Shown piece after piece: positions 1 through 64,000 of a DNA stretch of 64,000 nucleotides. Both the position numbers and the translations under genes were made by a program. Source of the stretch: Gemmatimonadota bacterium (GTDB taxonomy: Bacteria > JBHIER01 > G020348925). How positions within the stretch are numbered: the first letter of the stretch is position 1; every line of letters starts with the position of its first letter. A model generated the notes under the pieces. That model had not been told where the DNA came from and searched no databases. It saw nothing but the letters and a program-made list of their open reading frames with translations. The DNA lies in the NCBI GenBank assembly GCA_020348925.1, contig CP070758.1, positions 2,906,406 through 2,970,405 of the forward strand, written 5' to 3'.

Positions 1-100
1 GCCAGCAAGGAAGCGTTCTCTTTGTGAAAAATGTGGTTGGCCAGCAAGGAAGCGTTCTCTTTGTGAAAAATGTGGTTGGCCAGCAAGGAAGCGTTCTCTT
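1..100 (+). repeat. 39-bp in-frame tandem repeat, about 2.6 copies, cut by the window edge
   Basis: Copies begin at 1, 40 and 79 and are identical through the full 39-base unit; the third matches for 22 bases and then runs into unique sequence. The unit is 13 codons, in frame with the prepilin gene, and each copy encodes the same GTG start candidate and the GQQGSVL prepilin-cleavage region. Because the window starts inside the array, its true length is unknown. A real expansion and an assembly artefact at a contig end are both possible. Confidence 0.9.
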
Positions 101-1283
101 ATTGATCTTCTTTTGTGCAACAATGGTATCGGTTCTCGGTTTGACGACGTTATATCTTGCAAATACTGAGTTAACCGAATCCAGTAAAAAATATGAAATG
201 TCAAAGGCATTCTATTTGGCTGAAGGTGGTCTTCAGCGAGCTTTCCATAATATGAATTCCGGTATTGAGAATGGTTGGAGTGATGAAATTGCTGGAACGG
301 ATGGGACGATCGGAACTGAAGATGACGGTATATTAAACTTCGGTCGCCGTGTAGACTGTTATTCCTCTAACGGAACAATCGAATCAGAAGAAGATGATTG
401 TTCACAGCCATATTATTTGGGATGTTACGAGGTTCGTGTTGAAGACGGCCGTGATGATGAACAAAGAACCGGTGTCTGCAACAGGGCCATTCTTCGATCG
501 ACCGGGATTTCAACGCAGAATTTTAGAAAATCCCTTGAAGCTGAAATTGAAATATTCGAATTGCCGTGGCCCCCGGCGGTGGTATTCCTGGTTCCAGGTT
601 TGAATGGAACATACCCAAATCCGACCTTCAACGGTCAATCGTGGATGATTGATGGAAATGATCGGAGGCCGGATGGCACTCCTGATGGAACACCTGGGAC
701 GGGAAGCCCGATTCTCGGGATTGCCAGTAACGTATCGGTCAATCCGGTTCTTTCCTCGTTAGCAGAAAATGAATTGGATCAGGTGAGGGGAGCCGATTTC
801 GATGAAACGACCGATCCTATCATTCCAAGCGTTCGGCAAGTCGACCTGATCGTGAATTTATATGAAACGGTGGATTATTTGAAAGGCATTGCCGACAACA
901 ATGTCGTGTCAGGAACCTATTCTCAATTTACAGGTGAATATGGAAACTCCGACAATTACCAGGTGACTTACTGCAGTGGTGATCTTCATTTGAGTGGGCG
1001 GATCGAAGGATACGGTGTTCTTGTCGTCGATGGACATTTGACCTTGAGCGGTCAGGGTACCTGGAACGGCTATATATTTTGCACAGAAGGAGCGGAGTTT
1101 ACTGGTGGTGGAAGACCTTTTCATTTATACGGAGCTATGATTCTCGGAACTCCATCAGGTGGGGATCGCAAAGCAAATTTCACATGTTCGGGACAAGCAG
1201 ATCTTTACTATTCACAGGAAACGGTTGAAGAAGCAAGAACGAATCTCCGAGCCGCCACGTATACCTATTGGAGCGAGTTATAA
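24..1283 (+). CDS. PilX-like prepilin / minor pilin
   Basis: The N-terminus has a type III (prepilin) signal: a short leader ending in QQG, then a hydrophobic helix SVLLLIFFCATMVSVLG and the motif SKAFYLAEGG that is typical of PilX_N proteins, in which the helix builds the pilus or pseudopilus. The rest (about 330 residues) is a secreted passenger. Its end (about residues 320-395) has the repetitive pattern DLHLSG / GVLVVDG / LTLSG / WNGYIF / GAMILG, the short beta-helix end seen in many long PilX-type proteins. The frame is open to the left edge. GTG codons at 24 and 63 both lie in the tandem repeat, so the true start is uncertain; 63 gives the most normal leader and anything upstream repeats it. 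It probably acts in a type IV pilus or type II secretion-like fibre, but no sister pilin genes are visible to confirm this. Confidence 0.75.
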   Translation: MKNVVGQQGSVLFVKNVVGQQGSVLLLIFFCATMVSVLGLTTLYLANTELTESSKKYEMSKAFYLAEGGLQRAFHNMNSGIENGWSDEIAGTDGTIGTEDDGILNFGRRVDCYSSNGTIESEEDDCSQPYYLGCYEVRVEDGRDDEQRTGVCNRAILRSTGISTQNFRKSLEAEIEIFELPWPPAVVFLVPGLNGTYPNPTFNGQSWMIDGNDRRPDGTPDGTPGTGSPILGIASNVSVNPVLSSLAENELDQVRGADFDETTDPIIPSVRQVDLIVNLYETVDYLKGIADNNVVSGTYSQFTGEYGNSDNYQVTYCSGDLHLSGRIEGYGVLVVDGHLTLSGQGTWNGYIFCTEGAEFTGGGRPFHLYGAMILGTPSGGDRKANFTCSGQADLYYSQETVEEARTNLRAATYTYWSEL

Positions 1284-1859
1284 TTGCGATTGATTTTGCG
1301 AGTCATGAAGTCTCGTCAATAGATAAAAAGCAGACAGAGAATAGTAAAGAACTTCGAGAATACATGCTGAACGGGATTGGATTTGCCTGTACAGGTTGCG
1401 TTCCCTGCTGTCCATTATTTCATTCGAGTTGGAAGCGTCGGAGAGCCTGAAACGGGATCTGAATGAACTTGAGAATGAGATGGATCGAAAATTGTTGTTA
1501 GGAGATATCCCTTAAGATACGCCGACGCCCTGAACCTCCGTGATAAGCATGTTCACAAACCCATCTACTACTCAAAAGTCAGGATGAATACAGGTTTTGA
1601 ACTTTGTTCCACGCCATCTTCTGCGATTAGAGGCTCTGTCATTCCGAAATTATCCCGAAATCGCCCGAATGGAGAATCTGCTCCGTCAATTATGGGGATC
1701 CCCGATACGTCGGGCCAGAACGACAATTCATGAATAAAGCGGGTTATAATATCAGATAGTCGGTGTGCTATGCCTTTCAGCAGTTTTTATAGGCTGCGCA
1801 CTTAAGTTCTTCGGAGTGAATCAAGCTCTAAGGGGAACAAGACGAGGGAGGAGACTACC
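1284..1859. other. Intergenic stretch without a convincing gene
   Basis: No ORF here has both a ribosome site and protein-like sequence. A short frame ending at 1513 (reading FELEASESLKRDLNELENEM) looks like a coiled-coil fragment but is stopped upstream, so at most it is a gene remnant. At 1636-1725 the text resembles a degenerate dispersed intergenic repeat: it opens with CTGTCATTCCG, which recurs at 21567, and contains the small hairpin CCCGA-TACG-TCGGG. The region separates the converging prepilin gene (+) and the operon ending at 1860 (-). No terminator was recognised. Confidence 0.4.
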
Positions 1860-2747
1860 TTACAGCGCAGCCAGGGATTGGACCTTTTCCGCTAAGAGAA
1901 TGAGGTACTCGAAATAGTCGTCGACGTAGGCGTATTCGATAATGAAGGGTGTTCCCAGAGGTGGCAGATCCTCGGCGGTGATAAAGACATCCCCGCCCTC
2001 ACCCCAGGCGTATATGACCTCATAGTCGGCGCTGCCGAGCGTATCCGAGACTGATAAGATGGAGATGACATTTCCGACGCGTGTTGAGAAGATCAACGTA
2101 CCCCACGATAACCAGGAGGAAAATTCAATTCTCGTGGAATCTATGGTCGCGACCGTTTCGACAACAGTTGTGTAAGGGATGATTGCAGGGGGAGGAAATG
2201 TCGGATCGACGGCCTTCACCTCGACGTGCGAAAGGAAGAACTCTCCAATATTATAAAGACAGCGGGCGTTAATGACGTGGATATCCTCGGCCGTTATGGT
2301 TGGGTCGTGGGTGAAGGTATACTCTTTTCCATTTTCCTCGGCGATGTTGAGTGCTTCCCAGCCGGAAAAGATGGCCAGGACATCCTCGTTTTGCGTCATG
2401 TAGATGGCGGCCAAGCCGGCATAGGCATCGGCCGCCAAATCGGGTTCCACCTCCCGCAAGGGCAGGAGAAACTGGAAATAGTCGATGGCTGCGGAGAATT
2501 CGCCCTGCTTGAAAAGACTCCAGCCCATTCCGTTGTACGCGTCGTAGCACGATGCATCCTGGCTGATGGCCGATTCGAACTGTCGAACCGCCGATGCATA
2601 TTTGCCAGTCGTAAAGTCGGTCCAGCCGGCCTGAACCTTCGAGTCCACGGAAGGCGGAGCAATAATGTGCACCTCCTGATCCTTCGAGCAGCCGCAAAGA
2701 CTACCGATAACCAGGCACGCTATTATGCTGACATGTTTTCTCTTCAT
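1860..2747 (-). CDS. TPR-repeat lipoprotein
   Basis: The signal peptide MKRKHVSIIACLVIGSLCGC ends in a lipobox with Cys20, so this is an exported lipoprotein. Residues about 35-125 form two or three tetratricopeptide repeats (AGWTDFTTGKYASAVRQFE, YNGMGWSLFKQGEFSAAIDY, AYAGLAAIYMTQNEDVLAIF), a protein-protein interaction scaffold. The C-terminal half is beta-rich and not recognised. It is the last gene of the six-gene minus-strand operon, only 10 bases after the PorV-like gene, which suggests a periplasmic partner of that barrel or of the TonB receptor. Function beyond scaffolding is unknown. Confidence 0.75.
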   Translation of the reverse strand: MKRKHVSIIACLVIGSLCGCSKDQEVHIIAPPSVDSKVQAGWTDFTTGKYASAVRQFESAISQDASCYDAYNGMGWSLFKQGEFSAAIDYFQFLLPLREVEPDLAADAYAGLAAIYMTQNEDVLAIFSGWEALNIAEENGKEYTFTHDPTITAEDIHVINARCLYNIGEFFLSHVEVKAVDPTFPPPAIIPYTTVVETVATIDSTRIEFSSWLSWGTLIFSTRVGNVISILSVSDTLGSADYEVIYAWGEGGDVFITAEDLPPLGTPFIIEYAYVDDYFEYLILLAEKVQSLAAL

Positions 2748-2757
2748 CGTTCCGTTC

Positions 2758-3753
2758 TCAGAAATGGATGTTCATGGATACTCGTTGGACCCCGTCCAAA
2801 ACACCGTAATCGGTGTATGCGTAGTCGATATCGATGGTACCGAGAGAACTCGCTTCGAAGTGAAACCCGGCCCCGTAGCTCATGCCCCTCGTGTCGTGCC
2901 CTGAGGAGTACCCGCTCCTGAGAGCGAGCCCCTCCGCCAATCGATATTCGGCTCCGAAGTTGAGCATCTCGACGTTGTCCCTGGGATGGATGGCATCGAT
3001 GGTGGCCAGCAGGTGGTGCCCGTTCATGGTGGCAACCTCGTAGGACATGCCCACTTTGAACGTCATGGGAAGGTGATAGGGATTATAGTTTCTTTTTTCC
3101 GAGAGAAGGGTTCCGTTGTCGTAATTCTGATACTCTCCGTCCAAGGAGAGAGGCTGTCCGAAATTGAGAACGACGGCCCCGAATTTCAAGGACCGGTACC
3201 CTGTGTCGTCTTGCATTCCCGCGTCGAAACAGAAGGCCTCGGCCCGTCGCTCTTCCAATCGTTCCCCCACATATTTGACCGTTGCACCCATACTGAAACG
3301 ATCGGTGACCCTTTTGGCATAGGTCAACCCAAGCATAAAGTTTGACGTTGTGAACATTTCGCCTGTGCCGTCCTGCTGCTCGACCGTGGTCACTTCCATT
3401 TCACCGGAGGAGAGATTGGAGAAACTCAGACCGAAGGTACCGTAATCTCCCAGGGAGGTCATGAACGCTGCCGCATTGAGATCCACGTCGGCGATCCACG
3501 AGGCGCGATGGAGCATAATATGAGTTCCCTCGGTATTGACCGCGTTGGCCGGATTCCAAAAAAGGGCTCCGGCTCCAAGGTTGTCCACGGCCACACAGGC
3601 TTCACCCATGCCCACCGCCCTGGCGTCAACTCCGATCTTGAGGAACTGCGCACCAGCCGTCCCGACCCGGGCGAACTGCTGGGCCTGAGCCGAACTAAAA
3701 AGTGTCAATGCTGCGAGAAAAACGAATTTCTTTGTTAATCTCATTCTAATCAT
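2758..3753 (-). CDS. PorV/PorQ-family outer-membrane beta-barrel
   Basis: After a signal peptide ending AQAQ, the mature start (FARVGTAGAQFLKIGVDARAVGMGEA) is the signature of the PorV/PorQ (UPF0164) family. It is followed by the LFWNPA motif and alternating amphipathic strands, and ends in a C-terminal aromatic (MNIHF), as expected of a BAM-inserted barrel. In Bacteroidota PorV is the outer-membrane protein that receives type IX cargo from the translocon; many FCB bacteria carry several paralogues next to TonB receptors. The ATG at 3753 was chosen because it has an AGGA just upstream; the ATG at 3777 has none. It lies in an operon with a sorting-tail protein and a TonB receptor, fitting a surface export or anchoring role. 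A role in secretion is inference. Confidence 0.82.
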   Translation of the reverse strand: MIRMRLTKKFVFLAALTLFSSAQAQQFARVGTAGAQFLKIGVDARAVGMGEACVAVDNLGAGALFWNPANAVNTEGTHIMLHRASWIADVDLNAAAFMTSLGDYGTFGLSFSNLSSGEMEVTTVEQQDGTGEMFTTSNFMLGLTYAKRVTDRFSMGATVKYVGERLEERRAEAFCFDAGMQDDTGYRSLKFGAVVLNFGQPLSLDGEYQNYDNGTLLSEKRNYNPYHLPMTFKVGMSYEVATMNGHHLLATIDAIHPRDNVEMLNFGAEYRLAEGLALRSGYSSGHDTRGMSYGAGFHFEASSLGTIDIDYAYTDYGVLDGVQRVSMNIHF

Positions 3754-3787
3754 AAAATCCTGACGGATAAACTCCATGGTTAGAGAC

Positions 3788-4627
3788 TTATCTCATAATC
3801 ACAAACTTGCCAATCTTTTTCTCGCTCTCAGTTTGAACGACATAGTAATAGAGACCGCTGACGACGAACTGGTCGTTTCTTGAGATCAAATTCCACATCT
3901 CAGAGTCAGTGCCGCTGTCGTGAATAATGGTCTCAACCAAATCCCCCTCAAGGCTATAAATGGAAATCACTGCCGCGGGCGGCAGGTTGGTGAACATGAT
4001 CTTGTCTTCGTAGCGGACCTCGAAAAGGGACGTCGCTTTGTATGGATTCGGGACGACTTTTACATCGGCCAAACCCGACTTGTCATGTCCCGTCTCATAT
4101 CGTTTCGTTGGATATACGGCGATGGGGGTGCCGTCGTCCTTCTTCATGTAATTGTCTCTTTCCGTCTCGACATGGGGATGTCCATAGGCGGTGACGGTGT
4201 AAAAGTAGGGTAGTCCATTAATGGGTCGTGAAATGTCCCGATCAAGAAATGTTCCGCCTGAGTCCGTATAGGAATGCGTTATCGGGGGTAAATCCACCCG
4301 CAATCCGTTATTCAGCGTATCGCCCTTTTCATCGATGACGTAGACGCTGTCATCGGAATTGTCGAAGGCGGCGATAAGGTGCCACTCTTCGATCGTATAT
4401 TGAGCCCGATAGATCCGATAGCCTATGAACAGGTTGTTCGACTCCAGGGGATTATCCATGGTTTCGGCCCTGTTGTCCCAGATCAATTTTATTCCGCCGT
4501 CCACAGGGCTGTAGAACAGCTGTGGTGCCAAGAGGCTGGGGGGCTGGGCCGTCGCGTTCCCCTGGAAAAGAAAGAGGAGAAACCCGAGGATGATAGAGGA
4601 TCTTAATATTTTCAATCGGTTGTCCAT
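3788..4627 (-). CDS. Secreted protein with fibronectin-like region and C-terminal sorting domain
   Basis: A signal peptide (MDNRLKILRSS then a hydrophobic stretch to ATAQ) is followed by a region beginning APQLFYSPVDGGIKLIWDNRAE, a fibronectin type III-like strand pattern with YRIYRAQ and YFYTVTAYG. The last about 85 residues (VKVVPNPYKATSLFEVRY...GLYYYVVQTESEKKIGKFVIMR) are the FlgD-like/T9SS-type sorting tail, with PNPY in place of PNPF. ATG 4627 was chosen for its AAGGTGA site and signal peptide; the frame is open up to 4768, inside the preceding gene. Its start resembles the sequence at the end of the partial gene 62426-64000 (VRLIWDDRSE), which also follows a TonB receptor, so the two may be a conserved companion type. 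Precise function unknown. Confidence 0.7.
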   Translation of the reverse strand: MDNRLKILRSSIILGFLLFLFQGNATAQPPSLLAPQLFYSPVDGGIKLIWDNRAETMDNPLESNNLFIGYRIYRAQYTIEEWHLIAAFDNSDDSVYVIDEKGDTLNNGLRVDLPPITHSYTDSGGTFLDRDISRPINGLPYFYTVTAYGHPHVETERDNYMKKDDGTPIAVYPTKRYETGHDKSGLADVKVVPNPYKATSLFEVRYEDKIMFTNLPPAAVISIYSLEGDLVETIIHDSGTDSEMWNLISRNDQFVVSGLYYYVVQTESEKKIGKFVIMR

Positions 4628-4656
4628 CGTTTCAATTTCACCTTCGCCCGTCATAC

Positions 4657-5802
4657 CTATGGATAGAGTCTTCCAAATTTGTAAATGTACTGTGTTGGCC
4701 CCCCCACGGAGTTGATACCTTCCCAGGAATCCCGGAAGCAGCCCCATAAATATCCGTTGCCCCAGCAAATCTGGTAGGGAGCATGAGGCCGGATCAACTC
4801 TTCATAGACGTAGTACCCAAGCACGTGGAGGTTCTCATCCAGCATGTACAAGCGATGAGTCCCGCGGGAGTTGAGCCAGAATTTCTCACCGTCCCAGGCT
4901 ATTCCGGTGGGGTTTACGATACCATCGTCGATCTCCTGTGTGGGAAAGGTCTCAGCCACGGAGAGGTTCCCGGAGTGCCGATGAATGACATCATTGTCCG
5001 GATTTCTACTCAATGTATGAAAGTAATCATAAGATCCTGGAGAACAGGACCATAAATGTCGTCCATCCCATGTAATATCCCAGATGTCGCCTGTTGAAGT
5101 TACGTCAGAGGGCAGTTTAAAGGATGTCTTTATCAGCGCGGTGTCGCCGGGGGTGAGAATGAGCTCGTAAAACGTGTCCTTGCGATCATCGTATGTGATC
5201 AGATAGTTCTGATGCCACTCCAGTCCCAGAGGGGCTATGTAAAAATTGCCTTTCGGCGTTGGGAAGTTTGGCAAGAAGAACGTATCGACCACAGACATAT
5301 ATGAGTCATAATTGTGAGCAAATATGACCTTGTCCATGGAGTCGGCTGACCATAGATTGGAACCAAGCCAGACGACCCCCTGTGGGCTGAAGGAGCCCCA
5401 CATGCCGGGGTTGTATATATCCTCAGCATAATAGATCTTTCCGAGGGAAACACTTTCGACTCGAATCGTGTCGATTTCGGAGCTCGCAAAGACGGAGATT
5501 CCGGTGGAATAGGTCACAAAGAAGTCTTTTGTTATGGTGATGGTATAATCATATCCGTTCGGATTACCCAAAACGTGGGGAAAAATATATGTACCGGTGC
5601 TGTCGGTGGTGTCGATCTCACTATTCAGGAAAACGAGTGCGCCACTGAGCGGAGTGCCGTCTGCTGAGTTGAGGACCTGACCCTTAAGCGGATAGTTGGG
5701 TTCCTCGGATGGGAAATAATCATGGTGCTGTTCCTGCCAGCAGGAGACCAAGAGACAGAGGGACAGCATAAGAAATCCGATCAGCACTTTTCTTTTCATC
5801 AT
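4657..5802 (-). CDS. Lipoprotein with carboxypeptidase-regulatory-like domain and propeller-like body
   Basis: The leader MMKRKVLIGFLMLSLCLLVSC ends in a lipobox (Cys21). Residues about 36-120 read PLKGQVLNSADGTPLSGALVFLNSE, a CarboxypepD_reg-like beta-sandwich. The remainder has repeated W-D/W-G strands (GVVWLGSNLWSADS, DITWDGRHLWSC, GIAWDGEKFWLNS, QICWGNGYLWGC) spaced at about 60-80 residues, which suggests a small beta-propeller. It follows the TonB receptor by 13 bases, the place normally held by a SusD-like or other surface lipoprotein partner, but it is not SusD-like. A substrate-binding accessory lipoprotein is plausible, unproven. Confidence 0.68.
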   Translation of the reverse strand: MMKRKVLIGFLMLSLCLLVSCWQEQHHDYFPSEEPNYPLKGQVLNSADGTPLSGALVFLNSEIDTTDSTGTYIFPHVLGNPNGYDYTITITKDFFVTYSTGISVFASSEIDTIRVESVSLGKIYYAEDIYNPGMWGSFSPQGVVWLGSNLWSADSMDKVIFAHNYDSYMSVVDTFFLPNFPTPKGNFYIAPLGLEWHQNYLITYDDRKDTFYELILTPGDTALIKTSFKLPSDVTSTGDIWDITWDGRHLWSCSPGSYDYFHTLSRNPDNDVIHRHSGNLSVAETFPTQEIDDGIVNPTGIAWDGEKFWLNSRGTHRLYMLDENLHVLGYYVYEELIRPHAPYQICWGNGYLWGCFRDSWEGINSVGGPTQYIYKFGRLYP

Positions 5803-5815
5803 AACTCACACAGTG

Positions 5816-8335
5816 TTAAAAACGTAAATCCATACCCAATCGAATTCGGCGGCCGAGATCAAGGGCGCCCGGGTCTTTTAGGATCCCTCCTGGTATACCC
5901 TGCGCGTCGACCCACAACATGTTCTTCGAATCAAGTGCGTTGCGTAATTCTAACAAAAAAGAGACTGTTATATTGTCGAAGGAAAAATCCTTGTTGACTT
6001 TGAGGTCCAAATAATCGGTGGACTCCATTCGCGCATCGTTTGGCTTTGTATAATATCCGGTGTCCTTTGTATATGGTAAGGGACTGTTCCATTGCCACAG
6101 GAGACTGATGCCCCAATCGTCCTCCTTTCGAACGTCGAGATCCACAACGAGCTTATGCCTTTGATCCCAGGAGAGAAAGTATTCCCCGATGGGAACTTGA
6201 TAGCCTTTATTCAGCCAGTCGTATCCCTCCCGCTCGCTGGAGCCTGTGCCCTGTGCCATCATGTATGTGTAGCTTATTTTACCCGCGAGAAATTTTCCGT
6301 GCCGTTTCTCCAGATACGTTTCGACTCCGTGGATGTTCACGTGAGCCACATTGACATACTGAGTGTAGCCCCCTTGTCCATCCTCGTTCTGAGGGAGATA
6401 CGTCTTCGTATCGATGAGATTGGAAACATCTTTATTGAAGAGCGTGATATTGAAGAGGTAGTTTTCCTGAAAGCGGTGTTTGAAGCCTGCCTCGAAGGCG
6501 ATGGTTTGGGCCGGTTTCAAATCCGGGTCCCCGGCCAGCGGCGAGAAGCCGTCGGCGTTGTACTGCAAATTTGTATAGAGATACTTGAAGGAAGGGATCT
6601 GAAAAAAGTAGCCGTAGTTGAGATGGACTTGGTCGTTTTCAGTGATGGCGATCGATACTCCCAAACGGGGGCTGATTTGTTGTTTTAAACTTGCGGCCAC
6701 GCGTTTGTTATTTTTAACCACGAAACCGCCTTCATCACTCTGGATGGTCGTATCCTGCTCAACGGCCGGACGGGAAGCAGTAGGATTGAAGAAGTCGTAT
6801 CGGAGTCCGAGATTGGCGACCAATCCCAGATATTCGATCTTGTCCTGAAGGTATATCGATCCCTCTTTCGGGTAGTAATGGTATTCTGTATCGTAAATGT
6901 TATATTGAGGAAAACGCCAGTCTGAGGTTTCGGTTGTGTCGTGTTTGACATCTTTCAGGTATAAGTAATAGTGGATGAATTCAAAGCCTGATTTGAACTG
7001 GTGATGAGGTGTGATCTGACTTGTGCCTTCCACTTTGGCTGTGGTGATGACCTCCTTGTGATCCTGCCACCACATCTTATCTTCGGATATGCGCCACTCT
7101 CCGTCGGTGTCCACGCTGGGGAAGTCGTATTCAAGAGTTCCCTTTCCAAAGACCGACTTGAGGACAAAGAACTGGCTCAGCTTCACGGTATAGAACGTAT
7201 GGGGATTGAGCGTATGGGTGAGGATCGTCGCCACCTGGTAGCTCTTTTTGCTCTGTGGAGGAAGACCATCAAGGTTCTCCTTCCAATAGTACCACCAGTG
7301 TTCGTATTCTATCCAGTCCCACATGGAGATCAGGCCCTGTAAGTTCAACTTGAGGGCATCGGATAAGCGGTAGGAGATCTTACCCAAACCGCTCTGTTTC
7401 TTGGTGTCCGGATCGGCGAAGACCTGGCTCTTGTAACCGAGCACCTCTCTTCGCCAGCGGGCAAAGGGATACTGGATGTTCCAGGAGAGGAGGTAACTGG
7501 CTCTGTGATTCACCGGTCCACCGAGAAAGAGCTCACCGTAATTCTCGTCGTCAACAGGACGATCCTTAAAGTAGTTATGATGGCCGGTTAATCGGTCGGA
7601 ATAGACGGAAAGCTGACCGTGATGCTTCGATCCGCCCTCCTTGGTGACCACATCGACCACACCGGACATGGCCCGACCGTATTCGGCGTTAAAGCCGCCG
7701 GTTTGGATACTCACTTCAGTGATCGCGTTTTGCGGGATCTCTGATCCGGCCTCGCCTTCAAGGGCTTCTTGAATCGGAATGCCATCGACCAAATAGATGA
7801 CTTCGGATTTTCTTCCCCCGCGGAAGTGTCCCCCCGCCACACCGGGTTGAATATCGACCACCTCGTGAAAGGACCGGACAGGCTTGTGGTTCAGGTCGTG
7901 ACTTGAGACGAAGTGCGTGGAGGACGTTATGTCCTTTTGAATGAGAGGCTGTTCCGCTGAGACGGTGATCTCCTCGAACTCGAGAACAGTGGGCGATAGG
8001 GCGAAATCCAACGTCGTCCGCAGATCGATACTTATTCTCACGTTCTCTCTGGTCTCTGCTACAAATCCCATCATACTTGCCCGGACCTTATACATTCCCG
8101 GGGGGACGTTGTTGATGAGAAAGAATCCCTTCGGATCGACTATGGTGCCGAAGTTCGTTCCCAGGATGACAATATTCGCGCCTATCAACGACTTCCCATC
8201 ATCCTTGTTGGTGACCGTTCCGGCGAGCGTTCCCGTGACTCCGGCAAAGACATGATCGAGGAAGCCGGTGCTCAGGATACAACACAAAGAGATCGTACTC
8301 CATAGTACTGTCTTTTTTATAGCGTCGACGCTCAT
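5816..8335 (-). CDS. TonB-dependent outer-membrane receptor
   Basis: This 839-residue protein has the standard order: signal peptide, CarboxypepD_reg-like domain (about 32-115; GTLAGTVTNKDDGKSLIGAN and MYKVRASMMGF), a TonB-box-like segment (EEITVSAEQP), a plug domain (about 125-235; GGRKSEVIYLVDGIPIQE, TGGFNAEYGRAMSGVVDVVTKEG) and a beta-barrel to the C-terminus, which ends in Phe (GMDLRF). It transports an unknown large or scarce substrate through the outer membrane using proton-motive force via TonB. It is second in the operon, 19 bases after the metalloprotease-like gene and 13 before the lipoprotein gene, so these probably form one surface complex. Substrate cannot be told from sequence. 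Confidence 0.92.
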   Translation of the reverse strand: MSVDAIKKTVLWSTISLCCILSTGFLDHVFAGVTGTLAGTVTNKDDGKSLIGANIVILGTNFGTIVDPKGFFLINNVPPGMYKVRASMMGFVAETRENVRISIDLRTTLDFALSPTVLEFEEITVSAEQPLIQKDITSSTHFVSSHDLNHKPVRSFHEVVDIQPGVAGGHFRGGRKSEVIYLVDGIPIQEALEGEAGSEIPQNAITEVSIQTGGFNAEYGRAMSGVVDVVTKEGGSKHHGQLSVYSDRLTGHHNYFKDRPVDDENYGELFLGGPVNHRASYLLSWNIQYPFARWRREVLGYKSQVFADPDTKKQSGLGKISYRLSDALKLNLQGLISMWDWIEYEHWWYYWKENLDGLPPQSKKSYQVATILTHTLNPHTFYTVKLSQFFVLKSVFGKGTLEYDFPSVDTDGEWRISEDKMWWQDHKEVITTAKVEGTSQITPHHQFKSGFEFIHYYLYLKDVKHDTTETSDWRFPQYNIYDTEYHYYPKEGSIYLQDKIEYLGLVANLGLRYDFFNPTASRPAVEQDTTIQSDEGGFVVKNNKRVAASLKQQISPRLGVSIAITENDQVHLNYGYFFQIPSFKYLYTNLQYNADGFSPLAGDPDLKPAQTIAFEAGFKHRFQENYLFNITLFNKDVSNLIDTKTYLPQNEDGQGGYTQYVNVAHVNIHGVETYLEKRHGKFLAGKISYTYMMAQGTGSSEREGYDWLNKGYQVPIGEYFLSWDQRHKLVVDLDVRKEDDWGISLLWQWNSPLPYTKDTGYYTKPNDARMESTDYLDLKVNKDFSFDNITVSFLLELRNALDSKNMLWVDAQGIPGGILKDPGALDLGRRIRLGMDLRF

Positions 8336-8354
8336 GTCATTGTTCTTCCTCGTA

Positions 8355-10871
8355 TCATTTCAAGAACACCATGCGTTTGCTTTCCTGCCATGTGCCGTCA
8401 GCTAACGATATTCTGTAGAAGTAGACCCCACTGGCCACCTCGCTGCCGTTGTGGTCACGCCCGTCCCAGTGCACGGTATAGTATCCAGGCTCTTTGTCTT
8501 CATCAACCAATGTCCGCACCTCCTGACCCAAGATGTTGTAGATTATCAAAGTGGTGTGGACGTGAGATCCCTTATCTGCTATCTGATATCTGATATCTGT
8601 ATTCGAATTGAAAGGGTTCGGAAAGTTTTGAGACAATTGATATGAGGAAGGGATGCTTCCCTCGGGCTCATCGTGAGAACCGGTCTGGATCTGATAGGTG
8701 CCAAGTTTGTCAATCGTCACTGTGATCGTTCCGTGGCGAGAGTCCACATCGCCCCCCACGTACTCCCACCCTTCGGCGTTCTGCCGGTACACGGCCGGCT
8801 GAGTGAGTTCGTCGGCAGCATCGTCCCTGTCGTATTGAAGGGTGAGAATTCCGGGCTGTTGAAGCGTCGCTCCGGTGGGACCAATTCTATAGACATCTCC
8901 TATCGTTCTTCTGCCCATTGTTTTCGGGATTGAGAGACGGGGTGGAATTTCCTTTGGAAGATAGATGGGGTCTTCAGCGTTCTGTTGAAACACTGAGATC
9001 CACGTATCTTTGCTCAGGCTATGAGCGGGAATACGGACGTTCACTTTCCCATCGTGTGAAGCGATTTCGCCTCCTATTTTTGCAGGAATGAAACTGACCG
9101 TGAAACTGGTCTCATATTCCGGGGCGTGATTTCCGCTCACATCCTGACCGTTCACCCTGACGTCTATGACCCCGTCGTTGGAAAGCCAGTAGTTTCCCTG
9201 GTATATGTGAGGATCATTTGAATGGCGGTCCTCATAATACGGATAGAACCTGTACATGGCCAACGTGTCGGTTGTGTCGTGTTGCGTGAACTCGAGGAGT
9301 GGGTAGGGCCTCTGTCCGGAGATGAGCTCTTCCTTTGAAAAGACATACAAATCCAGAGATCGATCGTCGATGGGACCGTGAAATACGACGAAATTGAGGG
9401 AATCGGGCGGAGTGATATCATCGGAGATATAGAGTGCCCCGTTTCCGGCCAAAGAGCGAGTGACGATGGCCATGTAGATCGTTCGGTACTCCGTTTTGTA
9501 TCCGGACACATCGCAGTATCCACGATTCTCATCATCGAGGGGGATAAATTCCACCTGGGCCCCTTGGTCCAGTGGTTGCAGCCAGTCGTTCTGGGCTTTG
9601 ATCACGACGAGTGAGTATTCGGAACCGTCCTCTCCGTTGAAGACGAGCATCGAATCTATGTCTCCGGAAAAATGGGCCGTCATGGCGATGAATGCCGCGC
9701 TCCAGCTGGACGTCCAGGTGTATTCATAGGGGGGCTCCAAAAAACCCGGTAAGCCCCAGTAGAGAAAACTGTTGATAATTGTACCGCTCACATCCTCAGG
9801 GCTGAGATATCTCAGACTGTACTTCCCTCCGTAAAAGCTGGAATCCGCAGCCAGACCGAGACTGAGGAAATACCAGGTGAGAACGAAATCCTCGAAAACT
9901 TCTGAAAAACTGTCTTCATAATCGAGGGCGGCGAGGGTTGTATCGATGGCTTCAATCCCTTGGTATGCGTCGTCCGCCACCAAAGCGGAGATGAAATCGA
10001 AGCCGTATCGTTCAAAGTAATAGTGCATGAGCATGGAGTTTTGAATGACATCAGGCTCCCACACCCAATCTCCGTACTGGTCTGTGAAGACAGTGAAGCC
10101 TACAAAGGGCTCCATAGGGTCGAAGTAGCCGGTGGTCACTCCGTAGCCGCACAGGAATTGAGCCAGCATGGAGCAGCCCTCGGTGATCCATCTTTCCTCG
10201 ATGGGATCGTTGTACCAGTGGATCAGACGCTGGAGGCTGTGAGCGAGACTGGCCAGAGCCGTTGGAGAGCTTGGATTGTTTGGAAGACAATCCATGTATA
10301 ACAGTTCATGCTCGTTGCTGAAGGAGTCCACTCTGGCGGAGTATTCGTTGACCGGATCAAAGTATCCGTGTTCCGCCAGCGGTCCCAGAAAATTCTCACC
10401 ATACCTGTTCCAGCCGGAGAACCCTTCGGCCCTGACGTCCATAACAAGAATATAGATTCTCGGGTCACCGTCGAAGTCAGGGGGCTGGCCAAAGGCAGAC
10501 GTTACTTTATCATAGATGCCTTCGGTGCTGGCCAATAGTCCCGAGGCACTGCTGTCGACGGCTGTTGTCCGGTGTTCAAAGGCCGTCAAGATATTTTGGA
10601 CATCAACGGAATCGACATCCCCGAAAGTCCATCGATTCGTTTCGACGAAAATATAGCATTTTTCACCAACAGCCCGGCATATGGCTTCCGTGCGAAAGTA
10701 TCCTGTCGAGAAAAAGCTTCTGCTGTAAGACCAGAACGTTGCGGTATCACCCACAGCCACAGCAGTATGTTCGGTCCCATCCTGGATGTGTCCGTCGGCC
10801 ACGGCCGAGGTCATGGATATAAGAATGAAACACAAAGATGTAAGAATAAGACGCCGCACGTTTTTATTCAT
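8355..10871 (-). CDS. Secreted metalloprotease-like protein with degenerate active site and sorting tail
   Basis: An 838-residue protein with signal peptide (1-25), a region about 40-370 resembling hyicolysin/M30-like secreted metallopeptidases, a ZU5-like segment (about 600-700, GGEIASHDGKVNVRIPAHSL) and a FlgD-like sorting tail (about 745-838, QNFPNPFNSNTDIRY). In the protease family the zinc site reads HEFQH followed by W..EG. Here residues 211-215 are HSLQR, so the catalytic Glu and second His ligand are gone, while the downstream WITEG (Glu231) and HW context remain. It should be catalytically dead or have changed role, such as a binding protein. It is the first gene of the six-gene operon; a TTGACA/TATATT promoter lies about 80-105 bases upstream. 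Confidence 0.75.
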   Translation of the reverse strand: MNKNVRRLILTSLCFILISMTSAVADGHIQDGTEHTAVAVGDTATFWSYSRSFFSTGYFRTEAICRAVGEKCYIFVETNRWTFGDVDSVDVQNILTAFEHRTTAVDSSASGLLASTEGIYDKVTSAFGQPPDFDGDPRIYILVMDVRAEGFSGWNRYGENFLGPLAEHGYFDPVNEYSARVDSFSNEHELLYMDCLPNNPSSPTALASLAHSLQRLIHWYNDPIEERWITEGCSMLAQFLCGYGVTTGYFDPMEPFVGFTVFTDQYGDWVWEPDVIQNSMLMHYYFERYGFDFISALVADDAYQGIEAIDTTLAALDYEDSFSEVFEDFVLTWYFLSLGLAADSSFYGGKYSLRYLSPEDVSGTIINSFLYWGLPGFLEPPYEYTWTSSWSAAFIAMTAHFSGDIDSMLVFNGEDGSEYSLVVIKAQNDWLQPLDQGAQVEFIPLDDENRGYCDVSGYKTEYRTIYMAIVTRSLAGNGALYISDDITPPDSLNFVVFHGPIDDRSLDLYVFSKEELISGQRPYPLLEFTQHDTTDTLAMYRFYPYYEDRHSNDPHIYQGNYWLSNDGVIDVRVNGQDVSGNHAPEYETSFTVSFIPAKIGGEIASHDGKVNVRIPAHSLSKDTWISVFQQNAEDPIYLPKEIPPRLSIPKTMGRRTIGDVYRIGPTGATLQQPGILTLQYDRDDAADELTQPAVYRQNAEGWEYVGGDVDSRHGTITVTIDKLGTYQIQTGSHDEPEGSIPSSYQLSQNFPNPFNSNTDIRYQIADKGSHVHTTLIIYNILGQEVRTLVDEDKEPGYYTVHWDGRDHNGSEVASGVYFYRISLADGTWQESKRMVFLK

Positions 10872-10948
10872 ATGATCTCTTTAATCTTACTTGTAATTGG
10901 GGGCTGATTGCTCCAAGCCTTCTTCCCCTCCTGGATCTCCCGTGCATA

Positions 10949-10977
10949 AATATATATTGTCGAAGAGTGTCTGTCAA
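10949..10977 (-). promoter_or_regulatory. Sigma70-type promoter for the 10871-1860 operon
   Basis: Read on the minus strand, TTGACA (10977-10972) is followed after exactly 17 bases by TATATT (10954-10949), giving a predicted start near 10942, about 70 bases before the ATG at 10871. The -35 box is part of a CTGTCA...TGACAG inverted repeat (arms 10971-10976 and 10991-10996, 14 bases apart), which could be an operator. The same -35/17/-10 pattern occurs at 47906, supporting it as the housekeeping promoter form of this organism. Confidence 0.6.
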
Positions 10978-11077
10978 TAAACAGTATTTCTGACAGTGAC
11001 ATTATTAGACACGTAAATGTCTTAAAAGATTCAAAATCATAGAGATTGGTGGTTCAGGAGAATCATTTTCGAAACCA

Positions 11078-13603
11078 TTACGGTTTCAGAATCGTCGGCT
11101 CACATTCCCCCATACCCAGTATCACATTGATTATACCCAACGCATCCAGGATGTCGACGCTATCGTCGGCATTGCAGTCGGCCCGAGAGTAAGGACCACC
11201 CGCGAGTGGTGATATCCCTAAAATATGGTTGACGACGGTCAAGACATCAAGGACGTCGATGCCACCCTGGCAGTCGATGTTGCCTCTCTCAACCGGAGCC
11301 TGATCCGGATTGGAGATCCCGGGGCAGTTGTCCTCCTCGCAGGTGTCGGCCGGATAGCCGGGATCACCGTACCCATCGTCGTCACTGTCCGTACATGCGT
11401 CACACAGATCCCCAATCCCATCGCTGTCGGCATCGGCCTGGTCCGGATTTACATCGTCTGGGCAGTTGTCACAAGCGTCACCGAAACCGTCATCGTCAGA
11501 ATCCTCCTGCCCCGGATTATAAACGCCGGGACAGTTGTCGTCAATATCAAGGACTCCGTCCTCATCGACGTCCGCCGTCACCGGGTTGAGGTGAACCCCC
11601 TGAATCCATAGGGCATCAACCATCGTTCCGTCGTTATGATGGCCTGAATAATCCGTGAGGATTTCTCCGGCGCCTTCGTTCATGTGCCAGTAACCGACGA
11701 GACCGGGCTCATTCCCCACGACGTATGTCTCCATGGTGGCCACTATGTCCTCTTCGGTACGGATACTATTCCACAGCCGGACTTCGTCAATAACGCCATC
11801 GAAGGTGTAACTGCCCTGGGCGTCGTTCCCCATGATGAGATCGTAGATACCGTTGTCTCCGATATTGCCTGAAGGCGGGATTGTGTGGGTGACCGTCTGT
11901 TCGGTACCGTTGATGAACATCCTGACAGCAGTTTGACCGTCATAGGTTACGGCTATGTGCTGCCATTCATCCAGGACAATGGTTGCTTCGGGTGTGTTTG
12001 AGTGACTCACCGTACCACCGCTGTGTATAAGCTGGAGATCGAGACTGTGATTGTTCAGGGGAGGGTATGACTCGATCAGAGAGAGCGTGATATTGGTCTT
12101 GTCCAGGACCCTTCCGAGCCCAAAGGTTGGAAATTCCCCCCAAGCGGTGGGCTTGATCCAGGCTTCGATGGTCAGGGTACCGGTGAGATGTAGCGACGAC
12201 GTGGCCGGACAGGAGACGGAACTGTTCTCGCCGTTAAACTCAAGCGCGCTCTCGCCGTCGAAGACACGAACGTAATCCCTGGAGGAAACGATGTGGGAGA
12301 ACGATTCGCCCGAAACATCCAGACAGACCGTGTACGTGCCCGGATCCTCGTAGGTCCACATCGGATTGGGCTCCTGAGCATCGATGGTGCCGTCACATTC
12401 AAAATCCCATGCCCAGGCTGCGATGGGCGACACGGGTGTCGAAAGATCGGTGAAGTGAACCGTCAGTGGGGCGTGCCCGGAGGTTCGATCGGCCTCAAAG
12501 GCGTACCTGAACAGATCGTTGTCCCACAGTGTGATTTTATTGCAGCTGCGGCCGGCGCCGATAAGGTCAAAATCGTCGTCGTCATCGATATCGACGGCGA
12601 GGGCGCAATAGGCTCCGCAAAAAGTGCCTTCGATGTCACGCTTTGCGAAATTCTGGCTTCCGTCGTTCTCCCACCAGGCCAAACCTTCACTTCCGGCACC
12701 GAAGAGATCCTTATCCCCGTCGCCGTCCAGATCCACGGCATCGATCCACAAGGCTCCCTCAAAGGTGTCTATGGCGTGCCGCGCGAAATTTTGCGCACCG
12801 TCGTTCTCCCACCATGAGAAGAGGTTGCTATAAAAGGCGCAACCGAGGATATCCATGTCCCCATCTCCATCCAGGTCCCTCGCAAAGACGGTGTGGGCGG
12901 AGTTAAAATTTTCATCGATGGGATGTTCTGAAAAGTTCTCGTTCCCGTCATTTTCCCACCAGATGATGTCGCCGGTCGTTTCTCCGCAGGCAAGAACATC
13001 CACGTCACCGTCAGTGTCAATGTCTTCACCAACAATGAACGGTGAGAGTTCGAATCGGTCGGATATGAATTGCTTTGTAAAGTTTTGACTCCCGTCGTTC
13101 TCCCACCAGGAGATTTCTCCGTCGCCGCCGAACTCCGAGCAGAGTATATCCATCGATGTGTCCTGGTTCACATCGAGAGCCCAAACCGTGTGCGCACCTT
13201 CAACGTCGTTATCAACGGTGTGGGCCGTAAATCCGTTTCCTCCGTCGTTCTCCCACCAGGTAATTCTGCCCCCCCCATATTCGGCGACGAGGATGTCGAT
13301 ATCGCCGTCGGTGTCAAGATCCGCGGCGTGAACGGATCTGGGTGCGCCCGAATTCTCCGTTATGATATGCTCGGTAAAATGTTGCGTTCCGTCATTTTCC
13401 CACCAACTCATTACCTCTGAAAATCCTACCCCGACAATATCAACATGACCGTCGCCGTTGATATCTTTGACATCGATGGCCCAGGCGCCGTTAAAGGTGT
13501 TGGTGACATTGGTTTCGATAAAAGAGATTTGAGTGAAACCTGTCTGAGCGAACAAGGTGGCATAGGCGGAGCAGACGCCGAGGAACCGTATCAACTTTTT
13601 CAT
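11078..13603 (-). CDS. Secreted VCBS-propeller / PKD / LamG / TSP3 / dockerin protein, no sorting tail
   Basis: After a signal peptide (1-24) come seven VCBS/FG-GAP repeats of about 48 residues (calcium loops DxDxDGDxD, each closing with WWENDG or its variant), predicting a seven-bladed integrin-like propeller to about residue 370. Then come PKD (about 373-455, SGHAPLTVHFTDLS), LamG jellyroll (about 457-660, LTIEAWIKPTAWG), thrombospondin type 3 calcium repeats (about 672-770) and a two-repeat dockerin (about 777-835, IDCQGGIDVLDVL and ADCNADDSVDILDAL). The protein stops six residues after the dockerin (EPTILKP). It has no conserved linker and no QNYPNPFNP tail, unlike its six neighbours, and no tail is found in any frame downstream. 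SD AAGGAGG lies before ATG 13603. First head-type of the array; ligand unknown. Confidence 0.88.
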   Translation of the reverse strand: MKKLIRFLGVCSAYATLFAQTGFTQISFIETNVTNTFNGAWAIDVKDINGDGHVDIVGVGFSEVMSWWENDGTQHFTEHIITENSGAPRSVHAADLDTDGDIDILVAEYGGGRITWWENDGGNGFTAHTVDNDVEGAHTVWALDVNQDTSMDILCSEFGGDGEISWWENDGSQNFTKQFISDRFELSPFIVGEDIDTDGDVDVLACGETTGDIIWWENDGNENFSEHPIDENFNSAHTVFARDLDGDGDMDILGCAFYSNLFSWWENDGAQNFARHAIDTFEGALWIDAVDLDGDGDKDLFGAGSEGLAWWENDGSQNFAKRDIEGTFCGAYCALAVDIDDDDDFDLIGAGRSCNKITLWDNDLFRYAFEADRTSGHAPLTVHFTDLSTPVSPIAAWAWDFECDGTIDAQEPNPMWTYEDPGTYTVCLDVSGESFSHIVSSRDYVRVFDGESALEFNGENSSVSCPATSSLHLTGTLTIEAWIKPTAWGEFPTFGLGRVLDKTNITLSLIESYPPLNNHSLDLQLIHSGGTVSHSNTPEATIVLDEWQHIAVTYDGQTAVRMFINGTEQTVTHTIPPSGNIGDNGIYDLIMGNDAQGSYTFDGVIDEVRLWNSIRTEEDIVATMETYVVGNEPGLVGYWHMNEGAGEILTDYSGHHNDGTMVDALWIQGVHLNPVTADVDEDGVLDIDDNCPGVYNPGQEDSDDDGFGDACDNCPDDVNPDQADADSDGIGDLCDACTDSDDDGYGDPGYPADTCEEDNCPGISNPDQAPVERGNIDCQGGIDVLDVLTVVNHILGISPLAGGPYSRADCNADDSVDILDALGIINVILGMGECEPTILKP

Positions 13604-13636
13604 GAAGTGGCCTCCTTATGAATTGAGATTCCTTCC

Positions 13637-16600
13637 CTATTTTAAGAGTAACATCTTCTGAATGTGAGTGAAGGATTCCGCCTTCATCTCATAGAAATAT
13701 AGACCTGAACTCACCTTCTGCCCACGGTCATCCGTACCATCCCAGATTACCGAATGGTGTCCGCCAGCCTGCTCAGCCTCGACAAGCCCTTTTATACGTT
13801 CCCCCTTGATATTGTAAATAATGATGGACGTGTATGATGCCCGGGGCAGTTCATATTCAATAGTTGTTTCGGGATTGAAAGGGTTCGGGTAGTTCTGCAA
13901 GAGGTCATACGTCATCGGGCTCTGAGACTCCGCTTTCAGAAGAGCCATAAACCGCCGGAAATCGTCCGCCAGTAAAAACGGTTTGAGCGACGCACACACG
14001 GAGATCACCTCAGGATTCACTATCGGCTTGCAAGAAGGGGAACATCCGCCGATGCCGAGAATGGCATTGACCATGCCGACAATATCGAGGACGTCGATCC
14101 GACCGTCCTCGTTGCAGTCGGCCCGCTGGAGCGGTTGACCGATCAAGGGGGCAGTGTCCAGAATGTGGTTGACTGTCAGTAATACATCCAGCACGTCGAT
14201 GCCACCTTCGCAATTGATATCACCACTCTCAACGGTAGTTTGCTCCGGATTGTGCGCGTGGGGGCAGTTGTCCTCCTCGCAACTATTGGCCGGGTACCCC
14301 GGATCACCGTATCCGTCACCATCAGTGTCCGTGCACGAATCACATACATCCCCTTCGCCATCGTTATCTGTATCCATCTGGTCGGTGTTGAAATCATTCG
14401 GACAATTATCGCAGATATCGCCCAACTCGTCATCGTCACTATTCTCCTGGTCAGGATTATACTGCTGGGGACAATTGTCCTCGGTGTCAAGGACTCCGTC
14501 TTCATCGTCATCGAGGGACGGCGGATCGAGATGAAAACCCTGGATCCAGGCGGCGGCAACTAACGACCCGTCATTACTATTCCCACTATTATCAGTAATG
14601 ACTGCCCCGTTGCCTTCGTTCATCGTCCAGTAGGCGGCCAGCCCGGCCTCATCTCCCTCCAGGTAAGAATTAATCCCGCCGGATATATCCTCCTCAGGGC
14701 GGACGATATTCCAGATCCGAACCTCGTCGATAATGCCTTCGAAGGTGTAACTTCCGGTGAAATCGTTTCCGACATACATATCATTATCGCTGTTGTCCCG
14801 GATAGTTCCGGATGCCGGGCTGACGTGTGACACTTCCTGCTCAATGCCGTCGATAAACATTCTGACGGAGCTGGTCGTACCGTCATACGTGACAGCAACA
14901 TGCTGCCACGTGTCGAGCTCTATCGAGCCTTCGGGTGTGGTCGAAAAGCCGCTGGTACCATTTTCGTGATACAGTTGCAGGGCCAGGCTGTGGTTGTTAC
15001 ACGATGGATTCGATTCGACGAGAAAGAGAGTAAACTGTCTCTTGTCGACAATTCTTCCGTATCCGAGGGTCGGAAATTCTCCCCAGCCTGTGGGATTGAT
15101 CCAGGTTTCGAGAGTAAAAGTTTCAGTGAGATTCAAAGACGGTGCGGCCGAACACACAACGTAACTGTTTTGTCCATCAAACTGGAGCGCACTTTCCCCG
15201 TCGAAGACACGGATGTAAGCCTCTTGTACGTGTGTGTCCGTAGTGGAATCGTTGGATACTTCCAGGTATACGGAATACGTCCCCGGCTCTTGGTACGTCC
15301 AGCTCGGATTTTGTTCCTCGGCATCGATTGTGCCGTCGTGATCGAAATCCCAGGACCAGGCTGTTGTCGGGGGAACGGCGTAAGATTGCTCGGTGAAGTT
15401 CACGGTCAGAGGAGCGTGACCGGTCGTATGATCCGCCTGAAAATCCGCCCTGAGGAAGTAGGGGCTGCCGATCCAGGCGAGGGCTGCTTCGACCACGGTG
15501 TCCCTGCCCCTGGCCACGTCCTCCTGCGTGAGCCAGACCTCCTCGTGAACCTCAACTCCGGTGTGGGCCAGATATCGGTGACCGTCGATGAGATAGCCGC
15601 TGCCATTTGCTTTGGTCATGTAAAAACTGGGATGTCCCAGATCCGGATAATCGGAGGGCGTAAAGGCTCCGCATGATGATTTCCCGAAAGTCCGCACCAT
15701 GGGATGAAACTGGGTCCGCAACGACTCCCAATCACCGTTGCTGACGGCATTGGGGCCGGTTAAAACGGCAATGGGTTGGTCGTAGTACGTTTCGGGATCT
15801 CCGTGAATGATAAACCTTTCCGCCGTATGCGTCGGGTGGGGGACCATATCATAGCGGTCGTCGGGATTGCCGCGCATGTCGAAGGAGACCCTGCGCTCGG
15901 TCGTATTGAACAGGAGGGAATAGCCGTCGTGGGCCTCCTCCATGGTGCCGCCGTAATTGAGCCTCATGTCGATAATCATACCCTCGGTCTCGTGGTTGAA
16001 CATAAAGTCGTAGATGGCATCGTAGAATTGCTCGCTGATCTGATGCCGTTGCTCCCACGACCAGGAGGCGATATAGATATACCCGATCTGCGTACCTTCG
16101 ACGATGCCCCAGGTGACGTAGTCCTCCGTCCAGAAATTGGGCATCTCCACCCCGGGTACAGGCAGTTGTTCATTACCCCAGATGTCGCCGGACTGATACT
16201 GAAGAGGGGCCGTCGAGAGGTGGAGGGTGTCGCCTGTGCTGTACTTCACGACATCGATGGTGTCGAAGAGGTGCCAGTTCAGACCGGCACTTTGCAGCAT
16301 ATTATGGGTGAACGACTCGGGGTGACTGCCCCAGACATAGTTGAGACGGATGGGGAGCTGGGCTTCCAGGAGCTCCTTGTATAGTTCTTTCCACAGGATA
16401 CCGTCGTAGCCTAAAACAAGGTCACCGGGTTCGAGGCCCAATCGATGGTTGGGCAATGCCCGGTAGACCAGTAGCGTGCTGTCCGGAAGAGGAGTCAGGC
16501 AGGCGCCGAACCGGGAATTGTCCGTGGCCGTGCTGACGACGAAGAGGGGGACACCGGGCCGTGGCGGAGTTCCCCAGGTCACGCCGATGTCACAAATGAA

Positions 16601-17038
16601 TGTGTGGGCATCCATCAGGGCCAGGGAGAAATGGTTCAGGATGGCGGCGAAACGTCCCCGGCTTACACCTTGGGAAATTTCCGCCTCCCATAATGCTCCC
16701 AGGGAGTCAATATTCACATCGAGATTCATGAAGGCCCCGAACCGCTCGTCGATCTCATCCCAGGCCCTGCCGCCGATCTCCATTTTTTGTTCCGTAGGCA
16801 ATCCCTGGCCCCAGACCGAATCGATGGCATCTCTCCAGTCCTGCTGCGTGTAGTGGCCTGGCTTTTTGACGACATGATCGACGTTCCAGGTTTCGATTTC
16901 CCGTTGATTCTGAAGGTAGGGTGGAATATCCCGGCTCGCATTACTGGATTGCGGTTGTTCGGATGGATCGACGGAAGAATATCCTATGTTCAGTAAGGAA
17001 ACAATCAGTACGATCAGCATGCGCCCTTCGTTTTTCAT
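13637..17038 (-). CDS. Secreted S41-family protease fused to PKD / LamG / TSP3 / dockerin / sorting tail
   Basis: The head (about 60-525) is an S41 (C-terminal-processing-protease-like) peptidase. A PDZ-like strand reads LGLEPGDLVLGYDGI; the core has GYIYIASW, EGMIIDMRLNYGG and TGPNAVSNGDWESL, where the Ser of VSNGD matches the nucleophile position, followed by RTFGKSSCGAF. The chassis follows: PKD (TGHAPLTVNFTEQS), LamG (FTLETWINPTGWG), TSP3 repeats, dockerin (INCEGGIDVLDVL, ADCNEDGRIDVLDIV), the SLKPFLLADDFRRFM linker and a tail (QNYPNPFNPETTIEY). SD GGAGGG precedes ATG 17038. It is the only enzyme head in the array with its motifs intact. Substrate and cleavage site are unknown; a surface or secreted protease is the simplest reading. 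Confidence 0.85.
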   Translation of the reverse strand: MKNEGRMLIVLIVSLLNIGYSSVDPSEQPQSSNASRDIPPYLQNQREIETWNVDHVVKKPGHYTQQDWRDAIDSVWGQGLPTEQKMEIGGRAWDEIDERFGAFMNLDVNIDSLGALWEAEISQGVSRGRFAAILNHFSLALMDAHTFICDIGVTWGTPPRPGVPLFVVSTATDNSRFGACLTPLPDSTLLVYRALPNHRLGLEPGDLVLGYDGILWKELYKELLEAQLPIRLNYVWGSHPESFTHNMLQSAGLNWHLFDTIDVVKYSTGDTLHLSTAPLQYQSGDIWGNEQLPVPGVEMPNFWTEDYVTWGIVEGTQIGYIYIASWSWEQRHQISEQFYDAIYDFMFNHETEGMIIDMRLNYGGTMEEAHDGYSLLFNTTERRVSFDMRGNPDDRYDMVPHPTHTAERFIIHGDPETYYDQPIAVLTGPNAVSNGDWESLRTQFHPMVRTFGKSSCGAFTPSDYPDLGHPSFYMTKANGSGYLIDGHRYLAHTGVEVHEEVWLTQEDVARGRDTVVEAALAWIGSPYFLRADFQADHTTGHAPLTVNFTEQSYAVPPTTAWSWDFDHDGTIDAEEQNPSWTYQEPGTYSVYLEVSNDSTTDTHVQEAYIRVFDGESALQFDGQNSYVVCSAAPSLNLTETFTLETWINPTGWGEFPTLGYGRIVDKRQFTLFLVESNPSCNNHSLALQLYHENGTSGFSTTPEGSIELDTWQHVAVTYDGTTSSVRMFIDGIEQEVSHVSPASGTIRDNSDNDMYVGNDFTGSYTFEGIIDEVRIWNIVRPEEDISGGINSYLEGDEAGLAAYWTMNEGNGAVITDNSGNSNDGSLVAAAWIQGFHLDPPSLDDDEDGVLDTEDNCPQQYNPDQENSDDDELGDICDNCPNDFNTDQMDTDNDGEGDVCDSCTDTDGDGYGDPGYPANSCEEDNCPHAHNPEQTTVESGDINCEGGIDVLDVLLTVNHILDTAPLIGQPLQRADCNEDGRIDVLDIVGMVNAILGIGGCSPSCKPIVNPEVISVCASLKPFLLADDFRRFMALLKAESQSPMTYDLLQNYPNPFNPETTIEYELPRASYTSIIIYNIKGERIKGLVEAEQAGGHHSVIWDGTDDRGQKVSSGLYFYEMKAESFTHIQKMLLLK

Positions 17039-17079
17039 ACGAGTACCCTCCTTTATATTTTATTTTTGCCCCCTTAATT

Positions 17080-20000
17080 TTACTTTATCAGCATCATTTT
17101 CTTCATGTCCGTGAAATCGCCAGCCATTAATCTATAGAAATAGACAACGCTCGTCAAATCGGAACCATCCCACCTGATCCCGTGATATCCTGCATCCAAT
17201 TCCGAATCCACCAAAACCTCAACGATCTGACCCAGCACGTTGTACACTGTGAGGGTAACTTTGGAGGTTCTCGGCAGTCCGAATTGGATCTCAGTATCGG
17301 GGTTGAAAGGATTCGGATAGTTCTGGGATAAGGTGTATTCGGATGGAACGGAGAGCTCTTTGTGAACGAGAGACATGAAATGTGAGAAATCTTCTCTATG
17401 CAGATACTGTTTCAAGGACTCGCAGTAGCGAACCACATCGGCAGTCACTATCGGTCTGCACGAGGGGGAGCATTCGCCGATGCCGAGAATGACGTTCACG
17501 ATGGACAGGGCATCCAGGACGTTGACGCCCCCATCACCGTTGCAGTCGGCCCGTTCGAGAGGTCCCCCGGCCAGGATGGTGTTGCCCAGGATGTGGTTGA
17601 CGACGGCCAGGATATCCAGAACGTCGATCCCATCGTCGCAGTTGATGTCACCACGCTCCACGTCCTCCTGTCCCGGATTGTATACTTCGGGACAAATATC
17701 CTCCTGGCACGTGTTGGCCGGATAGCCGGGATCGCCGTGGCCGTCGCCGTCGGTGTCGGTGCAGAGATCGCAGGCATCACCGAGAGTGTCACCGTCGGCG
17801 TCGTCCTGGTCCGGATTATACTCGTCCAAACAATTATCGCAGGCATCACCCACACCGTCGGTATCGGAGTCAGCCTGTCCGGGATTGGCCTGATCCGGGC
17901 AGTTGTCGATGATGTCGGCAATACCGTCCCCATCCCGGTCACCGTATTCTGCCTCGGTGATCGTGAGAAATTGATTGACAGGCACATTGGTCAGAATATC
18001 AACCATGCCGCTGGGCCATTCGACCTTGATGGAGTCGATAACGGTGGCATCGGCGAGCCCGAAATGGGCGTTCAGACTGCTGCAGGCGTAACCCCCGGAT
18101 CGTGGATTTATTGTCCGGAGCTGCCACGTCGGTCTGGCCTTCATGTTGGCTTTGAGTCTGATTTTTGCCCCAATCGCCGAACGATTTGAGATGGTGCCGA
18201 CACACGCGATGTTGCTCCAGTTGTTGGCATTCCCGTTATTCCGGTACAATAGATTTGGTTGGTCGTTATACCAGTTGGTGAGGTACAGATCGAGGTCGCC
18301 GTCACGGTCGTAATCCGCTGCTCCGACGATGCCCGAGACGCCGGGATCATTCACGAACGTACTCTCAGTCGACCGGTAGAATTGGCCGTTTCCTCCATTC
18401 GTATAGAGGACGTCCGGATTGGATCCATTCGGATTGTCGTTGACCACATAGAGGTCGAGATCACCGTCATTATCGAAGTCACCCCAGCAGCTGCTTGTGG
18501 ACCAGCCTCCGTCGGTGACGACATCCTGTCCTGTAATTTTCAAGAAATCGTCGGCACTGCGATTCTCGTACAATGCATTGTCGAAGCCTTGATAGCTTGC
18601 AACGAAGAGATCCAGGTCACCATCGTTATCATAATCCCCCCAGCTGAAGTCCACCGCTCTCGATTCGGAGAGAAAATCGCCGTCAGTAATCCGCGTAAAT
18701 GTGTCGCCCTCATTACGGAAAAGAACATCACCCGCCTCGTACTTTATCACGAACAAATCCTGGTCGCCATCATTATCATAATCCGCCCAGCTGGCCCCGC
18801 TGGAGTGGACGGCATCGGTCACGATGACACCCTCGGTGATCTTGGTGAATTGGCCGTCACCGTGGCCGTGGTACAGCTGGTCATAACAGGGGCCTGAGGG
18901 TGGCATGGTGCCATGGTCAGCCACGAAAATATCAAGAGCGCCATCATTGTCGTAGTCGGCGCAGATCGAGAGGAAAGACGCACCACGGTCAGTAACTATG
19001 ATGTCGTCAGTACCTTTCGTAAAGCTTTCGTCCCCATTATTAAGATAAAAGAAGTTCTCGGTTATCATATGAATACCGTTTGTCACGTAGGCGTCGAGAT
19101 CACCGTCGTTGTCGTAATCGCCCCAGGAGCTGCCGTTGGAGCCGCCTTCGCTGACGATGGCGTCATCGGTGATCCGTGTGAACGATCCATCGCCGTTGTT
19201 TCGATACAGACGATTGAGCCCACCCTGCATGGGCACAAACAGATCTTGATAGGCATCATTGTTGTAGTCGATCCAGTTCAGGCCGGCCGCCGAACCGAGA
19301 TCGCTGACCGCGTCTCCTTCAAAAATGCGGGTGAACTGGTCGAAGGTGAATTTGGCCACAAAGCAATCGCTGGCACCGCCATTGTACGTGTCATCGTAAG
19401 CGCCTGAGGAGAGGGGAAAGTCCGCGGAGGAATTGGTATAACCGGCAACGTACACATCGCCGTTTTCGTCGATCGTCATCGAGCTGGCCCCTTCCTCTCC
19501 GGAACCGCCGAGGAAAGTGGAGTATACCAGGGCTGTGAGATCATCGTCGAGCTTCATGAGATAGGCCTCACTGGTACCCCCGTTGAAAGAGACATCATAT
19601 CCGTTGAGGGTCGTGGGAAAATCCGGGGAGGGTGTGGTCCCACAGCAGAGCAGATTTCCTCTGCCGTCGGCCTTCATGTCCCAGATATGTCCCAGACCGG
19701 CGTCGTTCGGCGTCGTGAAGGTGGAGGCCAAAAGTGCTGAGAGATCGCGGTCGAGCTTCGAGATGAAGTACTCGTCACCGCTGAATTCCTCGTCGAGAAC
19801 TCCGGGTGTTGTGGGAAAGTTGGTATCCCAGGTGTGGCCGCTGACGTAGACATTTGTGGCCTCATCCAGTGACAAGTGGAGGCACCCTTCATAATCGTCG
19901 GCCCCAAGAAACGTGGAAGCGAGCAGAGCCGTCAGATCGTTGTTCAACTTCGATACGAAGACATCCAGGTTCCATTGGCCGTATGAGTGGTCGCCGTTAA

Positions 20001-21507
20001 AACTCGGATCGTAGGCGGCGGCCGATACGGGGAAGTCGTGGGAGCCGCTGGAACCCGCAACGAAGATATTTCCGCCTTCATCGATGGTGATGCTGGGCCA
20101 CCATTCATGATACATGCCTCCCAGAAATGTGGATGCCAGCAGCGAGGCAAGATCCCTGTCGAGCTTCGACACAAAAAAGTCGTCGCTTCCTCCGTTGTAG
20201 CTCTCGTCGTAGGCCCCGGGGGTCGTCGGGAAGGAGTTATGATCTGTCGTGCCCGTCACGAAAATGTTATTATGATCGTCCAGAACTATTTTCACTCTGC
20301 CTTCGTAGCCGTTTCCTCCGAGATAGGTTGAAGAGAGCAGGGTCGTCAGGTCACCGCTGAGTTTCGACACACAGGCATCGCTCGAACCCGCCCTACTGCC
20401 GTCGTATGCGCCGGGAGTCGTCGGGTAATTGGGGGATTGCGTGATACCGGACACGTACACCTCTCCACCATCATCGACAGTAATGTCCCAGGATCGATCG
20501 AAACCGCTTCCGCCGATGATGGCACAGGCTGAGAGCGTCGTGAGATCTCCCTCAAGTTTCGACACGAAGATGTCATAATTGCCCCGAAAATCCGTCTCGT
20601 ACGCGCCCGGAGTCCTTGGGAAATCCTGTGAGGACGTCATGCCAGCGATATACACACTGCCATCAGGTCCCATATCCGTCCAGATCCACCAGAATTCATC
20701 ACCGCCCTCCGTACCATTTCCTCCGAGGAAGGTGGCGACCAGGAGCGGATCAATGATCAGCGGCATTTTTCGATCATATGGGCCGATTGAAAAGCCATAT
20801 TCGAATCCCTCGGTAACATAAGACACAGCGACGTACTCTTTCACTCCTTTCACTTTCTGGAAAGCTATCGGTGCGCTGAACGTGATGACGCCCAGTTCGG
20901 TATACACTTCGAGTTCTCCAGCATCATTCACCGAGAGAAAATCGGCTCCGCTGAACCGAAGTGAAATCTCCCCGGGATCGGCATCAGGGTCCACGACAAA
21001 AAGTTTCTCGATCGTATTGCCGTAGGCCTTGAGGGTCACACAGATGCCATCGTAGATCTCGCCGAGATCGATCCAGTCGAAGGTCCGAATATCACTCCAC
21101 CATTTTGAGACATCCGCCCCTTTGAAGCAGCTCATCTTCGTTTCGGTCATTCCCCCACCCGCAATGTCACACGCACCAACACCTACGAACTCCTCCAGCA
21201 ACGCAACTCCCACATATTCTTCTCCCCGGATAGGCTTCGGGAGCGTGTAGATGATCTCACCGCTTGAGGTGATATAGACTTGGCCGCCGAAGGTATGGGC
21301 CGAGTACCGCACCTGCTCTTCGTACTGTCCTTCATTGGCGATGAAAGGTATTCGGAGGCTTCCCACCTGCGATGTCAGTGTTGTTTTCTGGGTAGATTCC
21401 CCCTTCGTTTCGATGACGGATGTGCCCTTGTGACAACCTCTGACGTCTCCGAAGGAAGACGCGGTCATAAGAACGACGAGGGTCATGACAATAGAGAAAA
21501 GTCTCAT
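17080..21507 (-). CDS. Giant secreted protein: DUF7948-like, SBBP propeller, VCBS propeller, ASPIC/UnbV, TSP3, dockerin, sorting tail
   Basis: The largest gene of the window (1475 residues). Signal peptide, then a DUF7948-like domain (about 40-265, FIANEGQYEEQVRYSA). Seven SBBP repeats follow (TTPGAYD...VSKL, about 66 residues each). Next are seven VCBS repeats closing with LYRNNGDGSF-type motifs, an ASPIC/UnbV domain (SNRSAIGAKIRLKA to IKVEWPSG), TSP3 repeats (about 1186-1285), dockerin (about 1286-1343), the linker (SLKQYLHREDFSHFM) and the tail (about 1391-1475). It thus carries two predicted seven-bladed propellers and, alone in the array, has ASPIC in place of PKD and LamG. ATG 21507 is chosen over 21519 because GGAGG sits five bases before it. 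The tail lost a conserved Gly (TSVVYFYR against SSGVYFYR elsewhere). Confidence 0.87.
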   Translation of the reverse strand: MRLFSIVMTLVVLMTASSFGDVRGCHKGTSVIETKGESTQKTTLTSQVGSLRIPFIANEGQYEEQVRYSAHTFGGQVYITSSGEIIYTLPKPIRGEEYVGVALLEEFVGVGACDIAGGGMTETKMSCFKGADVSKWWSDIRTFDWIDLGEIYDGICVTLKAYGNTIEKLFVVDPDADPGEISLRFSGADFLSVNDAGELEVYTELGVITFSAPIAFQKVKGVKEYVAVSYVTEGFEYGFSIGPYDRKMPLIIDPLLVATFLGGNGTEGGDEFWWIWTDMGPDGSVYIAGMTSSQDFPRTPGAYETDFRGNYDIFVSKLEGDLTTLSACAIIGGSGFDRSWDITVDDGGEVYVSGITQSPNYPTTPGAYDGSRAGSSDACVSKLSGDLTTLLSSTYLGGNGYEGRVKIVLDDHNNIFVTGTTDHNSFPTTPGAYDESYNGGSDDFFVSKLDRDLASLLASTFLGGMYHEWWPSITIDEGGNIFVAGSSGSHDFPVSAAAYDPSFNGDHSYGQWNLDVFVSKLNNDLTALLASTFLGADDYEGCLHLSLDEATNVYVSGHTWDTNFPTTPGVLDEEFSGDEYFISKLDRDLSALLASTFTTPNDAGLGHIWDMKADGRGNLLCCGTTPSPDFPTTLNGYDVSFNGGTSEAYLMKLDDDLTALVYSTFLGGSGEEGASSMTIDENGDVYVAGYTNSSADFPLSSGAYDDTYNGGASDCFVAKFTFDQFTRIFEGDAVSDLGSAAGLNWIDYNNDAYQDLFVPMQGGLNRLYRNNGDGSFTRITDDAIVSEGGSNGSSWGDYDNDGDLDAYVTNGIHMITENFFYLNNGDESFTKGTDDIIVTDRGASFLSICADYDNDGALDIFVADHGTMPPSGPCYDQLYHGHGDGQFTKITEGVIVTDAVHSSGASWADYDNDGDQDLFVIKYEAGDVLFRNEGDTFTRITDGDFLSESRAVDFSWGDYDNDGDLDLFVASYQGFDNALYENRSADDFLKITGQDVVTDGGWSTSSCWGDFDNDGDLDLYVVNDNPNGSNPDVLYTNGGNGQFYRSTESTFVNDPGVSGIVGAADYDRDGDLDLYLTNWYNDQPNLLYRNNGNANNWSNIACVGTISNRSAIGAKIRLKANMKARPTWQLRTINPRSGGYACSSLNAHFGLADATVIDSIKVEWPSGMVDILTNVPVNQFLTITEAEYGDRDGDGIADIIDNCPDQANPGQADSDTDGVGDACDNCLDEYNPDQDDADGDTLGDACDLCTDTDGDGHGDPGYPANTCQEDICPEVYNPGQEDVERGDINCDDGIDVLDILAVVNHILGNTILAGGPLERADCNGDGGVNVLDALSIVNVILGIGECSPSCRPIVTADVVRYCESLKQYLHREDFSHFMSLVHKELSVPSEYTLSQNYPNPFNPDTEIQFGLPRTSKVTLTVYNVLGQIVEVLVDSELDAGYHGIRWDGSDLTSVVYFYRLMAGDFTDMKKMMLIK

Positions 21508-21761
21508 TACAACCTCCATTATGAGGGATTGACCGATTCCAATTGTTCATGTGCCTTATTCACGAGCTGTCATTCCGTCCGGAGCCTGTCCCGGGCTTGT
21601 GGCGGCATGCCGGAATCGCCTCAGGTGGCTCAACGTCCTCCAGGATTCCGGTGGTAAGCATGAACGAAAGGAGTTGGAAGTAGATAACTTTCATAAGTCA
21701 AAAAAACATTTTATATTATCTGATCAATTTTGTGAATACTCCAGGTTCAATGTGTCTCAAT

Positions 21762-24464
21762 TTATTTTATCAGCGTCATTTTTCTAATGTGTGTAAACTC
21801 TCCCGTCCTCAGTCTGTAGAAGTAGACGCCGCTGGTCATTGCGGAGCCGTCCCAGTGTATTGCATGGTGTCCCGCATCCAGCTCCGAATCGACCAGGACG
21901 TCCACAACTTCACCCAACAGATTATAGACCGCAAGCGTTACCCGGGAGCATTCGGTCAGGTCGAAGGTGATCTCCGTCTCAGGATTGAAAGGGTTGGGAT
22001 GGTTTTGAGAGAGAGAGGAGCCTGTCGGAGTGAGCATGGGCGATTTCACGAGGGTCATGAAACGAGTGAACTCTTCTTTGCGCAGATAGTGTTTCAAAGA
22101 CTGACAGTAGCGAACCACAGCAGGAGTTACGACCGGTTTGAAAGAGGGGGAACATTCGCCGATACCCAGGATGACGTTGACGATGGATAAGGCATCCAGC
22201 ACGTCGACGCCGCCGTCACCGTTGCAGTCGCTCCGGTTGAGAGGGCTCCCGGCCAGGAGGGTATTGCCCAAAATATGGTTGACGACGGCCAGAATGTCCA
22301 GGACATCGATCCCACCATCGCAGTTGATATCTCCGCTCCCCACCTCCTCCTGTTCCGGATTGTACACCTCAGGGCAAATATCCTCCTGGCACGTGTTGGC
22401 CGGATAACCGGGATCGCCGTAGCCGTCATCATCGGTGTCGGTGCAGGAATCACAGGCATCACCGATTCCGTCGCTGTCGGCATCTGATTGACCTGAATTC
22501 TGATCGGTCGGACAATTGTCGCAGCTATCACCGATACCGTCAGCGTCCCCATCCTCCTGGGCAGGATTATACACATCAGGACAGTTGTCATTAGCGTCGA
22601 GGATTCCATCCTCATCAGCGTCAACACTTACCGGATTGAGATGGAACCCTTGGATCCAAGAGACAGCAACCGCTGTTCCGTCGTTGCCATGTCCCGAATG
22701 GTCTGAGATGGTTGTGCCGTGACCTTCATTCATACGCCAGTAGCCGATGAGCCCAGGTTCGTCTCCGAGGAGATGAGAATTCACAGTGCGCGTAATCTCT
22801 TCCTCCGTTCGAGCGACATTCCACAAGCGTACTTCGTCAATACCTCCATCAAATGTGAGCCCACCACTGGCGTCATTGCCTATCACCAGATCGTTCGTGC
22901 TGTTGTCTGAAACGGATCCAGAGGGTAGCGGTGTTTGTGACAGAATCTGTGTGAGACCATCGATATAAATTGAAAGTTGACTGGCCGTGCCGTTGTAGGT
23001 TACAGCCACATGCTGCCACGTATCGAGGACAACGGAACCCTCGGATGTGGTTGCAAAACTGTTGGCGCCATTCTCGTGAGACAGTTGAAGAGCCAGACAG
23101 TGGCCGTTGAAGGCGGGATGGGAATCAATGAGAAAGAGGGCGAAGCGCTCCTTATCGACAATGGTTCCGAAACCGAGCGTGGTTATTTCTCCCCAGCCGG
23201 TGGGATTGATCCAAGCTTCGATGGTCAGGGCATCGGTTGGATTCAACGATGGAGAAGCCGGACATACCACCGAGCTGTGCTCCCCGTCAAACCGAAGGGC
23301 ACTCACACCATCGAAAACCCAAACATAATCGTCATACGATAACTGGCACGACGTGGTATCACTGAAGACTTCTAAAATGACCGTGTACAGTCCCGGTTCT
23401 TCGAATGTCCACGTTGGATTTCGTTCCTGAGAATCGGTGGTACCGTCGCTGTCGAAGTCCCAGGCCACAGAAGTCGCGGGCAGGGGTGTATTCGAGAAAT
23501 CGGTAGTGAAGCGGACGGTCAAGGGAGCGTGGCCTGTATTTTGATCCACACGCAGGGACGGTTCATATTTAAGCCTTTCGATGACGGCTGCGTCCATCCA
23601 GTAAATGTCGGCGTTCCTCGAAAAAAAGAAGCACTTCCCGTCGGGCGATACACTTGGGATGGCCTGCGACTCCGATGTATTTATCTCTTCACCCATGCCA
23701 ATGGCCTGGGTCCACGTCCCGTCACTTCTTTTGTAACTGACGAACAGATCCGATAAGTATTCTCCTCGTGGTTGGGCGTCAAAAATCAGGTAGCTTTCGT
23801 CGGGAGCGATATAGGGGTGGGCCGTGTTCGGTTGAAAATTTATCTCGTCTCCCAGTTGCATGGGTTCTTCATACCCGTCGTCTCCATATCGTGAACAATA
23901 GATGCCGTCCTCTCCGGTAAAATAGAAGGTGCCGTCGATGGTTACCGAGGGATACATAACGAAGCGTTCCACAAAAGGGGAGCCTAAGGGTTGTGGTTCT
24001 GACCAGCCGGTGTCCGTCTTCTCCAAATACCATTGATGCATATCGATGGCCGGGCCGTCCCCTTCAAAGGGTCTCATCGATCCGAAATAGAGCCTCCGTC
24101 CGTCGGGCGTGATATGCGGTTCAAAATCGAAATAACCACCTGAGAAGGAGGCTATCGCCGGTTCTGTCCACTCATCATCAACTTTTCTGGTGACGTATAT
24201 GGTGTTCGTGCCCGCTTGGGTCACCGGTCGCCTGGTGAAGTAGTATTCTCTGAAATCGGGGGAGAAAGTTCCCGCAAATTCTGCCTCGTCCGTCGATATC
24301 ATACCGGGGGCAAAAATTTCAGGACTCAAACCGGGTTCACCCTGCCCGATATAATCAACCGCAAGCCCGTTGATACGTTGATATCCGGCTGTGTTTTGAG
24401 CGTCAGAAGCCCCTGCCGTAATGATGAGGCTCATGATGATACCGACCAAACTCCAACGGACCAT
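21762..24464 (-). CDS. Secreted PD40-propeller / PKD / LamG / TSP3 / dockerin / sorting-tail protein
   Basis: The head (about 25-315) is a WD40-like PD40 propeller of the TolB/OmpA-associated kind: FSPDFREYYFTRR, ITPDGRRLYFGS, IAPDESYLIFDAQ and VSPDGKCFFFSRNADIYW are its repeats. Then PKD (about 315-400, TGHAPLTVRFTTDF), LamG (about 402-605), TSP3, dockerin (INCDGGIDVLDIL, SDCNGDGGVDVLDAL), linker (SLKHYLRKEEFTRFM) and a sorting tail (QNHPNPFNPETEITF). Start 24464 gives a clean signal peptide (MVRWSLVGII to ASDAQ) and has GAGGGGG upstream; the frame is open to 24515. The dockerin-to-tail part is nearly the same as that of the gene at 17080-21507, so the two are recent duplicates there while their heads are unrelated. 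Confidence 0.86.
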   Translation of the reverse strand: MVRWSLVGIIMSLIITAGASDAQNTAGYQRINGLAVDYIGQGEPGLSPEIFAPGMISTDEAEFAGTFSPDFREYYFTRRPVTQAGTNTIYVTRKVDDEWTEPAIASFSGGYFDFEPHITPDGRRLYFGSMRPFEGDGPAIDMHQWYLEKTDTGWSEPQPLGSPFVERFVMYPSVTIDGTFYFTGEDGIYCSRYGDDGYEEPMQLGDEINFQPNTAHPYIAPDESYLIFDAQPRGEYLSDLFVSYKRSDGTWTQAIGMGEEINTSESQAIPSVSPDGKCFFFSRNADIYWMDAAVIERLKYEPSLRVDQNTGHAPLTVRFTTDFSNTPLPATSVAWDFDSDGTTDSQERNPTWTFEEPGLYTVILEVFSDTTSCQLSYDDYVWVFDGVSALRFDGEHSSVVCPASPSLNPTDALTIEAWINPTGWGEITTLGFGTIVDKERFALFLIDSHPAFNGHCLALQLSHENGANSFATTSEGSVVLDTWQHVAVTYNGTASQLSIYIDGLTQILSQTPLPSGSVSDNSTNDLVIGNDASGGLTFDGGIDEVRLWNVARTEEEITRTVNSHLLGDEPGLIGYWRMNEGHGTTISDHSGHGNDGTAVAVSWIQGFHLNPVSVDADEDGILDANDNCPDVYNPAQEDGDADGIGDSCDNCPTDQNSGQSDADSDGIGDACDSCTDTDDDGYGDPGYPANTCQEDICPEVYNPEQEEVGSGDINCDGGIDVLDILAVVNHILGNTLLAGSPLNRSDCNGDGGVDVLDALSIVNVILGIGECSPSFKPVVTPAVVRYCQSLKHYLRKEEFTRFMTLVKSPMLTPTGSSLSQNHPNPFNPETEITFDLTECSRVTLAVYNLLGEVVDVLVDSELDAGHHAIHWDGSAMTSGVYFYRLRTGEFTHIRKMTLIK

Positions 24465-24540
24465 ACATACCCCCTCTGGTCGTGGGTCACTCCAATCCGC
24501 TTCCCTTGCGGACATTCAATGTTTGGGTCTGTTTCGTGTT

Positions 24541-27500
24541 CTATTTTGCCAGAAGCATCTTCTTTGAGGCAGTGAAGTCCCCGGCCTTGATCCGGTAAAA
24601 GTAGACACCTGAGCTCACCGTCTTGCCGTATTCATCCGTTCCATCCCAGCGTATGGAGTGATATCCGGGTGCCCATTCACCTTCAATCAGCCCTTTCACA
24701 CGCTCGCCTGTTATGTTGAAGATGGTCAGGGAGACGTGCGAAGAGATCGGTATCGCAAACTGAATGGTTGTCTCCGGGTTGAAGGGGTTGGGATAGTTCT
24801 GGGCCAGGCTGTACCGTGTCGGTGGAGCTGACTCCGCTTTGACGAGGGCCATGAACCGGTTAAAATCACCGGGAGAGAGATACGGTTTGAGAGACCGGCA
24901 GAACTGCATCACTTCAGGCGTGATCGCAGTCGTGGAAAGGGCAGCGGCACAATTTCCGATACCCAGGATAGCGTTCACGATCCCTAACGCGTCGAGGATG
25001 TCGACACTGCCGTCATCGTTACAGTCGGCCCTCTCGAGAGGACTTCCCGCCAATAGCGTTGTGCCTAAGATGTGATTGACGACGGCCAAGACATCAAGGA
25101 CGTCGATGTCTCCCTGGCAGTCGATATTGCCTCGTTGGACATCGGCCTGATCGGGATTGGAGAGAGCAGGACAGTTGTCCTCCTGACAGGTATTGACCGC
25201 GTACCCGGGGTCGCCGTAGCCGTCACCGTCGGTGTCGGTGCAGGAGTCGCAGACATCGCCTGAACCGTCACCGTCATCGTCGATCTGATCCGGATTTGGC
25301 TCGTGGGGGCAGTTGTCGCAGGCATCGCCGATACCGTCCGTGTCCGTATCGTCCTGCAATGGGTTGGCATCGTAAGGACAGTTGTCCTCAACATCAAGGA
25401 TTCCATCCTCGTCGGTATCAGTGGTGAGTGGACTCAGACGAATGCCCTCCCGCCATAAGACGTCCCCTAAACTCCCATGATGTTCATGCGGAGATTTGTC
25501 GTGAATTGTCTGACCGACCCCTTCATTCATTTGCCAATAGCCCACCAGACCCACCTCGGTGCCGCTCAGACAGACATTCATATTCCCCCGGATCTCCTCT
25601 GCGGAGCGAGCGCGATTCCAGATGCGAACCTCATCGATGAGTCCGACATATGTCCAGCCGTGGTCCGGAGAGCTTCCTATGACGACATCATCATCGCCGT
25701 TCTCTCTGATGCCGCCCGAGGGGTGCGTCGTGTGGGATACGGTCTGTTCGACACCGTTGATGTACATCCGAACAGTGCCCTGACCATCGTACGTCGCGGC
25801 GATATACTGCCACGCGTTCAGAACAATGGATTGCTCCGGCGTATGGGAATAGCTGACAGGCCCCTCGGCATGGACCATTTGAAGGGTGAGACAGTGCCGG
25901 TTGAAGGACAGGTATGAGTTCACGAGGTAGAGTGAGACGTTCATCTTATCGACGACCCGTCCGAGTCCGAAGGTTTCGAAAACTCCCCAGTCGTGCGGGT
26001 TGATCCAGGCCTCGATCGTGAAGGCAGCGGTGAGCTCCAGGTCCGGAGCAGCTGCACACGTGACAAAGCTATTCGGGTTGTTGAAAAGCAGTGCACTTTC
26101 ACCATCGAAGACATGAACGTACTCCTCGGATACGAGCGTCAGGGTATGATTCGTGTTGGATACATCCAATTGCACGGTATACACTCCGGGTTCCTCGTAG
26201 GTCCAAGACGGATTGTGTGCCTCAGAATCGAATGTTCCGTCAGTCTCAAAATCCCATTGCCAGGAGACGACATTTCCCAGTGTTCGATCCGTAAAATGCA
26301 CCTCCAAGGGGGCGTGGCCGGTACGCGGCTCGGCGTCGAACTGGGGAAACAGCCCGGATATCTTAAACAGCCAGACATCGAAGTGACCCGCTCCGTAAGA
26401 ATCTGTATACCCGGCAACGACGTAGTCCCCGGCCGGTGTGACACACAATGCGTTGCCCCAATCGGTGCCAGTGCCGCCGACATGTCTTGTCCACAGAACG
26501 GCCCCGTCGGGGTCCGTCTTCAGGACAACCACGTCGTTTTTGCCGGTTTCCACATATTTCGTAATACCACAGAGTATGTAACCGCCGTCATCTGTCTGAC
26601 ATATTGCGTTGCCAAAATCAAAGAACGTCTCTCCCAGATAGTGTTCCCACAGATGGTTTCCATCCGAATCGGTTTTTATCATGTACATGTCCATGGGCCA
26701 GTTGACGCTGCCGTCACCGATCAAAATATATCCGCCGTCAGCGGTTGGGCAGACGTCGTTCCCCCAATCGAACGAGAAGAAATATTCACCGTTGTAATTT
26801 CGGGACCAGCTGACATGTCCGTCGAGATCGGTCTTGATCAGGTAAAAATCGCGATTCGAGGCGATGAGATCTTCAGAACCGGCGGAGCCGAAAAAGAGCA
26901 ATCCACCGTCCGGTGTCGTGCACACCGATCGACATGTTTCCGAGCGGTCGCCACCGAAGGTTTTCGTCCAGACCGTGTCGCCGTCGGAGTCTGTTTTTAT
27001 GAAATAAAAATCGTCCTCACCGGCTCCGAAGGATTCGGTATAGCCCCCGACGATGAAATGACCGTCATCCGTTTCGACGACCGATCTTCCGACATCCGCA
27101 CCGGGACCGCCGAGTGTTCAGGTCCAGGAGACGTCTCCGTTTGCATCGGTCTTGACGAGATAGACGTCCTTTGATCCCGCCCCGAAGGAGGTCGTATATC
27201 CGGTCGCAATGTACCCGCCGTCGCTGGTTTGGCAGGCCGAGTACCCGTACTCCCAGCCCTCACCGCCGTACGTCTGTGACCATTCTTCATGTCCCTCCGC
27301 ATCGGTCTTTATGACATACATATCGGCGTGGCCCGCTCCGTAGGAGAACGTATATCCGCACAGAACAAAGCCTCCATCGTCCGTTCCATTTACAGACATG
27401 CCTCCTTCCGAAGAGATGCCGCCAAAAGTTCTGGCCCATACGACCTCATCCTCCTGTTGTGAGCCGGATGCGCGAATGGGACCAAGGGCCGTTTTTTTCT

Positions 27501-28155
27501 TGCCCTGCCTGTGAGCCCGCAGATGTTGCGTGTTTTCCAGAGCAGTGGCGACGGCCTCGATGTTTTGGACATGGTAATGGAGATCCCTGACGCTTGTGAC
27601 GATGTTTCCATCAATCACAGGAGCATGATCCTGGCCCACGTATACGGCGCCGGCGGCTTCATATTCATTTAGATACATATCCCTGTCTCCCCGCCTGCCT
27701 GTGATTGTGACGCCTTCGAGTCGGTTTGCAGCGGCCAATATGCGGGGACCTGCGCATACGGTATAGACGACCAGACCGGAATCAACGGCAGTTGCAACAA
27801 GGTTGAGTGCCTGGGAGTCGTTTATGATATCATCGTACACATTGGCTCCCAGATCGCGCCAGCTTGAGGGCATGATGGCCAGAACGTCGTACTGGGTGAT
27901 GTCTGTGATATCGGAAACCAAAACATCGACCGTCATGGGCAGAGCGGGAAAACTTGCACAGGGCTGGATTGTTTGTGTGATCCCGGCATAGGTGACATGC
28001 CACCCGTGATGCTCGAGGTTATCGTTGTTCAGGAACGTATTTCCGCCGTACCGGTCGGACATCAGTGCCAAAACGTTGATGTCTTGGGCGAATATCCCGG
28101 TCGTAAAACTTAGTGCGAAAACAGCACAGACGAGAGCGGCTATTGTTGTTTTCAT
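24541..28155 (-). pseudogene. Interrupted DJ-1/PfpI-like plus seven-repeat propeller / PKD / LamG / TSP3 / dockerin / sorting-tail gene
   Basis: The frame starting at ATG 28155 (SD AAGGAGGG) stops at TGA 27120-27118, but the same frame continues without another stop to 24541. The N-part is a signal peptide and a DJ-1/PfpI-type domain (about 25-205) with the nucleophile-elbow VYTVCAGPR (Cys134) and VIDGNIVTS. Repeats of about 52 residues follow (DDGGFVLCGYTFSYGAG...YVIKTDAEGHEEW). Two lie before the stop, and reading through adds five, exactly seven. The stop replaces the residue between WT and TLGG, where a sister repeat has WTRH, so CGA to TGA is the likely change. PKD, LamG, TSP3, dockerin, linker and tail are intact behind it. 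Nonsense mutation, assembly error or readthrough remain open. No ribosome site supports separate translation of the 3' part. Confidence 0.85.
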
Positions 28156-28289
28156 CGGAATCCCTCCTTCGACCCTAAAGGAATCACGTCTGGGGGCACA
28201 TATCTTTTTTCGAGAAAGTGCTTCAATGATATTCTTCCGGTCTTCGGATCAAGATCGCATGAACAACAGCGGAGCATTCAAACGCGAGC

Positions 28290-31220
28290 CTATTTTAAAA
28301 GAATCATCCGCTTCGTGGACGAGAATTTACCGACCGCAAGACGATAGAGGTAGATGCCACTGGCACATTCCGATCCGCTGTTATCCTTTCCGTTCCAGTT
28401 TACCTTATACTGACCACCTTCTTTTCGATCATCCACCAGGATTCGCACCTCTTGCCCCAACAGGTTGTAAATTTTCAGGGTGGTGTGGACTGGGGAGTTC
28501 ACATGCGGTATGTGGTACGTAATTTCTGTTTCCGGGTTGAAGGGATTGGGATAGTTCTGGGCTAAGGCATACTCAGCCGGTAGGGCCATCTCGTCTTCGA
28601 CCAGGATCATGAATCGAGTGAAATCTTCCTTATCAAGATAGGCTTTGAGAGCCCTGCAGAATTGGATCACGTCGGTATTGATGGTGGCATTGACCCTTTC
28701 GGGAAAACAGCCACCCGTACCCAGAATGGCGTTCACGATCCCCAAGGCGTCGAGGATGTTGACGCTGCCGTCAGTATTGCAGTCGGCCCGGCTGAGAGAA
28801 CCGCCGATCAATGGGTTCGTGCCCAGGATGTGATTGACGACGGCCAGCACATCCAGGACATCGATGCCTCCCTGGCAGTCGATGTCGCCTCTTTCGGCTT
28901 CAAACTGATCGGGATTGGGAACATGAGGGCAGTTGTCCTCCTGGCAGGTATTGAGCGCGTATCCGGGGTCGCCGTAGCCGTCACCATCGGTGTCGGTGCA
29001 CTGGTCGCAGAGGTCACCGCTTCCGTCGCCGTCTCCGTCGGTCTGATCCGAGTTGGCTTCATCCGGGCAGTTGTCACAGAAATCCCCAACACCATCGGCG
29101 TCACCATCTTCCTGTTCCGGGTTGTAGACTTCGGGACAGTTGTCATCGATATCGTTGATCCCATCTTCGTCGTCATCCACTGACGCCGGATGGAGGTGCA
29201 CGCCTTGGATCCAGGTTGTCAGCACCGCCGTTCCGTCGTTTCCGTTTTGGGAGAGATCCGTAATTGTCTCACCGTTGCCCTCATTCATCTGCCAGTTCCC
29301 GACCAAATGGGATTCGGACCCCTCCAGATAAGAATCCATAGTGGCCGAGATCTCCTCTCCGGTTCGAACGGCATCCCAGATCCGGACCTCATCGATGCTG
29401 CCTTCGTAGGGAAAACTCCGCCCGGCGTCATTTCCTATCACCAGATCGTTGGCGCTGTTGTCCGCGATGGGTCCTGAAGCTGAAGGTGCCTGTGAGAGGG
29501 TCTGTTCAACGCCGTTGAGATACATCCTGATGGTGCTGGTTGCGCCGTCGTACGTCACAGCGACGTGTTGCCAGGTATCGAGGAGGATGGAATTCTCCGG
29601 TGTGACGGTGAAACTGCCGCTGCCGTTGTCGTGGAAAAGTTGCAGTGCCAGACTGTGATCGTTGAAAGCCGGATGCGAGCCCACCAGAAAGAGGGTGAAT
29701 CGGCCTTTGTCAAGCACGCTTCCAAATCCGAGATTGACTAGTGGTCCCCAGCCGGCGGGATTGATCCAGGCCTCGATGGTCAGGGCCCCGGTGATATTCA
29801 AGGTGGGTGCAGCCGGACAGAGGAGAGAGCCGTTACCCCCGCCAAACTGAAGGGCACTTTCACCGTCGAAGACGCGAATGTAGCTCTCCCGGACTTGGGT
29901 GTAGGTGATGGTTCCGTCAGAGACTTTGAGGCTCACAGAGTAAATTCCCGGCTGCGTATACGTCCAGACCGGGTCATGTTCCTCGGAATCTGTGGTGCCG
30001 TCATTTTCGAAATCCCAGGCCCAGGAGGTGAGAGGCTGGAGGGCGTTTGAAAAGTTCGTGAACTGGATGGTCAGAGGCGCATGACCGGACACTTCGTCCG
30101 TTTGAAAATAGGCACCGTACAAATTGTTCTCCCACCAGGAGATTTCGTTGCTGTAAATCGCAGCTGCCAGAACATCGGGATCCCCATCGCCGTCAAAATC
30201 GGCCACACACGGATATGTTGCACCCTGAAAGTCTTCCGAAAGATCGTGTTGAGTGAAAACCTGATCTCCGTCATTTTCCCACCACCTGACAGTACCACCA
30301 CCCTTGGCGGTTCCCAGAATATCGATATCGCCATCCAGGTCGAGATCGGCGGCATACACCCCGCGGGCTCTCAGAAAATCGACGCCAATGACGTGGGGTG
30401 TGAAAGACTGACTCCCGTCGTTTTCGTACCACACAATTTGTCCGCCAAAACAGAGTGAGCACACCAGATCCATATGACCGTCTCGGTCAATGTCTTCGGC
30501 ATACACGGCAGTCGGCCCATCCACACCGGATTGAACCACATGCTCTGTGAAGAGCCGGTCTCCGGTATTCTCGAACCATAAGACCTGTCTTGATCCGGGA
30601 CCTGTTCCTGCTATATCGATGTCACCGTCCCCATCGATATCTTTCGCATACAGACAGTTGGCTGCTGTCCAGTTTATTCTGAGGATATGCTCGGTGAAAT
30701 TCTGGCCGCCGTCATTCTCGAACCAGACAGCTCTTGCAGCCTGGCATGAGGCCACAAGCACATCCATATCCTCGTCACCATCCATGTCTTCAGCCGCAAC
30801 GTACGTTGGATTTTGCCAGTTGTCGGCGATGATGTGCTGTGAGAAATTCTGGGTGCCATCGTTTTCCCACCAGGCCACGGTATCGCTTTGAAACCCCGCA
30901 CCCACAACATCAATGTCTCCGTCCGAATCCAGGTCGACTCCGCAGATACCTTTCGGACCGCCAAAGCTGTTGGTGATGCTGTGTCCGATGAAGTTTTTGT
31001 TTCCGTCGTTCTCCCACCAGGCGATGCTGTTGGCCTCAAGAGCCGAACCCACTATATCGATATCCCCATCACCGTCCATATCGATGGCCACTGCATGCCA
31101 TGGAGCGTTGAAGTCGTCTGTTACATTGTGTTCAGTGAAAAGAGGCTGCAAAAAGCCGGAGGTTACAAAACAGAAAAGCAAAACAGAACATACGATCAAA
31201 CTACGAAAAAGCGTTTTCAT
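28290..31220 (-). CDS. Secreted VCBS-propeller / PKD / LamG / TSP3 / dockerin / sorting-tail protein
   Basis: Signal peptide (1-26), then seven VCBS/FG-GAP repeats (about 27-375) with DxDGDGDxD calcium loops, each closing with WWENDG, WFENDG or WYENDG, predicting a seven-bladed propeller. PKD (about 376-460, SGHAPLTIQFTNFS), LamG (about 462-665), TSP3 repeats (DDNCPEVYNPEQEDGDADG type), dockerin (IDCQGGIDVLDVL, ADCNTDGSVNILDAL), linker (ALKAYLDKEDFTRFM) and sorting tail (about 884-976, QNYPNPFNPETEITY) follow. Head and chassis both match the genes at 11078 and 31273, so these three are complete paralogues. Signal sequence and tail predict a surface or secreted location; calcium dependence is inferred from the loops. 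Confidence 0.88.
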   Translation of the reverse strand: MKTLFRSLIVCSVLLFCFVTSGFLQPLFTEHNVTDDFNAPWHAVAIDMDGDGDIDIVGSALEANSIAWWENDGNKNFIGHSITNSFGGPKGICGVDLDSDGDIDVVGAGFQSDTVAWWENDGTQNFSQHIIADNWQNPTYVAAEDMDGDEDMDVLVASCQAARAVWFENDGGQNFTEHILRINWTAANCLYAKDIDGDGDIDIAGTGPGSRQVLWFENTGDRLFTEHVVQSGVDGPTAVYAEDIDRDGHMDLVCSLCFGGQIVWYENDGSQSFTPHVIGVDFLRARGVYAADLDLDGDIDILGTAKGGGTVRWWENDGDQVFTQHDLSEDFQGATYPCVADFDGDGDPDVLAAAIYSNEISWWENNLYGAYFQTDEVSGHAPLTIQFTNFSNALQPLTSWAWDFENDGTTDSEEHDPVWTYTQPGIYSVSLKVSDGTITYTQVRESYIRVFDGESALQFGGGNGSLLCPAAPTLNITGALTIEAWINPAGWGPLVNLGFGSVLDKGRFTLFLVGSHPAFNDHSLALQLFHDNGSGSFTVTPENSILLDTWQHVAVTYDGATSTIRMYLNGVEQTLSQAPSASGPIADNSANDLVIGNDAGRSFPYEGSIDEVRIWDAVRTGEEISATMDSYLEGSESHLVGNWQMNEGNGETITDLSQNGNDGTAVLTTWIQGVHLHPASVDDDEDGINDIDDNCPEVYNPEQEDGDADGVGDFCDNCPDEANSDQTDGDGDGSGDLCDQCTDTDGDGYGDPGYALNTCQEDNCPHVPNPDQFEAERGDIDCQGGIDVLDVLAVVNHILGTNPLIGGSLSRADCNTDGSVNILDALGIVNAILGTGGCFPERVNATINTDVIQFCRALKAYLDKEDFTRFMILVEDEMALPAEYALAQNYPNPFNPETEITYHIPHVNSPVHTTLKIYNLLGQEVRILVDDRKEGGQYKVNWNGKDNSGSECASGIYLYRLAVGKFSSTKRMILLK

Positions 31221-31272
31221 AATGTGGCACCTTTCCTTTAAATGAAGGGACGAAAGTCTGTTCTCAAAAAGG

Positions 31273-34191
31273 CTATTTCACAAGGAGCATCTTTTTCGAC
31301 TGGTTGAAACCTTGAGCCCTCAGCCTGTAAAAGTAAACACCTGAGCTCACCGTGTTGCCGTAATCATCCGTTCCATCCCAGCGTATGGAGTGATATCCGG
31401 GTGCCCGTTCACCTTCAATCAGCCCTTTCACACGCTCGCCTGTCATATTGAAGATGGCCAGGGAGACGTGTGAGGAGATCGGTATCGCAAACTGAATCGT
31501 AGTCTCTGGATTGAAGGGATTGGGATAGTTCTGGGTCAGACTGTACTGGGTCGGTAGAGCCGACTCCGCTTTGACGAGGGCCATGAAGCGGGTAAAGTCC
31601 GCGGGAGAGAGATACGGTTTGAGGGACCGGCAGTAGTGGATCACATCGGGATCCATTCTTGGTCTGAATGCAGGGGAGCATTCACCAAGACCCAGGATGG
31701 CGTTCACGATCCCCAGGGCGTCGAGGATGTCGACACTGCCGTCGGTGTTGCAATCGGCCCGCTGTAGCGGTCCTCCGGTCAACGGCGTCGTGCCCAGGAT
31801 GTGGTTGACGACGGCTAGGACATCCAGGACATCGATACCTCCCTGGCAATCGATGTTGCCTGGCTCAACCTCGGCCTGATCCGGATTGGGGACGGACGGG
31901 CAATTGTCCTCCTGACAGGTATTGGCCGGGTATCCGGGGTCGCCGTAGCCGTCACCGTCGGTATCGGTGCAGTTGTCGCAGACATCGCCTGAACCGTCAC
32001 CGTCATCGTCGATCTGATCCGGATTTGGCTCATGGGGGCAGTTGTCGCAGACATCGCCGAGGCCGTCACCGTCCGCATCCGCCTGATCCGGATTGTGGTC
32101 ATGGATACAGTTGTCGTCCACATCAAGGATTCCATCCTCGTCGGTATCGGTTGTCGCAGGATCAAGGTGCACGCCCTGAAACCAGAGAGCATCAACGACG
32201 GTGCCGTCGTTCCCATTGCCCGACATGTCAGTCATCGTCGCACCAGTGCCTTCGTTCATCTGCCAGTAGCCGGCCAGGCCGGATTCGTTTCCGACCAGAT
32301 ACCTGTCCCTGTGAGCCTGGATGTCCTCAGTCGAGCGAACCACATTCCAGAGTCGAACCTCATCGATGAGCCCTTCAAAGGTTAATCCGAGACTGACATC
32401 ACTCCCGATGAAGAGATTGTCCGCCCCGTTGTCTCTCAGAATTCCTGAAGGAAGAGTGGGTTGGCTGAGCGTCTGCTCCTCGCCGTTCAAATATATTCTG
32501 ACAGTGCTCGTGGCACCGTTATAGGTTGCGGCGATGTGTTGCCAGTCGTCCAGCACAATTGATTGTACCGGTGTGAGTGCATAACTGCTTGAACCGTCAT
32601 CGTGGAACAACTGGAGGATGAGGCTGTTATCATTGAAAGCCGCATGGGTGCCGACGAGATAAAGAACGCATCCACCCTTGTCGAGAATCCTGCCGAAGCC
32701 GAGATTGAATATTTCGCCCCAGCTTACGGGATGGATCCAGGCCTCGACGGTCAGGGCCTCAGTGATGTTCAGGGATGGAGCGGCCGGACAGGAGATATGG
32801 CTGTCCCGGCCGTTAAACTGGAGGGCACTCTCACCGTCAAAAACCCGAACGTAATCATCCCGGATCTGTGTATACGTGACGGATTCATTCGACACTTCCA
32901 GTGCAACGGAATACGTTCCGGGGACCGTATACGTCCACGTCGGGTGTTGCTCCTCAGAATCGATGGACCCGTTATTTTCGAAATCCCACAACCACGTTGT
33001 GAGAGGAGAGGAGGCGTTGGACAGATTTGTAAATTGAACCGAAAGCGGTGCATGCCCGGAGGTGACGTCCGGCTGAAATTCGGCCCCGTACAGTTTGTTC
33101 TCCCACCACGTGATCTGATTGCCGAATTGGGCCGCTCCCACAATGTCGACATCTCCGTCGGTGTCTATGTCTTCGGGATGAAGACTCGTGGCTCCGTTGA
33201 AATTGTCCGAGACGATGTGCTTTGTGAAATGCTGTGATCCGTCGTTTTCCCACCAGGCAATTTCGTCGCTATCGATGGCTGCTCCCAGAATGTCCGTGTC
33301 ACCGTCATTGTCCATGTCCGCCGTCCGGACGAAGTGCGGTCTCATGAAATTTTCTCCGAGGACGTGTTGGGTGAACACCTCGTGGCCGTCGTTTTCAAAC
33401 CAAGCGATCTGATTGACCTGACAGGCCGTCCCAAGCACATCGATATCGCCATCAAGGTCGACATCCGCTGCATCGACGCAGCTGGGACGCCCCCAACTAC
33501 CCAAAATCGTATGTTCGGAAAAATTTTGATGACCGTCATTTTCGAACCATGAGATGTCGTTTGCGAAGGCGGCTGTGCCCAGTATATCCACATCCCCATC
33601 TGAGTCGACATCAGATGCATGAACACTATTGACGTGATCCCAATTCTGCTTCACCATATGCTCTGTGAAGTTCTGATGACCGTCGTTTTCATACCATGCT
33701 ACTCTGTTGGAGCCGTCTTCGCATGCTGTTGCCAGAATATCCACGTCACCGTCTGAATCGACATCAATCGCATACACGTAATTTGGAGAGAGCAAATTTG
33801 CGACGGCGTGTTCTGTGAAGTTTCCAAGTCCGTCGTTTTCATACCATACGATCCTATCCGCTTCCTGAAGGGTACAGACCACATCAACATCGTTGTCCGA
33901 ATCAAGATCAATGGCATAGAGCCCCATGGCAAAAGTTGCCGCTGCTGAAATGATGTGCTCTGTAAAATGTTGGTGGCCATCGTTCTCCCACCAGGCAACG
34001 CGGCTGCCGAAACGGGTGGAGCCGAGCAGATCGGTATCGTTATCGTTATCCACATCAACGGCAAAGACACTCCAGGAATTGTATTCTCCCGAAATTGGAT
34101 GTTCTGTGAAGAAGATCTCCGCAGAGCCCAATGGAGTCAAGAGTATGATAAACGCGCAGATACCGATGGAGCACAGTACCATGTTTTTCAC
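31273..34191 (-). CDS. Secreted VCBS-propeller / PKD / LamG / TSP3 / dockerin / sorting-tail protein
   Basis: The start is GTG 34191, reading VKNMVLCSIGICAF, with AGGAGGG six bases upstream; the frame is open to 34278 but has no ribosome site there. Seven VCBS repeats follow, closing with AWWENDG, VWYENDG, AWYENDG, SWFENDG, AWFENDG, AWWENDG and TWWENK. Then PKD, LamG, TSP3, dockerin (IDCQGGIDVLDVL, ADCNTDGSVDILDAL), linker (SLKPYLSPADFTRFM) and tail. The last about 200 residues are almost identical to those of the interrupted gene at 24541-28155, although the heads differ, which points to recombination or gene conversion of the 3' end. It is the first gene of the seven-gene array in transcription order. 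Confidence 0.88.
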   Translation of the reverse strand: MKNMVLCSIGICAFIILLTPLGSAEIFFTEHPISGEYNSWSVFAVDVDNDNDTDLLGSTRFGSRVAWWENDGHQHFTEHIISAAATFAMGLYAIDLDSDNDVDVVCTLQEADRIVWYENDGLGNFTEHAVANLLSPNYVYAIDVDSDGDVDILATACEDGSNRVAWYENDGHQNFTEHMVKQNWDHVNSVHASDVDSDGDVDILGTAAFANDISWFENDGHQNFSEHTILGSWGRPSCVDAADVDLDGDIDVLGTACQVNQIAWFENDGHEVFTQHVLGENFMRPHFVRTADMDNDGDTDILGAAIDSDEIAWWENDGSQHFTKHIVSDNFNGATSLHPEDIDTDGDVDIVGAAQFGNQITWWENKLYGAEFQPDVTSGHAPLSVQFTNLSNASSPLTTWLWDFENNGSIDSEEQHPTWTYTVPGTYSVALEVSNESVTYTQIRDDYVRVFDGESALQFNGRDSHISCPAAPSLNITEALTVEAWIHPVSWGEIFNLGFGRILDKGGCVLYLVGTHAAFNDNSLILQLFHDDGSSSYALTPVQSIVLDDWQHIAATYNGATSTVRIYLNGEEQTLSQPTLPSGILRDNGADNLFIGSDVSLGLTFEGLIDEVRLWNVVRSTEDIQAHRDRYLVGNESGLAGYWQMNEGTGATMTDMSGNGNDGTVVDALWFQGVHLDPATTDTDEDGILDVDDNCIHDHNPDQADADGDGLGDVCDNCPHEPNPDQIDDDGDGSGDVCDNCTDTDGDGYGDPGYPANTCQEDNCPSVPNPDQAEVEPGNIDCQGGIDVLDVLAVVNHILGTTPLTGGPLQRADCNTDGSVDILDALGIVNAILGLGECSPAFRPRMDPDVIHYCRSLKPYLSPADFTRFMALVKAESALPTQYSLTQNYPNPFNPETTIQFAIPISSHVSLAIFNMTGERVKGLIEGERAPGYHSIRWDGTDDYGNTVSSGVYFYRLRAQGFNQSKKMLLVK

Positions 34192-35270
34192 GATATCCCT
34201 CCTTTGGTGAATGATTGAAAGTATGGACACTTTATACCACTCGGTCACGCTTTTCAGCCGGTTGCATCTGAGACACACATTTTTTTGTCAATGTTTCACG
34301 TCGCCCTGTTTCATTTCCTCTGCGTCTCCGTATCTAGTCTTTCGTTCAATTTCTGTGGAGCCCACGTGCGTTGCCTCTGTCTTTCGCAAAATACGTACCG
34401 ACAAAGGATGTTACGTGTTCCCCAGGAGTTCTGTTTCGAAAGCATTGTGCCCCGGAGAGATTTTAGGGGCTGCTCACATATCTCGGTATCTGTCACGTCG
34501 GGTAAAGATGCAGGCGATTGCACGCTAAGGGGATGAAATCTGCAGCTCTTGGATGTTCATATTGGTCCCGGCATATGAGATGGATCATAGCTTTGTTGTT
34601 CGTCTTGCTTGCGGAAGTCTCAGTTCAATATACCCGGAGTCATGAAAGAGTTTCCGGCACCCGAAAAACGTGAAATCGAAGATCTCAACGATTATGTGTT
34701 GACTTGTGACCGGTGAATATGTATACTTAGGTTTCGTTTGACATTCAAACGGTGTTCTCAGGAGAAAAAATTTGAGGAAGATACACATATATTGTGTTCT
34801 CGGCATCTTTTTCCATCCTTTCATTGATCATACAGGAGTAGGACCACATCCTCCGTTTCAAACTGCTCCCTTTGAGATGAGGGTGATTGAGCAAGGGGAG
34901 GGAGCGGGGGACGGTAGGACTATCCAAAGTGTGGATCGATTTCGATGAGCAGAAATATACTGCGGAGATGGAGAGGACCGGGCCTGATGGTACGGATGAA
35001 CTTCAGGAGATAAGGGTTTTGTTCTCAATGTATTACGAAGTTCGCACGTAAATCAGGAAAGGAACCGATTTTCCTCTGAAAACAATCCTCGATCAGGGAA
35101 GCATGAAGAACATGACAGAGATTTGATACATCGCGGTGAATGTGAACATTGCCGGGCGGGTCTTCAACGTGCCGAAGGATTCTTCTTTCATAATAACGGT
35201 ATATTGTAGACTGCCCACAACGTGTTCGCTTCTCTGCCACACAAGAAATCTAACAAAAGGAGAGTTACTC
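34192..35270. other. Long intergenic region with a small degraded ORF
   Basis: About 1.1 kb between the divergent array and the TPR gene. The only protein-like signal is a TTG-started frame 34772-34948 behind CAGGAGA, with a signal-peptide-like start (MRKIHIYCVLGIFF) and ending in EGAGDGRTIQSVDRFR. Near 34929 the protein-like text jumps to another frame that runs to 35051 (VWIDFDEQKYTAEMER...EIRVLFSMYYEV). Together they look like one frameshifted small secreted protein, but no family is recognised. The promoters of the flanking genes must lie here; a minus-strand TTGACA at 34291 has no good -10, so none is called. Confidence 0.3.
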
Positions 35271-35717
35271 ATGGAAACACGAATCGAAGAGCTTGAAAAG
35301 AGGCTCGAGGCGGAACCGGAAAATGTTGATGTGATGGTTGAATTGGCTTCTCTGTATGGGGAACGGAACGAGATACGGAAGGCGGTTGATCTCCTGGAGC
35401 AAATCCTCGGTATCGATCCGGAAAACACCACCGCCCATTACAACTTGGGAGTGTGCTACTTTAAAGTGCTCAAGAGTGACCTTGAGGTTTCAGAAATTTG
35501 GGAGGATAAAGCCGACGATGAGGAGTTTTTTGAGTTGGCCATCGTCGCTTTTCAGAGGGCGCTCGAGCTTGATTCCGAGTTTGTCGAGGCGTACAACAAT
35601 TTAGGGACACTCTATGCTCTCAGGGGTTGGAACGAGGAGGCAAAGGAACAGTGGAAACGCTCCCTGGAACTGAACTCGAATCAACCGGAAATTCGTGAGA
35701 ATTTAGCCAATCTGTAA
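35271..35717 (+). CDS. Small tetratricopeptide-repeat protein
   Basis: A 148-residue cytoplasmic protein without a signal peptide, made almost entirely of TPRs. The first helices (EELEKRLEAEPENVDVMVELASLYGERNEIRKA) and DPENTTAHYNLGVCYFKV, AFQRALELDSEFVEAYNNLG and EQWKRSLELNSNQPEIRENL follow the TPR consensus W-L-G-Y-A-F-A-P. An acidic insert (SEIWEDKADDEEFFE) sits between repeats. ATG 35271 has AAAGGAGAG upstream; the longer frame from 35136 has no ribosome site. It precedes the oligopeptide transporter gene by 39 bases and may be co-transcribed. Partner unknown. Confidence 0.85.
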   Translation: METRIEELEKRLEAEPENVDVMVELASLYGERNEIRKAVDLLEQILGIDPENTTAHYNLGVCYFKVLKSDLEVSEIWEDKADDEEFFELAIVAFQRALELDSEFVEAYNNLGTLYALRGWNEEAKEQWKRSLELNSNQPEIRENLANL

Positions 35718-35756
35718 CGGTTGGTGCGACCTTTCCGAAATACGTAAGGGGCTCGA

Positions 35757-37778
35757 ATGGGGAACGAGAACGAGATCTGTCTACCGGAAAATGCCAGGCG
35801 GGAGCTGAAGGAGGGTGAACACTACAGCCCGATCATCACTGCCGAACGGGGTGTGGTGGAGGTGACGGTTCGGTCGATTGTATTCGGGCTGTGTATGGCC
35901 GTCCTCTTTTCTGGAGCGGCAGCCTATATCGCTCTCAAACTGGGTCAGGGCATCGAGACGGCTATTCCTATTGCGATCCTGGCCATCGGATGTTCAGCCC
36001 TCCTCGCTCGAAAGAGCACACTCATTGAAAATGTGAACATTCTTTCCATTGGGGCGACCTCTGGAATCATTGTCGGCGGTTCGGTCTTCACCATGCCGGC
36101 CATCTATATCTTGGGGATCGAGAATCTCTCCAGTTTTTTTCAAATCTTCGTCGTGCCCCTCTTTGGGGCGGTTCTCGGGGTTTTGTTCTTAATTCCTTTT
36201 CGGCGCTACTTCGTGGCGGATATGCACGGGAAGCTCCCCTTCCCCGAGGCGACGGCTACGGCGGAAGTGTTGGTGACCGGGGAACGGGGGGGCAAACAAG
36301 CGAAGGTCTTGGCCTACGCCATGGCGATCGGTGCGGTCTTCGATTTTCTGGGACCTTCCATGCATGCCTGGGCCGAGAGTTTCACGACAGCCATGATTGG
36401 AGGTTTGTCAGCCGTCACCCACAGGGTGAAGGCGGTCTTCAGTCTGAACACGTCAGCGGCCATCTGTGGGCTCGGCTACCTCATCGGCGTCCGTTATGCT
36501 GCCATCATAGTGGCAGGGTCCTTGATGTCGTGGTTCGTTCTCGTGCCCCTTTTCGCCCACCTTGGGAATTACATTGCCGGACCGATCACGGAGGGAGCGG
36601 AACCTCTGTCCCAGATGCCTGCAGAAGATATCTTTTACAATTATGCCCGCTACGTCGGTATCGGTGGTATTTTTGCCGCCGGACTCATCTCCATTCTCAA
36701 GATGTCGTCCGTGATCATGAAGGCCTTTCGTCAGGCTTTCGGAGAGATCTTTCGCCATCGAGCGCAGACGCGCGAAAAGACCACAACAACCAGGGTTGAC
36801 CGGGATATGAACATAACGACGGTCTTTGGCATGATCTTCGGCGTCGCTGTTCTGCTGTGGTTCTATTTTCGTTTCGTTGTTCTTGGAAATCAAGCGAATC
36901 CGACCACCCTCTCGATCGTCGCTATAGCCATCACCCTTGTCATCGCCTTTCTCTTTGCCGCTGTGTCAGCCTGGGCCATCGCCATGATCAGCGTCACGCC
37001 TATTTCAGGCATGACGCTGAGGACGTTGATTGTTACGGCCGTGCTCTTCTCTCAACTCGGACTCCGTGGTCCCACTGGAATGTTGGCGACGCTCCTTGTG
37101 GGAGGTGTGGTCTGTACGGCTTTATCCATGACGGGTACGCTTGTGACGGAGTTTAAAATCGCTTACTGGCTCGGAGCAACGCCCCGGACGATTCAATGGA
37201 GCAACATACTTGCCGCGGCCGTCTCTTCTGTAACAGTGACGGCCGTTATTATCCTGTTGGCCAAGGTGTACGGCTTTGCTCCATCCCTCCATCATCCGAC
37301 CCCCATGCCGGCACCGCAGCCCAATGCCATGGCCGCTGTTCTTTCCAGTCTCATGGGCGGAGGGAAAGCACCATGGTTTTTGTACGGCATCGGTGTCGTC
37401 TTTGCCGTTATTGTTGAAATGGTCGGGGTGTCCGGTCTTGCGTTCGCGCTCGGTATGTATTTGCCTATGGAGCTCAACTCCCCGATCTTGGTCGGTGCGA
37501 TTGTGGCCTGGCTGGTCAAAAAATCGAGCACAGACGAGAGCATCTCCAAAGCTCGCCACGATAGGGGATTGCTGATCGCCTCGGGATTGATCGCCGGAGG
37601 GGCCATCATCGGTGTTGTGGCAGCCCTCCTCAAATTTTTCGAGGACAAGTACAGGACGCTCCTTATTCCCGATTTCAACAATGTCGGTTCCGCCGGAAAT
37701 TGGCTCGGACTGGTCGTATTCGTCCTCCTGTGTGTCTATATTTACTGGGATGCGCACCGGGAGGCCAGGGAAGCTTAA
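35757..37778 (+). CDS. OPT-family oligopeptide transporter
   Basis: A 673-residue polytopic membrane protein with about 15-16 predicted membrane segments and the features of the oligopeptide transporter (OPT) family: an early segment VRSIVFGLCMAVLFSGAAAYIALKLGQGIETAIPIAI, then FRRYFVADMHGKLPFPEATATAEVL and a late LGMYLPMELNSPILVGAIVAWLVKK, all hallmark stretches of bacterial OPT proteins. It probably imports peptides or metal-chelate complexes by proton symport. Length fits the bacterial family (about 600-700). A peptide uptake role agrees with the aminopeptidase gene 1.6 kb downstream, but nothing proves they work together. Confidence 0.92.
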   Translation: MGNENEICLPENARRELKEGEHYSPIITAERGVVEVTVRSIVFGLCMAVLFSGAAAYIALKLGQGIETAIPIAILAIGCSALLARKSTLIENVNILSIGATSGIIVGGSVFTMPAIYILGIENLSSFFQIFVVPLFGAVLGVLFLIPFRRYFVADMHGKLPFPEATATAEVLVTGERGGKQAKVLAYAMAIGAVFDFLGPSMHAWAESFTTAMIGGLSAVTHRVKAVFSLNTSAAICGLGYLIGVRYAAIIVAGSLMSWFVLVPLFAHLGNYIAGPITEGAEPLSQMPAEDIFYNYARYVGIGGIFAAGLISILKMSSVIMKAFRQAFGEIFRHRAQTREKTTTTRVDRDMNITTVFGMIFGVAVLLWFYFRFVVLGNQANPTTLSIVAIAITLVIAFLFAAVSAWAIAMISVTPISGMTLRTLIVTAVLFSQLGLRGPTGMLATLLVGGVVCTALSMTGTLVTEFKIAYWLGATPRTIQWSNILAAAVSSVTVTAVIILLAKVYGFAPSLHHPTPMPAPQPNAMAAVLSSLMGGGKAPWFLYGIGVVFAVIVEMVGVSGLAFALGMYLPMELNSPILVGAIVAWLVKKSSTDESISKARHDRGLLIASGLIAGGAIIGVVAALLKFFEDKYRTLLIPDFNNVGSAGNWLGLVVFVLLCVYIYWDAHREAREA

Positions 37779-38128
37779 CCGAAGAGAATGGTCCTTCAAC
37801 AGCCCTATAAAGAGAAAGGGGAGCAACAAGTCTCAAGGGAAAACCCTCGTCCCTGGGCGGACAATGTGACCTCCCCCTTGACGTGCGCTGAAGCAACGGT
37901 TCACCTTGGTCCAAGGGCGCAAATCAGTGAGAGTATGTTTTTCAAGGAACAATCTTGCCTTTTCTTTATGTAGTGCAAAGGCTTAGATTTTAAAAAATAG
38001 TCCTTGCGTCCGCTCAAGATGTGTCTTATCTTGACGTCTCGAAATGAAGGCAACAGCTTTTTTCTGATTGGGTTAGATGATGTCATGGGTGATATGGATG
38101 AACCAGGAGTGAAGTTGCCAGGGATTCG
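37779..38128. other. Intergenic region with a perfect 7-bp inverted repeat
   Basis: No gene is visible in these 350 bases. TCAAGAT (38014-38020) and ATCTTGA (38028-38034) are perfect inverted arms around a 7-base spacer, about 95 bases before the next start codon. There is no following T-run, so it is more likely an operator or a leader hairpin than a terminator. A TTGACG overlaps its right arm, without a clear -10. Confidence 0.4.
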
Positions 38129-38647
38129 ATGATGCGCACACCAAAGAATTGTACGAAAGAGGAACTCCTTGAACTTCTGAGAGATGCAGCCAAAAATTGG
38201 TTGGCCCACGATGGCTTATGGTTCCTGGAAGTTGAGCATGATGCCGATCTGGAGACCGCTCTGGAGCTTGACCGGAACGCCTGGGAGAAATTTACGGTCA
38301 TAGAAGCCAGACGGATCATGGAGAGGCTCCGTCTGGAGTCGGGGGGTGGCATTCCTGCTCTCACAGAGGCCTTAGGTTTTCGGCTGTACGCTTATATCAA
38401 TGAGCAGGCGATCACCGAGGTGACCGACTCGCGCTGCATCTTCACCATGAAGTCCTGCCGGGTGCAGACGGCGCGGAAGAGAAAGGGCTTGCCTGACTTC
38501 CCCTGCAAGCCAATCGGCATCGTCGAATATTCCGGTTTCGCCAAAACTATCGATCCTCGTCTCGAGACGAGATGTATTGTCTGTCCTCCTGACGAGCATC
38601 CGGACAGCCTGTGGTGTTCGTGGGAATTTACTCTGCGTGGTTCGTGA
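38129..38647 (+). CDS. DUF6125-like conserved cysteine-rich protein
   Basis: A soluble 172-residue protein. The N-half (LLRDAAKNWLAHDGLWFLEVEHDADLETALELDRNAWEKFTVIEARRIM) has the helical W.HDGLWF..VE...A..LD..AW..F..IEA.RI pattern I associate with the DUF6125 family. The C-half has conserved-looking cysteines and prolines: SCRVQTARKRKGLPDFPCKPIG, FAKTIDPRLETRCIVCPPD and WCSWEF. The five clustered cysteines suggest a metal site or redox role, but no function is established. The next gene starts two bases after its stop, so they share a transcript. The family name is from memory of the pattern; the gene itself is clearly real. Confidence 0.65.
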   Translation: MMRTPKNCTKEELLELLRDAAKNWLAHDGLWFLEVEHDADLETALELDRNAWEKFTVIEARRIMERLRLESGGGIPALTEALGFRLYAYINEQAITEVTDSRCIFTMKSCRVQTARKRKGLPDFPCKPIGIVEYSGFAKTIDPRLETRCIVCPPDEHPDSLWCSWEFTLRGS

Positions 38648-38649
38648 TT

Positions 38650-39315
38650 ATGAGAGGGAAAAACTTTATTCGATTTCGAGCACTGATCCTTGTTGCGGTA
38701 TGCTCAGGGGTGTGGGGCTGCCCGCAGAGTGTGAAGGCCCAATGGAAAGTGGGCGCTGATCTTGTTGTAGCCATCCCAATGGCTGAGTTTACCGAAGTGA
38801 CGGATACCGGAACAGGCCTTGAACTGAAGGGACACTATGGGTTGCGCAATCTTCCAAATGTGTCCCTGGGCGCCGATGCAATCTTCATTACGTATCAGTA
38901 TGAACCATACTTTGAGCCAGGTTTTATGGTTGAGACGCGTACCCAGTCGATCCGATTCACCCTGGGTCCGCAGCTCTCGGCGTACTATCGGCGGACTGAG
39001 CTGTATCTGTCCGCCAAGTATGGGCTCTATTACTTTTACACCCACGACGATATATTCGATGGCTTCGGAATCTGGCTGACGAGAACGCGGAACAGCAACA
39101 CCGAGTTCGGTTGGAACGTGACAAGCGGCCTCGTCGTCGGTATTGCCCGCATGCCGAAAAAGAACTTCGATCTTGCCGTACATGTCGGAGGATCATGGCA
39201 TGTGGTTCGTGACGGTTTCAAGACTGTGATTGAAACCGAGGGGGATCCCATCGATGTCAGGCGGGATATTGAGGAGTTCTGCATTCATGCAGGTCTTGTG
39301 TTTCTCTTTCGGTAG
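38650..39315 (+). CDS. Small outer-membrane beta-barrel protein
   Basis: ATG 38650, two bases after the preceding stop, gives a signal peptide (MRGKNFIRFRALILVAVCSGVWG to VKAQ). The mature protein of about 190 residues is built of alternating strands with aromatic girdles (WKVGADLVVAIPMAEF, LELKGHYGLRNL, IFITYQYEPYF, LYLSAKYGLYYFY, AVHVGGSWHVV, HAGLVFLF), typical of an 8-10-stranded OmpA/OmpW-like barrel. It ends in FLFR rather than a terminal Phe. No enzyme motif. A structural or small porin-like role is likely; the name porin would be guesswork. Confidence 0.7.
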   Translation: MRGKNFIRFRALILVAVCSGVWGCPQSVKAQWKVGADLVVAIPMAEFTEVTDTGTGLELKGHYGLRNLPNVSLGADAIFITYQYEPYFEPGFMVETRTQSIRFTLGPQLSAYYRRTELYLSAKYGLYYFYTHDDIFDGFGIWLTRTRNSNTEFGWNVTSGLVVGIARMPKKNFDLAVHVGGSWHVVRDGFKTVIETEGDPIDVRRDIEEFCIHAGLVFLFR

Positions 39316-39368
39316 GGATGGCATCCATACGTCTGAAGATCCACTGATGGAGCGCGGAGGAGAGTTTC

Positions 39369-40343
39369 ATGGATGATTTGAAACGTTCAGCCCTCATTGC
39401 CGTGAAGGATTGTATGGGGCTCAAGCCCGGTGAGACATTCCTGGTTATTACCGACGAACCATTGCGCAACATAGGGTACGCCTTGTGGGAAGCGGGGATC
39501 GGGCTGGGAGCAGAATCGATGCTTGTGGAGATGATTCCGAGACCGGGACACGGTCAAGATCCACCCTCGGCTGTCGCCGAGATGATGAAGATGGTGGATG
39601 TCGTACTCTGTCCGACATCCAAGTCGTTGACCCACACGAAGGCCCGTCGTGAGGCTTGTGAAGCCGGGGCAAGGATCGGGACGTTGCCAGGTATTACGGT
39701 GGAAGTGATGGCTCGAACCTTATCAGCTGACTATCACGCCATCGCTGACCGGACGAGGCACGTGTGCGAAGTTGTTGGGGGTGGAAGAAGCGTTCGCCTC
39801 ACCGCGCCCAACGGCACCGATCTGACGATGTCCATTGAGGGACGCGACTGTATTGCCAGCACAGGACTCATCCTCAACCCCGGTGATTTTGGCAATCTGC
39901 CGTCGGGGGAAGCCTACCTGGCTCCTGTCGAAGGAACGGCCAACGGTGTTTTCGTCGTCGATGGATCCTTTGCAGGGGTGGGTGTGGTTGAAGAGCCTCT
40001 GAAATTGGAGGTGAAGGATGGTTTTGTGACGAGCATATCGGGTGGTGAGGAAGCCGAAAAACTGAGGAGACTCTTGGAGCCCCACGGTCGAGACGCATTC
40101 AATATCGCGGAGCTGGGTATTGGAACAAACGATGCGGCTCAGATCAGTGGAATTCTCCTGGAGGACGAAAAAGTCGCCGGCACGGTCCATATTGCCGTGG
40201 GCAACAACGCCTCAATGGGTGGATCCGTTACTGTGCCGGTTCATTTGGATGGTGTCATAAAGGGCCCGACACTGTCCGTTGATGATCAGGTGATTATGAA
40301 GGATGGGAAATTGCTCATTTCTTTGGAACGATCACTTACGTGA
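39369..40343 (+). CDS. M29-like aminopeptidase
   Basis: A 324-residue cytoplasmic protein of the AmpS/AmpT-like (M29, thermophilic aminopeptidase) fold. The C-half has the metal-binding pattern: LPSGEAYLAPVEGTANG (Glu), AELGIGTNDAAQI, ILLEDEKVAGTVHIAVGNN (Glu, His) and VPVHLDGVIKGPTLSVDD (His, Asp), matching the Glu-Glu-His-His-Asp ligand set. The N-half (GETFLVITDEPLR, DVVLCPTSKSLTHTKARREA) matches the family's first domain. It likely removes N-terminal residues from peptides, using two metal ions. It is somewhat shorter than classical M29 enzymes (about 410), like the bacterial short branch. The start has GGAGGAGAG upstream. Confidence 0.83.
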   Translation: MDDLKRSALIAVKDCMGLKPGETFLVITDEPLRNIGYALWEAGIGLGAESMLVEMIPRPGHGQDPPSAVAEMMKMVDVVLCPTSKSLTHTKARREACEAGARIGTLPGITVEVMARTLSADYHAIADRTRHVCEVVGGGRSVRLTAPNGTDLTMSIEGRDCIASTGLILNPGDFGNLPSGEAYLAPVEGTANGVFVVDGSFAGVGVVEEPLKLEVKDGFVTSISGGEEAEKLRRLLEPHGRDAFNIAELGIGTNDAAQISGILLEDEKVAGTVHIAVGNNASMGGSVTVPVHLDGVIKGPTLSVDDQVIMKDGKLLISLERSLT

Positions 40344-40470
40344 GGCGTTTCATTGGGCTGAGGCCTTGCTAAGGCTCGCAAGTGGAACGAGATTTCCGAT
40401 CGCTTGAAAAGGGCGGATCTCGTTTAATGGTAATATGTTAGACTCAAGTATTAAGGCGGGTGATGTTCCA

Positions 40471-40683
40471 ATGGCAGTAAAGTCAGCCAGAGCGAGGAAA
40501 AGAGCAAAGCGATTATGTCTCATCTGTGGTCGATCGATTCCCCAGGCCAGGCTCAAGGTTTTGCCGGATACCGAAACCTGTGTGAGGTGCGCCTCTGTGG
40601 AGCGATATTCGAAGCTGGATGTACCGGACTATGCTTTTGCCCAGCATCCTGAGGCTTCGCGACCCGAAGACGATGACTCGTAG
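40471..40683 (+). CDS. DksA/TraR-type C4 zinc-finger protein
   Basis: A 70-residue basic-to-acidic protein. Residues 16-40 hold a CxxC-x17-CxxC finger (CLICG at 16-19, CVRC at 37-40) with the IPQARLKVLPDTETCVRC context that defines the DksA/TraR zinc finger (IP.ARL...P....C..C). The N-terminal MAVKSARARKRAKR is strongly basic and the C-terminus is acidic (RPEDDDS). It lacks the long coiled coil of DksA, so it is a short TraR/YteA-like variant that may bind RNA polymerase's secondary channel or nucleic acid. ATG 40471 has GGCGGGTGA upstream; the frame also runs from 40435. Confidence 0.75.
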   Translation: MAVKSARARKRAKRLCLICGRSIPQARLKVLPDTETCVRCASVERYSKLDVPDYAFAQHPEASRPEDDDS

Positions 40684-40786
40684 ATCGCTTTTGAGTTAAG
40701 GGGCGTCTCTCTGCCCTGAAACGGCTGATCCTTTTGATAATCGGTCTTGAAGGCCGTCCCATCCTCAACCACCAAAAACGAGACCG

Positions 40787-42976
40787 ATGAAATTCCGATT
40801 CGAGAAACGTAAGAACGGTGGTTCCAGACCACCACTTTCAGAACTGGTGGTCTGGGCATTCTGTCTTGGTGTGATTTTCACAGGCCCCGTGATGTCCCAA
40901 GAGGGGAGTGGGCCAAAGATTGACGTGTCTCAGGAGATGTGGGACTTTGGCACCATTCGACGGGGTGAGGAAGTGACCTGTCCCCTTGTTATTGCAAACA
41001 TGGGAAAAGGGACCTTGCATATCACACAGGTACGGAGCAGTTGCACCACCTGCAGTGTGGTGAAAGGGTACAAAGAAAGACTCGGACCGGGTGAGTCGAC
41101 CGATGTCAAGGTGACTTTTCGGGCCGAGGGCAGAAAAGGGAGGATCACCAAGACAATCTATATCGATTCGAACGATCCTGACCAGCCTCGGACAGTCTTT
41201 CGCGTTACAGGAATTGTCGAAAAGAGCGAAGCTCCCGAAATCGTCGTCGATCCCAACCCGTGGTACCCCGATTCCATTACGACCGATCCGCGCAGCGGTG
41301 GAGAGCTCCTCATCACCAATGACGGTTTGACCGACCTCATCGTGAAAAAGATGGAGGCGGCGGGCTGTGTGGTCAAGGAGACGTCAATACCTGCCATCGG
41401 CCCTGGGGATTCTGCTGTGGTGCATGTCTCGTTCAATCTGAAATCCATGGTATGGGAGGGTGAACGGTATGTGATGTTTCATTCGAATGACCCCTACCAG
41501 CGGGAGCTGAAAGTAAAGATTAGGGGAGATGTGGTCTCGACTGGTTCCCAGGACACGACGCGCGTCTGTTCCCTGATTTTCCTGTCAAAGGACTGTACGG
41601 AGTGCGCCTATGTCATGAGTCAGGTCGTTGCTCCTTTGCAGAAGATGTATCCGGGGCTCCAGATCAGAACGATAGCCGTCGATGATCCACACAACTACAA
41701 TCTCTTGACGAACCTTGAAAAAAAGTACAAAGACACGAGTAACGAAATCCCTGTTCTATTCATCGATACCTTTGTCTTAGGGGGAAGAAAGGAGATCGAG
41801 AGGGATCTCGTGGGGCGAATTACAGGCTGTATTGAGAAGGGCGGATGTGCGTTTCCTGAATATGACGAGGAAAAGCCTTCCGGGCGGAAATCCGTGAAAA
41901 AACCGATTTACATGGCATATTTCTATCAGCCTGGTTGTAAGCAATGTGATCGCGTCAACCATATGTTGAAAAGTTTGCGAAAGCGTTATGAGAAGTTGCA
42001 TATCAAAGAGTTCAATATCGGAACAATAGAGAATAAGCTCTTGAATGAATCAATCGGCGAGCTTTTAAAAGTACCGGATAAAAAGCGGCTGTTGACTCCG
42101 GCCTTGGTGGTTGGGGATCAGTACTTCGTTCAGCATGATATTACCGACCAGCGGGTCCAAAGTGCAGTCGAAGGCTTCCGGGATACGGGGAGTATGTGCT
42201 CCTGGGATGAAGCAAAGGATCTCCAAGCTGAAGCCAAAATGAGCATCATTGAGCGTTTCAAAGCTTTTGGCCCAATCACTGTTCTCCTGGGCGGTCTCGT
42301 TGATGGGGTGAACCCCTGCGCGTTCGCAACAATAATCTTTTTTATATCATATCTTACCTATATCGGGCGCAAGGGGAAAGATCTGCTTTACGTGGGTCTT
42401 GCTTTTACGGTGGCTGTTTTTATGACGTACCTTCTGGTCGGTTTCGGTATCTTTAATTTCATTCAGTCCCTGAAGATTTTCGATGTTGTGAGCATGATCA
42501 TCTATGTCGTAACCGCAGCCTTGGCGTTCATTCTTGGCACTTACAGTGTCTATGATATGCTGAAGATCAGACGAGGTCGCGTGAGTGAAATCACGCTTCA
42601 GCTGCCGAACTTTCTCAAAAAGCGTATCCATAAAACGATTCGGAAGAGAGCCAGAATGCGGCGTTACGTGTTGGCCGCGTTTATCACCGGATGGATTGTG
42701 TCGCTGTTAGAATTGTTCTGTACGGGACAAGTGTATCTGCCCACGATTGCTTTTGTAACCGGTGTTCCCGAATTACGGCTCCACGCCTTTTATTATCTAG
42801 TATTGTACAACCTCATGTTCGTTCTGCCTCTCTGCATTGTTTTTGGCCTGACGTACTACGGGACGACTTCGGAACAGATCGCCGGCTGGATGAAGCGACA
42901 TATTATTGCAATGAAAGCAGCGTTGGCGATGTTCTTTTTCTGTCTTGGCGGATTTTTGTTGTCCGTCATTTTTTAA
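40787..42976 (+). CDS. Fusion of two DUF1573 domains, two thioredoxin-like domains and a DsbD/CcdA-like membrane domain
   Basis: Residues 1-38 are a signal peptide with a long basic start. Residues about 45-142 and 150-250 are two DUF1573 Ig-like domains (WDFGTIRRGEEVTCPLVIANMGKG). About 258-355 and 372-470 are thioredoxin/glutaredoxin-like domains with redox motifs Cys270-x-x-Cys273 (KDCTEC) and Cys384-x-x-Cys387 (PGCKQC). About 490-729 is a six-to-eight-segment membrane domain like DsbD/CcdA, with the buried redox cysteines Cys511 (NPCA) and Cys645 (LFCTG). One chain can therefore take electrons from cytoplasmic thioredoxin through the membrane and pass them along two periplasmic domains. 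Known DsbD uses a different domain order and a single C-terminal thioredoxin. Substrate unknown. Confidence 0.85.
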   Translation: MKFRFEKRKNGGSRPPLSELVVWAFCLGVIFTGPVMSQEGSGPKIDVSQEMWDFGTIRRGEEVTCPLVIANMGKGTLHITQVRSSCTTCSVVKGYKERLGPGESTDVKVTFRAEGRKGRITKTIYIDSNDPDQPRTVFRVTGIVEKSEAPEIVVDPNPWYPDSITTDPRSGGELLITNDGLTDLIVKKMEAAGCVVKETSIPAIGPGDSAVVHVSFNLKSMVWEGERYVMFHSNDPYQRELKVKIRGDVVSTGSQDTTRVCSLIFLSKDCTECAYVMSQVVAPLQKMYPGLQIRTIAVDDPHNYNLLTNLEKKYKDTSNEIPVLFIDTFVLGGRKEIERDLVGRITGCIEKGGCAFPEYDEEKPSGRKSVKKPIYMAYFYQPGCKQCDRVNHMLKSLRKRYEKLHIKEFNIGTIENKLLNESIGELLKVPDKKRLLTPALVVGDQYFVQHDITDQRVQSAVEGFRDTGSMCSWDEAKDLQAEAKMSIIERFKAFGPITVLLGGLVDGVNPCAFATIIFFISYLTYIGRKGKDLLYVGLAFTVAVFMTYLLVGFGIFNFIQSLKIFDVVSMIIYVVTAALAFILGTYSVYDMLKIRRGRVSEITLQLPNFLKKRIHKTIRKRARMRRYVLAAFITGWIVSLLELFCTGQVYLPTIAFVTGVPELRLHAFYYLVLYNLMFVLPLCIVFGLTYYGTTSEQIAGWMKRHIIAMKAALAMFFFCLGGFLLSVIF
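40818..40855 (+). promoter_or_regulatory. Competing hairpins in the first codons of the redox fusion gene
   Basis: CCAGACCACCA (40824-40834) and TGGTGGTCTGG (40845-40855) are perfect 11-base inverted arms with a 10-base loop. The first arm can instead pair with GGTGGT (40818-40823) just upstream, through ACCACC (40828-40833). The two pairings exclude each other, as in an attenuator or a start-site thermosensor. They lie 31-69 bases after the A of the start codon, so they could influence translation initiation. Visible in sequence; function is inference. Confidence 0.45.
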
Positions 42977-42989
42977 GGGAGATGAATCG

Positions 42990-44084
42990 ATGATGAATGT
43001 TCACCATAAAATATGCGTGGCCTTCCTGTGCACTTGGTTCTGGCTAATATTCTGTGCCCTTTCCCAGGGCCATTCCGATCCTCTTTTCGTGTCCAGAGCC
43101 GATACGACGGGGTGTGAGGGCAAGTGGTTGATATTTTCGATATACGCCGATGCCCTCTTTCCGGATGACGAGCTGGAGTTCGATATGGAGAGTGCCCCTG
43201 AAGGGGCACTGCTTGAAAACCTTGGTAAATGTGGGTGACCGGTGAGCTCTATCCGCTGGGAGGCGGAATTCACGCTTCAAGGGCAAGATGCAGTTGCCGG
43301 TTTATACGAAGTCGTTTTTTATGTTTTCGATCAGTATGGAGGAATGGATAGCCATACCATGTCCATTGAAATTGTAGGAGGTACTCCCATTGCCGGATTT
43401 ACGGGCTCTCCCCTCATCGGGTGTGTGCCTTTGAGGGTTGACTTTACGGATCAGTCCAGCATGAGTCCCACGAGTTGGTCGTGGAGCTTTGGTGATGAGG
43501 ACTCGAGCAGCCAGGAGCATCCATCGCACACGTACAGTTTTCCCGGTACGTACGAGGTGACTTTATCCGTCAGGAACGTGTGCGGTTCGGATGATGAGAT
43601 CAAAAACAATTATATCACCGTCGGTGCGGCTCCGGTGGCCGGGTTCTCCGGCTCTCCAACAGAGGGGTGTATGCCCTTGAGGGTGGACTTCATCGATGAG
43701 AGCAGCGGGAATGTGACCGGTTGGTCCTGGAGCTTCGGCGATGGGGATTCAAGCGCCCAGCAGAATCCGTCGCACACGTATGACAGCCTTGGAACGTACA
43801 CCGTTACTTTAATTGCAAGCAACACATGTGGCTCCGACGAGGAGAGTGCCCCGGCTTTCATCGTGGTCTCCTCCTGTGCAATCCGGGGTGATGTGAACAG
43901 CGATGGGGATGTCGATCTTCTGGACATTATTACCACAGCCAATCACATACTGGGAATCGTGACCTTAGAGGGAGATGCCCTGTGGGCCGCCGATTGTAAC
44001 GGTGACGGTGATATCGATCTTCTCGATCTTATTCGTATTGCCAATGTCATCTTAGGACTTGGATCATGTGCCCCCGTGGATTAA
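42990..44084 (+). pseudogene. Interrupted secreted Ig-like / PKD / PKD / dockerin protein
   Basis: ATG 42990 (SD AAGGGAG) starts a signal peptide and an Ig-like region, but the frame meets TGA at 43236-43238 (after LGKCG) and then runs open in the same frame to 44084. Across the stop the text continues as one putative-Ig/cadherin-like domain (AGLYEVVFYVFDQYGG). Two PKD domains follow (FTGSPLIGCVPLRVDFTDQSS, FSGSPTEGCMPLRVDFIDESS, each with WSWSFGD) and a dockerin (GDVNSDGDVDLLDII, ADCNGDGDIDLLDLI). It ends at the dockerin without a sorting tail. GTG 43242 has no good ribosome site, so an independent product is unlikely. Nonsense mutation, sequencing error or readthrough are all possible. It starts 13 bases after the redox fusion gene. 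Confidence 0.75.
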
Positions 44085-44797
44085 CAATTGACCCTCATCT
44101 GTGAAGCATTGAGGATTTTTAGATCCTTGCACTCGTCATGAGGGGTTCCCTCGTTCTCCAAGTGAATGATATTCTCAAAGGGTCTCTTGGATTTTGGGAC
44201 AAGCACAGGATGGCCCGGAATGATCTCATATGAAAGGGGGGATCAATGCTCAAGGGCGTCATTTTATAACAGTTTTTGAACCCGAAAGAATTGTGTCGCA
44301 CATGCATCGGCGTTCTGTCCCTGCAGCGGACTCCTTATCGAACGTTATGTGTTTAACGACCATCCTTTTTGATACTCCTGTCTTGTCACCGTAATATCAC
44401 CCCGATTTTTCCTGACGTTGAGCGCCCTCATATTTCTTTATTGGCGTTCGAAAAATCTGTTATGATCAGTCCAAGTTTTCGGACATGCGGAACTCTGTCG
44501 TTTGACAATTATTGAAATCAACAATAATTCAACTTGACAGAGGCCCTCGATTTGTATTTATTTAAGGCGAATTTTTAATTCTCAAACGGAACATATCACC
44601 CGTTGCGTTATAGCCATGCTTTGTTCCTAAATCGTTTCAATAAGTGTACGGTCTGAACTATGTCGACACTTGGGATGTCTCAGTCGAAACTGGCGAATGT
44701 CAAGAAATTTGAAAATGTACTGAATTTCCGAATAATATTCATGGAATCGTTTCTCCGTTTTTGTCTTGGTCGTACAGCGTTCATGTTCTTGAGGAAC
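44085..44797. other. Intergenic region with tandem TTGACA boxes around an 8-bp palindrome
   Basis: No gene is visible in about 700 bases. TTGACA occurs at 44502-44507 and again at 44534-44539. Between them AATTATTG (44507-44514) and CAATAATT (44522-44529) are perfect inverted arms with a 7-base spacer, an AT-rich operator-like element. The -10 matches are weak (TATTTA at 44555), so the promoter is only suggested. A weak CCTCA/TGAGG hairpin at about 44092-44114 follows the dockerin gene. Confidence 0.35.
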
Positions 44798-45865
44798 ATG
44801 AGATTCCTCATTGTTTTTTGTGTGTTGTCTCAAAGCAGCACGGTTTTTTCCGATCACGTAATTCCATCAGATGCTGTCACAACCTCGCTCAATGTGAGGT
44901 CCTCCCCTTCAGGAGGGAGTCGCGTAGTTGCGACACTCTTCCCCGGCCAAAAAGCAGAATACATTGCTACTGTTGATGATTGGTATGAAGTGAGACTGTC
45001 GACTGGCATGAGAGGATTTGTGAGTAAATCTTGGACAAGAATAGTTGAAGAACAAACAGCGAACGAAGAACCGGTCAGAGATTTGACAAGAGAGGCAATT
45101 TTATCTGAGCAGGTCCAGACCCTATCCGATAGTCTCAAAAAGTTAAATGATGATATTGACAGTCTTACAAAATATATTAAGAATCTCAATGATGAGCCTC
45201 AGAGGTATGTCCCTTTTCAAGAACCTAATATGTTGTACATTGTTTCGATTCTCGCTGTTGCGCTCGTTGTAATAATTACCCTTTTTTCAATCCGATTGGT
45301 GCATTTAAAAAGAGATCTCCGGGAAGAGAGACTGAAACTCGCAGAAGAACTGGAGCACGGGGAAGATCTAAAAGTCAAAGAAGGCCAGAAAGACGAAAAG
45401 ATGAGGCGGAGGTCCTACTTCGTTGCTTCATCGCCTCGTCTTGTCCAAACGCATGACACCTTCTGCAGTCTTCATATCAATGTAATAAACTCAGGCGATA
45501 ATCCAGCTATTTCTCTCAAGACGAATGTCTACATGATAGATATAGGAACATCCCAGGCAACACTTTTCAAAGAATTTCATTTTAGCACAGCGAACCCAAT
45601 TGCAAGCAAACAAGATATTACCTTTTCAGAAGAGAATATTGACTTCAGAAGCGAATGCACACCAAAATTTGTTTTGATCGCCTTGGATTACTTTGATAAC
45701 TTGTTGAATAAAAAGTTTCAACAGAGGTTTTCATATAAATGGCCGGGAGTCACGATGGGAGAAGCGAGTAAGAATTTTGAACATGTCGACAAAGAAAGAA
45801 GCTTGCAGTTGTGGTTGAAGTTCAGAGAATTGAAGTGGGAACGAAAAAGGAGTTCGGGGATGTAA
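44798..45865 (+). CDS. SH3-domain, coiled-coil, single-span membrane protein
   Basis: ATG 44798 (GAGGAAC upstream) gives a signal peptide MRFLIVFCVLSQSSTVFS; longer starts to 44660 are possible. Residues about 20-85 are a bacterial SH3 domain (VTTSLNVRSSPSGGSRVVATLFPGQ, DDWYEVRLSTGMRGFVSKSW), as in cell-wall-binding proteins. A coiled coil follows (LSEQVQTLSDSLKKLNDDIDSLTKYIKNL), then a membrane segment (MLYIVSILAVALVVIITLFSI) and a second, charged coiled coil. The cytoplasmic C-half of about 120 residues is unrecognised. The layout (periplasmic SH3, span, cytoplasmic domain) suggests an envelope sensor or anchor. Its base composition is more AT-rich than its upstream neighbours. Confidence 0.72.
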   Translation: MRFLIVFCVLSQSSTVFSDHVIPSDAVTTSLNVRSSPSGGSRVVATLFPGQKAEYIATVDDWYEVRLSTGMRGFVSKSWTRIVEEQTANEEPVRDLTREAILSEQVQTLSDSLKKLNDDIDSLTKYIKNLNDEPQRYVPFQEPNMLYIVSILAVALVVIITLFSIRLVHLKRDLREERLKLAEELEHGEDLKVKEGQKDEKMRRRSYFVASSPRLVQTHDTFCSLHINVINSGDNPAISLKTNVYMIDIGTSQATLFKEFHFSTANPIASKQDITFSEENIDFRSECTPKFVLIALDYFDNLLNKKFQQRFSYKWPGVTMGEASKNFEHVDKERSLQLWLKFRELKWERKRSSGM

Positions 45866-45957
45866 GGGATTCGGAGTTTGGAATATGGAAGCCAACACCA
45901 GAGGGTAGCTAAGATAGTGATGCGTAGGAATAAGAGCAAGAAGGAGGTGAAGAGTTG

Positions 45958-46029
45958 ATGGAAGCAATGTTCGGTCATTGGCTCGATGTGGTTATGTTTG
46001 GGATCACGGCATGGGCATTGTTTTTCTGA
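45958..46029 (+). CDS. Candidate 23-residue membrane microprotein
   Basis: ATG 45958 is preceded at seven bases by AGGAGGTGA (45942-45950), a full complement to the 16S rRNA tail and the strongest ribosome site seen in the window. The frame MEAMFGHWLDVVMFGITAWALFF ends at TGA 46027-46029. Residues 5-23 are hydrophobic and aromatic, enough for one membrane span. It lies alone between the SH3 protein and the histone gene. It may be a small regulatory membrane protein, a leader peptide for the histone gene, or a remnant. Coding is inferred from the ribosome site only. Confidence 0.4.
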   Translation: MEAMFGHWLDVVMFGITAWALFF

Positions 46030-46204
46030 GGGTATTGCAAACCTAAATAATTGGTGCATCACTATGATGATTGCAAAGTACAAGGATTCGATGGACTTTT
46101 TGCCTTGAGTCCGTTCTATGTCCCAATGCGGAACGGGAGAGGTGTTCTTGCCATTCGAATCAAAGCGAGGTGTGATAAAAACTTCAAACCGAAGGAGGGT
46201 TGAC

Positions 46205-46417
46205 ATGAGTGACGTACAACAAGGGGGAGAGGTTCTGGTAGTTGTTTCAAAGTTGAAAGGTTACATTCGCACAAAGTCAGGAATGAACACTTCGGGGAAT
46301 GTCGCCCCGGTTTTGTCGGACATTGTCCGCGGATTGTGCGACCAGGCGATAGAAAAGGCGAGAGAAGCCGGTCGCAAGACGGTCATGGACAGAGATTTTA
46401 AATCCGATGAGATGTAA
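46205..46417 (+). CDS. Bacterial histone-fold protein (DUF1931/HBb-like)
   Basis: This 70-residue protein has a helix (LVVVSKLKGYIRTKSG, 11-26), a loop (MNTSGN), a long amphipathic helix (APVLSDIVRGLCDQAIEKAREAG, 34-56), then the second loop and short helix GRKTVMDRDF (56-65). The GRKTV..RDF element matches the loop-2/helix-3 signature of archaeal and bacterial histones (RKTV...D), and the LVVVSK start matches the single-histone bacterial family (Bdellovibrio HBb and relatives, DUF1931). Such proteins dimerise and bind or bend DNA. The first 9 residues are a flexible extension. ATG 46205 follows AAGGAGGG; longer upstream frames lack a site. A terminator follows, so it is probably monocistronic and well expressed. 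Confidence 0.78.
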   Translation: MSDVQQGGEVLVVVSKLKGYIRTKSGMNTSGNVAPVLSDIVRGLCDQAIEKAREAGRKTVMDRDFKSDEM

Positions 46418-46470
46418 AGGTGAAATCGGAGCTCTCTTGAAGATTTCCAAGTAAAAATGTTTGGCATTCG

Positions 46471-46501
46471 AAGGCTGCCCTTTGTTAGGGTAGCCTTTTT
46501 T
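46471..46501 (+). terminator. Rho-independent terminator after the histone gene
   Basis: AAGGCTGCCCT (46471-46481) pairs with AGGGTAGCCTT (46487-46497), an 11-bp stem with one G-T wobble and a TTGTT loop, and is followed by a run of T. It stands 54 bases after the histone stop codon. Confidence 0.85.
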
Positions 46502-46558
46502 CATGCTCTTCGATTTCAAAATGTTGTGCAGAAGGTGAGGTCGTATCTGAAATATAAG

Positions 46559-47059
46559 ATGGTTGCGTACAAAAAAGTTCGCCGGTTTTTTCTACCGTCT
46601 TTAACTTTAAAGTTCCTGTTGCGCGCCTCATTGGTGGCGATCGTCGCATATCTTTTTTTTGGCCGTGTCTGCATACCCCTCCGCATTCAGGGCTCCAGCA
46701 TGGAACCGGCATACCGCAACGGCGGCATCAATTTCTGCTGGAGACCCCGTTATCTGTTTTCAGAACCCCAACGGGACGATGTGGTGGCGGTTCGTCTTGC
46801 CGGAAGGAAAGTGATGCTGCTGAAACGTATCGTCGCGGTTGAAGGTGAACGCGTCGAATTTCGTGATGGAAAGCTTTTTGTTGACGGGGCAGAGGTGGAT
46901 GAGCCCTATGTCAGGTACGCGGGTGACTGGAACCTACCGTCTCGTCAGGTTGAAAAGGATCATGTGTATGTCGTCGGGGATAACAGGAGCATGGACCTGG
47001 AGCACCATGATTTCGGACAGGTTTCGGTAGATCGCATTATCGGAGGACCGCTGTGGTGA
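46559..47059 (+). CDS. lepB: Signal peptidase I
   Basis: After one membrane anchor (LKFLLRASLVAIVAYLFFGRVCI) the protein has the leader-peptidase boxes. The catalytic Ser lies in QGSSMEPAYRNG, the catalytic Lys in MLLKRIVAVEGERVEF, and box E is HVYVVGDNRSMDLEHHDFG followed by VSVDRIIGG. It cleaves signal peptides of exported proteins at the outer face of the inner membrane, which fits a genome rich in secreted proteins. At about 166 residues it is a short S26A form. The start is uncertain: ATG 46559 has only a weak site, and the frame opens to 46457 through the terminator. The next gene overlaps its stop by four bases. Confidence 0.88.
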   Translation: MVAYKKVRRFFLPSLTLKFLLRASLVAIVAYLFFGRVCIPLRIQGSSMEPAYRNGGINFCWRPRYLFSEPQRDDVVAVRLAGRKVMLLKRIVAVEGERVEFRDGKLFVDGAEVDEPYVRYAGDWNLPSRQVEKDHVYVVGDNRSMDLEHHDFGQVSVDRIIGGPLW

Positions 47060-47553
47060 GGTTGAGATACGCTGTGACAATGGTCGTGATGATGACATCG
47101 GGGACAATGGCTATCCTGTGCTCCTCTCCGGGCGAAGAGGGAAAGGTGAAAAAGCAGTTTCATTTCTTATCGGAGTGGGTGTCGAAGGATCGCGGGGAAA
47201 AACCCCTCACCACGGCGCGAAAGATCCGGAATATCAGGATCCTGTTTGCCCGGGAATGCGCGCTGAAAGCCCACATCGATTCGTATTCGGGGACGTACAC
47301 GCCCGACGAGATCGCCGGTCATGCCGCGGCAGTCCGTTCGCGATTTTCGAGCGTTTCTCTGAGTTTTTATGACTTCAACATCGACTTTCCGGAAGAGGGG
47401 TCGGCCAACGTCAATGTCACGGCCAGGCTGACCGGAATCTCCACAACCGGAGAGCGGGTTGATGATGCCCATGAGCTGGAGTGTCTCCTGAAGTGCGCCG
47501 AGGAAAAGTGGATTTTCACTCAGGTTGAGGTGATCGATGTCTTAAGAAGGTAA
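47056..47553 (+). CDS. NTF2-like envelope protein
   Basis: GTG 47056 overlaps the lepB stop (GTGA) and has CGGAGG nine bases upstream, so it is translationally coupled to lepB. The N-terminus (VRLRYAVTMVVMMTSGTMAILC) is a signal or anchor segment without a proper lipobox. Residues about 55-165 have the order of an NTF2/SnoaL-like cone: helices RKIRNIRILFARECALKAHIDSYSG and DEIAGHAAAVRSRFSS, then strands SLSFYDFNIDF, SANVNVTARLTGI, HELECLLKCAEEKWIFTQVEVIDVL. The ending W.F..VEV matches that fold. No catalytic residues are apparent; probably a binding domain in the periplasm. Confidence 0.65.
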   Translation: MRLRYAVTMVVMMTSGTMAILCSSPGEEGKVKKQFHFLSEWVSKDRGEKPLTTARKIRNIRILFARECALKAHIDSYSGTYTPDEIAGHAAAVRSRFSSVSLSFYDFNIDFPEEGSANVNVTARLTGISTTGERVDDAHELECLLKCAEEKWIFTQVEVIDVLRR

Positions 47554-47905
47554 GAAGAATATGAGGGGACAGGATCCTTTTTCGAGAGCTGAGAAAATCC
47601 TTTGACCAAACGGTGCCATGAAAAAGTGCGTCAGGAGAGCTCGGAATACGGGCTCGAACCATAAAGGAAATCCAAACAGATTCGATACGCAAGACTATAA
47701 TAGTTATGGATATTACGTCAATGTACTGTGGTTGTCTTAATCTTTCCCACATGTTCAAGATGAGCCCAAAAATGGAAAAGTGTCTTAAGGTACTCTTATT
47801 TCATAATCTCTTATAGCAGAAGTCGTTGACATGTAACAGCAGTTACAATGTGCCGAAGCTTTCTACTATTGACTGCCCATATTTGTAAAAAATTGGGAAA
47901 TAAAC

Positions 47906-47934
47906 TTGACACTTCTGGTATTTTTATGTATATT
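47906..47934 (+). promoter_or_regulatory. Promoter of the decayed GntR/LacI regulator
   Basis: TTGACA (47906-47911), exactly 17 bases, TATATT (47929-47934). The predicted start near 47941 lies just before the palindromic operator at 47952-47964, the normal place for autorepression. Confidence 0.65.
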
Positions 47935-47951
47935 GGTTGCATTGAACCTAG

Positions 47952-47964
47952 TATACCTGGTATA
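47952..47964 (+). promoter_or_regulatory. Palindromic operator TATACCTGGTATA
   Basis: Arms TATAC and GTATA surround CTG. The same element with TTG in the centre lies at 58560-58572, in the same position relative to the promoter of the paralogous regulator. GntR-type DNA-binding domains commonly bind such short palindromes, so this is most likely an autoregulatory site. Other copies were not seen elsewhere in the window. Confidence 0.6.
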
Positions 47965-48032
47965 TCAAATTTCTAATCCATCCAATTGAGCTCAAGGTTT
48001 CTTGTATTTCCGAACTTTGGGAGTTGAGTAAC

Positions 48033-48826
48033 ATGTCAATCGATTTTGAAAATCCTACGCCACTCTACCTTCAAATCGCATCCGATATTCGAGAACAAAT
48101 AGAGACAAACACATTCACTGTTGGGGAAAAAATTGCATCACAATCGGAGTTGTGTCAGTCCTACGGCGTAAGTTTGATGACTGTTAAAAAGGCTCTGTCT
48201 GAATTGGTCAATGAGAAATATCTTTATATCAGGACGGGCAAGGGCACCTGTGTCGCAGATATCAACAAGCAAAGCAACTTGATTTGGAGAAGAATAAAAG
48301 TATAGGTGTTGTATTGAAAGATCTTTCGAGCCCATTTTTTTCATTCATCATTAAGGGGGTTGAGGCGGCTACTCATAAAAATGGTTACAACCTGTTAGTG
48401 TCTCATACTGCCGGTAAAATGGAGAAGGAAGAGAAGCAGGTTGAACATTTGAGGAACATCGGTGTGAAAGGTCTCATTATCGCTTCGATGTTTCATACCT
48501 ATCGGGATATGAAATCGGGTTTCGTTTTCCGGAACTGAAATGTCGAGCAGAAGCGCCCTTCTCTTACAATGATCTCTCGGCTCTTGATTTTCAAAGGTAG
48601 TGTTAGAGAGGGGAAGGGAGGTTCGCCAGGATTTTATCTTCGTGGGTTTCAATGATATTCAAATGAGTTCCCAGCCTGCAATTACACTGACGTCAGTCAG
48701 GCAGCCAACTTTTGAAATAGGTAAAAAAGTATTCGAGTTCTTCTATCAAAATTGAATAGGAATAAAAAGTATATTGGACATCTGTTTAAACCAGGACTCA
48801 TTATACGGAAATCTTGGAATGCCTAA
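48033..48826 (+). pseudogene. Decayed GntR/LacI-hybrid regulator
   Basis: The first 84 residues match the intact regulator at 58637 closely (MSIDFENPTPLYLQIASDIR) through the winged helix. A frameshift near 48285-48305 moves the text to another frame (NKSIGVVLKDLSSPFFSFI to HTYRDMKSG), which stops at 48538. About 140 residues of the ligand-binding domain are then missing, and the remainder appears in broken frames (SYNDLSAL near 48570, SSQPAITLTSVRQPTFEIG equivalents near 48665-48720, ending at about 48826). It cannot make a working effector domain, though a lone DNA-binding fragment of 91 residues could still be produced and compete for the operator. Confidence 0.88.
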
Positions 48827-49023
48827 TAGAATACTGCGAACGAATGAAAAATGCAAGAGAGTTCAATACTTAATGATCGATAGTCATTTCCTCATGCCAA
48901 GTAATAAAAAAGGGAAAACAAGAGAATTCTTCAAAAAGTTATTTATCCTGTTAAGAGATATATTATTCAACGGCAATATTTGTATTTGTGAATCCATACC
49001 TTAAGAAAAAGCGAGGGCATCAT

Positions 49024-51924
49024 ATGTTCATTCGATTTTGCTTTTCGAAAACTGTGATTGTGCTCATGCTCATGATAACACTGGTTCTTGGATCTGTTGT
49101 TGTATACGGAGCTGAGAAAGGTCAGATCACAGGTTATGTGAAAGCAGCGGAATCGGGTGATCCTCTGCCTGGTGCCAATGTAACCCTGGAAAAAACTACT
49201 CTGGGAGCTGCAACGGACTTATACGGTAAATACCGTATTCTGGAAGTTCCCCAAGGTACGTATGACTTGGTCATATCCTATGTCGGATATCAGAAAACAA
49301 AATTTCAAGTCATTGTGGAAGCAGGGCAAACAGTACGACAGGACGCTGAGCTCCAGTTCGATGTCATTCAACTCAAAGAGATCGTTGTAACGGAACAGTT
49401 GGAAGGTCAGGCTAAGGCTATCAATCAGCAGTTGTCGGCAAATACAATTGTTAATGTCGTATCACCGGACAAGATCCATGAACTCCCTGACCAAAATGCC
49501 GCTGAGTCCGTGGGCCGCTTGCCTGGAATTTCGATACAACGCAATGCCGGTGAAGGCCAGAAAGTGATTGTTCGTGGTTTGTCCCCACGGTTCAACTCGA
49601 TAACCGTGAATGGTGAACGGATCCCTTCAACTGATTCTCAGGATCGTTCCGTCGATTTAAGCATGCTGTCCCCGGATGTTCTGGCGGGCATAGAGGTTTA
49701 CAAGGCGTTGACTCCTGATAAAGACGGAGATGCGATAGGAGGGACTGTTAACTTCGTAACGAAGAAAGCTAGAGAAGGATTACGATTGGACGTCCGCATG
49801 CAATCGGGATACAATGGACATGACGATAAGTATGGACAATATAAGAACAGCATCAGTTTCAGTAACCGATATTGGGACAATAAGCTCGGCGCCGTGATCA
49901 CCGGAAGTATGCAGCGTGCCAACCGGGGTTCCGACTATATGGAGGCTGATTATATCATCGACGGAGAAAAAGAGGACGGAACAGCAAATATACTGGTGAA
50001 GAATCTGAATCTGGGTGACCGGCTTGAAGTTAGAAAACGTTACAGTGTCAGTCTGACTCTTGATTATGAACTGGGTCTGGGTGACCTGTTTCTAAATAGC
50101 TTTTGGGGAAAGACAGACCGGGATGAACTGAGACGAAGACGGCGATACAATCTTGAGGCGAATCGACAGGAACGAACGATGCGAAGCCGTCAACTCTTGA
50201 CGAACATGTGGACAAACTCAATGAACGGTCAACACTATCTCTTTCCCTTGGGTCATGCCGTACAGATGAATTGGCGAGCTTCGTATTCACGGACTATTCA
50301 GGAGACACCTTTTTCGCATACCACCCGTTTTTACGAACTCAGTGCCTTCAAGGCAGACATTATTATGGATCAGGGTCCGATCTATATTCCCCTGGCCGCG
50401 AACAACAGGCTCGATGAAACGTATTTTAAAAGCAGTCTTTTTGAAGAAGAGAGGGTTGATGATGAGGATATGACCGCGCAAGTTGATTTCCAACTCCCGT
50501 TCACAGTCGGTGACGACGTTTCAGGACATGTGAAGATGGGAGGAAAATTTCGGGGTAAGAACAGGGACAGGGAAGTATCAGCACTCGGAACGACATCCTT
50601 TGGCCTTGTATGGGATCTTCCTGAAAAATATCCGGATCGCTGGGACCTGGATTCTGAGGGGCGGATTCTCGTCAGCAATTTCGTAGATACCGGGTTTGAG
50701 GCGAACGATTTCGTAAAAGGTGAATACGAGTTTGGCCCAGGCCTGGATGAATCCCAGCTCAACGATTTTTTCGCTATATATCGGAATGAAACCTTTGGTC
50801 AAGATCCTGCGAGCGCTGGACCTTTATATATTTATGATTCCGAAGTCCTGATCGGGAGTTATGAAGCAAGCGAAAAGATTTCTGCTAGTTATCTCCTTGT
50901 GGAACTCAATCTCGGGAACACCTTCTTGTTCCTACCAGGTGTCCGTTATGAAAAAACGACGAATGATTACGCGGCCACCTACGCCACGCCGATTGAGACC
51001 GAGGATGAAGAGAAACTTATTATGCGGGGGGTGATCGATACCACCGGCGTTAGAAGTTATGAAAAATTCCTGCCGATGTTTCATATCCGATATAAACCAA
51101 AAACTTGGTTTGACATACGGCTGGCTGCAACAAGAACCCTATCCAGGCCGAATTATTACAATCTTGTACCCTGGCGAACGTTTACAAACGAAGGTGCCAC
51201 GCTTGAGCAGGGGAATCCTGATTTGAAACCGGTGATAAGTTGGAATTATGATTGTTTCTTGTCATTTAACAACCGCCTCGGATTGTTTACGATCGGGCTT
51301 TTCACCAAAGAAGTGGAGAACGTCGATTACACACGGACGCGTCATGTCGAAAAAGAAGAGGATCTTGGGAAAATCACCATAATCATTCAACCTGAAAATG
51401 TAGAAAAGACAACGCATGTGAAAGGATATGAAGTTGAGCTGCAGACCAATCTGAAGACTTTGCCAAGTCCTTTCAATGGAGTGGTGATCTATGCCAATTA
51501 TTCTCATATTTCATCTGAAACGTTCTATCCCTTTCTCCTCGTGGAACATGGTCCGCCTCCCTTTTTCATGCCGATATTCATCGATACATTACGCACTGCA
51601 CCAATGATAGGACAGTCAGATCACATTGCCAATCTTTCCCTCGGATATGAGAAAGGCGGTTTTTCGGGCCGCGTTTCAATGATCTACCAGGGAAACATAC
51701 TGAACCAGGTGGATATACGGGAGCAACTGGATGAGTACAAAAGCGATTTCATACGTTGGGATATTGCTCTGCAGCAGAGAGTTCATAAGGGAGTGAGTCT
51801 TTTTGTAAACCTCAATAATATATCTGATCGATCGGAAGGGACGTTTCTTTGGAAGGAGATGTTTCCGACAAACGATGAATTTTTTGGCTGGACTGCCGAT
51901 CTTGGAATACGCTACAAGTTCTGA
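49024..51924 (+). CDS. TonB-dependent receptor of the TIGR01782 (Oar-like) type
   Basis: ATG 49024 with GCGAGGG upstream; signal peptide to VYGAEK. Then a CarboxypepD_reg-like domain (about 30-110, ITGYVKAAESGDPLPGAN) and a plug with INQQLSANTIVNVVSPDKI, LPDQNAAESVGRLPGI, IVRGLSPRFNSITVNGERIPS and DAIGGTVNFVTKKA. This is the diagnostic series of the TIGR01782 receptors, many of which take up plant or algal polysaccharide fragments. The barrel fills the rest and ends in Phe (GIRYKF). Length 966. It follows the decayed regulator by 197 bases and may have lost its control. The carbohydrate role is inferred from family and neighbours; the substrate is unknown. Confidence 0.9.
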   Translation: MFIRFCFSKTVIVLMLMITLVLGSVVVYGAEKGQITGYVKAAESGDPLPGANVTLEKTTLGAATDLYGKYRILEVPQGTYDLVISYVGYQKTKFQVIVEAGQTVRQDAELQFDVIQLKEIVVTEQLEGQAKAINQQLSANTIVNVVSPDKIHELPDQNAAESVGRLPGISIQRNAGEGQKVIVRGLSPRFNSITVNGERIPSTDSQDRSVDLSMLSPDVLAGIEVYKALTPDKDGDAIGGTVNFVTKKAREGLRLDVRMQSGYNGHDDKYGQYKNSISFSNRYWDNKLGAVITGSMQRANRGSDYMEADYIIDGEKEDGTANILVKNLNLGDRLEVRKRYSVSLTLDYELGLGDLFLNSFWGKTDRDELRRRRRYNLEANRQERTMRSRQLLTNMWTNSMNGQHYLFPLGHAVQMNWRASYSRTIQETPFSHTTRFYELSAFKADIIMDQGPIYIPLAANNRLDETYFKSSLFEEERVDDEDMTAQVDFQLPFTVGDDVSGHVKMGGKFRGKNRDREVSALGTTSFGLVWDLPEKYPDRWDLDSEGRILVSNFVDTGFEANDFVKGEYEFGPGLDESQLNDFFAIYRNETFGQDPASAGPLYIYDSEVLIGSYEASEKISASYLLVELNLGNTFLFLPGVRYEKTTNDYAATYATPIETEDEEKLIMRGVIDTTGVRSYEKFLPMFHIRYKPKTWFDIRLAATRTLSRPNYYNLVPWRTFTNEGATLEQGNPDLKPVISWNYDCFLSFNNRLGLFTIGLFTKEVENVDYTRTRHVEKEEDLGKITIIIQPENVEKTTHVKGYEVELQTNLKTLPSPFNGVVIYANYSHISSETFYPFLLVEHGPPPFFMPIFIDTLRTAPMIGQSDHIANLSLGYEKGGFSGRVSMIYQGNILNQVDIREQLDEYKSDFIRWDIALQQRVHKGVSLFVNLNNISDRSEGTFLWKEMFPTNDEFFGWTADLGIRYKF

Positions 51925-52060
51925 CGTTGAGAGAGTTGCACGGAAGTTCGAAATGACGGACCTGACGTTTGCACCACGCTGTATCAGAAGGGTATGAGAA
52001 GAATATGAGCGAAAATAAGAATAATCAAAATTTCACAGATCAACTTTAACTCATTCAAAG

Positions 52061-52076
52061 GAGGAAATCAATGTAG
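52061..52076 (+). other. Start-stop element behind a strong ribosome site
   Basis: AAAGGAGG followed by AAATCA leads into ATG directly followed by TAG (52071-52076), 59 bases before the real start at 52135. If TAG were a sense codon, the frame would give a 16-codon leader ending at about 52121. Minimal start-stop ORFs can stall or recruit ribosomes and affect a downstream gene; this one may equally be a mutated leader peptide or chance. Confidence 0.3.
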
Positions 52077-52134
52077 AGAATTCCTGTCGCATCACTATCG
52101 TGCTGTTTCACAATATTATAGGGGGTAAAGAAAA

Positions 52135-53616
52135 ATGAAATCTCGCATTCACTATACGTGTATCGCATGTGTCTGTGCTGTTTTTGGATTGTCCAGCATG
52201 GCGAGCGGTCAGCGGATCGTCCATGTATCACCAACGGAATTCGGCATATTGAATAGAGTCATCGCAAATGACACACTGGGAAACGGTGAGCGGGTCGATC
52301 CCAACACCATCTATGAGCTGGAAAGGGGACCGTATGCGTACTATGTTTTAAGTAGCAGCATTAAAAACAACGGGTATCACCTGACAATCGTGGCCGAAGA
52401 CGGTGACGGCGAGCGGCCGAAAATTGTTCCGGGAGTGGTTTCCGGCGGAGAATCATCTCGCTGTTTTCGCCCCTCCAGTGATCTGACCCTTAAGGGATTA
52501 TACGTTACCAACGTTGATCAATCCGGTGCATGGTTCCCGAAAAATATCATAAGACTACAGGGAGAAGGAATCCGTCTTGTTGTGGATGATTGTCATCTCG
52601 ATGGCGATATTCAATCCCATGTCCGGTTCGACGCTCACGATCAGCGTGTTTTCATAACCAATTCCGTTCTCAGCAACAGTCTCTATAACGGTCGAAGTCT
52701 CGACCGCCGGGGAAACAGAGTCGATACTCTTGTCGTTGAAAACTGTACTTTTTACAATCTGATCAGTGAGGTTGTGCGGGAGGGCGATAGCGGATTCGTC
52801 AGGTATTTCAAATTCAACCACAACACGGTCGTTAATGTAGGCGTGGAATTTTGCGAGATTGGTGAGACCGTCACCTGCATCTTTACCAATAACCTGATTG
52901 TCAATACCGGCTTTTTTGGTGACAGGACCGACACTCCTGGTTCCAATCATATCCTAGAAATATTTCCGATCACAAGCTGGCAGCTTGCAGGATTGACACA
53001 GACCATCGAATTTCGCAACAATAACTTTTATACGGATTCAGAAATCATTGAGACACAGGCGAATCTTGTGTTGGATGGTTTTGAAATCAGACCTCTTCCT
53101 ATGATTGACGATGTCGGAAACGCGCTTGTCGATACGTCACAGTTTATCCACGAGCGCATTCCATTTACCACCGGACCGAGTCTTGACACGACATTGAACA
53201 TTATTCGGGTGGTCTGGGAAGACCATGATGGCGACAAGGATTTTGCATCACCTTTTGATAACAGGAATGTCGGTTCATTCGGGGAGGAAGGATTTGGAAC
53301 CGTTCCTTTCGATTTTTCCTATCCGGCATCCACCCTTTCCTACACGTCCGCAGACGGTAACCTACCACTCGGGGATCTGAACTGGTTTGATATTGAGATT
53401 TCTGAAGGAAGAAAGGGTGATGTCGACGGAAATGGGGATGTCGATGTGCTGGATGTGTTGTCCGTGGTCAATCATATTTTAGGGACAGTTCCCATTACGG
53501 ATCCCGATGCCCTCTGGCGTGCCGATTGTAATGATGACGACCAGGTCAACGTGCTGGATGCCTTGGGTATTGTGAACGTCATCCTTGGAAGCGGTGAATG
53601 TGCATCAGGAAATTGA
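52135..53616 (+). CDS. Secreted right-handed beta-helix protein with dockerin
   Basis: Signal peptide (MKSRIHYTCIACVCAVFG to ASGQ), then about 370 residues with right-handed parallel beta-helix repeats as in pectate-lyase or chondroitinase B-like proteins (LTLKGLYVTNVDQSG, RLVVDDCHLDGD, VFITNSVLSNS, LVVENCTFYNLI, FNHNTVVNVG, IFTNNLIVNTG, IEFRNNNFYTDS). A two-repeat dockerin closes it (GDVDGNGDVDVLDVL, ADCNDDDQVNVLDAL). It ends at GECASGN with no sorting tail. The helix suggests polysaccharide binding or cleavage, but no clear catalytic motif can be named. Its place after the TonB receptor fits a polysaccharide-use locus. The local start has AGGGGG 12 bases upstream. Confidence 0.78.
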   Translation: MKSRIHYTCIACVCAVFGLSSMASGQRIVHVSPTEFGILNRVIANDTLGNGERVDPNTIYELERGPYAYYVLSSSIKNNGYHLTIVAEDGDGERPKIVPGVVSGGESSRCFRPSSDLTLKGLYVTNVDQSGAWFPKNIIRLQGEGIRLVVDDCHLDGDIQSHVRFDAHDQRVFITNSVLSNSLYNGRSLDRRGNRVDTLVVENCTFYNLISEVVREGDSGFVRYFKFNHNTVVNVGVEFCEIGETVTCIFTNNLIVNTGFFGDRTDTPGSNHILEIFPITSWQLAGLTQTIEFRNNNFYTDSEIIETQANLVLDGFEIRPLPMIDDVGNALVDTSQFIHERIPFTTGPSLDTTLNIIRVVWEDHDGDKDFASPFDNRNVGSFGEEGFGTVPFDFSYPASTLSYTSADGNLPLGDLNWFDIEISEGRKGDVDGNGDVDVLDVLSVVNHILGTVPITDPDALWRADCNDDDQVNVLDALGIVNVILGSGECASGN

Positions 53617-53889
53617 AAACAGTGATTCCTTGCCAGATGATGACATTTTTCAGATGAGCCTATTCGCGAGTATAGAGCTATCAAATCCTTTTCATCCTGG
53701 GATACCTTTTAAAGTTGGATTTTCGCGAAAAAAAGCTAAAATGGCCAGGCTTCCTTCAGGAAGATGACACCGGGCAAATATGAGTTTCTTCGGGGGAAGG
53801 ATGAGAACAGTGCTTTTATGAGGGATGAAGTGTCCCCAAATAAATACAGCGACATAGAGGAGATTTCGCTCACAATAGAGGAAGTGGCA

Positions 53890-55662
53890 ATGAAGACATA
53901 TCGAGTTCGCAAGTTTATGAACCCACATTTTCTATTGGCGATTGCAACACTCACACTTGGATGCTCCCGCCAACCAAGAGCACCAGGTATTCTGATTGGG
54001 CCTTATGTGCAGAACGTCAAGACGAACAGCATCACAATTATGTGGGAGAGCAGTAAACCGGAAAATGGAAAAGTCCTCTATGGAGAGAAGAGATCGCTTG
54101 ACGGCGAGACAGATGAAAAAGGTTTGAGTACTATTCATGAAATCACCTTAACCGGACTAAAAAGTGAAACGAGATACTATTACCGGGTCCAGTCAGGAAA
54201 AGATGTCAGCGATGTCTATTCTTTCAAAACAGCCGTTATGAAGGAATCGCCTTTTTCCTTTGCCAGTTATGGTGACAATAGAGATGGGCCGGTTATGCAC
54301 AGGAAGATAACGAATCTCATTGCTTCAAAAAATCCTGATTTTGTCATTCATAATGGTGATCTGGTCAATAAAGGTCCCGTACAAAAGCAGTGGGGACTGT
54401 TGTTCTTTAATCCCGCTCATCGGTTGATGAGTCAATTTCCGCTCTATCCCGTGCTTGGGAATCATGAAGAAAATTCGGAACACTTCTATAATTTTTTTTC
54501 ATTGCCAAATAACGAGAGATGGTATTCCTTCGATTACGGAAAAGCCCACTTTATTATGCTCGATTCCGATGATGAAGGATTGTTTGAGAATGGAGTGCAA
54601 CACACCTGGCTGATCGATGACCTGAAAAAGAAATCGGCGACGTGGACATTCGTCACCTTGCACGTCCCTCCTTTCACGGCGGGAGGAAACTACTATAAAA
54701 GGAGACGTATTCGGTTGAAAAATGTGTTGCACACTTTAATGGAAAGGTATGGTGTGGATATTGTGTTCAGCGGTCACGATCACAATTACGAACGGACTCG
54801 ACCCATTGTCTCGAAAAACGGTGCCCATCCAGTAACGTATGTGATTGCGGGAAACGGTGGAACTCCGATGCGATATATCGGCCATCGTGAATGGACTCTC
54901 TACGCGGAACGGGTCTTTGGATTCGTATTGGTCCAGGTTGATGGGAAAAAACTCCTTCTACGCGGGATGAACATTGAAAATGAGGTGATCGATGAGTTAA
55001 TCCTGGACAAAGATGATCCCGCGTCCATGGCCTCATACGAAGAGAAACGAGTCTTTTTTGAGGATATCGTTGATCCGGTTGAAACTGCCAAATATTATGG
55101 GGATGGGGATGATCTTGTTGACGAGGAGCGATATGAAGAGGCTATCATACTGCTTGAAAAAGCATATGCCGCCGATACGACTTGCATTCAAGCTCTTGCC
55201 GGAGTTGCCAGATGTCGATACGAACTGGGACAGTATGAGGAAGCGCTCTCATACGCCATGAGGGGAATTCGAAAAATGCCAAATTACCCTGACAGCTATG
55301 AGGTCCTGATAGATGTGTTGATCAATCACGGAAAATATGATGAGGCACTGGAATGGTGTCAGAAATGGCTGTTGATTGAACCCGATAGCCCGGATGCCAA
55401 TGAAACCATGTCGAAGATTTATGAGGAACAGAAGCAGTATGATTTGGCGATTGAGGAAATGATGAAAGCCTTGGCCATACTTCCATCCGAAGCTGATCTC
55501 TATTTCCGCCTTGGCCAGCTTTATGAAACCGTCGGACAGACAGGGAAAGCGGTGAAGGCCTATCAAATGGGTCTGGATTGGTTTACTGATGATGAACCGA
55601 AAAAAATGAGAAGAATGGAAAAAGTGAAGTCGAGGATTCAGCAGATATCATCAATGCGGTAA
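53890..55662 (+). CDS. Purple-acid-phosphatase-like metallophosphoesterase lipoprotein with C-terminal TPRs
   Basis: ATG 53890 (AGAGGAAG upstream) gives a lipobox (TLTLGC, Cys25). Residues about 33-115 are the fibronectin-like N-domain of purple acid phosphatases (GPYVQNVKTNSITIMWESS to YYYRVQSG). About 120-370 is a calcineurin-like phosphoesterase with all five blocks: SYGDNRDG, IHNGDLVNKG, LGNHEEN, TLHVPPF, SGHDHNYER. About 400-590 carries four or five TPRs (ADDLVDEERYEEAIILLEKAYAADTTC, LYFRLGQLYETVGQTGKAVKAYQMGL). It likely hydrolyses phosphomonoesters at the outer face of a membrane and docks partners through the TPRs, an unusual pairing. Both the metal site and the scaffold look intact. 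Confidence 0.88.
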   Translation: MKTYRVRKFMNPHFLLAIATLTLGCSRQPRAPGILIGPYVQNVKTNSITIMWESSKPENGKVLYGEKRSLDGETDEKGLSTIHEITLTGLKSETRYYYRVQSGKDVSDVYSFKTAVMKESPFSFASYGDNRDGPVMHRKITNLIASKNPDFVIHNGDLVNKGPVQKQWGLLFFNPAHRLMSQFPLYPVLGNHEENSEHFYNFFSLPNNERWYSFDYGKAHFIMLDSDDEGLFENGVQHTWLIDDLKKKSATWTFVTLHVPPFTAGGNYYKRRRIRLKNVLHTLMERYGVDIVFSGHDHNYERTRPIVSKNGAHPVTYVIAGNGGTPMRYIGHREWTLYAERVFGFVLVQVDGKKLLLRGMNIENEVIDELILDKDDPASMASYEEKRVFFEDIVDPVETAKYYGDGDDLVDEERYEEAIILLEKAYAADTTCIQALAGVARCRYELGQYEEALSYAMRGIRKMPNYPDSYEVLIDVLINHGKYDEALEWCQKWLLIEPDSPDANETMSKIYEEQKQYDLAIEEMMKALAILPSEADLYFRLGQLYETVGQTGKAVKAYQMGLDWFTDDEPKKMRRMEKVKSRIQQISSMR

Positions 55663-55772
55663 TTTCTGACTAAAGTACGGGAAACGTCCGAGTAGGATTT
55701 CTTTTCTTTCAATGAAGGGGAACATATTCTTGCCGAAAGTGCCGAGAGAAGAATTCAACTCTTAGAGGAACT

Positions 55773-56490
55773 GTGACAATACGATTGAAACTCAATCAGG
55801 ATGATCATTTTTTCGGGTTCGGCGTAAAATTCGGTACCCTTGACAAAGTTGGGACATACGTTGAATGCATGAACAGGGAGCTTGGGGACGGTTACGGTTA
55901 TGAAACCTATGGAAATGTTCCTTTTTTCATAAACCCGAAAGGCTATGATCTTTTTTTCCATAGCACATGGAGAACTGAGTATCATTTAGGTGACATCTCC
56001 GGAGAGTGGTTCGCGGATGGCGGAGACGTGGAATTCTTTTTTATCTTTGGTTCTGCTGACTCAAACTGTGACGATCTTACGGGTTCTGACTATTTCTGGC
56101 ATTCCAGCCATCCAGACCTGGTCTCCATGTTTGAAAGGTGCAGCGGCCGAGCTTTAAAATGTCTCTTCATGATCGGCCGATTCCGTATGGCGCACTGGGA
56201 AGGTATCCATTGAGAGTGGGTTCGCTGTCCCACTCCAGTACGAGTATCTGGATTTTTCCGTCTCTGAGGCTGCCGAATGGTGGTGGCGCCGCTACGAGGT
56301 GCTGAGGGGCATGGACGTGAACGCTTTTTTTTACGGGTACACCAATCCCAGCCTGCTCGCATACAGATGGACCGGAAAAAAGCAAGGTGCTTTGATGAGA
56401 CATCGTACTGGGATAAAGCCGAACTGGGTTGGATCTACAACAAGGACAAGCAGAGTGGAAAAAGAAGTACCTTTTTGGGGGAAAATTGAA
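55773..56490 (+). pseudogene. Remnant of a GH31-family glycoside hydrolase
   Basis: The frame 55773-56213 holds the GH31 N-terminal domain signature (FFGFGVKFGTLDKVGTYVE, NVPFFINPKGYDLFF, GDVEFFFIFGS). After its stop the adjacent frame (about 56212-56340) reads YLDFSVSEAAEWWW and RRYEVLRGMDVNAFFYG, the GH31 DF.NP.A..WW motif, followed by scrambled text to about 56490. The catalytic Asp region and the C-terminal domains (about 500 residues) are missing. A GH31 alpha-glucosidase or alpha-xylosidase gene was therefore once part of this locus and has been lost by internal deletion and frameshift. Confidence 0.78.
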
Positions 56491-56492
56491 TC

Positions 56493-58388
56493 ATGCGAAT
56501 GATTCAGATATGTTTGCTCATATTCATCTTAGCTGAAGTCTTGAACAGAGATGGTTATAGTCAATCTGTGGGAGAAAAAGTCTCTTTAAAAACCGAATGT
56601 TCGCAGACACTTCGTGTTCTTGTGGACGGCTTGGTTGATTTGCAGGTTACTAGCGTCTCGGATTCTAATTTTGGGGCTCTTCATTGTAAACATTGTAATG
56701 TCTATCATACCCGAGCCGCTGAAGTGGTTTATCCGTTTGCAGTCGTCTTCAAACAAACGGGTGATCCCAAATATCTGATAGCTGCAAAACATCTGGGAAA
56801 TTGGCTCATCAGACAGCAGCTCCCGGAGGGTTCATGGAAAGAGACTCCGGAAGAATGGACGGGGACAACGACCGACCAACTGTTAATGATGGCTTGTGCT
56901 TATCCACTTATGAGGGATCATCTATCTGAAACCGAGAAAGAACACTGGAAGTTCTCAATAACCGGAGCGGCTGATTATCTTGTCAATGTCATGAATCCTG
57001 AATTCGCCAGTATCAATTATTGCGCTACAACCACTGCGACATTAGCGTTGACGCACCGGGTTATTCCTGCTGAGGAGTATCTGAGAAAGGCAAGTGAACT
57101 GGCCATACAGGTTATATCTAAGATGGATGAGGATGGTTTCATAACAGGGGAAGGAGGAAGAATTCGAGGGGTGAAATACGGTGTCGATGTGGGATACGAC
57201 TTGGATATGTCGCTGTGGGGGTTGGGACTTTACGCTCACGAAACAGGCGATTCTCTTGTGAATCGATATGTTCTGAATGCCCTGGAAAATCATCTCTATT
57301 TTGTTTTTCCAGACGGTTCGATCGATGGATCATGGGGTATTCGATCCAACAAATGGACAACGTATGGCAGCCAGACGGCAGATGGGTGCCAAATCCTTTT
57401 CAGCCTGTATGCGCACGAGGATGCTCGGTATCGAACTGCGGCCTTTCGGAATTTGGCATATCTGCGGACGATGATTGAAGATGATCTTGTCGGATATGGA
57501 CCTCACTATTGGGATCTCTTTGATATCACTCCGTGTATTTACCCAACCTTTGCTCGATCGAAAAATCTGGCTCTCGCTGTTGAGTTTGGTGATCAAACGG
57601 AAGGATTAATCGCCCCTTTGCCGACAGAAGACGTTGGCTGGACACGCCATTTTCCTACAGTAGATGTGGTTCTAACTCGTACAAGAAATTTGATAGCTTC
57701 AATTACTGCCTACGATTACAAGGACGTGAAAAGGAGAGATCGAAGTAAATACATGTACCGACCCTCAGGGGGATCCATAAGTAATTTGTGGGTCCAGAAT
57801 CATGGTTTCTTACAGATTTCAAGTCAAACAGTCTACCATCGCTGGGAACCGATGCATTTCCCCGAAGTGAAAGACACTGTCATATGTTTAACGCCACGAA
57901 TTGAATTTACTGACGAAAGCGGTTACTATACTAATCTGTATGAATTTGATGGCCGGATTTCGATTCATCGGGATGAGCAGTTAGGTGCAATTGTTTCAAC
58001 TTCAGGTGAACTAAAAGATAATCGGCAGTATCCAGGTGGTGTGGCGTATGTTTGGACTCACACCTTTACCGATGATGCGATTGAAAAATCGGTTCTACTG
58101 CGGTACCACGGTAAAAAAACAGAAGTACGAATAATTGAACCTATTGTGCAGCAACATAATATGAGATTTCAATTGCTGAATCCCGGGGCGGTCTCAATCC
58201 AGGGTGGCAACCGGGATTTTCGTTTGGAGGTCGTGGAAGGCGATGTCCGGCTTGAAATAGGGCAAGATGAATCCCTCTACTGGTTTCCCTTACCCGCTGT
58301 GAAGTGCTACCCACTAATACTGTATGTTGACATTCCGAAGCGTTGGTTCGAACAGGAGATTATCTATCGAATTTCGGTTCTTAAATGA
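56493..58388 (+). CDS. Secreted (alpha/alpha)-barrel-like protein, possible polysaccharide-active enzyme
   Basis: Signal peptide (MRMIQICLLIFILAEVL to GYSQ). Residues about 45-360 have paired helices with the aromatic, W/Y-rich loops of (alpha/alpha)6 toroid enzymes (YPFAVVFKQTGDPKYLIAAKHLGNWLIRQQ, EEWTGTTTDQLLMMACAYPLM, NYCATTTATLALTHRV, GSWGIRSNKWTTYGSQTADGC, YAHEDARYRTAAFRNLAYL). About 375-631 is beta-rich (VVLTRTRNLIASITAYDY, RMEPMHF-like strands), as in heparinase II/III- or alginate-lyase-like proteins. I do not recognise the family with certainty, and no catalytic residues can be named. The locus context argues for carbohydrate work. It starts right after the GH31 remnant. Confidence 0.6.
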   Translation: MRMIQICLLIFILAEVLNRDGYSQSVGEKVSLKTECSQTLRVLVDGLVDLQVTSVSDSNFGALHCKHCNVYHTRAAEVVYPFAVVFKQTGDPKYLIAAKHLGNWLIRQQLPEGSWKETPEEWTGTTTDQLLMMACAYPLMRDHLSETEKEHWKFSITGAADYLVNVMNPEFASINYCATTTATLALTHRVIPAEEYLRKASELAIQVISKMDEDGFITGEGGRIRGVKYGVDVGYDLDMSLWGLGLYAHETGDSLVNRYVLNALENHLYFVFPDGSIDGSWGIRSNKWTTYGSQTADGCQILFSLYAHEDARYRTAAFRNLAYLRTMIEDDLVGYGPHYWDLFDITPCIYPTFARSKNLALAVEFGDQTEGLIAPLPTEDVGWTRHFPTVDVVLTRTRNLIASITAYDYKDVKRRDRSKYMYRPSGGSISNLWVQNHGFLQISSQTVYHRWEPMHFPEVKDTVICLTPRIEFTDESGYYTNLYEFDGRISIHRDEQLGAIVSTSGELKDNRQYPGGVAYVWTHTFTDDAIEKSVLLRYHGKKTEVRIIEPIVQQHNMRFQLLNPGAVSIQGGNRDFRLEVVEGDVRLEIGQDESLYWFPLPAVKCYPLILYVDIPKRWFEQEIIYRISVLK

Positions 58389-58518
58389 GGAGGAGAGTAC
58401 TTCTCAGTAAGGAAAGATCTCCTGAAACAAAAGATAAGGACTGAATTGGAAACGTTCTGACAGCATGGCAAATGTACTCGTAAATATGAAAAATAAGTTG
58501 AAATACATTTGAAAAAAG

Positions 58519-58547
58519 TTGACAATGAAATACGAAGATTATATTTT
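58519..58547 (+). promoter_or_regulatory. Promoter of the intact GntR/LacI regulator and TonB receptor
   Basis: TTGACA (58519-58524), 17 bases, TATTTT (58542-58547; TATATT at 58540 with 15 bases is the alternative). The palindromic operator begins 13 bases further on. Arrangement and spacing mirror the promoter at 47906. Confidence 0.6.
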
Positions 58548-58559
58548 AAGTAAACCTGA

Positions 58560-58572
58560 TATACTTGGTATA
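58560..58572 (+). promoter_or_regulatory. Palindromic operator TATACTTGGTATA
   Basis: Second copy of the TATACYTGGTATA element, with arms TATAC and GTATA around TTG. Flanking A and T extend the palindrome by one base on each side. It overlaps the predicted transcription start and is probably bound by the regulator encoded 65 bases downstream. Confidence 0.62.
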
Positions 58573-58636
58573 TTGAGTTTCTCTGGAACTATTTTAAGGA
58601 CGACAGTCAGCGTACTCACCGTCGGAGAATCAAAAT

Positions 58637-59746
58637 ATGTCAATCGATTTTGAAAATCCTACGCCGCTCTACCTTCAAATTGCTTCCGATATCCGCAAAA
58701 AAATAGATGAAAACATATTATCCGTCGGAGAAAAGATTCCTTCGCAAGCAGAACTCAGTCAGTCCTACGACGTCAGTTTGATTACTGTAAAAAAGGCTCT
58801 CTCAGAACTGGTCAATCAGAAATATCTTTTCAGCAGGGCGGGCAAGGGCACCTACGTGGCAGATATTAACAAATCAAGGCAACTTGATTTGGAGAAGAAT
58901 AAAAGTATAGGTGTCGTTCTAAAGGATCTTTCGAGCCCGTTCTTTTCCCTCATCATTAAGGGCGTCGAGGCAGCGGCTTATAAAAATGGGTACAACCTGT
59001 TGGTGTCTCATACAGCAGACAAAATGGAAAAGGAGGAAAAGCAGGTTGAACATTTCAAAGACATCGGTGTGAAAGGATTGATTATTGCATCGATGCTTCA
59101 TACCTATAGAAAAACGGATTACATGAGAGAACTCCAGGATGCGGGATTCCCTTTTGTGCTTGTTTCATATATTGAGGATGATGATGTCGATTACGTCGGT
59201 GTTGATCACGAGATGGGGGCATACCTGGCAGGAAAGCATCTGGTAAAACTCGGCCACGAACGAATCGGGTATATCCAGAGTGAGAAGGGCAATGTTTTGG
59301 GTGAAGTACGTTTTGCAGGATTCATAAAGGCCATGAATGAGTACGGAAAAAAAGTGAATGAGGATGATATATATTACCTGCCCTATAAAGGGGAGCAGAA
59401 TTATTTCAAATCGGGTCATGAAATAGGTAATCGCTTTGCATTATTACATGAACGACCAACTGCTTTATGTACCTACAACGATCTTTCAGCACTGGGATTC
59501 AAGAAAGCAGTGCTTGAGAAGGGTATACGAATTCCTGATGACGTTGCCCTTGTGGGTTTCGATGATATCGAGATGAGCTCTCAATCGGCGATTACGTTGA
59601 CAACAGTGCGGCAGCCGACATTTGAAATTGGGAAAAAAGCTTTTGAGATTCTACTGAGCAAACTGAATGGTGACACAAAGAATCAAAGATATCTGTTCAA
59701 ACCAAAACTCATCATCAGGAAATCTTGTGGGGCTCTATTAAAGTAA
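58637..59746 (+). CDS. GntR/LacI-hybrid (AraR-like) transcriptional regulator
   Basis: Residues 1-75 are a GntR winged helix (PLYLQIASDIRKKIDENILSVGEKIPSQAELSQSYDVSLITVKKALSELVNQKYLFSRAGKGTYVA). Residues about 88-369 are a LacI/periplasmic-binding-like sugar-sensing domain (IGVVLKDLSSPFFSLIIKGVEAAA, GVDHEMGAYLAGKHLVKLGHERIGYIQ, PTALCTYNDLSALGFKKAVLEKGIRIPDDVALVGFDD, LTTVRQPTFEIGKKAFEILL). This order is that of AraR, the arabinose repressor of Bacillus; length 369 agrees. It probably represses its own promoter and the following TonB receptor gene until a sugar binds. Stop at 59746 and next ATG at 59785 make an operon. Ligand unknown. Confidence 0.9.
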   Translation: MSIDFENPTPLYLQIASDIRKKIDENILSVGEKIPSQAELSQSYDVSLITVKKALSELVNQKYLFSRAGKGTYVADINKSRQLDLEKNKSIGVVLKDLSSPFFSLIIKGVEAAAYKNGYNLLVSHTADKMEKEEKQVEHFKDIGVKGLIIASMLHTYRKTDYMRELQDAGFPFVLVSYIEDDDVDYVGVDHEMGAYLAGKHLVKLGHERIGYIQSEKGNVLGEVRFAGFIKAMNEYGKKVNEDDIYYLPYKGEQNYFKSGHEIGNRFALLHERPTALCTYNDLSALGFKKAVLEKGIRIPDDVALVGFDDIEMSSQSAITLTTVRQPTFEIGKKAFEILLSKLNGDTKNQRYLFKPKLIIRKSCGALLK

Positions 59747-59784
59747 ATAATACAAGAAACTGCAGAGTGAAGGATGTAGAAAAA

Positions 59785-62367
59785 ATGAAAACACACAGGT
59801 ATCTGGCTCTGATGGTTGTGGGTTCTTTTCTGTTCTGTTCGGGAGTACTTGCAGGTACTACGGGCAAGATATCCGGGACAGTGCGAGACGCCGACAACGG
59901 TGAGCCACTTCCAGGGGCGAACGTTATCATTGAAGGAACGACTTTGGGGGCGGCGACGAATATGGAGGGATTCTACTTCATCATTAATGTCCCACCGGGC
60001 ACGTATTCACTGAGAGCCACGATGGTGGGATATACGCCCCAGAGCAAAACCCAGGTGAAAGTGTCAACTGATGTGACAACGAAACTCGATTTCGAATTGT
60101 CCACGACAGTAGTCGAATTGGGATGTGTCACTGTGACGGCCGAGCGACCGGCGATTCAGAAGGATCTCACATCCAGTCTTCAGGCTTTCGGGGGCCAGGA
60201 GATAGCCGAGGCACCTGTCGAGCAATTGTCAGAAATGATTGAAATTCAAGCGGGTGTCAATCAAATGGGGTCGGAGGCCAGTGGTTTCGTGAGTGGAGCT
60301 CCAGGTGATGGTCTCCACATACGAGGCGGTCGTGAAAATGAGACGGTCTTTCTACTGGACGGTGTAAAAGTGGGGGATGATGTATACGGCGGATCCCGAT
60401 ACATACAAAACACTTCAGGTAGTACCATTGATGAAATGAAGACCATCATTGGCACCTTCAATGCGGAGTACGGTGGAAAGACTGGTGGAGTGATCAGTGT
60501 TATCACGAAGGATGCCTCACCGAAATTTTCAGGAAGTTTCAGTGGATATACGGATAACTTTGGAATTGATGACTATGATCGAGATACGTTCCAGGGTGAG
60601 TTTAGCCTGAGTGGTCCCATACCGAGTCTCAAAAAGCTCTCCTTTTTCGTTAACGGCCAAATGAAGTCCACCGATGGGCGTTCTGACATTTTTGGCGTTG
60701 AAATTCCCGGCTGGAAGGATTCCGAGGGGCGTGTGGGTCGCGTTCCCGACGAGAACGTTCCCGATGATTGGAAAGTCCCCCTGGACTGGGAAGACAAATG
60801 GAATGGTATGGCCAAACTTATCTACAAGCCTACCCCCAGCTTGAAATTTACTTCGAGTTATTTTTATTCCCGTAACAAGGATGGGAAATACAGACACGAA
60901 TACAGGTATCTGCCCTATCATATGCCCTGGGTGGACACGGAAAACTTCGGTGTCATTGTTAAGATGGTGCATACAGTCAGTTGCAATACGTTCTATGAAC
61001 TGATGGGATCGTATCAAAAAACCGATTTTTTCTACGGGACGACCAAGGATCGGGAGAAAAAGCCCCTCTATGGGGATAGAATTACATACCAGGATTATTA
61101 TGTTTCCGGTGCCGTTCATGATTACAACACCGATTCTCTGTCGACTTGGCAACTTGTCGGCAACCTGACCAGCCAGGTCACCAAGAACCATCAGATCAAG
61201 ACGGGATTGGAAGTCCGATGGCTTGATGTCTTTCACCGCATGGATATGGCCGGCGGCTCACCTATCCAGGAGATCGACGGCGAGATCTACGAGGTCCATC
61301 TTTCCTATGCCGGACGAAAACCCACAGAAATCGCAGGGTACATCCAGGATAAAATGGAGTTCGATGAGTTGGGCATGATTATGAACGCCGGTGTTCGCTT
61401 GGAACTCTGGGATCCGAATATGGAGTATATGCTGGACCCAAATCTTCCCTATACTACCGATATGATTCCCACGGAGAAAAAATTCCGAATCAGTCCACGT
61501 TTCGGTATCTCTTACCCAGTTTCGGACAAGGCCGCGTTCCACCTGGCCTACGGCCATTTTTATCAGTTACCGAAATACATGGAGCTGCTCTCCTGCCTGA
61601 CCGACGAGGGGTATTACGCCGGCCGACCGAATCTGGCCGCTTCTCAGGATCCAGGCATTTCAAATCCAAATGCAGAGCCGGAGAAAACGGTTTCCTATGA
61701 GGCGGGTATTCAGTTCCAGTTGACTGAAGAGATGTCAATGAACCTTACGCCATTTTACCGGGAGATGGGTGAACTCATGGGGGTCTTGTGGTTGGATGGA
61801 GGCGGGGGATATGTTTACCTTGACAATATTGATTTTGGGAACGCCAAAGGTATTGAGTTGATGGTGGACAAACGACTGAGTGGTTACTGGTCAGCCCGCT
61901 TTAATTATGCGTGGTCCACTGCCAAAATTAGCACATCAAGTCCGTTAAATGCAGCCCAGAAAAACCGATTCATCGCCTATCGAACCTTTCTGGCCGATTG
62001 GGACCGTCCCCATGATATCAGTCTCTTCCTTCTCTTCAGTGATCCACAAAGCTGGGGGATAAGTGCCATCACCAGTGTCCGATCAGGACGTCCCTATACG
62101 GTTCTCGCGGAACAATTGAACACCGAACGTATGCCCTGGGAAATTACGACGGACGTGAGGCTCAGCAAGTATTTCAACCTCTTCGGTCTCAAAGAGACTT
62201 TCTATATAAAAATCGATAATATCTTTAACCGTAGAAATGTTCGGAGTGTATACTCACAGACGGGCAAGTGGGATGTCGATGGCGAATCGGAGAGGCATCT
62301 GACGGCTGTACCGACGAGAATTTCCGATGGGAGGACGGTCCGCCTTGGCTTCAAATTCAGCTTTTAA
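59785..62367 (+). CDS. TonB-dependent outer-membrane receptor
   Basis: ATG 59785 (AAGGA upstream) gives a signal peptide to VLAG. Residues about 22-110 are a CarboxypepD_reg-like domain (GKISGTVRDADNGEPLPGAN). A TonB-box-like VTVTAERPAIQKDL and a plug follow (LHIRGGRENETVFLLDGVKVGD, GTFNAEYGGKTGGVISVITKD), then a barrel ending in Phe (GFKFSF). Length 860. It is more like the receptor at 5816 (same GTFNAEYG / GGFNAEYG plug and RPAIQKDLTSS-type segment) than the one at 49024. It follows its regulator by 38 bases and precedes a large secreted protein by 58, which fits a regulated uptake operon. Confidence 0.92.
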   Translation: MKTHRYLALMVVGSFLFCSGVLAGTTGKISGTVRDADNGEPLPGANVIIEGTTLGAATNMEGFYFIINVPPGTYSLRATMVGYTPQSKTQVKVSTDVTTKLDFELSTTVVELGCVTVTAERPAIQKDLTSSLQAFGGQEIAEAPVEQLSEMIEIQAGVNQMGSEASGFVSGAPGDGLHIRGGRENETVFLLDGVKVGDDVYGGSRYIQNTSGSTIDEMKTIIGTFNAEYGGKTGGVISVITKDASPKFSGSFSGYTDNFGIDDYDRDTFQGEFSLSGPIPSLKKLSFFVNGQMKSTDGRSDIFGVEIPGWKDSEGRVGRVPDENVPDDWKVPLDWEDKWNGMAKLIYKPTPSLKFTSSYFYSRNKDGKYRHEYRYLPYHMPWVDTENFGVIVKMVHTVSCNTFYELMGSYQKTDFFYGTTKDREKKPLYGDRITYQDYYVSGAVHDYNTDSLSTWQLVGNLTSQVTKNHQIKTGLEVRWLDVFHRMDMAGGSPIQEIDGEIYEVHLSYAGRKPTEIAGYIQDKMEFDELGMIMNAGVRLELWDPNMEYMLDPNLPYTTDMIPTEKKFRISPRFGISYPVSDKAAFHLAYGHFYQLPKYMELLSCLTDEGYYAGRPNLAASQDPGISNPNAEPEKTVSYEAGIQFQLTEEMSMNLTPFYREMGELMGVLWLDGGGGYVYLDNIDFGNAKGIELMVDKRLSGYWSARFNYAWSTAKISTSSPLNAAQKNRFIAYRTFLADWDRPHDISLFLLFSDPQSWGISAITSVRSGRPYTVLAEQLNTERMPWEITTDVRLSKYFNLFGLKETFYIKIDNIFNRRNVRSVYSQTGKWDVDGESERHLTAVPTRISDGRTVRLGFKFSF

Positions 62368-62425
62368 AGATGGAATGCCAATGAACAAGAGCATCAATAA
62401 TGAAGAGCCTGAGGAGGTTTATTGA

Positions 62426-64000
62426 ATGTGTACCGGAAAGCGAGTGATATCTATCGGAGGCGTTATTCTTCTTCTGTCCCTGGCTTTGATTTCCTGTCTG
62501 TATGGCCAGGCCCAGGAGCCGAGGGACTATCAGCGTTGGGGAAAATTCGGTGTCGGTAAACTGGTCACCACCCAGAACAACCTGAACTGTATCGGTGACG
62601 GCCAGATGCGCTGGCCGGTCTGGGCCCATCATCCGGCCATGGAGTATCCCTATAATCCCGAACCCGGGGGCCGACACATCATGTACACCGTGGGTATGTC
62701 CTTCCATATCGGCGGCTACTGTGAAGACTACGGGCCGGCCTTTGATCCGGCGCAGAGCCAGGCCGGTGATAATCCAACCGAGACGCCCCGTTTTGAAAGC
62801 GCGGACAGGACCTACTATCGTTACTATGACGGTTTTCACTTTGATGGATTACCGGAATATGTGGCCCCTGCCGAAGATGCCAGCGTTCCCGTCAGCGATG
62901 ATCCGTCAACCTGGCCGGCCCTCTGGCCTGAGCAGTACCCGGCGGAAGACTGGTATCATTCCAGCCGATACCCGGAATATCGCAATGTCTATCAATCGGG
63001 ATTGACCTCCCCGGTTCCTCTGCTTATCGATTCAACAACGGGTTGGCCCGGAGTGGGGCCCCATGGTGAGCTTCTCGCCGACCAGGAAAGTTTTTCGGTC
63101 AACTTCTCGAGGAACAGGGAAGTGGTCGAAGACCCTGACCTGGATGACGGTAAATTGATGGTCTATACAATCCTGAGGGGCCTCTCCTATGGTGGGGATT
63201 TTTATGATGATTTTCTCGTGTACCAGTGGGCCGTGACCAATATCTCCCCCAAACCGATTACGGAGACATATCTGGGCATGCTGGTCGATTTCGATTTTCC
63301 CTGGGCCTGCTACGCCGGGTACAGCAGTTACAATGAGACCGATTGCTATGCCTACGATCATGCCATGCAGATGGCCTACGGCTGGGACGGGGACGGCGAA
63401 GTAGCCGGCGCGACATACGGGGACTGGGATCACCCGGAACCTGCAAAATTGACGGATGAATCTATCGTCGAAAATCCGGCGCTGGCCGGCGTCATGTTCC
63501 TCAAGACACCGCAGAAGGACGACGGCTCAGGCGAGCTGGGAGTGACGAGTTTCGATGCCTTTTATATCAAGCTGAAAGACAGTGAATACGGCATGGGCAG
63601 CTCTCATTATGAATTTTACTGGAACAATGTCGCCAATAATCGGTTCGCAACCGGCGAGCCTGGCCGGGATCCGGATGACCTGGACGGTGACGGTATAGAT
63701 GACTGGACGTGGGAGCATCCCTTTCCTGTGGGAAACGAAGCCGTCTACCGTGAGGGCCACAAATGCGAGTTTACCATCAATACCGGTCCCTTCACCCTGG
63801 AACCTGGGGAGACGGAGACATTGACCGTGGCCGTTGTCATGGGGGAAAGTCGGGATGCCTTATTCAAGAACGCCCGTTTTGCCCAACAGTTGTATGATAA
63901 TGATTGGAAGCCCTTGAAACCGCCCCTTGATCCTGTGGTCAGGACGGAGGTGGGTAGTGGATATGTGAGGTTGATCTGGGATGATCGGAGCGAGAGCGAT
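62426..64000 (+). CDS. Large secreted protein, partial at the right edge
   Basis: ATG 62426 has GAGGAGG eight bases upstream and opens a frame without a stop through all 525 codons to the window end. Signal peptide MCTGKRVISIGGVILLLSLAL to YGQAQ. The body is beta-rich with many Trp and Tyr (RWGKFGVGKLVTTQNNLNC, MRWPVWAHHPAMEYPY, HSSRYPEYRNVYQS, LVYQWAVTNISPKPITETYLGMLVDFDFP). This resembles the long secreted proteins of FCB genomes that end in a fibronectin region and sorting tail. The last residues (VRTEVGSGYVRLIWDDRSESD) begin such a fibronectin-like region, as at the start of the gene at 3788. A sorting tail is expected beyond the edge. Probably co-transcribed with the TonB receptor. Function unknown. 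Confidence 0.82.
   Translation, partial: MCTGKRVISIGGVILLLSLALISCLYGQAQEPRDYQRWGKFGVGKLVTTQNNLNCIGDGQMRWPVWAHHPAMEYPYNPEPGGRHIMYTVGMSFHIGGYCEDYGPAFDPAQSQAGDNPTETPRFESADRTYYRYYDGFHFDGLPEYVAPAEDASVPVSDDPSTWPALWPEQYPAEDWYHSSRYPEYRNVYQSGLTSPVPLLIDSTTGWPGVGPHGELLADQESFSVNFSRNREVVEDPDLDDGKLMVYTILRGLSYGGDFYDDFLVYQWAVTNISPKPITETYLGMLVDFDFPWACYAGYSSYNETDCYAYDHAMQMAYGWDGDGEVAGATYGDWDHPEPAKLTDESIVENPALAGVMFLKTPQKDDGSGELGVTSFDAFYIKLKDSEYGMGSSHYEFYWNNVANNRFATGEPGRDPDDLDGDGIDDWTWEHPFPVGNEAVYREGHKCEFTINTGPFTLEPGETETLTVAVVMGESRDALFKNARFAQQLYDNDWKPLKPPLDPVVRTEVGSGYVRLIWDDRSESD

Follow-up and report, generated by a model that had tools for sequence, protein, structure and literature searches.

A fused DUF1573–thioredoxin–membrane protein as a candidate single-chain thiol conduit related to CcdA and DsbD

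The gene located on the plus strand at positions 40787–42976 of the window (the whole 64,000-nucleotide stretch of DNA analysed here) encodes two DUF1573 domains, two thioredoxin (Trx) domains and a six-helix CcdA/DsbD-like membrane domain in one polypeptide chain. As a reasonably probable explanation of this combination we favour a single-chain reductive thiol conduit, which would end at the first DUF1573 domain (DUF1573-1) and a periplasmic target. DUF1573 is common, and to our knowledge no function has been assigned to it; fusion, co-location and a selenocysteine (Sec) that is always found at the same position now suggest a role for this domain that can be tested. The conduit family itself appears to form a branch of the DsbD/CcdA superfamily which is widespread but escapes recognition by Pfam.

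Domain anatomy and redox cysteines

The open reading frame (729 amino acids) is intact, and the strand opposite to it is interrupted by stops. The set of domains reported for it in the earlier note was borne out by the reading frame itself, Pfam, AlphaFold2 and profile comparison. All features of this gene described below lie on the plus strand. A hydropathy scan marked an N-terminal hydrophobic signal or anchor at residues 17–35 (40835–40891), which coincides with a model helix (18–32). The Pfam family DUF1573 (PF07610) matched the protein in two stretches with an E-value of 9.1e-26 and 90.2 bits versus the gathering score of 26.1. DUF1573-1 (residues 43–144, 40913–41218) is a beta sandwich of the ASH/HYDIN type, for which Foldseek returned HYDIN and CEP192, and it carries C86-T-T-C89 (41042–41053) at the place of the CxC/UxC motif, as defined by the alignment of relatives and by a motif survey. 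DUF1573-2 (residues 150–249, 41234–41533), assigned from Pfam and the domain table, has no such motif. In the AlphaFold2 model built with 41 relatives, pLDDT was about 95 for DUF1573-1 and for both Trx folds and about 80 for the membrane part; DUF1573-2, the alignment of which is shallow, was modelled poorly.

Both Trx domains scored under the Pfam cut-offs, with a Glrx-like match at 2.3e-5, and were delineated by the AlphaFold2 model, Foldseek and the domain table. Trx1 spans residues 258–348 (41558–41830) with CTEC at 270–273 (41594–41605), while Trx2 spans residues 371–464 (41897–42178) with CKQC at 384–387 (41936–41947) and P438 in front of a strand. The model and Foldseek agree on a beta-alpha-beta-alpha-beta-beta-alpha core with CxxC at the start of a helix. 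As a pair these domains matched the tandem-Trx proteins PDO (1a8l and 2ayt) and the N-terminal domain of AhpF (5h29), which likewise contain two consecutive Trx folds but differ in domain packing (rmsd 12–14 Å), the window protein being, moreover, membrane-bound. C384 and C387 are kept in at least 90% of 23 aligned relatives. The positions 270/273, 384/387, 511 and 645 were given correctly in the earlier note, yet its total of six redox cysteines was an undercount, which left out C86/C89, the pair that tells most about the protein, and a further pair, C348/C354, at the end of Trx1.

The next gene (42990–44084, +) starts about 14 bases past the conduit gene and encodes a secreted PKD/dockerin-like protein with an in-frame TGA at 43236–43238 (NLGKCG-TGA-PVSS), which marks either a nonsense mutation or Sec in a motif of the CGU type. 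A paralogue of this gene was not found in the genome, nor was a convincing hairpin near the TGA.

Relation of the membrane domain to CcdA and DsbD

The membrane domain (residues 486–728, 42242–42970), delimited by models and profile–profile comparison, was also modelled alone and formed six long helices (pLDDT 83.8, pTM 0.80). Cys511, a part of NPC (42317–42319), occupies the break of transmembrane helix 1, and Cys645, a part of FCTGQ (42719–42721), lies in helix 4. Both belong to the residues invariant in 23 relatives, together with L504, D506, N509, P510, A512, F513, T646, G647, Q648 and others. An unrelated transporter devoid of paired buried cysteines was the outcome that could have overturned the original proposal; what the model contains is a cysteine pair in helices 1 and 4.

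The profile of these 23 relatives was compared by hhalign with that of 25 CcdA/DsbD domains, giving a probability of 96.9 and an E-value of 1.6e-10 over 209 columns. C511 was aligned with the CcdA cysteine in SPC, and C645 with the one in TPC. The alignment score was 74.4 versus at most 39.7 for block-shuffled and at most 18 for reversed profile controls. A Pfam search of the window protein with PF02683 (DsbD) gave no match, the membrane model had no significant match in the PDB by Foldseek, and a profile search of PDB sequences with this domain returned none. Since Foldseek finds nothing in the PDB, the evidence of homology to CcdA comes from the profiles and from the pair C511 and C645; since PF02683 does not match, the domain is, judging from its sequence, a distant relative within the DsbD/CcdA superfamily rather than a member of that Pfam family. 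It resembles the CcdA/DsbD transmembrane domain (PF02683) in having six helices, a cysteine that follows proline in helix 1 and a cysteine in helix 4, but differs from it by a signature of its own (DGxNPCAFATIIFF and CTGQxYLPT) and by the long, basic loop that connects helix 3 to helix 4. The basic character of the loops that follow helices 1 and 3 is consistent with an N-terminus placed outside, with the Trx domains outside as well.

DsbD, as is well established, is likewise a single chain in which a membrane cysteine pair is linked to a Trx domain and to a redox domain of the Ig-like type. The window protein, however, has no C-terminal gamma domain, and its Ig-like part is DUF1573 of the ASH type and not nDsbD. 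In place of the nDsbD domain, eight helices and C-terminal Trx of DsbD proper it has six helices and both Trx domains on the N-terminal side, so that the domain order was rightly described as unlike the n-beta-gamma order of DsbD. With CcdA homology and an aligned cysteine pair, the idea that this single chain is a conduit similar to DsbD and CcdA gains support at the level of sequence.

Fusions, neighbourhoods and the DUF1573 motif

Members of the membrane family were detected in 52 of 386 sampled genomes (E 1e-20), and 32 loci were found in public genome contigs of Atribacterota, Omnitrophota, Elusimicrobiota, Chloroflexota, Brocadiaceae and others. Their architectures include Trx-TM, Trx-Trx-TM, DUF1573-Trx-TM and DUF1573-Trx-Trx-TM, as well as UshA-like or HEAT parts preceding Trx-TM. 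Some of these proteins were among the seeds of the models used for the domain table behind this list; independently of it, DUF1573 was confirmed by Pfam above cut-off in nine loci (L012, L026, L043, L046, L051, L069, L073, L093 and L095). The architecture is not a one-off: a search for it recovered the exact layout in a close twin, L073, which is 62% identical in the membrane part and in which DUF1573-1 is cut short, either at the end of the contig or by a frame that is broken, and also in L041, where the first Trx is without CxxC. Nearly every member has Trx2, which directly adjoins helix 1, and Trx1 is optional. DUF1573 is absent from some members, and on the tree its presence changes, by gain or loss, at least six times.

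Co-location was registered from both sides. A separate DUF1573 gene lies near 12 of the 38 unfused conduit loci, where well under one was expected, nine of these 12 being related Atribacterota and hence not independent; in L024, for instance, the order is Trx-TM, redoxin, Trx, DUF1573. Conversely, a conduit gene was found in six of 59 regions around free DUF1573 versus 0.23 expected, and in the remaining 53 none was found; the neighbour statistics of both kinds are uncorrected for relatedness. UshA-like domains, which belong to a family with known CxU selenoproteins, precede the same Trx-membrane chassis in L010 and L043 and, by eye, in L090 and L091 (NCBIfam supports the assignment for two members). 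In Kiritimatiellota a 1433-aa protein (L049, 857–5158) joins HEAT repeats to this chassis. The selenoprotein TsoB, listed in PMC13188914 as rhodanese/DsbD fusion-like, is by this name another Sec-type redox module joined to a DsbD-like part; it contains rhodanese instead of DUF1573 and is likened here by description only.

In relatives the motif aligned with C86/C89 reads SCGC, SCEC or SCDC; the CTTC of the window protein preserves both cysteines with one residue inserted relative to CxC. Among 64 free-standing DUF1573 domains, drawn from matches in 241 sampled genomes, 51 have CxC, 12 have UxC encoded with an in-frame TGA, and one has another variant, which means that CxC or UxC is kept in 63 of 64. 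Every one of the 12 TGAs falls on the first cysteine of CxC. From this exchange of Sec and Cys at one position we argue that this cysteine is a reactive nucleophile, and the replacement in some free-standing versions suggests that DUF1573 may itself be a redox switch. DUF1573-1 is matched by the OS_HP2 (seleno)protein family NF041425 with 75.3 bits, i.e. under the curated cut-off of 100, but differs from this DUF1573 selenoprotein family in having no Sec and in being fused to Trx and membrane domains. Read-through of TGA codons upstream of family members revealed no Sec in fused proteins. Reviews already tabulate DUF1573 with Sec in UGC, giving no function (PMC9312934, PMC13188914), and in the open-access literature searched the domain is named in three papers only, in two of them as a selenoprotein entry. 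DUF1573-type matches are abundant in this genome (65), and therefore not presence alone but motif and position can serve as an argument. Several open reading frames of 1000–3700 aa in the same genome carry many DUF1573-like repeats.

The three modules of the fusion are also encoded by separate genes at another locus of this genome (L066), in the order CcdA (PF02683), TlpA-like CGPC protein, DUF1573(Sec), rhodanese and a DoxX/MauE-like gene, where the TlpA, rhodanese and DoxX names were assigned from sequence by eye. Its free DUF1573 (6643–8085) reads VRSS-U-GCTAALL across an in-frame TGA (UGC form) and is a selenoprotein candidate, the motif SSUGCTA matching SSCTTCS of the window protein. In distinction from the fusion, the CcdA is ordinary and Sec replaces Cys. 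The genome possesses Sec machinery, namely tRNA-Sec and SelB (396 bits). A hairpin past the TGA, short and with GU in the loop, was considered as SECIS and rejected (z from −0.15 to −0.6). Genes for a sigma factor and for an anti-sigma factor of the zinc-finger type, named partly by eye, stand ahead of the cluster.

Proposed electron route and alternative readings

Based on the homology to CcdA/DsbD one can assume that reductant would flow outward from cytosolic thioredoxin, which would pass electrons to the membrane pair C511/C645 and from there to CKQC of periplasmic Trx2. Trx2 is the likely first acceptor, because it abuts helix 1 and is almost always present; Trx1, being optional, with DUF1573 outermost, is likely an extension. 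The next steps would lead to CTEC of Trx1 and then to C86/C89 of DUF1573-1, a terminal redox module that would reduce some periplasmic target. The window protein may thus be seen as the fused form of a CcdA, thioredoxin and DUF1573 set, which exists as separate genes in other genomes and at L066. We infer the direction of flow, the succession of the steps and the place of DUF1573 at the end; for the membrane and for Trx the steps follow from homology, and that to DUF1573 is less certain. More tentatively, and with somewhat less conviction than the conduit itself, DUF1573 may act generally in the periplasm as a thiol/selenol redox module, for which CcdA-like conduits of a dedicated family would supply the reductant. 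If the same chassis also serves UshA-like domains, periplasmic redox domains of the Sec type would have a reductive pathway of their own, so far without a name, across many uncultured phyla.

Within the same conduit DUF1573 might be a passive docking or spacer domain near a client protein, with its cysteines forming a structural disulfide. The ASH/HYDIN/PapD-like fold seen by Foldseek, which is usually a binding scaffold, the lack of CxC in DUF1573-2 and the CTTC of the window copy are consistent with this, but a structural disulfide would not be expected to contain Sec, which occupies the first position of the motif in 12 of the 64 free domains, one of them in this genome, and we regard passivity as rather unlikely. 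DUF1573 is probably an active redox module and not a passive neighbour, and its tie to thiol-electron transfer, proposed earlier from a single fusion, now draws on fusions in several lineages, on Sec at the motif and on the neighbouring genes of the unfused loci. CcdA and TlpA-like genes (CcdA/ResA) serve cytochrome assembly in other bacteria, and the protein could be a dedicated reductant for c-type cytochromes with DUF1573 binding the apocytochrome. The CcdA-TlpA-DUF1573 order of the split locus would fit, but no cytochrome assembly gene was noticed beside the window gene or in the unfused loci L024, L034 and L192, and we consider such a role very improbable.

We likewise give very little credence to an ArsG-type transporter for efflux of metalloids or organometals, in which Trx and DUF1573 would keep the substrate or thiols reduced. 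The ArsG model does match 28 of 41 relatives (best 1.4e-8) and the window protein with an E-value of 0.018; however, with the ArsG permease model NF040495 the latter gained 14.4 bits versus the curated cut-off of 200, the CcdA profile match is stronger, and ArsG has its own cysteines near the CcdA positions. Since the ArsG model also matches the two plain CcdA genes of this genome (47 and 40.6 bits), its match was rejected as evidence of transport, and the reductive conduit remains the reading that we prefer.

Two observations concern arsenic-related genes as such. At L067 (1916–6816) CcdA and several small proteins resembling thioredoxin are clustered with an Acr3-like transporter and a second permease, all named by eye; this may be an arsenic locus that has a thiol conduit of its own. 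The ArsG-family permeases L223–L237 have two conserved cysteines (ISPCP and FCP) close to where CcdA has them, and this family too may therefore carry out thiol chemistry.
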